Below, piece by piece: positions 1 to 31,493 of a stretch of DNA of 31,493 nucleotides (within the stretch, counting starts at the first letter, position 1; each line of letters begins with the position of its first letter). The notes under the pieces were generated by a model, which made no database searches, had not been told where the DNA came from, and saw only the letters and a list, made by a program, of their open reading frames with translations. Source of the stretch: a virus; the IMG/VR virus record IMGVR_UViG_3300047299_000026, positions 1 to 31,493 of that record; one strand, given 5' to 3'. Position numbers and translations under genes: made by a program.

Positions 1-277
1 TCATTGCAGAACTGTATTGGTCAGCAAGTTCTTTATCAGTACTTGCTACGCATACAACCAAGGCTTTGTTAATCTTTAGATTACGTGTGTTGGCAGGATT
101 AACTGTCATCAAGTAAGGAGTAAGTGCCGGACCACCTTTAGGACCTACACTTAGCGTCACTGGACGATCAATAGTGTAAGTTGCACTATCATCTTCTTTG
201 TAAGTACCAATAAGTTCTTCACCTGAACTCATCTTAAGAGTTACTACATCACCATCTCGTTTTACGTCGATTAACAT
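1..277 (-). CDS. Sm-like (LSm/Hfq-fold) small phage protein, 3' end cut by window edge
   Basis: The start codon is ATG at 277, preceded by a good Shine-Dalgarno (AAGGA about 7 nt upstream). About 92 codons are visible before the left edge, so the C-terminus is missing. The N-terminus alternates short beta strands (MLIDVKRDGDVVTLKM, then SGEELIGTYKE, then TYTIDRPVTL), the pattern expected of an Sm-like barrel in which a strand is followed by a SGEELIG turn. Small proteins of this look occur in T4-like marine phages, but no function is established to my knowledge. It is the last visible gene of the exonuclease-nrdA-nrdB operon. The fold call is inference from pattern; a generic small beta-barrel is the alternative. 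Confidence 0.6.
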   Translation of the reverse strand, partial: MLIDVKRDGDVVTLKMSSGEELIGTYKEDDSATYTIDRPVTLSVGPKGGPALTPYLMTVNPANTRNLKINKALVVCVASTDKELADQYSSAM

Positions 278-285
278 TTTTTTCC

Positions 286-314
286 TTATAGTTTAAATCC
301 AGCAAAGGTATCTT
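286..314 (-). repeat. Direct repeat copy A of the nrdB 3' end
   Basis: This 29-nt block matches 1424-1452 at 27 of 29 positions. It encodes the last codons (DTFAGFKL plus stop) of the 136-residue ORF. Directly after its stop codon comes the Shine-Dalgarno of the Sm-like gene, so deleting the 1138 bp between the two copies would leave an intact nrdB reading straight into that gene. Confidence 0.85.
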
Positions 315-696
315 CATATATAACCTTCTCATTATAATTTATCTGATTGCAATTGCTATAAACATCCGTAAACAAGCGATCATTCCCCCAAACAAAGACA
401 TTATGAGTACGGTCGTCGTCAACTGGTGTAATGTCAATTATGCCATTATTATTCCATACACTATGCTTAATTGCTATCCACTTGTCTTCGCTAGCACTTA
501 CAGCCATATAATATCCTGTTAACTTTTTGCCGCCATACATTGCAACATATAATTCAACATTGGCATGGCAACGATTGACACGGGTGTGCGGCTTCTGTAC
601 AATTGGAACAACCGCTACATTGTTACATCCTAAAATATCCATAGCAGATTTCAATCTAGGATCATTACGGGCAGGTAATGTGGCATCACATATCAT
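286..696 (-). CDS. Unknown 136-residue protein ending in an NrdB-type C-terminal tail
   Basis: I do not recognise a characterised family. The middle holds a conserved-looking core (NRCHANVELYV, YGGKKLTGYYMAV, IKHSVWNNNG, IDITP) like small phage proteins whose Cys-His and HSVW motifs recur, but the function is unknown. The last eight residues, DTFAGFKL, are identical to the C-terminus of NrdB encoded 1.1 kb upstream, and the DNA is nearly identical too. In class Ia ribonucleotide reductases the C-terminal peptide of the small subunit docks on NrdA, so this protein could in principle bind NrdA. The start at 696 overlaps the end of the homing endonuclease gene by 11 nt, which suggests translational coupling. 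The tail may instead be a by-product of endonuclease-gene insertion. Confidence 0.75.
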   Translation of the reverse strand: MICDATLPARNDPRLKSAMDILGCNNVAVVPIVQKPHTRVNRCHANVELYVAMYGGKKLTGYYMAVSASEDKWIAIKHSVWNNNGIIDITPVDDDRTHNVFVWGNDRLFTDVYSNCNQINYNEKVIYEDTFAGFKL

Positions 697-1378
697 GTTT
701 TATTTGCCAACCTGCGGCTGTGCCTCGATTGGGGATCCTGTGTTCTGCATAAGCGGCATGCATAGTAGCATAGCTGAGTCCAAGCTCTTTGCATTTTGCA
801 CGTAGATTTCCGTGTGCATAATGTTCTACTCCTGCAGGGTCAGTTAGTATCCAATTTTTCGCCTTAGGATTGTTGGCCCCGGCTAGCTTACCTTTATTTG
901 CTTGGCCTATTTTATTTTTTGTAGCTTGACTATGCGAGCAATCTCTATTGGCATGTGCATTTATTACACTTTCTCTTATTTTTGACTTAGTGGCCTCAGT
1001 ATGAGTAGTTGGCCCAAATCCACCTCTTGAAAGTTGCAATTTTCTAAAATGCTCAATGCGGTTAGCGGATCGATCACCGTATAGTTCTTTATAAGTTTTT
1101 CCCTTGTGATTAGGAGGAAGGCCGCCTCCAGGTGTTAAGTTATAACCATTTGGTACCATAGTATTGTGCTGTTGTATATACATGTCTTCATTTATTACAC
1201 TATCCTCTGCTATGATTTCAAATGTAATATGTTCAATACCATATTTCTTTATAGCCTGATAAACCAACTTACTTCCTTTGCCAGTTTTATGATCATTCCA
1301 TCTGCACTCTACGTTATCAGAATATCCTATGTACGATTTGCTGTTTACTTGATTAGTAATTTTATATATGTGTCCCAT
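686..1378 (-). CDS. GIY-YIG homing endonuclease, free-standing
   Basis: The N-terminal nuclease domain (residues about 1-90) has the GIY-YIG signature as HIYKIT (3-8) and SYIG (15-18), the conserved Arg26, a candidate catalytic Glu64, and the YNLTPGG stretch at 79-85 typical of Seg and I-Tev enzymes. The C-terminal half has repeated NUMOD3-like segments (HTEATKSKI, HSQATKNKI) and a GANNPKAKNW plus helix-turn-helix-like region for DNA recognition. Such enzymes cut an allele lacking the insertion and spread their own gene by repair. It sits directly downstream of nrdB, a gene that hosts the GIY-YIG enzyme I-TevIII in an intron in T4; here no intron is seen. It has its own late promoter box 5 nt before the ATG and no Shine-Dalgarno, so it is probably made late, unlike the early nrd genes. 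Confidence 0.92.
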   Translation of the reverse strand: MGHIYKITNQVNSKSYIGYSDNVECRWNDHKTGKGSKLVYQAIKKYGIEHITFEIIAEDSVINEDMYIQQHNTMVPNGYNLTPGGGLPPNHKGKTYKELYGDRSANRIEHFRKLQLSRGGFGPTTHTEATKSKIRESVINAHANRDCSHSQATKNKIGQANKGKLAGANNPKAKNWILTDPAGVEHYAHGNLRAKCKELGLSYATMHAAYAEHRIPNRGTAAGWQIKHDM

Positions 1379-1383
1379 GCACT

Positions 1384-1391
1384 TATTTATA
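1384..1391 (-). promoter_or_regulatory. T4-like late promoter box TATAAATA
   Basis: An exact T4 late box, TATAAATA, reads on the minus strand and is followed by 5 nt (AGTGC) and the ATG of the homing endonuclease. With T4 geometry the first transcribed base would be the A of the start codon, giving a leaderless mRNA. Confidence 0.75.
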
Positions 1392-1423
1392 TAAGAGACA
1401 CATATTGATACACATATAGTCTA

Positions 1424-1452
1424 TTAGAGTTTAAATCCAGCAAAAGTATCTT
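1424..1452 (-). repeat. Direct repeat copy B: 3' end of nrdB
   Basis: Second copy of the 29-nt block at 286-314 (27 of 29 identical). It encodes the genuine NrdB C-terminus DTFAGFKL and stop. The copies diverge abruptly on both sides. Confidence 0.85.
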
Positions 1453-2521
1453 TGCTTACGTCTTGTTTAATACCACCAATAACATAACTTTGAATCTGCG
1501 TTTGCTGTGGTGCTACTTGCAGTCCTTTACTGCTTGTCCAATGATCAGTCCACGGCAAAGGATTGTCATTTGCGCTACGTTCGTAACGTGTTTCTACGCC
1601 AAGGCCTTTAAGGCGTTTGTTGGCAATGTGTTCAACATACTGGTGCAATAGCTTTGCGTTAAGGCCAACGATGGCGCCACGACTAAACAAATAGTCAGCC
1701 CATTCTTTTTCTTCAGCTACAACTAAATCATAGATAGCACCAATCTCGCCAATTAGCTCATTGGCAATTTCTTGCATCTCTGGATCGTCACCTTTAAACC
1801 AGTTCTTGATAATGTGTGTTGTAATGCTTAGGTGTTGGCTTTCGTCTCGAGCAATAAGACTGATAATCTTTGCCGAGCCTTCCATCTTCTTTAGTTCGCC
1901 AAACGCAAATGAGCAAGCAAACGACACATAAAAGCGAAGTGCTTCAAGTGCATTAACATTGACCATTGCTAGAAACAACTTCTTCTTGACTGCTCGCAAG
2001 GTGCCTTTGCCAGAATAGAAATACTCATTAGCTACCTGAATGAACTCATCATATGCTTTGGTCACACTCTTGGCACGAGCAATAATCTTTTCATCATCAA
2101 GCAAGGTATCAAACACTTCACTTGGGTTCGAGTAGATGTTCTTGATAATGTGCGTGTAACTGCGACTATGAATGTTTTCAAAGAACTGCCAGGTGTTCAT
2201 GCAACCTTCAAGCTCGGGTAGAGAGCAGAATGGCATGAACGCCATAGCTGGGCCACGTCCTTGTACGCTGTCCAGTAAAATTTGATACTTTAGGTTAGCA
2301 GTAAAGATAAACTTTTGTTCATCACGAAAGTCAAGATAATCACTGCGATCCTTTTGCAATGATACTTCTTCTGGACGCCAAAAGTATCCAAGTTGAGTTT
2401 GCGTTAGCTTATCAAACACTGGATACTTAAAAGTGTCAAATCGTTGGGCATTGAGTGCTTCACCAAAAAACATAGGTTGTTTGGTGAAGTCTACTTTGCC
2501 CTGATTAAAAACTGTTGTCAC
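1424..2521 (-). CDS. nrdB: Ribonucleotide reductase class Ia, small (beta) subunit
   Basis: It makes the diiron-tyrosyl radical that drives reduction of ribonucleotides to deoxyribonucleotides together with NrdA. All expected residues are present, partly with E. coli numbering: iron ligands D84 (LLDS), E115, H118 (ENIHSRSY), E193 (NALEA), E227 and H230 (RDESQH), and radical Tyr122. Length, 365 residues, is normal. The C-terminal tail ends DTFAGFKL, the part that docks on NrdA in this class. The start is GTG at 2521 with AAGGA about 10 nt upstream, and the gap to nrdA is only 12 nt, so the two are co-transcribed. There is no sign of an intron or frameshift. The odd point is the duplicated 3' end (see 286-314). 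Confidence 0.98.
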   Translation of the reverse strand: MTTVFNQGKVDFTKQPMFFGEALNAQRFDTFKYPVFDKLTQTQLGYFWRPEEVSLQKDRSDYLDFRDEQKFIFTANLKYQILLDSVQGRGPAMAFMPFCSLPELEGCMNTWQFFENIHSRSYTHIIKNIYSNPSEVFDTLLDDEKIIARAKSVTKAYDEFIQVANEYFYSGKGTLRAVKKKLFLAMVNVNALEALRFYVSFACSFAFGELKKMEGSAKIISLIARDESQHLSITTHIIKNWFKGDDPEMQEIANELIGEIGAIYDLVVAEEKEWADYLFSRGAIVGLNAKLLHQYVEHIANKRLKGLGVETRYERSANDNPLPWTDHWTSSKGLQVAPQQTQIQSYVIGGIKQDVSKDTFAGFKL

Positions 2522-2533
2522 GTTTTTGTTTCC

Positions 2534-4840
2534 TTAAATTGTGCAGGCTTCGCAAGCCTCTGAATCGTCATCATTTACTTGTTGTAATTGTAACACGGGT
2601 GCGGATGTCGTGTCAAGTGTATCTTCGTCCTCACCTTTCATATCGTATGTGTTATGGTAGTAGCTAGTCTTCCAGCCCAACTTGTAAGTTGTCAACAAGT
2701 CACGGAACATGATACTCATTGGCACTTCGTTGTTTGGATAGTGCTTGGGATTGTAAGACCAATTTCCAGAAATGGCCTGGTCAAAGTATTTTTGCATTGC
2801 CGCAACAATCTTTATATAACCATCTTGAACACCATCTTCATACAAGTACGAGTAATTGTTCTTTAAGCTACCGTATTGTGGGACAATTTGCTTGAGTGGT
2901 CCCTTCTTGGACTTCTTAGTGCTCATTGCCGCACGTGGTGGCTCAATACCGTTAGTTTCATTACTTGCAACAGAGCTTGACTCACTAGGCATTTGTGCAG
3001 ATAATGTGCTGTGGCGCATGCCATGTTCAGCAACTTCACGACGCAACAATTCCCAATCGTAGTGCAAGTCTGTACCCAAGAACTCATCAACATCACGCTT
3101 GTATGTGTCAATAGGCAAGATACCTTGGCTGTACTTTGTACGACCGAAGTATTCGCAAGGACCCTTTTCCTTTGCAAGCTCAACACTGGCTTTGATCAAG
3201 TAGTATTGGAACGCTTCAGTTAAACGGTTAACTGATTGTGCGGCTTCGACATCGGAGTACTTTAAACCCTTCTTGGCCAAATAGTGTGCGAGACCAATGT
3301 AACCAATGCCAAGACTACGACGAGCCTTTGTAGAAATCTCTGCGGCAATAACTGGGTAGCGTTGGTAGTCAATGATCTGATCTAACGCACGAACTGCAAG
3401 CTCAGTCAAGTTCTTTAGGTCGTCAAGTTCACGAACATTACCTACGTTGATAGCACTTAAAATGCAAAGTGCAATTTCACCTTCTTTGTCATCTAATGTT
3501 TGAATAGGATCTGTTGGCAATGTAATTTCTTGACACAAGTTGCTCATACGCACCATGTCTAAGAAACTACTGTGGCTATTACAGTGGTCAATATTCATAA
3601 TATAGATACGACCAGTTTCTGCACGTTCCTTTAGCAATTCTCCAAACAACGCCATGGCCTTGACAGTCTTCTTGGAGATCAAAGGATCCTTTTCGTACTT
3701 GACATACAGTTCGTCAAATACTTCATTGTTACCAAACGCTTCGTACAAGCCCGGAACATCATGCGGTGAGAACAATGTAATGTCACCATCGGCTAACAAG
3801 CGTTCGTAGAAAATCTTGCTTAACTGAATAGAGTAGTCTAGCTTTCGTACACGGTTGTCTTCGGTGCCTTTGTTATTCTTTAGCACAATAACGTCGCCAA
3901 TCTCTTTGTGCCAGATAGGAAAGTGAACTGTAGCACTACCGCCACGAACACCGTTTTGTGTGCATGATCGCACTACGCTTTCATACACTTTCAAGAATGG
4001 AATAACACCAGTGTGTGCAACTTCGCCGCCACGAATCTTAGAGTTAATAGCGCGAATGCGACCAACGTTCAAACCAATGCCAGCACGTTGAGCAATGTAA
4101 TAACCAACGGCAGAACTGCTGTTAAAGATACTAGGCAATGTATCATCAACGTCAACTAATACGCAAGATGCAAACTGACGAATAGGTGTACGTACACCAG
4201 ACATCACTGGTGTAGGAATGTTAATCTTGAATGTAGAGATAGCATCGTAGTAACGACGAATGTAACTCAGTCGCTTGTCAGCTGGATATGTCGCAAATAG
4301 TGTTGCGGCAATCATCATGTACATGTACTGCGGTGTTTCATAAACATGCCCGTTAGAACGATCTTGTACAAGGTACTTGTCTACAACTTGACGCATGCCT
4401 GCGTAAGTAAAGTCAAGGTCACGTTGATGATTGATGTAAACGTCAAGTTGACGCCATTCTGCTTCAGTGTATTGCTCAAGCAATTCAGCATCGTACACAC
4501 CTGCGGCTACATTTTTCTTTACCAGGTCATACAATGGAATGTAATCAAATTGTCCAAATACAATTTTACGAAGACCGTATAGCAATAAACGTGCGGCTGC
4601 AAATTGATAGTTTGGCTTTTCTAAACTAACTAAGTCACTTGCACTACGTACAAGAATCTCTTGGATGTCGCCTGTAGTGATACCATCGTTAAACTGCAAA
4701 TCTGCGTTCATTTCAATTTGGCTTACACTAACTCCGGCTAGACCTTCGCATGCTTCTTCTACCATCAAGTGGATTTTATTGATGTCCAACGGCTCTTTGC
4801 GCCCGTCTCTTTTAATTACGTTAATTGTTGATTTGCTCAT
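2534..4840 (-). CDS. nrdA: Ribonucleotide reductase class Ia, large (alpha) subunit
   Basis: This is the catalytic subunit for dNTP synthesis. An ATP-cone allosteric domain covers about residues 1-95 (VIKRDGRKEPLD at the start). Catalytic residues line up with E. coli: C226 (FASC) and C459 (EIALC) as the redox pair, N434, C436 and E438 in SNLCQEI at the thiyl radical site, the YY radical-transfer dyad in TSYYHNTYD, and a C-terminal CEAC pair (C763, C766) for thioredoxin/glutaredoxin reduction. Length (768) is typical. The ATG at 4840 has AAAGGA 6 nt upstream. It is followed at 12 nt by nrdB and preceded by an 81-nt gap with no clear promoter, so it is probably read from the sigma70-like promoter at 6068-6096. 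Confidence 0.98.
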   Translation of the reverse strand: MSKSTINVIKRDGRKEPLDINKIHLMVEEACEGLAGVSVSQIEMNADLQFNDGITTGDIQEILVRSASDLVSLEKPNYQFAAARLLLYGLRKIVFGQFDYIPLYDLVKKNVAAGVYDAELLEQYTEAEWRQLDVYINHQRDLDFTYAGMRQVVDKYLVQDRSNGHVYETPQYMYMMIAATLFATYPADKRLSYIRRYYDAISTFKINIPTPVMSGVRTPIRQFASCVLVDVDDTLPSIFNSSSAVGYYIAQRAGIGLNVGRIRAINSKIRGGEVAHTGVIPFLKVYESVVRSCTQNGVRGGSATVHFPIWHKEIGDVIVLKNNKGTEDNRVRKLDYSIQLSKIFYERLLADGDITLFSPHDVPGLYEAFGNNEVFDELYVKYEKDPLISKKTVKAMALFGELLKERAETGRIYIMNIDHCNSHSSFLDMVRMSNLCQEITLPTDPIQTLDDKEGEIALCILSAINVGNVRELDDLKNLTELAVRALDQIIDYQRYPVIAAEISTKARRSLGIGYIGLAHYLAKKGLKYSDVEAAQSVNRLTEAFQYYLIKASVELAKEKGPCEYFGRTKYSQGILPIDTYKRDVDEFLGTDLHYDWELLRREVAEHGMRHSTLSAQMPSESSSVASNETNGIEPPRAAMSTKKSKKGPLKQIVPQYGSLKNNYSYLYEDGVQDGYIKIVAAMQKYFDQAISGNWSYNPKHYPNNEVPMSIMFRDLLTTYKLGWKTSYYHNTYDMKGEDEDTLDTTSAPVLQLQQVNDDDSEACEACTI

Positions 4841-4921
4841 ATTTTCCTTTAATCCAATTTTTGTGTGCGCTGTCTTGGTGCAGTAAGTTCATACTTAACC
4901 AGGAACCATGGCGCAATATCT

Positions 4922-5368
4922 TTATACTTTAACTAGGTTAGCGAGGTCGCTAGGCCCCCATGTTTGTAGAATTTGCATTTTTGCTTCGTTGATGTCGAGT
5001 ACTTCGCCGTCATAATAATTTAACAATTTGTTGTCGGGAAGTATTACCAACAAGCGGGGTGTTTCGTCAATTATGGCTAAAATTAGCTCACAATCTATTT
5101 TGGCCAGCACCATACTGTAAAACATACCAAGTCCTTGTGCGCTAGGACAGAACGATCCAGACCCAATTAAGGCCCAGGGATCAGGCCAAGTTTCTTGTCG
5201 CCAAGGGTCGAATGTTTTAGTAACCATTGGAACAAATTTCCACCAGGTTGCTACTTCTTGATATGCAGAGTTTGTGTCAAGATTTGAAAGACTTAGTCTC
5301 CAGTCTCTCCATGCTGCCAGTTTACCTTGTTTGTCAGTAAACCAATGTTCTAAGTTTCTATGCTTCAC
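4922..5368 (-). CDS. Conserved-looking unknown, tryptophan-rich, 148 residues
   Basis: I do not recognise it. It is rich in tryptophan (for example TWWKFVPM, FDPWRQETWPDPWALIG), followed by a hydrophobic alternating segment (CELILAIIDETPRLLVILP) that looks like packed beta strands, and has no membrane segment or nuclease motif. It sits between the exonuclease and nrdA genes in the same direction, with a 7-nt gap to the exonuclease stop, so it belongs to the nucleotide-metabolism operon. The start in this frame is GTG at 5368 with no Shine-Dalgarno. A late-box-like CATAAGTA lies 4 nt upstream, but it overlaps the previous stop codon and is not a perfect match. Confidence 0.75.
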   Translation of the reverse strand: MKHRNLEHWFTDKQGKLAAWRDWRLSLSNLDTNSAYQEVATWWKFVPMVTKTFDPWRQETWPDPWALIGSGSFCPSAQGLGMFYSMVLAKIDCELILAIIDETPRLLVILPDNKLLNYYDGEVLDINEAKMQILQTWGPSDLANLVKV

Positions 5369-5375
5369 GCGATAC

Positions 5376-6065
5376 TTATGCTAGTTTATAATACTGTTCT
5401 ACTCGTCGAAGCCACAAATCTGTATAACGATCAAACTCGGCTCCCTCAACGATAAATTCCTGATAGATGTTGTCTGCCGAACACATAAAGATTACACCTT
5501 TGCGAATCTTAGTGCCCCATACTTCGTTGTGTGCCAATGCGTATGCTGTAGTTTGAACAAAGTAATCATCAATCCATTCGCGCTTTTTTGGCTTGTTGGT
5601 TTGCTTATGGTCCATGATAGCATCTTCGCCGCTGTGGACGCCGACTAAGTCGGTTGTGCCTGCATATAAGCCCGGGCAGTACAGTTGAACTTCGGTGCCC
5701 CATACTTCATTGCAGTTAACTAGGCCTTCGTTGATAATGGTCTGTGCCATTTTGTGGCTTTGGATAGAGTATGGATTTGTGCCTGGTGTGCCGGCATCTC
5801 CGGTTAGCACATAGTTCTCAAGCCATTTGTGCATGCGAGTGCCACGGCTGGCAGCTTCGGTTGTGATCTCTCGAGCTTTTTGTTCGCCTACGCTCTTACG
5901 CCAGTTTGCCAGAGCTTGCTTAGATTCTTCTGATTTGGTTTTGTCTAGGATTGTAGTAACGCTAGGTACTCGCGATCCATCTGGAGTTTCGTATAGACGA
6001 CTTGCGCCGTCTATTCGATTTAATGGTTGGTAGTTGTATTTGGGGTTAAAATTTATCATTATCAT
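5376..6065 (-). CDS. PD-(D/E)XK family exonuclease (RecB/MGME1-like)
   Basis: The core motifs of a RecB-type nuclease domain are in order: a SVTTILD N-terminal box (35-41), H79 in GTRMHKWLE, E125 in TEVQLY, D139 in YAGTTDLVG, the catalytic D152-x-K154 (MDHKQTNK) and the QTTAYALA box (171-178, QxxxY type). Such enzymes degrade DNA in a metal-dependent way; in T4-like marine phages they are thought to help break down host DNA or process recombination ends. It heads the operon with nrdA and nrdB, which fits recycling of host nucleotides into dNTPs. The promoter at 6068-6096 places +1 near 6061, so translation more likely begins at the third codon, ATG 6059 (MINFNPKY), giving 227 residues and an almost leaderless mRNA. 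Confidence 0.9.
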   Translation of the reverse strand: MIMINFNPKYNYQPLNRIDGASRLYETPDGSRVPSVTTILDKTKSEESKQALANWRKSVGEQKAREITTEAASRGTRMHKWLENYVLTGDAGTPGTNPYSIQSHKMAQTIINEGLVNCNEVWGTEVQLYCPGLYAGTTDLVGVHSGEDAIMDHKQTNKPKKREWIDDYFVQTTAYALAHNEVWGTKIRKGVIFMCSADNIYQEFIVEGAEFDRYTDLWLRRVEQYYKLA

Positions 6066-6067
6066 TT

Positions 6068-6096
6068 ATTATACACAAGCGTATATAATAAGTCAA
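6068..6096 (-). promoter_or_regulatory. Strong sigma70-like early promoter for the exonuclease-nrd operon
   Basis: On the minus strand TTGACT (6096-6091) is followed by a 17-nt spacer and a perfect TATAAT (6073-6068). The expected +1 (near 6061) falls inside the annotated first codons, so the third-codon ATG (6059) is the likely start. Confidence 0.85.
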
Positions 6097-6099
6097 TGA

Positions 6100-6447
6100 T
6101 TACCAGGCGATTACCCACTGAAAAGTAGTTTGGCTAACCGGATTGATTTGGCGTTCGATTGTGTATCCAAGATCTGTAAAATACTGAATCACTTTAGCCA
6201 TTTGAAGTCTTAATTGGCGACTATCATTGACACCAGTCCAAGTATTGTAATATTCGGTTGCTAATGCATATCCAGTGTCAGTTGGATTCTTTGCCATTGT
6301 GCTTGTAGTTGATACTGTCACTTCGACTGCACCATCAGCAGATGCTAAAAGGATTTCTTCTTCTAAGTCACGGATTTCTCTCAAAACAAAAATATCTTGT
6401 AGTGATTTTAGTCGTGCTTCTGATGCAGTTAACATTACGCGGCTCAT
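6100..6447 (-). CDS. Unknown small phage protein, 115 residues
   Basis: No family is recognised. The N-terminal third is helical and acidic (SEARLKSLQDIFVLREIRDLEEEILLA), followed by a Ser/Thr-rich stretch (VEVTVSTTSTMA) and a C-terminal part with paired aromatic residues (ATEYYNTW, YFTDLGYTIERQ, FQWVIAW). The start overlaps the stop of the preceding gene (ATGA type), so it is translationally coupled as the last gene of the three-gene unit starting at 7401. That unit has a late promoter box, which suggests a virion or assembly role, but no direct evidence exists. Confidence 0.75.
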   Translation of the reverse strand: MSRVMLTASEARLKSLQDIFVLREIRDLEEEILLASADGAVEVTVSTTSTMAKNPTDTGYALATEYYNTWTGVNDSRQLRLQMAKVIQYFTDLGYTIERQINPVSQTTFQWVIAW

Positions 6448-6785
6448 AATCCCAAATCCTTTCGTGCTTGCTTTACTGCATCCTTGCCTACAATTTCTTT
6501 ATTCTGTTCTGCTTGATCAACTGTATCAGCACCTGGAACGGTAGTCATCATAATTTTATCATTGCTAACGTCGGCGACCAAGTCGTTGTTTTTTGCTTTG
6601 AATGTTGCGATTAGACCACGGATAGCATCAATTTGATTTGATGCACTGAATCCCATCTTATTGAGACGTTGCACTAACTCTTGCATAGGCAAGGTTGCTA
6701 CGCCATCGTTTTGACTCTTAATTAAGAGCATTTTGACAGCGTTAGCAAAACTTTGATCTACACTAGATAGTTCAAGCAATATCAC
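6444..6785 (-). CDS. Unknown small phage protein, 113 residues
   Basis: It is not recognised. Predominantly helical: VDQSFANAVKMLLIKSQNDGVATLPMQELVQRLNKMG-type sequence with a hydrophobic repeat, then a hydrophilic lysine-containing C-terminus (KDAVKQARKDLGL). The frame opens with GTG at 6785 inside the last codons of the 209-residue gene (14-nt overlap), and its stop overlaps the ATG of the next gene (ATGA), so all three are tightly coupled. Belongs to the late-promoter unit; the function is unknown. Confidence 0.75.
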   Translation of the reverse strand: MILLELSSVDQSFANAVKMLLIKSQNDGVATLPMQELVQRLNKMGFSASNQIDAIRGLIATFKAKNNDLVADVSNDKIMMTTVPGADTVDQAEQNKEIVGKDAVKQARKDLGL

Positions 6786-7401
6786 TCTTCATCTCCCTGC
6801 CAGTTGGTTCGTCTTCTGGGCCTGCACTACTTGGGAAAATTGGAGCTTCACCGCCTGCTTCGTCACCTGGTAAAGTAGCTGGTAGCGCATCGCCTGGGCT
6901 TGTCAAGCTAGTAATAGCCGAATCAAGCGTGTCTTTTGTTTGCATTAACATGTTAATGGATTCTTCTAGGGCACCCTTAACAGTTTGTACGTATTGCTCG
7001 CCGGCAGCATCACCAAAACGAGCTTTGATTTGATCAACTAACGTAATCAAATCTTTACCTAGCATGTCTGCTACGTCTTCGATCATGCCTTGGAAGTCTT
7101 TGTTCATTGAACGTGCGGCAATAATAACTTCTGCTTGATCTAAATCAGCATCGTCTAATTCGCTTTCAAATAAAACTGGATCTACGTTGGCCATTTCTTC
7201 GTATACTTCACGTTGCAAAATTGCACGAGTATACTCTGCACCACCACGGCTTGCTAAAGTATCAATTTCCGATTGAACACGCTCTAGTTGTTCACGTAAC
7301 ATGCGCCCGCCTAGTGGCTTAACGTCAATGCTTTCCTTACGCAACGCACGACGAGCTGCCTGTGCTGGCGTAGTTGTTGTTGTAATATCATTAAATTTCA
7401 T
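6772..7401 (-). CDS. Unknown helical phage protein, 209 residues, probably late
   Basis: No family is recognised. The N-terminus carries a run of threonines (DITTTTTPAQAARRALRKE), the middle is long amphipathic acidic helix (REQLERVQSEIDTL, FESELDDADLDQAEVIIAAR), and the C-terminus is a low-complexity Gly/Ala/Pro/Glu tail (GDEAGGEAPIF). A scaffold-like or core-like role would fit the acidic helices, but this is only a guess. The ATG at 7401 has a clear GGAG Shine-Dalgarno and a CTAAATA late box 17 nt upstream, making it one of the SD-led late genes of the window. Confidence 0.8.
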   Translation of the reverse strand: MKFNDITTTTTPAQAARRALRKESIDVKPLGGRMLREQLERVQSEIDTLASRGGAEYTRAILQREVYEEMANVDPVLFESELDDADLDQAEVIIAARSMNKDFQGMIEDVADMLGKDLITLVDQIKARFGDAAGEQYVQTVKGALEESINMLMQTKDTLDSAITSLTSPGDALPATLPGDEAGGEAPIFPSSAGPEDEPTGREMKSDIA

Positions 7402-7418
7402 AATGGTCTCCGATACTT

Positions 7419-7425
7419 TATTTAG
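7419..7425 (-). promoter_or_regulatory. Late promoter box CTAAATA
   Basis: CTAAATA reads on the minus strand across the stop codon of the basic-protein gene, 17 nt before the ATG at 7401. The predicted leader of about 12 nt contains GGAG, so this is a leadered late transcript. Confidence 0.7.
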
Positions 7426-7697
7426 TGTTTTGGCTTGCTCATTTTGTTCATTCTGGCCGCACGTTTACTTACTTGGTTGAACTTTTTAGTTCTACGTGCT
7501 CTTGCAATGAATCTTTTTTTGAATTTGGCTTTTAAGCGTTTAAATCTGATGCGCTTTTTAATGTCGATTCGTTTGCTACATGTGCTTGCCGCACTAACAA
7601 CACGACCTTTTTTGATACCTGAAGTACAACGAAGTTTACGTTTGATTCGTTTACCGGAACGAGCCCATACCAGTTTAGCTTCAACAACGATTTGCAT
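7422..7697 (-). CDS. Highly basic small phage protein, 91 residues
   Basis: By my count 35 of 91 residues are Lys or Arg and only two are acidic (E6, D45). Motifs include VWARSGKRIKRKLRC, TSGIKKGRVVS and STCSKRIDIKK, with two cysteines separated by 16 residues. A similar protein (WARSGK, RKYRCTSG, KGRVV) is, as I remember it, widespread in T4-like marine phages but uncharacterised. The charge implies nucleic acid binding, for example to packaged DNA, the prohead or mRNA. It lies between a late-type unit and a coiled-coil/membrane protein gene whose stop abuts its start (1-nt gap), so it is co-transcribed with that gene. Confidence 0.85.
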   Translation of the reverse strand: MQIVVEAKLVWARSGKRIKRKLRCTSGIKKGRVVSAASTCSKRIDIKKRIRFKRLKAKFKKRFIARARRTKKFNQVSKRAARMNKMSKPKH

Positions 7698-7698
7698 G

Positions 7699-7995
7699 TT
7701 ATTTTGGTAAATGTGTAATCACATATCCTAGCATTGCTAGTAGTCCTACAACAACTGTAGCTGTAGATGTGACCATAATTTTAAACTTTTCGTCTTTGGC
7801 GTTACTTAACAAAGTCTTAATTTCGGATAGATTTTTTTGATTATCCGTTTTAAACGTAGCAAAATCTGTATGGATTTGATCTAATCGATCTTCTACGAAT
7901 CCAATTTTCTCTTCTAAACGCTTGTAACGCTCGGCGCACAATTCTACGTGTAGCTCAAGGCTAGTCTGTTCTGTAATCGGTCTATCGGCTGGCAT
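7699..7995 (-). CDS. Coiled-coil protein with C-terminal membrane helix (XhlA-like architecture)
   Basis: Residues about 15-70 form a heptad-rich coiled coil (ERYKRLEEKIGFVEDRLDQIHTDF onward), followed by KFK and a single hydrophobic segment (IMVTSTATVVVGLLAMLGYVI) reaching almost to the C-terminus. This order, coiled coil then one transmembrane helix, is that of phage XhlA-type haemolysin/holin-associated proteins, which act at the inner membrane during lysis. The evidence is architecture only; no residue-level signature was seen. A tail or membrane-anchoring role is an alternative. The start at 7995 follows GGAAT about 9 nt upstream, just after the terminator at 8010-8039. Confidence 0.7.
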   Translation of the reverse strand: MPADRPITEQTSLELHVELCAERYKRLEEKIGFVEDRLDQIHTDFATFKTDNQKNLSEIKTLLSNAKDEKFKIMVTSTATVVVGLLAMLGYVITHLPK

Positions 7996-8009
7996 TTCGG
8001 CTATTCCGT

Positions 8010-8039
8010 AAAAAAGTCCTGCAAACTCGAGTCTGCAAG
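8010..8039 (-). terminator. Rho-independent terminator or attenuator
   Basis: On the minus strand a stem of 7 strong pairs plus two wobble/GC extensions (TGCAGAC and GTTTGCA arms around a TCGA loop) is followed two bases later by TTTTTT (8015-8010). It lies after the 8112-8540 gene and downstream of a late box (8100-8106), before the 7995 gene. Confidence 0.7.
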
Positions 8040-8099
8040 TAAGTTGTGAGTTAAAAATGAGCCTAGATGAGTCGATTACAACGATTGTTTATATAGTTA

Positions 8100-8106
8100 T
8101 ATTTAG
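8100..8106 (-). promoter_or_regulatory. Late promoter box CTAAATA
   Basis: CTAAATA on the minus strand lies just past the stop at 8112. The predicted +1 is near 8094. The next ATG is about 100 nt away and a terminator lies between, so the product could be an attenuated leader or a short RNA of about 85 nt. Confidence 0.5.
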
Positions 8107-8111
8107 CCCAA

Positions 8112-8540
8112 TTAGAAAGAATCGTGGCGTATGTAAAACGTGTTTGTGTCTGGTCCAGACGTAATGAGCTTGCCGTCTAATGCGGCTGTTTCGGATAGAC
8201 CTGTGATTGCAGTGTTACCAATGGAGTCGGTGGTCAATGTTTCTTCTGTCATTTGTCCAACTCGTTCAGCGATCCATTTTAAGCACCATACTCTATGTAT
8301 GCCTGTTATATTTTCTCCAAACAAGCTATCACTAACGTCTTGCTGATCAATGCACTCAACACCAGCAAGTAAAGGCTGGCCGCGACTGGCAATAATATTC
8401 ATCAATGTAGCCAAATTGCTACGACTACTGTTGCTACTTGGCCCAATATCATATAGTGTCCAGGCAGTGAAGAATTCTGGATCGGCACCTAAGTGTGCTC
8501 CAGGAATCATCCAGGATTTTTTATCTTCTCTTTTTTGCAT
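8112..8540 (-). CDS. Unknown phage protein, 142 residues, virion-type context
   Basis: It is not recognised. It has a lysine-rich start (MQKREDKKSW), several small-residue loops, and a C-terminal half dominated by Thr/Ser/Gly (ETLTTDSIGNTAITGLSETAALDG) that looks like beta structure, ending YIRHDSF. Such composition is common in phage structural or tail-associated proteins, but nothing decides it. The start codon overlaps the stop of the 258-residue gene (TAATG), so translation is coupled. It is the last gene before the terminator at 8010-8039. Confidence 0.75.
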   Translation of the reverse strand: MQKREDKKSWMIPGAHLGADPEFFTAWTLYDIGPSSNSSRSNLATLMNIIASRGQPLLAGVECIDQQDVSDSLFGENITGIHRVWCLKWIAERVGQMTEETLTTDSIGNTAITGLSETAALDGKLITSGPDTNTFYIRHDSF

Positions 8541-9316
8541 TATTTTACCGAGTGTATTGCACGACCAATTGCATATCCTGCCGCGCCCATGGCACCTACT
8601 TTGGCCACGCTCTTTAAAAAGCCGTCACCAGATCGAGAACCAGCAACAGCTCCAGCACCTAGTGCGGCAAGTTCTGCATTGCCTGCGTCTGTAATTTCGT
8701 AACCTTTGTTTCGTGTCAATACATCTAGCACTGGTAAAAATTCACTGCGCTTACCACGTATTCGATAGTATTGTAGCAATCGTGTTGCACATAGTTCACG
8801 CTGATGAGTTGAAAGATTTTCCCAATCAGTAATTAATCTACGCAAACTTTTGTAATTGCTTACATCAATGTTCATTTGGCCTTCCAATCTATACATTAGT
8901 CGCACTGCTGTAATTCGATCTAATGTGCCATTGGCAATTCCGTGTAGGAACTGCTTTACTAATTTAGTGTTGGTTCGAAGCTGTTTGGCTAGTACTAAGT
9001 TCTGATCATGTGCTTTTAGCTGTTGAGCAGTGCCACCTGTTGGGTTAAACAAAATGTGTAGCCCTTGGTATAAGTCAGTGCCGCTGATTCTTGGTGCAGT
9101 GAAGTTGCCAAATGCCAATGTACGCTGTGCATATTCTTTGGCGAACGGTGCTGTTTCAAATTCTTTACTTAACATATAAAGAGTCAGCATGTTTAAGAAT
9201 ACGCTGTCTACAGTGTCACGTAGTGTTAGTTGGCCAAGGTGAGTATTACGAAACATCTTGCTTTCGTTGCAGTTTTCAAGAATAAAACTAAAGCTGTTGT
9301 CTTGATTGTCTTCCAT
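8540..9316 (-). CDS. Unknown phage protein, 258 residues, hydrophobic Gly/Ala C-terminus
   Basis: No family is recognised. The first 200 residues are helical with many Arg/Leu repeats (LRTNTKLVKQFLHGI, RLLQYYRIRGKRSEF). The last 50 are rich in Ala and Gly (AELAALGAGAVAGS, VGAMGAAGYAIGRAI) and could form a glycine-zipper-like hairpin that enters or crosses a membrane. That pattern occurs in phage pilot, tape-measure-associated and membrane-active proteins; here it is an observation only. SD AAGGAC precedes the ATG at 9316, and the gene lies one base from the stop of the ligase-fold gene. Confidence 0.75.
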   Translation of the reverse strand: MEDNQDNSFSFILENCNESKMFRNTHLGQLTLRDTVDSVFLNMLTLYMLSKEFETAPFAKEYAQRTLAFGNFTAPRISGTDLYQGLHILFNPTGGTAQQLKAHDQNLVLAKQLRTNTKLVKQFLHGIANGTLDRITAVRLMYRLEGQMNIDVSNYKSLRRLITDWENLSTHQRELCATRLLQYYRIRGKRSEFLPVLDVLTRNKGYEITDAGNAELAALGAGAVAGSRSGDGFLKSVAKVGAMGAAGYAIGRAIHSVK

Positions 9317-9317
9317 A

Positions 9318-10508
9318 TTACTTGTCCTTGTCTTTCATAAACACAGGGCGGTTGACTAATTTAATCTTGCCGTGTGGTGTAGCTGAAACAAAGCCTTCAT
9401 GACCTGTGCCTGTTTGTACACTGCTAGTATCGGCACCAACGTGCTTGTCTAGTTGATCTTTAATTTTGTGCTTGATAACTGTAATGCCAGCAACAATGTC
9501 CCAAGCTGTTTGAAATGGAGCCTTAAATTGGTTAATGTGTGTTTCGACGTTGGCTTGCTTATTAGCCGACAAGCCACTTGGACCCTTTAACCAAGCCATA
9601 AACTCGTTTGCAACTGCTTTACCGTTTGTAATTTCTTGTCCTGATCGTGCTTTAAAGTTAACAAAGCTCTTGAAGATGTCTGGTAAGTTAGAAATCTTCA
9701 ATGCACCAATGGCAAACGGATCTAACATGTCGTCAATCTTGGCGGCTGCTGGACTGTTAATAAGTGCTTGCACTTTCTTAATGTCTGCGGCTGGTAATTT
9801 AACTGTGTGTTCTTGCGTTAAGTTAGTCGATGGACCAAATACTACTAGGCCAGGTACAGATTTAATGCCAACTGCATCTGGTGTTGTTGGCGTTGGTTCA
9901 GCTGTAGCAGAAGCGGCTTCATCGGCAGAGTCGTACATACCATGTACTGCAATGCCTGCGCGGCTACGAACAATCTTCTTACCAACTTCACTAGTCTTAT
10001 CAATATGATATTCAACTTTGTTTGGTCGAAAGTTTACTCGCTCATCGTCAATAGTTAAATCTTGTGCTTTCATCCAAAGCATATCACCTTGGAACATCTT
10101 GCCTGCTGTCTTAACAGGAGTGGCACGTTTTAACAAGTCATACATACCACCAAAGTGTGCGGCATATTCTGCACGACCTGCTTGGTCTGGACGGCGGTTA
10201 TAAATCATTGCCGACACTTCTTCGGCACTTGCCGGTCTACCATCGTACTTTTTAGCACCAATACCTGCTTTGTCTGTTACAATGAATGTGTTCTTATCAA
10301 GCCAGCCAAATATAACAGCTGGGCTACCGTCCCATTTAATAGTTGTTGTATCAGCGTGTGATTCGGCTGCGTGGATCAATGCAGACAATGCACGTTGGGC
10401 ACCTTCAATGCCGTTTTCATCAAACATGATATCTTCAGGGTGGTCGATTCGAGCCTTTGCTTCTTTTAAGACTCGTTTGTGATGTTGTGTTACTTCAAAT
10501 ATTTTCAT
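9318..10508 (-). CDS. Ligase-fold nucleotidyltransferase (DUF6267-like), 396 residues
   Basis: The signatures of the covalent nucleotidyltransferase superfamily (RNA/DNA ligases, capping enzymes) can be read: motif I as K58-W-D-G-S in TTIKWDGSPAVIFG, a likely motif III-like FQGDMLW, motif IV as EGFV with E371, and motif V as KIKLVN with K381/K383 close to the C-terminus. K58 would carry the AMP. An Ala/Pro/Thr-rich linker (SATAEPTPTTPDAVG) interrupts the middle. I recall a widespread T4-like phage family with KWDGSPA that has no proven substrate. It is embedded in the virion-type block, overlaps the next gene by 4 nt, and is different from the RNA ligase at 21071-22141. Confidence 0.8.
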   Translation of the reverse strand: MKIFEVTQHHKRVLKEAKARIDHPEDIMFDENGIEGAQRALSALIHAAESHADTTTIKWDGSPAVIFGWLDKNTFIVTDKAGIGAKKYDGRPASAEEVSAMIYNRRPDQAGRAEYAAHFGGMYDLLKRATPVKTAGKMFQGDMLWMKAQDLTIDDERVNFRPNKVEYHIDKTSEVGKKIVRSRAGIAVHGMYDSADEAASATAEPTPTTPDAVGIKSVPGLVVFGPSTNLTQEHTVKLPAADIKKVQALINSPAAAKIDDMLDPFAIGALKISNLPDIFKSFVNFKARSGQEITNGKAVANEFMAWLKGPSGLSANKQANVETHINQFKAPFQTAWDIVAGITVIKHKIKDQLDKHVGADTSSVQTGTGHEGFVSATPHGKIKLVNRPVFMKDKDK

Positions 10509-11692
10509 GTTCTCTTACCGTATGATGAATCTGATGATAAATCAACCATCAATTTAGTTTTTTCTGCAGGGCTCAACTCCGATGCCGCTGCCTTAACTTG
10601 TTCGTAATTGCTGCCTTGAGTGCCAGCCATTGGAATTTCTTTGCCGGCCTGCGGTATAGTTTGTTTGTTTGTTCCTGCACGAGTCTGATTTAAATTCATG
10701 CGATCAAGGGAATCATACACAGTCTTGGCCCATTGCTTATAAATGTCAAATGACTTTGCTCTCGGTGGTTGTTCTGCCACTGCCAATTCAAGCCATGCTT
10801 TAAACTGTGCCTGGATTAAAGGTTCAACTTTTGCAACCACTGCACTAACCGCTGATGCGTCAACAGTAGCAGAATGACCTGACAGTAATCGTGTTAGTGC
10901 CGACGGGTTAACTAATTGTGGTACGTTGGTTAATACTGCTTGCATCTGCTCGGTACTAAGATTGAGATAACGTTTTTGTATGCCCGAGGTACCTGTTAGC
11001 ATATTGATGGTGACAAGTTCTTCTAAATTATCTTTTAGCTGATCGTTAGGGTCTAATGATTGCAAGTCAGGGCTGTTTTGTACAAATAACACTTTGTTAA
11101 GTGCTACACTTGCCGTCTTAAATGCTTCTAACGCATTTTCGTCAACTTCTACATTTTCACTATCTTCTTGCTGTGTTTGGATAAAGATAACTGTTGCGGC
11201 AACAATCATTGATATAGCACTCATTGCTGGCTCAACACCTACTCCAATGTTTGCAGTTCCTGTTCCGCCAATGATTGCACTAAATAATAATTTAATTTGA
11301 TTATTATCGCCAACGTTGCTTGACATGATTAGTCGTTCAATGTCTAATCTATTGGATTTAATTGTTGGTGCAACTTGTGCAATATCAACTGACATTTGAT
11401 TTGTGGCTGCAATTTTTTCAGCGGCTACCAATGACTGCTGATAAATCAGTTTAACTGGAAGTGGGACTGAACCAGAATTAATAGCGTCTACTTGGTTTCC
11501 TAATCGTTGAATAATTCTAGGTCGAGCGGTATTTGTAATGGCATCGGCAAACTTACGCAAAGCCGCATTGCTACCACGCAAGGCGCGAATGATACCAGTT
11601 GTACCGTCACCGCCGGCCATACTAGTTACTTTAGAAACTAAATTGTCTAAAAACCCTTCATCTAATTGACGCTGTAGGTCATTAACTTTCAT
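10505..11692 (-). CDS. Unknown phage protein, 395 residues, virion-type context
   Basis: It is not recognised. Mostly helical and hydrophilic, with a central apolar stretch (AMSAISMIVAATVIFI) that could be one membrane-spanning helix, followed by an acidic patch (QQEDSENVEVDENALEAF). The C-terminus is rich in Gln, Gly and Ser. The N-terminus begins MKVNDLQRQLDEGFLDNLV, similar in style to the neighbouring MKIFEVTQ and MKFNDITT starts, a feature of several adjacent T4-like genes. Starts in an ATGA overlap with the 83-residue gene and ends in a 4-nt overlap with the ligase-fold gene, so it is the second gene of the late unit from 11955. Confidence 0.75.
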   Translation of the reverse strand: MKVNDLQRQLDEGFLDNLVSKVTSMAGGDGTTGIIRALRGSNAALRKFADAITNTARPRIIQRLGNQVDAINSGSVPLPVKLIYQQSLVAAEKIAATNQMSVDIAQVAPTIKSNRLDIERLIMSSNVGDNNQIKLLFSAIIGGTGTANIGVGVEPAMSAISMIVAATVIFIQTQQEDSENVEVDENALEAFKTASVALNKVLFVQNSPDLQSLDPNDQLKDNLEELVTINMLTGTSGIQKRYLNLSTEQMQAVLTNVPQLVNPSALTRLLSGHSATVDASAVSAVVAKVEPLIQAQFKAWLELAVAEQPPRAKSFDIYKQWAKTVYDSLDRMNLNQTRAGTNKQTIPQAGKEIPMAGTQGSNYEQVKAAASELSPAEKTKLMVDLSSDSSYGKRT

Positions 11693-11940
11693 TGCTCGTT
11701 TTCCTTAATTGCTCTTACACCTCGAGCAAACTTAGCAGGATCACCGTTTTTAATGGCTAATTGCAATCTTCGTACCAGCTCTTCGGCTTGGTGCGGTGGA
11801 TAGTTAGTTTGTATAATTTCAACTAGATTGATAACGCGGGCAATGGCCTGTGTTGCTAGTCCTTCAACAAGCAAATGCTTATCTTGCTGTGGTACTAGGC
11901 CTGTTATTTCTTCTAGGATGCTACGAGTTTGTTTACGCAT
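11689..11940 (-). CDS. Conserved-type small phage protein, 83 residues
   Basis: A short helical protein: MRKQTRSILEEIT, then ATQAIARVINLVEII, then EELVRRLQLAIKNGDPAKF. I remember proteins of this pattern (an RSLLEEI-like start and RRL..AI...D..KF end) in T4-like marine phages, without function. It is the promoter-proximal gene of the late unit going left, has no Shine-Dalgarno, and lies 8 nt after a CTAAATA box, which predicts a leader of only about 3 nt. It ends in an ATGA overlap with the 395-residue gene. Confidence 0.75.
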   Translation of the reverse strand: MRKQTRSILEEITGLVPQQDKHLLVEGLATQAIARVINLVEIIQTNYPPHQAEELVRRLQLAIKNGDPAKFARGVRAIKENEQ

Positions 11941-11948
11941 GATTAATA

Positions 11949-11962
11949 TATTTAGCTAAATA
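11949..11962. promoter_or_regulatory. Divergent palindromic late promoter TATTTAGCTAAATA
   Basis: A perfect 14-bp palindrome made of two late boxes back to back: CTAAATA on the minus strand (11955-11949) for the 11940 gene and CTAAATA on the plus strand (11956-11962) for the 11985 gene. The two -10 boxes touch, so the two polymerases could not bind at once. Confidence 0.75.
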
Positions 11963-11984
11963 AAGTTAATAGGAGACCCTGAAA

Positions 11985-12431
11985 ATGCAACTTTCACCAA
12001 GCGCACAGGATTTGAGAGATTTGGCTAATAAGCTACAAAAGCTCAGCGAATACGATACAAGTGCTGATACGCACGAACCAGACCACGAAATTACAGATAG
12101 CGAACTAAGTCGCTTAAAGATTGCACTACGCCCATTAGTCGGTAGTGATATGCAAAGCCGTTTTATGCAAGTTCTAAACAAAATGGTTAGCGGACAGCCT
12201 GTAACCTTTGCAGAATCAAAACTTATCACTTCTGCTTTCATTAGCATGGCTGATATTGTTGCAAGTGATACATCGTTAATTGCTCGTTTACGTGCTGACA
12301 TTAAAGATTACAATGCAGATGGTGGCGGGGATAATGAAGAAGGTAATGAATACAATCCAGGAGTTGGCCCTGCTGATTTTGCAGAACCGGAAACAGAAGA
12401 GCTTCCGGTTGACGATCGCAATTTAAAATAA
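11985..12431 (+). CDS. Unknown plus-strand phage protein, 148 residues
   Basis: It is not recognised. The N-terminal two thirds are helical (LRDLANKLQKLSEYD, LSRLKIALRPLVG, FMQVLNKMVSGQPV), and the C-terminal third is acidic low-complexity (NADGGGDNEEGNEYN, ETEELPVDDRN). One of two plus-strand genes here. A CTAAATA box at 11956-11962 gives an approximately 17-nt leader containing TAGGAG, so it is a leadered late gene. Its stop codon directly abuts the stop of gp41 on the other strand (no gap) and no terminator hairpin separates them. Confidence 0.8.
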   Translation: MQLSPSAQDLRDLANKLQKLSEYDTSADTHEPDHEITDSELSRLKIALRPLVGSDMQSRFMQVLNKMVSGQPVTFAESKLITSAFISMADIVASDTSLIARLRADIKDYNADGGGDNEEGNEYNPGVGPADFAEPETEELPVDDRNLK

Positions 12432-13958
12432 TTAAATTTCTCGACTCACAATAGCCCTTAATGCATCCCTGTTAGCATTGCTAGAAACTGGTGCAGTCAA
12501 GGGCTTTTTTGCGGCCGCGACACTGTTATCTCCTTGACCTGCCCAGGGTGCAGACAGCACATCTAATGGTCCAGATGGCTTTCCTAATTCGAATCCTTCT
12601 CTGGCTTGAGGCTTTTCCCATTTGGCAGATGTAGGAGCACTTGTATTAATTGGTGTGCCCATTGTGTTACGCTTTAGCTTGTCATATACATCACCGGGTT
12701 TGGTAGTACTACTGCTCTGATCGCCATCCATGTCACTAATGCGTAGTGTATCTGGATTGAAACTTAGGTCAATCTTTTGCCCGACAGCACCTGAACTACG
12801 AGTTTTCATAAACTGTAGTTGTACCATGCAACGTTCGCGCATTGTAGGAGTAGAGAAGATACCAAATACGTTATCAGCAGTTTGAATCTTAGACAAACCA
12901 CCCGCAATCATAGAGTGGTCAAACTCCACGCTTTCAACAGCAGAGCGGTTCAACTGCGAAGCTGTTGCCAATAGCAACTGTTCAGACACAACCAAGTTAC
13001 GCAATTCTTCTGCTACCAACTTGTCCTTAACAAACATGTCACTAACACTGATCTTTTGACTTGCTGGCATCATCAAGTCCAAGTAGTCAACTAAGATAGC
13101 GTCAACTTTGATTTTACGCTGTGTTTGAAATTCACGTACCCAAGACAAGATATCGTTTGCAGTAATGCCGTTTGTCAATTGTACAATTTGTAGTACGCCA
13201 GCTTTCTTACCATTCATACGAACTTTAAGATCAACATCCTCAAGTCGCTTAAACACTTCTCGAGTAGGCGTATCTGTTAGCATGGCATCCATACGCATAG
13301 CACACAAGCCTTCTGACAGTTCAAGAGAGAAGTAAACAGTATTCAATCCTGCCATGGACCAGTTTAGTGCAAGATTTTGCAAGAACAAACTCTTACCTGC
13401 ACCAGATGCGCCAGCAAAGATGTTTAGTTCGCCACGGTTAAAGCCGCCATACAGTTTATCGTCAAGTGCCTTCCAACCTGTTGTCAACTGTCCGTTATTA
13501 TTCTTCAATGCGTTTAGTCGAGCAGATGGATCAGCAAAGTAGTCTGTGCCAAATGTCTTTGGTAGGCCAACTTGTACTGCATCTTTGATTAGCTTTTCAA
13601 CTGCACCATACTGACTCTTGTCCAACATGTCGGCACTTTGAAGGATAGCCTTCTCTAATGCTTTATGTCTTGCAAAGCCTTCAAACTCAGTTAAAAACCA
13701 ACTGCTATGTTCGACTGCTTGTGTTTCTAAATGTGAAAGCTCTGTGTTTGTTGTTGCTTTTACTTGTGTAATGTCTGGAATGTTTCCATGCTCATTTACA
13801 TACGTCTTGATAAATTCTGCCGCACCGCGCAACCTGCGGTCAAAGTGATCGGGATCTAACACGTTCTGGCAACGTGCTGCCAAGTCCCTGTTGCTGACTA
13901 AGAAGTCCAAAAATAATTTTTGTAACTCATAGCCGTATTCTTTTACATCATCTGCCAT
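12432..13958 (-). CDS. gp41: Replicative DNA helicase, T4 gp41 (DnaB family)
   Basis: A hexameric 5'-3' helicase that unwinds DNA ahead of the fork and partners gp61 primase. RecA-like core: Walker A GASGAGKS at 183-190, the YFSLELSE box after it, Walker B ILVDYLD at about 288-294, and the conserved glutamine/SQLNR region near 338. The N-terminal 150 residues correspond to the DnaB N-domain. The C-terminal about 80 residues are a Pro/Ser/Ala-rich extension. At 508 residues it is slightly longer than T4 gp41 (475). SD AAAGGA precedes the ATG at 13958, and the gap to the primase gene upstream is 15 nt, so the primosome pair is one operon driven from 14951-14979. Confidence 0.95.
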   Translation of the reverse strand: MADDVKEYGYELQKLFLDFLVSNRDLAARCQNVLDPDHFDRRLRGAAEFIKTYVNEHGNIPDITQVKATTNTELSHLETQAVEHSSWFLTEFEGFARHKALEKAILQSADMLDKSQYGAVEKLIKDAVQVGLPKTFGTDYFADPSARLNALKNNNGQLTTGWKALDDKLYGGFNRGELNIFAGASGAGKSLFLQNLALNWSMAGLNTVYFSLELSEGLCAMRMDAMLTDTPTREVFKRLEDVDLKVRMNGKKAGVLQIVQLTNGITANDILSWVREFQTQRKIKVDAILVDYLDLMMPASQKISVSDMFVKDKLVAEELRNLVVSEQLLLATASQLNRSAVESVEFDHSMIAGGLSKIQTADNVFGIFSTPTMRERCMVQLQFMKTRSSGAVGQKIDLSFNPDTLRISDMDGDQSSSTTKPGDVYDKLKRNTMGTPINTSAPTSAKWEKPQAREGFELGKPSGPLDVLSAPWAGQGDNSVAAAKKPLTAPVSSNANRDALRAIVSREI

Positions 13959-13973
13959 TATTATAGTTTTCCT

Positions 13974-14942
13974 TTACGCACACCAACGGCGTGCTATTAA
14001 TTTAATCTTCAAGGGGGAGGTCTCAATTGCCGATATCACACTTTGTAGTGTAGCAACTCGCCCAAAATGTTGTACTGCATCATTTGCATCTTTGATGCCG
14101 TCTGGCCAGTCTGGGAAGGATACACTCCAACCTAGCTCTGCCGCTTGCATTGCCAACTGTAGGCCAGCCCTATCTCTATCTGGTAGCACTACTGGTTCGT
14201 TGTCAATGTCTTCGATAATCTTTGCTTGTTCAGGACTAATACTATTAGTCATAATGGCAACACCATCTAAACTTAGCGCATCGTATTCACCTTCAACTAC
14301 TAGCGTATATTTTCTTGCTTGGCTTTGCTTGTCTAAGTTAAACACAAAGCTGGCCGGCCGGCTTGCAATAATCTTTGCAGTGCCTTTAGGTACTTCGCCA
14401 ATCCACCGTGCATTGTAGCCTACTAACTTACCTTCATCAAAGAAAGGTAGGATGGCACGATTGTTCATACCTTGTATACTACTAGGACTAGACAACCAAT
14501 CAGTTAGTTCAAGTACTTTTCTACTGTCTAAGTACTCGGCTGCTTCTAATGTTATGTCTTGTATTTCCCACGGGAACTCGATCTCTGGCCAGTTGGGCTT
14601 TTTAAAAGGTTCATGGACGGTGTTTTTATCGTCATCTACTACTTGATCCCACAGCTGGATCTTAAGGCGTTGGATTTCGCCTTCGTCAATGCCAATGGCT
14701 CGCATAAACTTGATCAACTTAATGCCAAGCCGTTGGCCAGGTCTCCAACCTGTAGTGTAGCCGCAGTTAAAGCAATGATAGCCTACACGGTCTTCTTCAA
14801 ATTTGATGCCACCACGATGTTTAGTGTCTGGACGAGGTTGCCCGTTTTGAACACACATTGGACAGTTCATAGTTAACCAGCCGTTGGTGTTGCGCTTTAA
14901 CGCAGGCAGGTGGGCTTGTAATGTAGATTCAACTATGCTCAT
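13974..14942 (-). CDS. gp61: DNA primase, T4 gp61-like
   Basis: It makes RNA primers for lagging-strand synthesis with gp41. An N-terminal zinc finger has C27-x2-C30 and C57-x2-C60 (CPMC, CFNC) around a basic loop. The TOPRIM catalytic region shows VVEGEYDAL followed by an acidic DRDRAG motif. Length 322 is close to T4 gp61 (342). There is no Shine-Dalgarno before the ATG at 14942; instead a TTGACA promoter lies just upstream with predicted +1 only 2-4 nt from the ATG. It is followed by gp41 in the same operon. Confidence 0.93.
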   Translation of the reverse strand: MSIVESTLQAHLPALKRNTNGWLTMNCPMCVQNGQPRPDTKHRGGIKFEEDRVGYHCFNCGYTTGWRPGQRLGIKLIKFMRAIGIDEGEIQRLKIQLWDQVVDDDKNTVHEPFKKPNWPEIEFPWEIQDITLEAAEYLDSRKVLELTDWLSSPSSIQGMNNRAILPFFDEGKLVGYNARWIGEVPKGTAKIIASRPASFVFNLDKQSQARKYTLVVEGEYDALSLDGVAIMTNSISPEQAKIIEDIDNEPVVLPDRDRAGLQLAMQAAELGWSVSFPDWPDGIKDANDAVQHFGRVATLQSVISAIETSPLKIKLIARRWCA

Positions 14943-14950
14943 ATAGAGCT

Positions 14951-14979
14951 AGTTTATACTCTTATTAGTACTTTGTCAA
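14951..14979 (-). promoter_or_regulatory. Sigma70-like promoter for the primase-helicase operon
   Basis: A perfect TTGACA (14979-14974) lies on the minus strand inside the end of the preceding gene. Possible -10 boxes are TAAACT with a 17-nt spacer (14956-14951) or TATAAA with a 15-nt spacer (14958-14953). Either puts +1 only 2-4 nt before the primase ATG. Confidence 0.65.
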
Positions 14980-15751
14980 GGGTACCGGCGTTCGAAAGGC
15001 TGTCTTGCTTTACGATACGCAACCAACGAACACCAGCGTAGAAGTTGTATGGATCGATACCAGTATAACCATTTAGATCTAAGTTATGTGTTTCATAATC
15101 CTGTGGCTTTAGGTTACCCCACAATGTGGAACCAGTTACTGTTTCGTCTAATGTACCTTGTACAATTACTCGACCAGTCCAATTGCTACCATATAGTGCT
15201 ACTGTGAAAAGGCTTGTATCTTTTCTGTAGAACTGTGGACCGTTAAACGCACTGGATACTACCAAACCACCAATGTCTGTCCATGTTGTAACTTCTTGGG
15301 TAACACGGCTTGTTGGTACTACTGCATCTTTAACTTCAATATCAAATGCACCTTGTTGGGCACGGTTCCAAGTTAGGGCAGTTTCTAAACCATTGGCATC
15401 AACAAATGTAGCACCCAAAGAATAAATGCCAACTGGTAGCGTCATTAGATCACGAGCAAAAACAGTTAGTCGAGCTTGTCCATTTTCGGCTGTAGTTGCC
15501 ATTGCACGGCGACGGAAAATAGTAGTACCAGTGGTTCTATCCCACATTGTAACGGTTAACTCGCGGCGTAGTAAACTAACAGGGCGGCGATCTGTACCTG
15601 TAATTGTAAGATCTAAGATGTTATCAACCCCTTTAAACCATACAATACGTTGGTCAGTATAGCTTGGAGCGTGACGAGTAGCACTTGGGCCAGTGCCGGC
15701 TCCAGAGTAGTTTAATGATGCTGTTGGAATACTTGAGTTTAATGTGGCCAT
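14954..15751 (-). CDS. Probable virion structural protein, 265 residues, beta-rich
   Basis: No named family, but the composition is that of a phage tail or baseplate accessory protein: almost all beta-type sequence, many Thr/Val/Gly, with an N-terminal part (FKGVDNILDLTITG, REL TVTMWDRTTG) resembling the Ig-like/BppU-type domain often found at the start of such proteins and a C-terminal part ending WLRIVKQDSLS and VLIRV. A CTAAATA late box lies 5 nt before the ATG with no Shine-Dalgarno, so it should be leaderless and late. It stands alone among replication genes, which is common for scattered late genes in T4-like phages. Confidence 0.75.
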   Translation of the reverse strand: MATLNSSIPTASLNYSGAGTGPSATRHAPSYTDQRIVWFKGVDNILDLTITGTDRRPVSLLRRELTVTMWDRTTGTTIFRRRAMATTAENGQARLTVFARDLMTLPVGIYSLGATFVDANGLETALTWNRAQQGAFDIEVKDAVVPTSRVTQEVTTWTDIGGLVVSSAFNGPQFYRKDTSLFTVALYGSNWTGRVIVQGTLDETVTGSTLWGNLKPQDYETHNLDLNGYTGIDPYNFYAGVRWLRIVKQDSLSNAGTLDKVLIRV

Positions 15752-15756
15752 GCTGT

Positions 15757-15763
15757 TATTTAG
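15757..15763 (-). promoter_or_regulatory. Late promoter box CTAAATA
   Basis: CTAAATA is followed by exactly 5 nt (ACAGC) and the ATG at 15751. T4 late geometry places +1 on the A of the start codon. Confidence 0.75.
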
Positions 15764-15789
15764 CTATTAGACCACCAATTTCTAAAATG

Positions 15790-15796
15790 CTAAGTA
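15790..15796 (+). promoter_or_regulatory. Possible variant late box CTAAGTA
   Basis: One mismatch from CTAAATA, on the plus strand, 6 nt before the ATG at 15803. There is no other promoter or Shine-Dalgarno for that gene. A similar CATAAGTA lies 4 nt before the GTG at 5368. Confidence 0.35.
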
Positions 15797-15802
15797 AACG
15801 TG

Positions 15803-16177
15803 ATGGACAACAAGATTAGAGAATTTTTAGAGCGTTTCCCTTTTATGAGCTTAGTGCGATATGGGGATACAGAGCTAGTGGGTATTATACAAAACAGTGA
15901 CAACGTAGTTGTTACTATGTACGTCTACAACCTGCTAAAAGACGATGCTGATAAAGTTGCTTTCATTGAACAAGGGGAAGAATGGTGGTGGGGCTCTAAC
16001 CGTTTGATCCCTATTAATATTGTTCTCAAAGAACCTATGCGCCAATTTACATACGCCCTAAAAACTTATAGCACAAAGGATTTTGAAGTGCTATATGGTC
16101 ATCAAACCAGTCTAGCGAACGTCATAACAAAACGCACCAAACGACGTCAAATCAGTTTGGTGCGTAAAATGCGTTAA
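15803..16177 (+). CDS. Conserved small phage protein with WWW motif, Sm/SH3-like start
   Basis: The frame runs from GTG 15800, but the ATG at 15803 (MDNKIREFLERF) is the better start; 124 residues. The N-terminal half (FMSLVRYGDTELVGIIQNS, VVTMYVYNLL) looks like the strand-turn-strand pattern of Sm-like barrels, followed by the striking EEWWWGSNRLIPINI and a basic C-terminus (TKRTKRRQISLVRKMR). I recall proteins with this WWW-SNR-IPI core in T4-like marine phages, with unknown function. It is the second plus-strand gene and overlaps the convergent oxygenase gene by 4 nt at their stops. The basic tail suggests RNA or DNA binding; this is inference. Confidence 0.8.
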   Translation: MDNKIREFLERFPFMSLVRYGDTELVGIIQNSDNVVVTMYVYNLLKDDADKVAFIEQGEEWWWGSNRLIPINIVLKEPMRQFTYALKTYSTKDFEVLYGHQTSLANVITKRTKRRQISLVRKMR

Positions 16178-17031
16178 TCTAAGTTAATGTAATCTGTAGC
16201 TGGATTACTATCAATCCAAAGTTTATCTGTGTCTTGATATTTTGCAATACTTCTATCAAGTAGGTCGACGTATTGGTTAATTTGCTGTGGCGTGGAGAGT
16301 TTGTCTCTCCAGATAAACAGAATTTTTCTAGCTGTTGGTCTCCAAGTACTTGCATGTTTTGTTCTTAGATTGTTCCATGCATAGGAATTTGTGTCCTCTA
16401 ATTTTGGTAAAGGTACATATCCATTGCTGTGTTGTTTAATAGGATCAGTTAGTAGACTCAGAGTTTCTGATATATTAGAGTCAAACAATTTAATACGCAT
16501 TGCCAATGGCATGTCTATCATGCTTGTATGGTCGCGGTGGGGAGGAACTCTATTTGCACTTGACCACATGTTCCATCGAAAGTTTTTTTCACCAATCCAA
16601 GGCATTAGATCGTGTATTTGTTCAAAAATTTCCGGAAACTCTGTATAGATTGATTCTACAATGTTTCGTGTCCAGACTGGGGTCCATGAATTTACATTGC
16701 TGTCAATTGACAGGTAAGTGGATTTTGTTGCGTTAAATGTAGCCGAGCTTAGATCTTCAACTTGCTTACCAGCATGCTTTCCATTCTGGAAAAAGAAAAC
16801 AACAAATTTTTGCAGATCATATGGTTGTATCTTTGGAATATCATATGGAACAAACAGATATTTGCCGTACGTTTTTTCAAGCTCGGTATACAGGGTTTTA
16901 ACTTCAGGAAGTTTACTTAACTCGTGATTTCTTAGTTCAGTTAAATTTTCTTTGGTTTCGGCGATAACGCCACTTTCTTTACGCTCAACGTTTTGTGCAG
17001 TATATGTTGCTTGATTGATTTCAGTACTCAT
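16174..17031 (-). CDS. 2OG-Fe(II) oxygenase superfamily protein
   Basis: The metal triad is readable: H165 and D167 in PPHRDH and a distal H226 in NNLRTKHAS, with R235 (ARKILFIW) placed as the 2-oxoglutarate-binding arginine. Preceding WNMWSSANRVPPHRD and following PLAMRIKLFD are the usual strands of the double-stranded beta-helix; AWNN before the distal His is typical of aspartyl/asparaginyl-hydroxylase-like phage members. The substrate is unknown (protein, nucleobase or cell-surface). A CATAAATA late box lies exactly 5 nt before the ATG and there is no Shine-Dalgarno, so it should be a leaderless late gene. It abuts the replication operon upstream but is regulated differently. Confidence 0.75.
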   Translation of the reverse strand: MSTEINQATYTAQNVERKESGVIAETKENLTELRNHELSKLPEVKTLYTELEKTYGKYLFVPYDIPKIQPYDLQKFVVFFFQNGKHAGKQVEDLSSATFNATKSTYLSIDSNVNSWTPVWTRNIVESIYTEFPEIFEQIHDLMPWIGEKNFRWNMWSSANRVPPHRDHTSMIDMPLAMRIKLFDSNISETLSLLTDPIKQHSNGYVPLPKLEDTNSYAWNNLRTKHASTWRPTARKILFIWRDKLSTPQQINQYVDLLDRSIAKYQDTDKLWIDSNPATDYINLD

Positions 17032-17036
17032 GCAAA

Positions 17037-17044
17037 TATTTATG
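17037..17044 (-). promoter_or_regulatory. Late promoter box CATAAATA
   Basis: CATAAATA, 5 nt (TTTGC), then the ATG at 17031. Same spacing as the boxes at 1384, 15757 and 28970. Confidence 0.75.
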
Positions 17045-17049
17045 AGCAG

Positions 17050-17628
17050 TTATGACCCAAGTTGTTCGCAAATTACATTCATTTGAGCAACAATAGCAAC
17101 TGCATAAGCAATTGCGTGAGCCTTCTTAAAGTAGTACTCACCATTCTCGGGCTTGGTCCAAACTTCCTTCAGTATCATCGTCCATGATTTCCCAATCAGA
17201 TAACGTTTGGCCGGGCGAATCATTGCAAGGACGGCAGCTAATTGTTCCACGGAAGTGGGGCAAGTCTTCTTCAGAACATCCCCATGCCCGTTCAAATGAA
17301 ATAACAGATTTACAAAGTCGTCTTGCTGTAGTAGATCCCATAATGGCTCCTGGTTGGCTAGTTGATCTAAATGCTCTTTGCTTTTAACGCCTTGGTACAA
17401 ACTTACGTTAAGTAAGTCTACTTTGAAAAATCCTAATTCTTCTGCTTGTTGATAATCAAGATCACACCATCCTGTAAAGGGGTTAGTAGGTACAGGATGG
17501 AAGTATACTCCAGTCTTATGCTTTTGTCTATTGCCGTTTGGCATACGTTGCATTGCAGGAACATGATCTAGTAGTTTTAATACTTGTTCACGATCTGCAA
17601 AGTCAATGTCTACGTCAGGTAAGTTCAT
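17050..17628 (-). CDS. Miniature relative of DNA polymerase III alpha palm (DnaE-like), 192 residues
   Basis: The order of motifs follows bacterial DnaE although the protein is about one sixth of its length. LPDVDIDF (3-10) matches the PDxDxDF motif that holds two catalytic aspartates of Pol III alpha (candidates D5 and D7). FFKVDLLNVS (67-76) matches the KFDxLGL motif that holds the third (candidate D71). PLWDLLQQDDFVNLLFHL (95-112) resembles the GDTxGVFQ region, AMIRPAKR (136-142) the ALxRPG motif, and FKKAHAIAYA (168-177) the FNKSHAAAYA motif. PHP, thumb-tip and clamp-binding domains are absent. The role is unknown: residual polymerase, nucleotide- or DNA-binding factor. Starts in a TAATG overlap with the coiled-coil gene and closes the UvsW operon. 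Confidence 0.7.
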   Translation of the reverse strand: MNLPDVDIDFADREQVLKLLDHVPAMQRMPNGNRQKHKTGVYFHPVPTNPFTGWCDLDYQQAEELGFFKVDLLNVSLYQGVKSKEHLDQLANQEPLWDLLQQDDFVNLLFHLNGHGDVLKKTCPTSVEQLAAVLAMIRPAKRYLIGKSWTMILKEVWTKPENGEYYFKKAHAIAYAVAIVAQMNVICEQLGS

Positions 17629-17834
17629 TATTTCTTTTTAAGAGTTGTTTTAACAATGTTTAGTAGATCTTCTTGTTGTTGCTTGATAGCATGTACTTCT
17701 TGTGTCATTTCTTCTAATCGCGCTAACACAATTTCAAGTCGTGCTTCTAGCTTTGCGTAGCGAGCGCCTGCATCATCAGTGTGTTGATCCACAACGCCTG
17801 ACTTTCGTTTTGTTTTATTTTGTTTATCCACCAT
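17628..17834 (-). CDS. Small coiled-coil protein, 68 residues
   Basis: The N-terminus is basic and disordered-looking (MVDKQNKTKRKSG), and residues about 24-64 form a continuous heptad coiled coil (YAKLEARLEIVLARLEEM, then EVHAIKQQQEDLL), ending in KKK. No catalytic motif, no membrane segment. Probably an oligomeric adaptor. It overlaps the 3' end of the zinc-finger gene by 88 nt in another frame and shares TAATG with the DnaE-like gene, so translation is coupled to that gene. The long overlap makes the exact start uncertain; an internal GTG at about residue 14 would shorten it. Confidence 0.7.
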   Translation of the reverse strand: MVDKQNKTKRKSGVVDQHTDDAGARYAKLEARLEIVLARLEEMTQEVHAIKQQQEDLLNIVKTTLKKK

Positions 17835-18439
17835 TTTGTATCCACATGCTTGGTAATTGTATCAATTTGTCCTGGTTCCATTCTGTCTAACAACTGCTGT
17901 GCCGCTTCAGCTGAATAAATGATCCAAGGACTAATACGTCCCATAGTTATCATATTCATTGCTGTAGCCGGTGCAACTTTGTTAAAAAAATCTTGCCACT
18001 TATTGTTTGTACGCTCACCCCAGTCAACCATTGCCAGGATGGTGCGTTCTAATGCACGTTCTGAAGTTTCCTTCTTGGCTGCTTCTTGTACATATAGTTG
18101 ATAAGTGCCGGGCTTTGTCCAATCACTTAATCGAACGCTCATTTTAAAAAGCCAGTTTGTAAACTTTTCGCTTTCTAAAGGACGCAACTCAATCAAGTAG
18201 TTAGCAAATTTTACAAACCCAATATAATCTGCGCTCCTTATGAAATCGTCGACTGTTTTTTCTTTCTTTGTATTGGGACTTACGTACTTCATAAAATCCA
18301 ACCATACGCTAAAAGCAATACGACTTTCAGGTTCATCCTTGTTCATCCATCTGCGCTTGCGCTCGCACATGTGGCTACTTAAAGTGCGCTCACGTGTAAA
18401 TGCCTTTCCGCAGAAGCGACATTGGTAATCCTGTACCAT
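17747..18439 (-). CDS. Zinc-finger protein, possible gp59-like helicase loader
   Basis: Residues 7-24 form a C2HC finger (YQCRFCGKAFT then SSHMC). The rest is all-helical with spaced aromatic residues: WLDFMKYV, FVKFANYLIELR, FTNWLFKM, LSDWTKPGTYQLYVQE. That pattern (F-x-x-F-x-x-YL, then F-x-x-WL, then W-T then Y-x-x-YV) loosely resembles the core of T4 gp59, which loads gp41 on gp32-coated DNA, and the neighbourhood contains gp41, gp61, UvsW and gp62-like genes. The match is by eye and weak; an unrelated DNA-binding protein is possible. Starts in a TAATG overlap with the previous gene. Confidence 0.6.
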   Translation of the reverse strand: MVQDYQCRFCGKAFTRERTLSSHMCERKRRWMNKDEPESRIAFSVWLDFMKYVSPNTKKEKTVDDFIRSADYIGFVKFANYLIELRPLESEKFTNWLFKMSVRLSDWTKPGTYQLYVQEAAKKETSERALERTILAMVDWGERTNNKWQDFFNKVAPATAMNMITMGRISPWIIYSAEAAQQLLDRMEPGQIDTITKHVDTKWWINKIKQNESQALWINTLMMQALATQS

Positions 18440-18930
18440 TATTTAAACAAATCCTTAAGATCTTTATTACCCATGTTTTTGGCAACTGCTATATCCTCTA
18501 ACACATCATTGCCGTTGAGTGCTCGGAACAACTCAATTTCCTCATCATCCATTGAAGGAAACTGTTCAATTAGCCAAGCTGTTAGCTTATCCTTCTTTGC
18601 GCCTTTAGGTGGAATGAACTCATGTCGCATCTTGTGGCCAATACCACATAGTGCAAGAGTGCGCCAACGTAGTTCATCATGGGCACTACCTACTGCAATA
18701 TAATCTAAATTAGACAAGTCGTTGACTGTTGTTAGGTAGTACTCTTGCAGATCCTGGGTGCCTTGCACTTGGCTACCCCAACGCTGTGCCATATAAGTGC
18801 TTAACGCCTTAAGACCTTCATCATCTAACTTACTGTAGTAATCACCTTTACGTAGGTCAACTGCTGCCATTACCTGTTCGATGGGCAGTTGATATTTTGC
18901 TGTAGCAGGAGCTTTCTTTTTAGTAGCCAT
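18439..18930 (-). CDS. Conserved phage protein, candidate clamp-loader small subunit (gp62-like)
   Basis: After a basic N-terminus (MATKKKAPATAK) comes LRKGDYYSKLDDEGLKALSTYMAQRWGS, QEYYLTTVNDLSN, HDELRWRTLALCGIG and HEFIPPKGAKKDK. I remember this pattern (Y-L-x-D-E then YM-x-RW-S, then VN, then H-x-ELxW, then G-x-G-x-x-x-H) from T4-like marine phages. It is helical and of the size of gp62 (187 in T4), which pairs with gp44 to load the sliding clamp; the assignment rests on size, pattern and replication context, not on a decisive motif. It has its own sigma70-like promoter with +1 at or next to the ATG. Confidence 0.6.
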   Translation of the reverse strand: MATKKKAPATAKYQLPIEQVMAAVDLRKGDYYSKLDDEGLKALSTYMAQRWGSQVQGTQDLQEYYLTTVNDLSNLDYIAVGSAHDELRWRTLALCGIGHKMRHEFIPPKGAKKDKLTAWLIEQFPSMDDEEIELFRALNGNDVLEDIAVAKNMGNKDLKDLFK

Positions 18931-18936
18931 GCTTAT

Positions 18937-18965
18937 ATTTTAAAACCAAATTTTGTTTAAGTCAA
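18937..18965 (-). promoter_or_regulatory. Sigma70-like promoter before the gp62-like gene
   Basis: TTGACT (18965-18960), 17-nt spacer, TAAAAT (18942-18937), then 6 nt and the ATG at 18930. It lies across the end of the 168-residue gene. No Shine-Dalgarno is present, so the transcript should be leaderless. Confidence 0.65.
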
Positions 18966-19446
18966 GCACTTCTGGAATTTTGTTTGTTTCTTTGACAAAG
19001 AACGCACACATGGGTTCGGCGCCTTTTTCAAGTGGCACTGCTAACAAGTGACCAAACTTTAACTTAGGCACATACCACTTTACTTCTTGGTAAATGTTAA
19101 CTACTTCAACTCGTTGCCATTCTGGTTTGTATCCATTGATAGGATTAAACACAAACGTAGAGAAGCCACGATCATTGATGCTCATTACGTTAACAACTTC
19201 TGGTTCGCCATGATCTGGTTCGCCAATGACTAATGACCAATCCAATGGCACCTTAACTTCCGTCTTGCCAATGCGTAGTACTGCGGCCGGGCAAGAGAAA
19301 CTTTCCAAGAATACCAATGGTACAAAAATATAATCTACTTCGTTTGGATTTGAATAATCCAATACTCCATAACGCAAGTCTTCATCAATCTCTTCGGGTA
19401 GACGATCCAAATCGTATGACCGATTGTCAACTGTTAAAATGTTCAT
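18940..19446 (-). CDS. Conserved unknown phage protein, 168 residues
   Basis: Beta-rich sequence with motifs I remember from T4-like marine phages but without known function: VPLVFLESFSCPAAVL, KVPLDW, SINDRGFSTFVFNPI, EVKWYVPKLKFGHLLAVPL and CAFFVKE. No catalytic signature is visible. It starts in an ATGA overlap with UvsW and lies in the replication/recombination operon, so it is probably produced early together with UvsW. A fold-level guess (a small beta-barrel or sandwich) is possible, no more. Confidence 0.8.
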   Translation of the reverse strand: MNILTVDNRSYDLDRLPEEIDEDLRYGVLDYSNPNEVDYIFVPLVFLESFSCPAAVLRIGKTEVKVPLDWSLVIGEPDHGEPEVVNVMSINDRGFSTFVFNPINGYKPEWQRVEVVNIYQEVKWYVPKLKFGHLLAVPLEKGAEPMCAFFVKETNKIPEVLDLNKIWF

Positions 19447-20900
19447 TTGTAAGTAACCTTTTCTGTTTGGTATGGATAATTTGCTTCGGTATAGAATTTC
19501 TTCCGCGTAGTGAGGTGACGTTTAGCAAACTTGGCTGTCGAAGTAATGTCCCAAATTTGCACAAAGTCTTTGTCTTGTGCTTTTCTTATCCCGCGGCCAA
19601 TACTTTGAATAACTCGGACAAACGACTTCCCAGGCTCAACAAGTACCAAGTTGAAGATGCGAGGAATATTAATACCAACAGCCGCGACACCATATGTCGC
19701 AACGATAATTTTGTTATCACTTGTAGTGATTTCATCGTACTCATCTTTTCTATCCTTTGATTTCATTGCACCCGATACAAATACGCTGTCGGGTAATCTT
19801 TCTACTAGCATCTTGCCAGTAGCAATACGATCAACAAGAATAAGCGTATTGCCAGCTAAACTGATCGTTTCAACTGTTTTAGCCAGGTGATCTAATCGCT
19901 TTTCATTTGACGTTAGATATGTTAATTCTTCTTGATATGTTTTGTACTCTACTTTGTCATCAAACTGTAGTACCTTGACGTGGCAGTTAGATAATACACC
20001 CATGTCTTGTAATTCGCTAGCCGGTAAACGATGTAGTACTTCGCCTAATGATGCAATAAGACTAATATACTCATGTTCTTCTTTGGGAACAGTACCAGTT
20101 AGTCCCCAACGAATTGGTATGTGTGCAAATGTGCTTGTTAGTAAAGTACGCAACACATCTGCTTTTGCCATGTGAACTTCGTCAACAATAACTGCAATTA
20201 GATCGTCAGTGACTGCTTCAATACCAATTGCGCTTGTGCCTTCTTTGTTCTTTTTAATAAGGCTGTTAATACTTTGCCATGTTGCAATAGTGTGCGTATG
20301 GCCAAGGTCTTTCTCGTCACCAAAATACACGCCAACATCTAATCCCATGTTAACATAGTCAGCATGTGTTTGGCGTACCAGATCCTTATTTGGTACAATA
20401 ACAAGTGTGCGACCAAACGGCTCGCATGTTAAACTTAGTGCCGCGGTCATCAGTGTCTTACCTGCGCCTGTAGCAATCTCTTGTACGCCTTGTGGGTTAG
20501 CAAGATAACGATTGATACAAGCTACTTGGTAGTCGCGAATCTTAATAGGCTGGCCTTCTGCTGGGTGTCCTTTAGGCCAAAGGATATGACTAAACGTGTC
20601 TTCGGTAACTTCAGTAAACTTAATGTTCCAGTTAGGACGCTTGTCATCAATTTCAATTTGCCAGCCTTCCTCATCAAGGATAGGTAGCACTCTATCTAGC
20701 AAGTTTAGATAAGTGGCTCCAGCTGTTGTAAAGAAACCAATCTTGCCGTCCCACCTTCCTAATCGAAAAGCAGGTACATGATATGCATGAGGTAGCATAT
20801 ACTTTAATTTGGTTTCACATTTGCGACGAGTGCTTGGATCAAGGTCATGGAACTTGATATTGACTTCGTCTTTAATTTCTAATCGTGTTATTCCAGGCAT
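19443..20900 (-). CDS. uvsW: UvsW-type recombination DNA helicase (SF2)
   Basis: UvsW unwinds branched DNA and R-loops, reverses forks and helps switch T4 from origin- to recombination-dependent replication. The N-terminal about 95 residues match the UvsW accessory domain (LGRWDGKIGFF), followed by the Q-like IRDYQVACI, Walker A ATGAGKT at 143-149, DEVH at 240-243, GLTGT (motif III), the VSGAMKSKDR box, and motif VI QSIGRGIRK. Length 485 is close to the T4 protein. There is no Shine-Dalgarno; the start at 20900 lies 5 nt after a perfect TATAAT. It heads a multi-gene operon running to the DnaE-like gene. Confidence 0.95.
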   Translation of the reverse strand: MPGITRLEIKDEVNIKFHDLDPSTRRKCETKLKYMLPHAYHVPAFRLGRWDGKIGFFTTAGATYLNLLDRVLPILDEEGWQIEIDDKRPNWNIKFTEVTEDTFSHILWPKGHPAEGQPIKIRDYQVACINRYLANPQGVQEIATGAGKTLMTAALSLTCEPFGRTLVIVPNKDLVRQTHADYVNMGLDVGVYFGDEKDLGHTHTIATWQSINSLIKKNKEGTSAIGIEAVTDDLIAVIVDEVHMAKADVLRTLLTSTFAHIPIRWGLTGTVPKEEHEYISLIASLGEVLHRLPASELQDMGVLSNCHVKVLQFDDKVEYKTYQEELTYLTSNEKRLDHLAKTVETISLAGNTLILVDRIATGKMLVERLPDSVFVSGAMKSKDRKDEYDEITTSDNKIIVATYGVAAVGINIPRIFNLVLVEPGKSFVRVIQSIGRGIRKAQDKDFVQIWDITSTAKFAKRHLTTRKKFYTEANYPYQTEKVTYK

Positions 20901-20905
20901 ATTCT

Positions 20906-20934
20906 ATTATAACACTTTTGTAAGTTGATGTCTA
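20906..20934 (-). promoter_or_regulatory. Sigma70-like promoter for the UvsW operon
   Basis: TAGACA (20934-20929), 17-nt spacer, TATAAT (20911-20906), then 5 nt (AGAAT) and the ATG at 20900. The predicted +1 falls on the start codon. The terminator of the previous unit lies just upstream. Confidence 0.8.
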
Positions 20935-20996
20935 TTCATTAGCTAGATACTTATAGCAAATTAGCCGGTTTTGAAAAAGCAATTTGTCCGTTATGT

Positions 20997-21064
20997 AGAA
21001 AAAGAACAGACTCCGAAGAGTCTGTTCTACCGACATCCATCCACGCAAATAGTCAGCTGTCGGT
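20997..21064 (-). terminator. Rho-independent terminator with UUCG loop, preceded by a second stem
   Basis: On the minus strand an 11-bp stem (arms AGAACAGACTC and GAGTCTGTTCT, 21028-21003) capped by the very stable TTCG loop is followed by TTTTT, a textbook terminator. Immediately upstream, a 7-bp stem ACCGACA/TGTCGGT (21064-21029) encloses a 22-nt loop. Together they close the AAA-HNH-RNA ligase unit. Confidence 0.93.
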
Positions 21065-21070
21065 AAACCG

Positions 21071-22141
21071 TTAACCTCCGTGCTTCAAGAGGTACTTGTT
21101 AGAAATTGCCTTGAACGAAACTGCCTTTTCGTGACACTTGAAAACCAAACCTTCGCGCTCGCATCCAATCATGCCCATAACCGACTTGCCTTCGGCAAAC
21201 TTTAGGATCTGTTCCATGTTAGTAAGACCAAGTGTGTCTGTCAGACGAGCCGAATATGCAAGTACAGGGCAGTGGTTAAGTCCATGTTCTGCAACAAATG
21301 CCTTGCGCTCGCCTGGGGTAAAGTAACGACCAGCATCAATATCGTAAATGTCGTACACAAGGAAATCTTGATTACGCATTTGGTAAATGTTGCCTTGAAT
21401 ACCGTTGCCTACAATTTCACCTTGGATAGCAATGTTACGACCAATGCCAATCAACTTAGCAGGGAGGTTGTACTTGTTTGCGGCACGCCACAGCGAGTTA
21501 TCTGCGTTAGGCTTTAGGTCAAGATTACGCGAACATACACCTACTTCACCGTCACGCATGTACACTGTCATTGACGAGCCTTCCAGCTTTTCGGTAACTT
21601 CCCAATGCAGTTCATCATTAGACAACCATTCAGCAAGTTCAACCTTTAAGTTTTGAATACGCTCTTGGTCAGTCTTGGGAATAACTGACGGGAACATGCC
21701 CTTAACTTCGCCAGCAAGCTCTGCAGGCACCGGTGCTTCGTATTTGACAATGCCAAGCAGTTCAGATACGTCATTGCCTTCAAAAAAGAACTCAGACAAT
21801 TCTTGACCTTCATCAAACTTGCTGTCTTCAAATTTCTCAAAAGCAACCGACAACGGAATCAGTAGTCCTTGTGACAGTTGGCCACGCAACTTCATTGTAC
21901 GCAGACGTTCGCCTTCGACGCCGTCAAACGTTTTGGCATAGTGTCCAGGCTTGGTTAGGAACGGTGCAATAGTAGTAGGAATAAACGAATCAATTTCGCA
22001 ATACACTGCAAGATCACCTGCCGAGTATTCACCCTTTTTAACTACTACCGTCCATCCACCAACAATAGCGCACTCAATTGCATCTGCACCTTCAATGGGC
22101 CGCAGTGCATCAATCTTTCTAATGGTTGCCATCTTACGCAT
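21071..22141 (-). CDS. RNA ligase of the Rnl5 (Deinococcus DraRnl) type
   Basis: An N-terminal OB-like domain (RKIDALRPIEGADAIECAIV, VVVKKGEYSAGDLAVYCEID, LRGQLSQGLLIPLS) precedes a ligase domain, the arrangement of the DraRnl/Rnl5 family. Motif I is EKLEGSS with K185 as the adenylated lysine; IQGEIVG (motif III-like), YDIYD (IIIa), EGLVFK (IV) and VSFKAIS (V) follow in order. It seals RNA ends with ATP, probably repairing cut tRNA or other RNA, which is a common phage answer to host anticodon nucleases; the true substrate is unknown. AAGGAA lies 7 nt before the ATG at 22141. It is the last gene before the UUCG terminator. Confidence 0.88.
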   Translation of the reverse strand: MRKMATIRKIDALRPIEGADAIECAIVGGWTVVVKKGEYSAGDLAVYCEIDSFIPTTIAPFLTKPGHYAKTFDGVEGERLRTMKLRGQLSQGLLIPLSVAFEKFEDSKFDEGQELSEFFFEGNDVSELLGIVKYEAPVPAELAGEVKGMFPSVIPKTDQERIQNLKVELAEWLSNDELHWEVTEKLEGSSMTVYMRDGEVGVCSRNLDLKPNADNSLWRAANKYNLPAKLIGIGRNIAIQGEIVGNGIQGNIYQMRNQDFLVYDIYDIDAGRYFTPGERKAFVAEHGLNHCPVLAYSARLTDTLGLTNMEQILKFAEGKSVMGMIGCEREGLVFKCHEKAVSFKAISNKYLLKHGG

Positions 22142-22150
22142 ATAAATTCC

Positions 22151-22486
22151 TTAAGCAAAAAGTTGTTGTGGTACAGATCCAAACAACGAATACAGTGTCC
22201 TACTTGATGTAGAAGCGACTGCCAGTTTCATATTCTTTTTAGCGGCTTGACTCTTGTAGTAGTCACGAGCAATTCTATTACGGATTGCTCCACGACTGTT
22301 ATTACAGTGAAAGCATGCGGCTACTAAGTTTGAAGGTGATTCAATTTTCTTGTTACGTGGACTAGCCCATTTATCACGCAAGTGTTCAACTGTTGCATGT
22401 TGCAGGGACTTTCTATCTTGATTCATTTCACAATTGCAATAGTAACATTTATTACCTTGCTTTTGAACTAAAGTTAAAAGTGTCAT
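22151..22486 (-). CDS. HNH endonuclease, free-standing, 111 residues
   Basis: The zinc-binding Cys pairs C14-x2-C17 (CYYC) and C58-x2-C61 (CFHC), the EH catalytic pair (ATVEHL, E34-H35) and the N53/H60 region (NLVAACFHCNNSRG) give the standard HNH beta-beta-alpha fold. A basic C-terminus follows. It could be a homing-type nicking enzyme or a phage defence/processing nuclease; the small size and lack of a DNA-recognition module favour the first less strongly. SD AAGGAAC precedes the ATG at 22486. It sits between the AAA+ ATPase and RNA ligase genes in one operon. Confidence 0.9.
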   Translation of the reverse strand: MTLLTLVQKQGNKCYYCNCEMNQDRKSLQHATVEHLRDKWASPRNKKIESPSNLVAACFHCNNSRGAIRNRIARDYYKSQAAKKNMKLAVASTSSRTLYSLFGSVPQQLFA

Positions 22487-22535
22487 AACAGTTCCTTAAC
22501 AAACAGGACTTATTGGCATTGCCTGTTTTGGTAAC

Positions 22536-23588
22536 TTACTCGCCGCGCTTCATGACAGTAGTTTCTGCAAGACGCTTCCACTTGTCGTTGCTGGGGCCAC
22601 ACATCTTCTTCAAGTCTGCAATCTTGATAACAGTACGCAGGCTCAGCTCGCGCAACTTGTCTTTGTTAGCATCTACATACTCGTACAGTTCTTGCTTGGC
22701 ACCTTCTTCGAACTCGTAGTGATCCAACATACCGTCCATCATAATTTGCTTGATACGCAACATCTTGTCACGAGTAGTGTCAAGCGTCAGATCCAAATAG
22801 TGACAACGGCTTTCCAATGCACCCAAATGGTCCTTGAGCTTCGCAGAGCGCACGTTTTCAAACTTGATGTTAGTGATAAAGATTGCAGAGCCTTTGAACT
22901 CGAAGCGATCTGGCACACCTTCTTGACGCAACATACGGCTATCAGTGTTCCAGCAAATAGTGCGCTTCTTAGAAGAGTCCAGAGCGGCTTTCAAAATGTT
23001 CAGCGACAGTTCGTCAAGCAACACAGAGTCACAGTCGTCAAACACGAGCACGTTACCTGCATCGCTATAATTATAGAGCTTGCAGTACAGTCCAATGGCG
23101 CTCATAGCACCTTTAACAATCTCGTAACGAATACGAGTGCCACCAATTTTGTCAAACATGGCGCTCTTGTCAAGCACCTTTTCAACACCAAAGCTCTTAC
23201 CCACGCCAGGTGGGCCAACAACAATCATAGCACGGACTGAGCCATCAACAGCACCTTCAGTCATTTCCTCGAGAATGTCAAAACGCTCGCGAATACGTTC
23301 AATGGCTTGCTCGTCTGTTTCTTGCACTTTAGGTTCCTTACGTTTGGGGGCGTCAAAGTTACCTTCAACGCTGGTTGCACAATCTGCGGCGCTGGCAGGG
23401 ATAACATCTTGCATGGATGCTACTTTGATGCGGACTTCATCAGGCATGTTAGGAAACTCGCCGTTGTTTTTAACGGTTACGTATCCGCCTTTAGTGCCTT
23501 CTTTAAAGTCTGCTACGAGTTGAAATGTTTGGCCTGTAACGTTGAAGTTACGATAAGAGCCTTTTACGATAGTAATGTATGCTGACAT
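22536..23588 (-). CDS. AAA+ ATPase with N-terminal accessory domain, T4-like phage type
   Basis: An N-terminal about 60-residue beta-type domain (ITIVKGSYRNFNVTG, YVTVKNNGEFPNMPDEVRIK) is joined by a charged linker to an AAA+ module: Walker A GPPGVGKS at 125-132, Walker B LVFDDCD at 181-187, a sensor-1-like FITN and an Arg-rich stretch (ALESRCHY) placed as the arginine finger. The lid domain follows. It is not recognisable as the gp44 clamp loader. A remodeller, RNA-repair or anti-defence role in partnership with the HNH and RNA ligase genes downstream is possible. A TATAAT promoter at 23630-23658 and SD AAAGGAAC precede it. Confidence 0.9.
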   Translation of the reverse strand: MSAYITIVKGSYRNFNVTGQTFQLVADFKEGTKGGYVTVKNNGEFPNMPDEVRIKVASMQDVIPASAADCATSVEGNFDAPKRKEPKVQETDEQAIERIRERFDILEEMTEGAVDGSVRAMIVVGPPGVGKSFGVEKVLDKSAMFDKIGGTRIRYEIVKGAMSAIGLYCKLYNYSDAGNVLVFDDCDSVLLDELSLNILKAALDSSKKRTICWNTDSRMLRQEGVPDRFEFKGSAIFITNIKFENVRSAKLKDHLGALESRCHYLDLTLDTTRDKMLRIKQIMMDGMLDHYEFEEGAKQELYEYVDANKDKLRELSLRTVIKIADLKKMCGPSNDKWKRLAETTVMKRGE

Positions 23589-23629
23589 TTGGGTTCCTTT
23601 GCGTGGATGTTTAACTTACTACAATATCT

Positions 23630-23658
23630 ATTATACTGCTAACTGGCTCAAAGAGCAA
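23630..23658 (-). promoter_or_regulatory. Sigma70-like promoter for the AAA-HNH-RNA ligase operon
   Basis: TTGCTC (23658-23653), 17-nt spacer, perfect TATAAT (23635-23630). It overlaps the last codons of the 50-residue ORF. The leader of about 35 nt contains AAAGGAAC before the ATG at 23588. Confidence 0.65.
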
Positions 23659-23800
23659 CCGTTTTTTGCACTGTTTCTTGGGTTTTCAGCACTTGTTGCG
23701 TAAAAACAACACCTCCCAAACCCAATTGATACGTTTCTGCGACAGCTTTGATGTAAAATTGCATGATTTTGCCAGTTTTTGTAATCAGTGTGTATTGCAT
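23648..23800 (-). CDS. Hidden small ORF, 50 residues, with strong promoter and RBS
   Basis: A complete frame ATG 23800 to TGA 23648 encodes 50 residues beginning MQYTLITKTGKIMQFYIK, with a centre LGLGGVVFTQQ and a C-terminus EVTVQ-like (QETVQKTVAL). No family is recognised. SD AAAGGA lies 4 nt upstream, and a near-consensus promoter (TTGACG-N17-TATAAT, 23826-23854) puts +1 about 20 nt before the ATG. The N-terminus reads like two beta strands and a short helix. It precedes the AAA+ gene, whose promoter lies in the last codons here. Very likely an early gene; function unknown. Confidence 0.75.
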   Translation of the reverse strand: MQYTLITKTGKIMQFYIKAVAETYQLGLGGVVFTQQVLKTQETVQKTVAL

Positions 23801-23825
23801 GGTGTCCTTTGCTGTCTATGTGTTT

Positions 23826-23854
23826 ATTATACTGCTTTTGGACCAACTCGTCAA
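23826..23854 (-). promoter_or_regulatory. Strong sigma70-like promoter of the 50-residue ORF
   Basis: TTGACG (23854-23849), 17-nt spacer, perfect TATAAT (23831-23826), 11 of 12 consensus bases, upstream of the SD and ATG at 23800. Two 20-nt direct repeats lie just upstream. Confidence 0.85.
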
Positions 23855-23865
23855 CCACTTTTTTT

Positions 23866-23908
23866 GGAATACCAAAGTAAATTTTAGGGGAATACCAAAG
23901 TAAATTTT
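23866..23908 (-). repeat. Tandem 20-nt direct repeat upstream of an early promoter
   Basis: The block GGAATACCAAAGTAAATTTT (plus-strand sense) occurs at 23866-23885 and again at 23889-23908, perfect, with 3-nt spacing (period 23). GGAATACC is itself nearly palindromic. The repeats lie 12-54 nt upstream of the -35 box of the 50-residue ORF promoter, a position fitting an activator or an UP-like element. Between them and the preceding gene is the terminator. Confidence 0.8.
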
Positions 23909-23950
23909 TGTTGTTTTTAGACAACAAAAAAGGTAGTACTTAGTACTACC
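23905..23950 (-). terminator. Rho-independent terminator (two hairpins) after the gp32/UvsX unit
   Basis: On the minus strand GGTAGTAC-TAA-GTACTACC (23950-23932) forms an 8-bp stem directly followed by TTTTTT (23931-23926). A second, AT-rich stem (arms ACAACAAAAA/TTTTTGTTGT on the plus strand, 23905-23930) follows. It ends transcription leaving the 23978 gene. Confidence 0.9.
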
Positions 23951-23977
23951 CTAAAAATTGTCTATTTTTTAAGCAGT

Positions 23978-24439
23978 TTAACGAAGCTCTGCGTCTTCCA
24001 TGCCAGCTACCCGCAATTTCACAACATTAGATAGTTGCCATTGCTTGATGTCAAGTGCTTTGGTAAGACCTAAAAACTTATTACGAACAAGTGCAAACTC
24101 ATTCACAATAGCATCCATGTCACATACTTCCGGCTCACCGTCTACATATTTTTCTGCGTCGCGACTTGTTAGCGCACGATTGTAGTGTTCAGTAAACTGA
24201 CGAAACTTGGCACTACGAATCTTACGTAGCTGAATATTAAGTTGTTCTAGTATAGCTTCAATTTCTTGTAGCTGATTGAATCGGTATTCTACAATGCCTG
24301 GCATTTCGCGGCTGGCTTTTTCTAAACTACCAACTAGCTTTAATTCCATGCGGCCTTGAACAAGTTCGTTTTCAAACCACTCAATGCAATCAGGAAGGCA
24401 ACTGAGGTCTGCAACAACCTTCCTATACCAAGTACTCAT
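23978..24439 (-). CDS. Conserved unknown helical phage protein, 153 residues
   Basis: Long helices with heptad spacing (YRFNQLQEIEAILEQLNIQLRKIR), then the signature ALTSRDAEKYVDGE and EFALVRNKFLGLTKALDIKQWQL, ending KLRVAGMEDAELR. I recall close relatives with SSRDAEKYVEGE and RNKFLG in T4-like marine phages, without an assigned function. It is not a clear UvsY, though its place after UvsX would allow such a recombination-mediator role. Starts at the stop of the acidic 84-residue gene with GAGG upstream, so translation is coupled. Last gene before the strong terminator. Confidence 0.8.
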   Translation of the reverse strand: MSTWYRKVVADLSCLPDCIEWFENELVQGRMELKLVGSLEKASREMPGIVEYRFNQLQEIEAILEQLNIQLRKIRSAKFRQFTEHYNRALTSRDAEKYVDGEPEVCDMDAIVNEFALVRNKFLGLTKALDIKQWQLSNVVKLRVAGMEDAELR

Positions 24440-24693
24440 TAATAGTCCTCGTCTTCGTCTTTAAATTCTTCTTCTTCAATGTCACCAAGAATTTCTGCAA
24501 ACGCACCGTCAAGTGCTGAATCAGATCCTTTGGCATCTTCTTGTGCTTGTTCCAAATTGACAAAGTCCTCTGATGCTCGCAAATATGCTAGTGCGGCATC
24601 TGGGCGTTCTTTCTTGTCAATGTATGGCTTAACTGCTAACCACATCTCGACTAGCATTTCACCCGATGTATCACTCATTGTATTTTTCTCCAT
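24439..24693 (-). CDS. Small acidic phage protein, 84 residues (or 79 from the second ATG)
   Basis: A helical core (EMLVEMWLAVKPYIDKKERPDAALAYL) is followed by an acidic tail (GDIEEEEFKDEDEDY). I recall a MW-x-x-VKPYI-x-KER pattern in T4-like phages. No function is known. Two starts are possible: ATG 24693 (AAGGTGG upstream) or ATG 24678 (MSDTSGEML, with GGAGA 9 nt upstream); the second has the more usual start context. It is coupled at its stop to the 153-residue gene. Confidence 0.75.
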   Translation of the reverse strand: MEKNTMSDTSGEMLVEMWLAVKPYIDKKERPDAALAYLRASEDFVNLEQAQEDAKGSDSALDGAFAEILGDIEEEEFKDEDEDY

Positions 24694-24720
24694 ATATCCA
24701 CCTTTAGTGGTCAGCGATAC

Positions 24721-25200
24721 TTAGCTGACTTTTGTTTGTTGTGTTGCCATTTTAGACAAATACTCTTCGCTTTCAATCCACTTGTTGTCGACAAGGAATC
24801 CCCACTGGCGTGTTTGCGGGCCTGGCATGAATAATGTCCAAGGCGTTACGCCAGGAGCAAGCTCAATACGATGATAGCTGTTAGCGCCACATATACGAAA
24901 ATGGCCGGGTCCTCTCCATTTACGTACTTCACATGATTTACTACCATCTGCGTTAAATTGTGGAATCCATTCATAGTATCCGCCTTTTAGTATTAAAGTA
25001 GCGTAAGGCCATGGATGATCATGCACGTCATCGGGATCTGATTTAAGGAACTTGTGTACAAACACATTAAATGGAAACCGTGTTCTGTCTTTAAGGAAAA
25101 CATAATATCTTTCTAGTAGTGGTTCATCTGCACGACGATCCATGATAACACGGTGTCGGCCTAATCGTTGCATAAGTTTTTTAATCATCTGCAAATCCAT
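24721..25200 (-). CDS. Cupin-fold phage protein, 159 residues
   Basis: The double-stranded beta-helix signature is visible: VHKFLKSDPDDVHDHPWPYATLILKGGYYEW with HDHPW as the first metal-binding box, and a second half CGANSYHRIELAPG with an additional His, ending GPQTRQWGFL. These small cupins are common in T4-like marine phages; the reaction is unknown, and a metal-dependent dioxygenase or sugar-modifying role is possible. The ATG at 25200 overlaps the 70-residue gene by 20 nt; a second start at 25188 (MIKKLMQRLG) cannot be excluded. Confidence 0.8.
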   Translation of the reverse strand: MDLQMIKKLMQRLGRHRVIMDRRADEPLLERYYVFLKDRTRFPFNVFVHKFLKSDPDDVHDHPWPYATLILKGGYYEWIPQFNADGSKSCEVRKWRGPGHFRICGANSYHRIELAPGVTPWTLFMPGPQTRQWGFLVDNKWIESEEYLSKMATQQTKVS

Positions 25201-25393
25201 TCAAAATGAGATATACACCATCATCACTTCTTTGTATGCTAACGTCTTTACTAAAGCCGGCGTAGTGAAAAACGCCTTGCTCGACTCGTTTAAAGCAATC
25301 AATCATGATCTCTGGATCACCCATAATATCAGCATGGAGCATCTCCTGCTCATACAATGTTTGTAGTTGTTTGATTAGATCTTTAATTAGCAT
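25181..25393 (-). CDS. Conserved small phage protein, 70 residues
   Basis: MLIKDLIKQLQTLYEQEM, then IMGDPEIMIDCFKR, then FHYAGFSKDV and DGVYLIL. I recall similar proteins of unknown function in T4-like phages. There is no Shine-Dalgarno; a TTGGCC-N17-TACAAT promoter ends 5 nt before the ATG at 25393, so it should begin a separate, leaderless transcript inside the UvsX unit. Confidence 0.7.
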   Translation of the reverse strand: MLIKDLIKQLQTLYEQEMLHADIMGDPEIMIDCFKRVEQGVFHYAGFSKDVSIQRSDDGVYLILNGFADD

Positions 25394-25398
25394 AGTGT

Positions 25399-25427
25399 AT
25401 TGTAACAGAATATACTGTTAAGGCCAA
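25399..25427 (-). promoter_or_regulatory. Probable internal sigma70-like promoter
   Basis: TTGGCC (25427-25422), 17-nt spacer, TACAAT (25404-25399), then 5 nt (ACACT) and the ATG at 25393. It overlaps the stop of the 143-residue gene. -35 match is 4 of 6, -10 is 5 of 6. Confidence 0.5.
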
Positions 25428-25849
25428 TGGGGAGTTTCGCCAAGTAGCACTCGAATGGATTGAAACTCTTTCCAAGCATCTCGGTACATTGAGTTTTCAT
25501 GTAGCAATTCTAAATGACGTTCTTTGTTGTCAATAAAAAATTGTGTTACATCGCTTGGGCCGCCTGTGTATCCGCTTGAGGGTCGAGCTGTATATTTGCG
25601 ATTAGCAAACTCTATTGCATGACGTATATCAGCTTCCATGCGTTCCAATCTTTCAATTGTACGTTCGTCGAGTTCGACTTGATATACTTGCTCTTCTCTT
25701 GCAAAATAACGTTCAGACCAGTCAATGCGGCCGTCTTCCCGATCGCTGGCCCAATTCATATAACCAGGATCTTCCCAACGGCGCAAGGTGTGCCGACCAA
25801 CGATCTTTACACCTTGCTGTCTCAACCATTTTTCATGGTCAAGTGTCAT
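25418..25849 (-). CDS. Unknown charged phage protein, 143 residues
   Basis: No recognisable family. Rich in Arg, Glu and Trp (RRWEDPGYMNWASDRED, DWSERYFAREEQVYQVELDERTIERLERM), consistent with a soluble helical protein with a long charged helix in the centre. The C-terminus ends LLGETPHWP. It begins with GAGGAAT two bases before the ATG, right after the UvsX stop (no gap), so it is expressed with UvsX. Confidence 0.75.
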   Translation of the reverse strand: MTLDHEKWLRQQGVKIVGRHTLRRWEDPGYMNWASDREDGRIDWSERYFAREEQVYQVELDERTIERLERMEADIRHAIEFANRKYTARPSSGYTGGPSDVTQFFIDNKERHLELLHENSMYRDAWKEFQSIRVLLGETPHWP

Positions 25850-26923
25850 TTATTCCTCGACTACTTCAGGAGCTTCGGCTGGAACGCTCTTGTCAAAGAT
25901 GTGCGGGTTAGCAGTAATGTCAGCCATTACACGATCCAAACATCCGTCATCGTTGCGTTCCCAACCTTTGCGGAACTTCTTGATAATCTCACCGTCGGCT
26001 GTTGTGTAAAGCAAGCTATTGCCTTCCTTCTTCAACATACCTTTGCCTTCGATCAAGTCAGTCAAACCGCTGTATGGGTTCATACCTGTTTCGTAAGGAA
26101 TCTTAACTTGCACAGATTCAAAAGGCTTGGCATAGCGTGTTTTCATGATTTTACATGCGGCACGAATACCTTTAACTTCTGAAACTTTGTTGCCGTCTTC
26201 GTCTTCTTTCAACTTCAACTTACGCATAGCAACTACAATAGAAGATGCGTAGATAAAGCCCTGGCCACCGGAGATTTTGTCATCTGGATCAAACATATCT
26301 TGCGATGCGTATGTGTGGTTAGTTGCAACCAAACCTAAGTTCAAATCACCAAACATGTTTACACAGTTACGAACAAGTGCTGTAAGTGCTTTAGGCTTAC
26401 GACCCATATCACCTTTCATATCACCTGCGTTAAACTGGTTAACGTCTGTTGGAGTCAACAACATACCTAAAGAGTCAAGTACAAACAAGACCTTTGGGCG
26501 GCTGTCTTCTGGCATGGCTTTGTATTGTGTAACGAATTCGCTAATCATCTTAGCAACGTCGTCAATCATGGCCATGTTAAGTTTTAGCAACTTATCTTCG
26601 GATGTGTCAACGCCTAAGGCGTGCAACCACTTTTCATCCAATGCGTTTTCTGTGTCGATTAGAATTGGAAAGATGCCTTGCTTTTGTGCATTAGCAACCA
26701 AGTTGCCAGAACAAATAAAGCTCTTACCTGCACCAGATTCGCCAGCGAATACAGTTACCTTACCCATTGGGATACCACGGTTAAAGTCGCCGCTGATCAA
26801 ATAGTTTAGTGCATAGTTGTTTGTAGATACCCAGTCTGTTGGGTCGTTAAAGCCCACAGATAGGCCTTCAATTGATTTCGTAATACTTTTACGAAACTTT
26901 GATACGTCAAATGCTTTTGCCAT
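25850..26923 (-). CDS. uvsX: UvsX recombinase (RecA family)
   Basis: It catalyses strand exchange and recombination-dependent replication with gp32 and UvsY. Walker A GESGAGKS is at 61-68, LIDTENAL follows, Walker B is VLFVLDSLGML, and the GLVATNHTY motif (L2-region start) plus the GGQGFIYASS stretch confirm the RecA core. The C-terminus is acidic (PAEAPEVVEE), as in T4. Length 357. SD AAGGA precedes the ATG at 26923, and it follows gp32 in the same transcript with a 51-nt gap that holds a hairpin. Confidence 0.97.
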   Translation of the reverse strand: MAKAFDVSKFRKSITKSIEGLSVGFNDPTDWVSTNNYALNYLISGDFNRGIPMGKVTVFAGESGAGKSFICSGNLVANAQKQGIFPILIDTENALDEKWLHALGVDTSEDKLLKLNMAMIDDVAKMISEFVTQYKAMPEDSRPKVLFVLDSLGMLLTPTDVNQFNAGDMKGDMGRKPKALTALVRNCVNMFGDLNLGLVATNHTYASQDMFDPDDKISGGQGFIYASSIVVAMRKLKLKEDEDGNKVSEVKGIRAACKIMKTRYAKPFESVQVKIPYETGMNPYSGLTDLIEGKGMLKKEGNSLLYTTADGEIIKKFRKGWERNDDGCLDRVMADITANPHIFDKSVPAEAPEVVEE

Positions 26924-26943
26924 TATATTCCTTGTAGATGAAG

Positions 26944-26966
26944 CGGGAGAGCATCATGCTCTCCCG
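26944..26966 (-). terminator. Perfect 10-bp hairpin between gp32 and uvsX (partial terminator or processing site)
   Basis: CGGGAGAGCA and TGCTCTCCCG pair perfectly around a 3-nt loop. No T run follows on the minus strand, so it is not a classical terminator; it may stabilise the gp32 mRNA end or reduce readthrough, which would set the gp32 to UvsX ratio. Confidence 0.6.
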
Positions 26967-26974
26967 TGTGTCAA

Positions 26975-27952
26975 TTAGGCTTGACGGCTACGAATCATCT
27001 TAAGGATGTCGTCAACACTTGGCTTTGCGCCAGCTTCGGCTGCTGGGGCAGGAGCAGGAGCGGCTGCTTGTGGCGCAGGTGCCGGCTTGCTTGCTACAGG
27101 AGCAGGTGCAGCCTTAGGTGCTGGAGTATCCTCGTCTGCTTCACCAGCTGGCGCGTTGGCAATTTGCACGCCACTTGGACGATAGAACTTGCCCCACTGC
27201 TCTGGGTCATACAATTTGCCTTCTACGGAAGCTTCGAACATTTCAAAGATTGCTCTTTGTTCGTCGATGCCAGGACGCTTTGGCATAAAGTCGTTCAAGT
27301 TAAATAAGCCGTGTGTAGCAATTGCTTGTAGTTCTTCTTCATTTAAGCCACGCTCTTTGCGAGCCCAACCAGAAGTAGAGTAGTCAGCATAACCACCTTT
27401 TTGTGTCTTGTTCAAGCGGAAGTCTGTACCTGCTTGGTAGTCTGTAGGAATATTTTCCATGTCAGGATCCATCAACGCTTGCTTGATAAGCGTAAAGATT
27501 TGTGGGGAGATCACAAAGCGACGGATTGGATTTTCTGGAACGCTGTCTTCTTCCATTGGGCTGTTTACAACGAAGCCTTGGAATACGTAACTACGCTTCT
27601 TCCAGTATGTGCGGCCAAGTGCTTCCATGTTAGGGTCTTTGAACCATGGACGGATAGTGGCATGTACTGGACATGTTTCGCCCCACATTTCAACGCAAGG
27701 CACTTGCACAAAGACTTTTTTGTTTTCGTCTTGACCAGCGACACCAGCGAATGGGATCTTGATCATCTGACGTTCACGCCAAAAGAATGTGTTTGTTTCG
27801 TCTGCGTCTGGGAGGAATCGAAGTGAGGCTGAAGTGCCTTCTGGGATGTTCCAGTGTGCGTAAATGGAATTGTCTCCACCACCTTGTTTAGTACCACTGG
27901 ATTTTTGTGCTTGCTCTGCTAGTCGAGCGCGGATTTCTGCTAATGTTGCCAT
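26975..27952 (-). CDS. gp32: Single-stranded DNA-binding protein, T4 gp32
   Basis: It coats ssDNA during replication and recombination. The zinc-binding subdomain shows C86, C94 and H97 (PCVEMWGETCPVH). The N-terminus (LAEIRARLAEQ) corresponds to the basic B domain, and the OB-core residues are in FLPDADETNTFFWRERQ, SYVFQGFVVNSP, IRRFVIS. Beyond residue 265 there is an unusual Ala/Pro-rich linker (PAPKAAPAPVASKPAPAPQ) ending in a short conserved-looking helix SVDDILKMIRS rather than T4's acidic tail. SD AAAGG lies 10 nt upstream. Transcription starts near 28035. Confidence 0.95.
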   Translation of the reverse strand: MATLAEIRARLAEQAQKSSGTKQGGGDNSIYAHWNIPEGTSASLRFLPDADETNTFFWRERQMIKIPFAGVAGQDENKKVFVQVPCVEMWGETCPVHATIRPWFKDPNMEALGRTYWKKRSYVFQGFVVNSPMEEDSVPENPIRRFVISPQIFTLIKQALMDPDMENIPTDYQAGTDFRLNKTQKGGYADYSTSGWARKERGLNEEELQAIATHGLFNLNDFMPKRPGIDEQRAIFEMFEASVEGKLYDPEQWGKFYRPSGVQIANAPAGEADEDTPAPKAAPAPVASKPAPAPQAAAPAPAPAAEAGAKPSVDDILKMIRSRQA

Positions 27953-28007
27953 AATGTTTTACCTTTAATGAGTTAAGTTTGAGTGTTAAGCCCTATAGCG
28001 GACTAAA

Positions 28008-28040
28008 ACAACACATGCGTTTTCTTTGTGCATGTGTTGT
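28008..28040 (-). terminator. Hairpin terminator overlapping the gp32 promoter region
   Basis: Arms ACAACACATGC (28008-28018, plus sense) and GCATGTGTTGT (28030-28040) pair perfectly over 11 bp around an 11-nt loop, and TTTT follows on the minus strand. It ends the late unit from 28098. The expected gp32 +1 (about 28035) lies inside this hairpin, so gp32 mRNA carries only one arm. Confidence 0.7.
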
Positions 28041-28069
28041 AGTATACTTATGATCTAGAATTAAAGCAA
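28041..28069 (-). promoter_or_regulatory. Probable sigma70-like promoter for gp32-uvsX
   Basis: TTGCTT (28069-28064), 17-nt spacer, TATACT (28046-28041). The TTGCTTTA reading resembles a T4 MotA box, but its spacing to the -10 (15 nt) is not that of T4. The leader is about 80 nt, with AAAGG before the ATG at 27952. Confidence 0.55.
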
Positions 28070-28097
28070 GTGGCTTTTTAGCCGTATTTCGGACAAA

Positions 28098-28964
28098 TTA
28101 GCCGAATAGGCGATTTAAGGATGTTTCAAGGTCAGCAACTGCTTCAGACACCATGTCGTTTGGTTTGATTGGTGCTTGGCCTGGCTCGTTAGCCGGAAGT
28201 TGGTATTCAGTGATGCCACTTAGGTCGCCGGTACGTGCGGCACGTTCCATCATGCGCTTTAGCATAATAACTTCGCTTTTACCACGACTACGAATGTTGG
28301 ACACTTGGTCCGTTTCTTCTAGTCGCTTGCTCCAACGTAGTAGTTCCATAATGTCTTTACGACGACGAGAGATTTCAACAATCTTGGTACCAAGTTCGTC
28401 CCAAGGTTTGCCGCCTGACTCAACGTGTAAAGCCATAACACGAGCACCTAACAAGTGGTTGTATGGGAAACGGAAACGCTCGCCATCCTTTTCCACAAAT
28501 AGTGCTTGAATATTTCGGCTACGTGCGCCAGGCTTTTCCTCAGTCACTGACTTAGTGTGAGCCAAACGAATTTGTGTGCTACCTAACGGATGGTAGCTGA
28601 TTTTTAGACTATTACGACCTTCTGTAACTGTTTCAGTGCGGTGTGCCATTTTCTTTGGCTCAATGTCGCCTTCATAGCTACGGATGGTAGTACCGTACAA
28701 GTAACGTCGAGCAACTGCTTGGATACGTGGTTTGAATTCAGTTTTGAACCACTCTACATCAGTAGTACTTGGATCGTACCACACTTCAACGTCAGTATTG
28801 TCGTAGTTGACCATGATCATAATGTTTTGGTCTGGCACATATTGATAAACTGCTTGCTCTTGGTCAAGAGTGCCTTTACCGTCTACGTCTTTAAATGTTG
28901 AATTGTGGCTCACCCCTGCTACTGTAGCGGCTAGTTCTTTGGTTAGTTGTTCTCTTGTAGGCAT
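28098..28964 (-). CDS. Conserved unknown phage protein, 288 residues, virion-type (late)
   Basis: The pattern YLYGTTIRSYEGDIEPKKMAH, the KISYHPLGSTQIRLAHTK box and PGARSRNIQALFVEKDGERFRFPYNHLLGARVMALHVE matches proteins I remember beside gp17 in T4-like marine phages, with no assigned function. The middle is beta-rich, the C-terminal third helical and basic. A CTAAATA box 5 nt before the ATG, and no Shine-Dalgarno, mark it as a leaderless late gene. It lies between gp17 and gp32; a virion assembly role is likely from timing and context only. Confidence 0.8.
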   Translation of the reverse strand: MPTREQLTKELAATVAGVSHNSTFKDVDGKGTLDQEQAVYQYVPDQNIMIMVNYDNTDVEVWYDPSTTDVEWFKTEFKPRIQAVARRYLYGTTIRSYEGDIEPKKMAHRTETVTEGRNSLKISYHPLGSTQIRLAHTKSVTEEKPGARSRNIQALFVEKDGERFRFPYNHLLGARVMALHVESGGKPWDELGTKIVEISRRRKDIMELLRWSKRLEETDQVSNIRSRGKSEVIMLKRMMERAARTGDLSGITEYQLPANEPGQAPIKPNDMVSEAVADLETSLNRLFG

Positions 28965-28969
28965 AGTCT

Positions 28970-28976
28970 TATTTAG
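28970..28976 (-). promoter_or_regulatory. Late promoter box CTAAATA
   Basis: CTAAATA sits just past the gp17 stop codon, 5 nt (AGACT) before the ATG at 28964. Geometry predicts +1 on the A of that ATG. Confidence 0.75.
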
Positions 28977-30527
28977 TTATAGGAAGCCAATTGGCATTGG
29001 TCTTAATACTTCATCTGTGCCTGCATTTACAAGCCTGTCATACGTGCCTGTATCCCAAGTCATAACAACTTCTGTCATGCGTAGCACTAAAATAGTGGCC
29101 ATAACTAGGTCGTCAGTTTCGCCTTCTTTGGCTGCAAAACTTGCGCCACGAGCAATAAAGTTCTTTAGTTCGCGCAACAAGTTATGACTGTAAATTGTCA
29201 TTTTATCGCTTTCAACGTAGTTCTTTAAACGCATACAAGCTGTAATCTTAGTTTTGTGTGTAGTGTTAAAACCTCTACGGCCGCGACTTTGGCCAGCACG
29301 ACGAATTTCCTGTACAAACGTACCTGGGATATGTTCTTCACCGAATTCTCGAATACTAATTAGAGCCGCTTCGCCAATGGTGTTGTTTTCAACTGACCAG
29401 TATAGCTCTACGTTGCCTTTAGTTTCATCTTGCATCCACTTTAAAATAGAAACAAGTGTGCGAAGCTGTCCTTGGATATCAGTTTTGTTATGTTGCCATT
29501 CAGCTACTTGTTCTAGCTCTGGTAGCTTAAACACTTGAATAGCCGCAGGGTCACCGCCTGTGCCTAAACTTGGATCCCATCCAATAACGTATGCGCTTTG
29601 CTGTTGTGGGTACTTGTAAATACGAACTTGACCCATCTTGCCATTCGGATCTTTGCTTTCCATTGTAATCAACTTCATTGAGTTGACTAGTGTTTCGTCA
29701 GCGATAACGAATTCACATTCGTGTTCTCGTAAGAATCGTTCTTCGCCGATCTTGACACGTTCTGTTGCTGCCCATGCTTCATCGCGATCTGGGTGTGCGC
29801 TCCAAATAAACTTGATACTTGCAAAGCCGTTGCGGCCTAGCTTTTGTGTATTACCATAGTCGTCAATGTTCTTAGTAGCATCTTTCCAAATACGAGCAAA
29901 CTGGTCATCGTCTTGGTTAGGTGTGCTTGTGATAATACACTTACCACCAGTTGACAATGTAGGAGAGATAGAAGTCCAAAACTCGCTTGCAATACGTGGC
30001 TTAACGAATGCAAACTCGTCACAATAAATTAAGGACAATGACATGCCACGAGCGGTTGTTTCTGTTGTAGTAGTTGAGATAATACGGCTACCGTTGTCAA
30101 AGTCAATGCTACCTTTGTTATAACTTGTAGCACCAGCTTTTAAAAATTCAGGAAGTGTTTCGTATGTGTAACGAACACGTTGCATAATTTCTTGTGCGCC
30201 AGCAAACTTGTGTGCGGCAATAAGAATAGTTTGATCTGCCATGAACATTGCTCGCCATACTAGGTAAGCTGCCGCACATGCAGTCTTGCCCATCTGTCGC
30301 CCAAGCATGTTGATACTATAACGATTCTCATGATAACACATAATGAGTTCGCGTTGATAATCAAACAGTTTAAATTTTACTTTACCTTTAGTAGGGTGCT
30401 GTACCCAGCAATAGTTGTCAATGAAGTATACTGGATCTGTAGCACAGATGGCAAGTTCACGGACATGTTCGTCCGTGAACTTCTCTACTTTGAAAGGTGT
30501 CTTTACAAAAGTATTTTCAGTTGCCAC
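28977..30527 (-). CDS. gp17: Terminase large subunit, T4 gp17 (DNA packaging ATPase/nuclease)
   Basis: It pumps DNA into the prohead and cuts the concatemer. The N-terminal ATPase has an adenine-binding DYQRELI, Walker A LGRQMGKT at 75-82, Walker B with catalytic D170-E171 (LIYCDEFAF), and the coupling motif TSTPN at 200-204. The C-terminal RNase H-like nuclease begins near GWDPSLGTGGDP with D318, then VENNTIGEAAL with a further acidic residue, and the late acidic region TDDLVMA. Length 516 (T4: 610). The start is GTG at 30527 after a strong AGGAGG 5 nt upstream. Confidence 0.97.
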   Translation of the reverse strand: MATENTFVKTPFKVEKFTDEHVRELAICATDPVYFIDNYCWVQHPTKGKVKFKLFDYQRELIMCYHENRYSINMLGRQMGKTACAAAYLVWRAMFMADQTILIAAHKFAGAQEIMQRVRYTYETLPEFLKAGATSYNKGSIDFDNGSRIISTTTTETTARGMSLSLIYCDEFAFVKPRIASEFWTSISPTLSTGGKCIITSTPNQDDDQFARIWKDATKNIDDYGNTQKLGRNGFASIKFIWSAHPDRDEAWAATERVKIGEERFLREHECEFVIADETLVNSMKLITMESKDPNGKMGQVRIYKYPQQQSAYVIGWDPSLGTGGDPAAIQVFKLPELEQVAEWQHNKTDIQGQLRTLVSILKWMQDETKGNVELYWSVENNTIGEAALISIREFGEEHIPGTFVQEIRRAGQSRGRRGFNTTHKTKITACMRLKNYVESDKMTIYSHNLLRELKNFIARGASFAAKEGETDDLVMATILVLRMTEVVMTWDTGTYDRLVNAGTDEVLRPMPIGFL

Positions 30528-30540
30528 AAGGGCCTCCTAA

Positions 30541-31493
30541 TTACTTCTTGCGGCTGATAGACTCAGCAACAAACTTTCGGTACTCGCCCATTGCGTCTTG
30601 AAACTTCTGCTCTACAGTAGATTCTTCTAGACCCATTGGATTTTCACCTTGGCCGTTAGCACGGTTTGCACCATATGCCTTGTTGCCGGCAGCTTCACCT
30701 TTGCCACTTGGTAAAGAATCAAACTCAGTTGGCTCGTTCATCGAAGTGCCTTCTGGACTGTTCATTAGTTTGCTTTCAGCAAAACCAGATAGCTTCATAA
30801 TGCGACCTAGTTCGTCTGTATATGCTTCACCTTCGTATACGCCTTGGCCAAATACAGAGTTAGTAGCAGGTGCTTCTTCCTTGACTTCTTTGTCTTTGTC
30901 TGCCCAGTCTGGTACACCGTCACCATCAGCATCTGGCTTCTTGTTGTCGTCAGCTTTGTCGTCAGCTGGCTTGTCACCGTTCTTCTTGGCAATCATTTTT
31001 GCAAAAGCGGCTTTTTGTGCGGCGCTTTGTGCTTCGTTTGTAACACCAGCTAACTGAAGGATACGTGCTGTTTCTTCGTCTAACTCTTCAGACTCGCCAA
31101 CTTCTTTCTTAGCGGCTTCGTCATCGGCTTTTTTACGAGCTTCTTCTTCGGCGTCAGTTTCTGTACCGCCATATACACCAGAACCTGCTTGGTGTGTTAA
31201 GCCAGTTGCAGTTTGTGTTACTTTACCACCTTTAGAAGTATATGACGTATCGCCAACTGCTTCTTTGACATCGTCTTCCTCTTCAGATTCTTCCTCTTCA
31301 GATTCGCCGCCTTGTTCTGCTTCGTGATCGGCCATGTCATGGTCGCCATCGCCATCAACATCGCCCGGTACATCGTCTGCTGCCACTGTAGGTTCTGCAC
31401 CAACGTACATAACTGCCGGCTCTTCTGCACCTGGCATTTCGCCTGGAACTTCTGCTGGACCATCAGCCGCAACGCCACCAACTTGAATACCTG
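30541..31493 (-). CDS. Very acidic repeat protein upstream of gp17, 5' end cut by window edge
   Basis: The frame is open through the right edge, with at least 316 residues to the stop at 30541. A long acidic low-complexity stretch (GGESEEEESEEEDDV) and two calcium-loop-like segments, DVDGDGDHDMADHE and DADGDGVPDWADKD (thrombospondin type-3/EF-like D-x-DGD motifs), alternate with two copies of a short motif, ELDEETARILQLAG and YTDELGRIMKLSG (E-L-x-RI-x-x-L-A/S-G). No family is certain. In T4 the gene before gp17 is gp16 (small terminase), but this does not look like it. The C-terminal about 70 residues (EQKFQDAMGEYRKFVAESI) are helical. A virion or packaging-adaptor role is inference. Confidence 0.75.
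   Translation of the reverse strand, partial: GIQVGGVAADGPAEVPGEMPGAEEPAVMYVGAEPTVAADDVPGDVDGDGDHDMADHEAEQGGESEEEESEEEDDVKEAVGDTSYTSKGGKVTQTATGLTHQAGSGVYGGTETDAEEEARKKADDEAAKKEVGESEELDEETARILQLAGVTNEAQSAAQKAAFAKMIAKKNGDKPADDKADDNKKPDADGDGVPDWADKDKEVKEEAPATNSVFGQGVYEGEAYTDELGRIMKLSGFAESKLMNSPEGTSMNEPTEFDSLPSGKGEAAGNKAYGANRANGQGENPMGLEESTVEQKFQDAMGEYRKFVAESISRKK

Follow-up and report, generated by a model that had tools for sequence, protein, structure and literature searches.

A putative homing-endonuclease cassette at the 3' end of phage nrdB and the displaced native gene end

Two copies of the nrdB 3' end in one locus

The locus studied here raises the question of how two different phage proteins have come to share one C-terminus. 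In the window, which is the whole stretch of 31,493 nucleotides analysed (IMG/VR record IMGVR_UViG_3300047299_000026, positions 1 to 31,493), the gene nrdB (1424..2521, minus strand), encoding the 365-aa small subunit of class I ribonucleotide reductase (Pfam Ribonuc_red_sm, 3.4e-49; phrog_86, 1.6e-151), and an open reading frame of 136 aa (ORF136; 286..696, minus strand) both end in DTFAGFKL*. Indeed, a 29-nt block is present twice on the minus strand, at 286-314 (copy A, the end of ORF136) and at 1424-1452 (copy B, the end of nrdB), with 27 of the 29 positions identical, a spacing of 1138 and the repeat in frame in both genes. Chance matches to this block, allowing up to three mismatches, numbered zero in 100 dinucleotide shuffles. 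Between the copies lie ORF136 and a gene for a GIY-YIG homing endonuclease with NUMOD3 (686..1378, minus strand, 230 aa), which overlap by 11 bp; the assignment of the latter is given by Pfam GIY-YIG (3.8e-10, 40.4 bits against a curated cut-off of 22.6), NUMOD3 (1.8e-4) and phrog_314, homing endonuclease (4e-29).

Downstream of ORF136 stands a gene that runs off the window (2..277, minus strand); it had been labelled Sm-like in the initial annotation, and its sole match is phrog_527 (function unknown; 3.8e-10). A Shine-Dalgarno-like AAGGA (283..287, minus strand) overlaps the stop codon of copy A and sits upstream of the ATG of this gene, whereas inspection of the sequence after the stop codon of copy B found nothing resembling it. 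Hence the repeat, the two genes between its copies and the ribosome-binding site at copy A only, all reported in the initial annotation, are borne out. A group I intron was considered for the insert and rejected, as both reading frames are complete and the window gave no Rfam match to a group I intron core at the gathering score.

Relatives with and without the insert

The layout of the window is shared by four IMG/VR contigs from other metagenomes (L001-L004, ~83% identity), and both repeat copies are visible in three of the four. This bears on the possibility, raised earlier, that the repeat is an assembly error. Such an artefact has nothing in its favour except that a short repeat exists, and since relatives from other metagenomes share the layout, with both copies on the separate contigs L002-L004, it was rejected, its probability being negligible. 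In another set of relatives (L006-L010; NrdB 93-96% identical) the insert is absent: the endonuclease gene and ORF136 are missing together and nrdB lies directly before the next gene, as had been predicted for phages without the endonuclease. The junction sequence of these empty sites, the same in L006 and L009, is that found at copy A, and AAGGA is kept at their nrdB ends. Furthermore, copy A is identical to the nrdB end of the empty L009 at 29 of 29 positions, and the scar of L001 matches the nrdB end of the empty L007 equally well (29/29). Since the empty-site junction equals that of copy A, copy A is, on this comparison, the native nrdB end, in agreement with the initial annotation. Copy B differs from copy A and from the empty-site nrdB ends by two synonymous changes only and, given its shortness, does not suffice as proof of a foreign origin.

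In the nrdB tree, which was built without the last 90 nt of the gene, the window is nested with starred support inside a group of empty phages, apart from L002 and L003. The filled loci do not form one clade, and a minimum of two changes has to be assumed for the filled state. Because the window nests among empty relatives, the insert is, as far as the tree tells, optional or mobile; gain and loss of the insert are not separable, since an exact deletion running from one repeat to the other could leave an empty site as well.

The reading that we consider probable is that the 3' end of nrdB received a homing-endonuclease cassette, which brought its own nrdB end and displaced the native one. The mobile cassette would comprise a replacement nrdB 3' end, the GIY-YIG endonuclease gene and ORF136. 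The endonuclease would cut the nrdB 3' end, and repair of the double-strand break would copy in the cassette together with the nrdB end that it carries. After its arrival nrdB would be complete through the end supplied by the cassette, copy B, while the native end, copy A, and the ribosome-binding site of the next gene would have been pushed 1.1 kb downstream. ORF136 would then read in frame into copy A and gain the NrdB tail as a by-product. Most likely this tail is scar read-through, for which docking on NrdA is not required, and the repeat has the look of an insertion scar of a recurring kind, not of a decoy shaped by evolution.

The features on which this reading draws are the empty sites, the identity of copy A with the empty-site nrdB end, the patchy presence of the insert and displaced ends in several frames. 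Indeed, the cassette is argued for by the copy A junction of the empty relatives, whose nrdB ends match the scars at all 29 positions, and by the tree, in which filled loci are scattered and the window lies among empties. Counted against it are family members without a detectable scar, eight examined members without an adjoining endonuclease, the possible origin of empty sites by exact deletion and the shortness of copy B. Endonuclease-linked insertion with duplication of the tail, one of two readings put forward in the initial annotation, is thus supported by the empty L006-L010 and the native copy A.

Displaced nrdB ends across the ORF136 family

The family of ORF136 was drawn out by a scan of viral contigs for the motif CHxNVxxxVxxxGG, and comprises at least ~70 distinct proteins. 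A mis-spaced pattern used as control gave 9 matches compared to at least 120 for the correct pattern, and a single motif match in genome contigs was rejected since a stop lies inside the motif. Among the matches listed, nearly all members are found directly downstream of nrdB and the family gene usually stands behind a GIY-YIG gene. The element between nrdB and the family gene is variable, being a GIY-YIG-like protein, a DUF723-containing protein or none detected. In L170 (5876-7498) a long DUF723-repeat protein adjoining nrdB has the family domain fused at its C-terminus, a layout also seen in L154 and L186, and this fusion protein looks like another kind of homing endonuclease. No endonuclease was detected beside the family gene in eight examined contigs (L168, L183, L104, L175, L176, L177, L190 and L207).

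A different order of events would have the endonuclease invade an existing nrdB-ORF136 pair, the repeat arising later by recombination between the 3' ends. Such a pair would be in keeping with L168, L183, L104 and L176, where the family gene adjoins nrdB with no endonuclease present, and with the varying kinds of endonuclease between lineages beside a constant family gene. However, the close relatives L006-L010 lack both genes together, and the scars are distal to the family gene, bracketing it and the endonuclease; we hold this order of events to be very unlikely.

At or just past the family gene, a displaced nrdB end was found in 36 of the 69 distinct 3' regions among the matches listed, above every reversed-sequence control, and this recurrence is a further argument for the cassette. 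The displaced ends are 29-85 nt long. Five junction types are in the frame of the family gene (the window clade, L149, L147, L175 and, weakly, L133) and five are out of frame (a large clade at +37, L155/L198, L141, L200 and L101). By chance one third would be in frame, and there is no clear in-frame excess, because five or more of ten has a probability of ~0.21. Most family members end without an NrdB tail (among the matches listed), and several that carry the family gene have no detectable scar. For the tailed members, the further copies found were identical ones only.

In members of the large clade, the stop codon of the family gene is part of a TAATG whose ATG lies in the displaced nrdB end. 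From this ATG the next gene starts in the +1 frame, its N-terminus being encoded by the displaced end as well (MLPKILSQDSNYDEW... in L111, 3368-3530; MSQKIPSQDSS... in L192, 8478-8650). The view of these scars as untranslated debris was rejected, since they hold the start codon of the next gene. In L012 and L017, which have no insert, the +1 frame of the nrdB 3' end likewise contains the start of a glutaredoxin-like gene. Where genes abut so tightly, a second copy may be required for both to survive an insertion intact.

The other reading of the initial annotation was that the tail is selected, ORF136 docking on NrdA via an NrdB-type C-terminus as a decoy or recruiter, and modulating, recruiting or modifying ribonucleotide reductase. 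In mammals, R1 can be inhibited by short R2 tails (PMC3483043), which speaks for docking. The near-constant position of the family gene beside nrdB among the matches listed is in line with it, and so are the NrdB-like in-frame tails of up to five junction types, that of L149 having 26 residues, and the tail amino acids, which are unchanged between the window and L002 although dS is ~1. However, the tail of the window has only ~9 residues, the in-frame case of L133 is weak, most family members among the matches listed have no tail, the displaced end is out of frame in five of the ten junction types, and the largest clade uses it in a different frame to start the next gene. Moreover, nrdB alleles of empty phages, on which selection acts in any case, could refresh copy A. 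Relatives that carry the gene with neither tail nor repeat, which had been named beforehand as speaking against a decoy, were found as well (L168, L183, L104 and L176). Selection of the tail for NrdA docking is hence left unsupported and is unlikely, though a weak docking may occur. It is likewise improbable that the family is an effector of ribonucleotide reductase, perhaps a Cys-His-Asp enzyme, which would repeatedly capture the NrdB C-terminus from scars and dock on NrdA.

The endonuclease gene and its start region

The endonucleases found at the nrdB 3' end (L111, L122, L130, L149 and 686-1378 of the window) have a C-terminal region with NUMOD3 in common while their catalytic halves are different, which suggests swapping of nuclease domains on one DNA-binding module. 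Exchange of nuclease ends on a common DNA-binding end would fit a single shared target, the nrdB 3' end, and this also favours the cassette. In the window, the start codon of the endonuclease gene is enclosed by a hairpin (1366..1405, minus strand; RNA fold z -2.6, and z -4.5 in L002), within which lies the late-promoter-like motif TATAAATA (1384-1391, minus strand), an ATAAATA-type motif conserved upstream of related genes. The presence of a T4-like late-promoter motif and a start-codon hairpin adds to the case for the cassette. Both features recall the way in which T4 intron endonucleases are restricted to late expression, and by analogy the endonuclease would be expressed late only.

Comparison with known systems

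The T4-like free-standing GIY-YIG endonucleases (Seg family; I-TevI logic) have in common with the present one the GIY-YIG domain, NUMOD3, a TATAAATA-type motif, the start-codon hairpin and a position adjoining an essential gene. As expected of a free-standing endonuclease, the gene is optional at one site among close relatives. Free-standing endonucleases, mobE between nrdA and nrdB among them, are treated in a review of T4, but the displacement or duplication of a gene end, which is present here, is not mentioned there (PMC2988022).

The nearest phage concept is that of the HEG-islands beside ribonucleotide reductase genes. These are defined by at least two flanking endonucleases around a large cargo, and, as in our loci, interchangeable homing endonucleases with cargo are found beside ribonucleotide reductase genes (PMC10448857). 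In contrast, a single endonuclease stands here between nrdB and ORF136, and the insert between nrdB and the next gene consists of one endonuclease and one small gene. In the part of the literature covered by our search, no phage reports of displaced gene ends were found.

The same anatomy is seen in fungal mitochondria, which also argues for the cassette. Mobile endonuclease ORFs (mORFs) of mitochondria have been described for atp6 of Allomyces and Glomus, atp9, cox2 and nad3 of Glomus, cox2 of Phlebia and rps3 of Ophiostoma, and in Glomus atp6 the duplicated gene end lies ~1 kb downstream (PMC3630166, PMC4019555). In both settings an essential gene has an endonuclease ORF at its 3' end and a duplicate of its own end ~1 kb downstream, and it is this downstream copy that agrees with insert-free relatives (PMC3630166, PMC4019555); a second gene end beyond the endonuclease ORF, its distal copy matching insert-free relatives, is thus found here as well. 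Unlike the mORFs, the present loci are those of phages and include a conserved extra gene. Their displaced end, of 29-85 nt, is short, and it supplies either the tail of the extra gene or, through the +1 frame, the beginning of the next gene. An insertion process described for fungal mitochondrial genes, in which the gene end is replaced and the native end displaced, would thereby be carried into phages. Dozens of related loci show the fates of the displaced end, which is kept as a scar, becomes the tail of a neighbour or provides the start of the next gene in another frame; this offers a concrete route by which selfish DNA could make new protein ends.

The ORF136 protein

The analysis also exposes the ORF136 family, which is undescribed and tied to phage ribonucleotide reductase. 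No relatives of ORF136 were found in Pfam, NCBIfam or the PDB, tblastn against annotated phages gave no match, and a tblastn-type search with two other family members retrieved only an unannotated fecal phage. Among viral proteins, the best match of ORF136 carries the annotation of a GIY-YIG domain (E 6e-7). Of the 42 aligned members, 38 match phrog_37148 (function unknown; best 1.9e-11), while the window's own ORF136 does not match it at E 0.1. PADLOC matches (PD-Lambda, 0.008) were set aside as too weak.

In the 42-sequence family alignment C43, H44, N46, H78, D88 and D94 are invariant. With this alignment, the AlphaFold2 model of ORF136 has a mean pLDDT of 89, the tail (126-136) being below 50 and disordered; with five near-identical sequences instead, the pLDDT is 32. 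The predicted fold places the Cys at the start of a helix and then the His and the Asp on strands. C43, H78 and D88 follow in papain-like order, and the modelled layout resembles that of papain-like hydrolases. Comparison of folds did not back this resemblance: Foldseek of the model against the PDB returned nothing credible, and with VIA-align the best Z was 3.7, PeiW scoring 2.1. Between the window and L002, dN/dS is 0.09 for ORF136, 0.12 for the endonuclease and 0.06 for nrdB; judged by these ratios, the ORF136 gene is under constraint. A diverged member (CHSNV...EFHSVW...DITP) was also observed in L169 (2302-2970), on a contig with no nrd match, and it hints at relatives outside the nrd setting.
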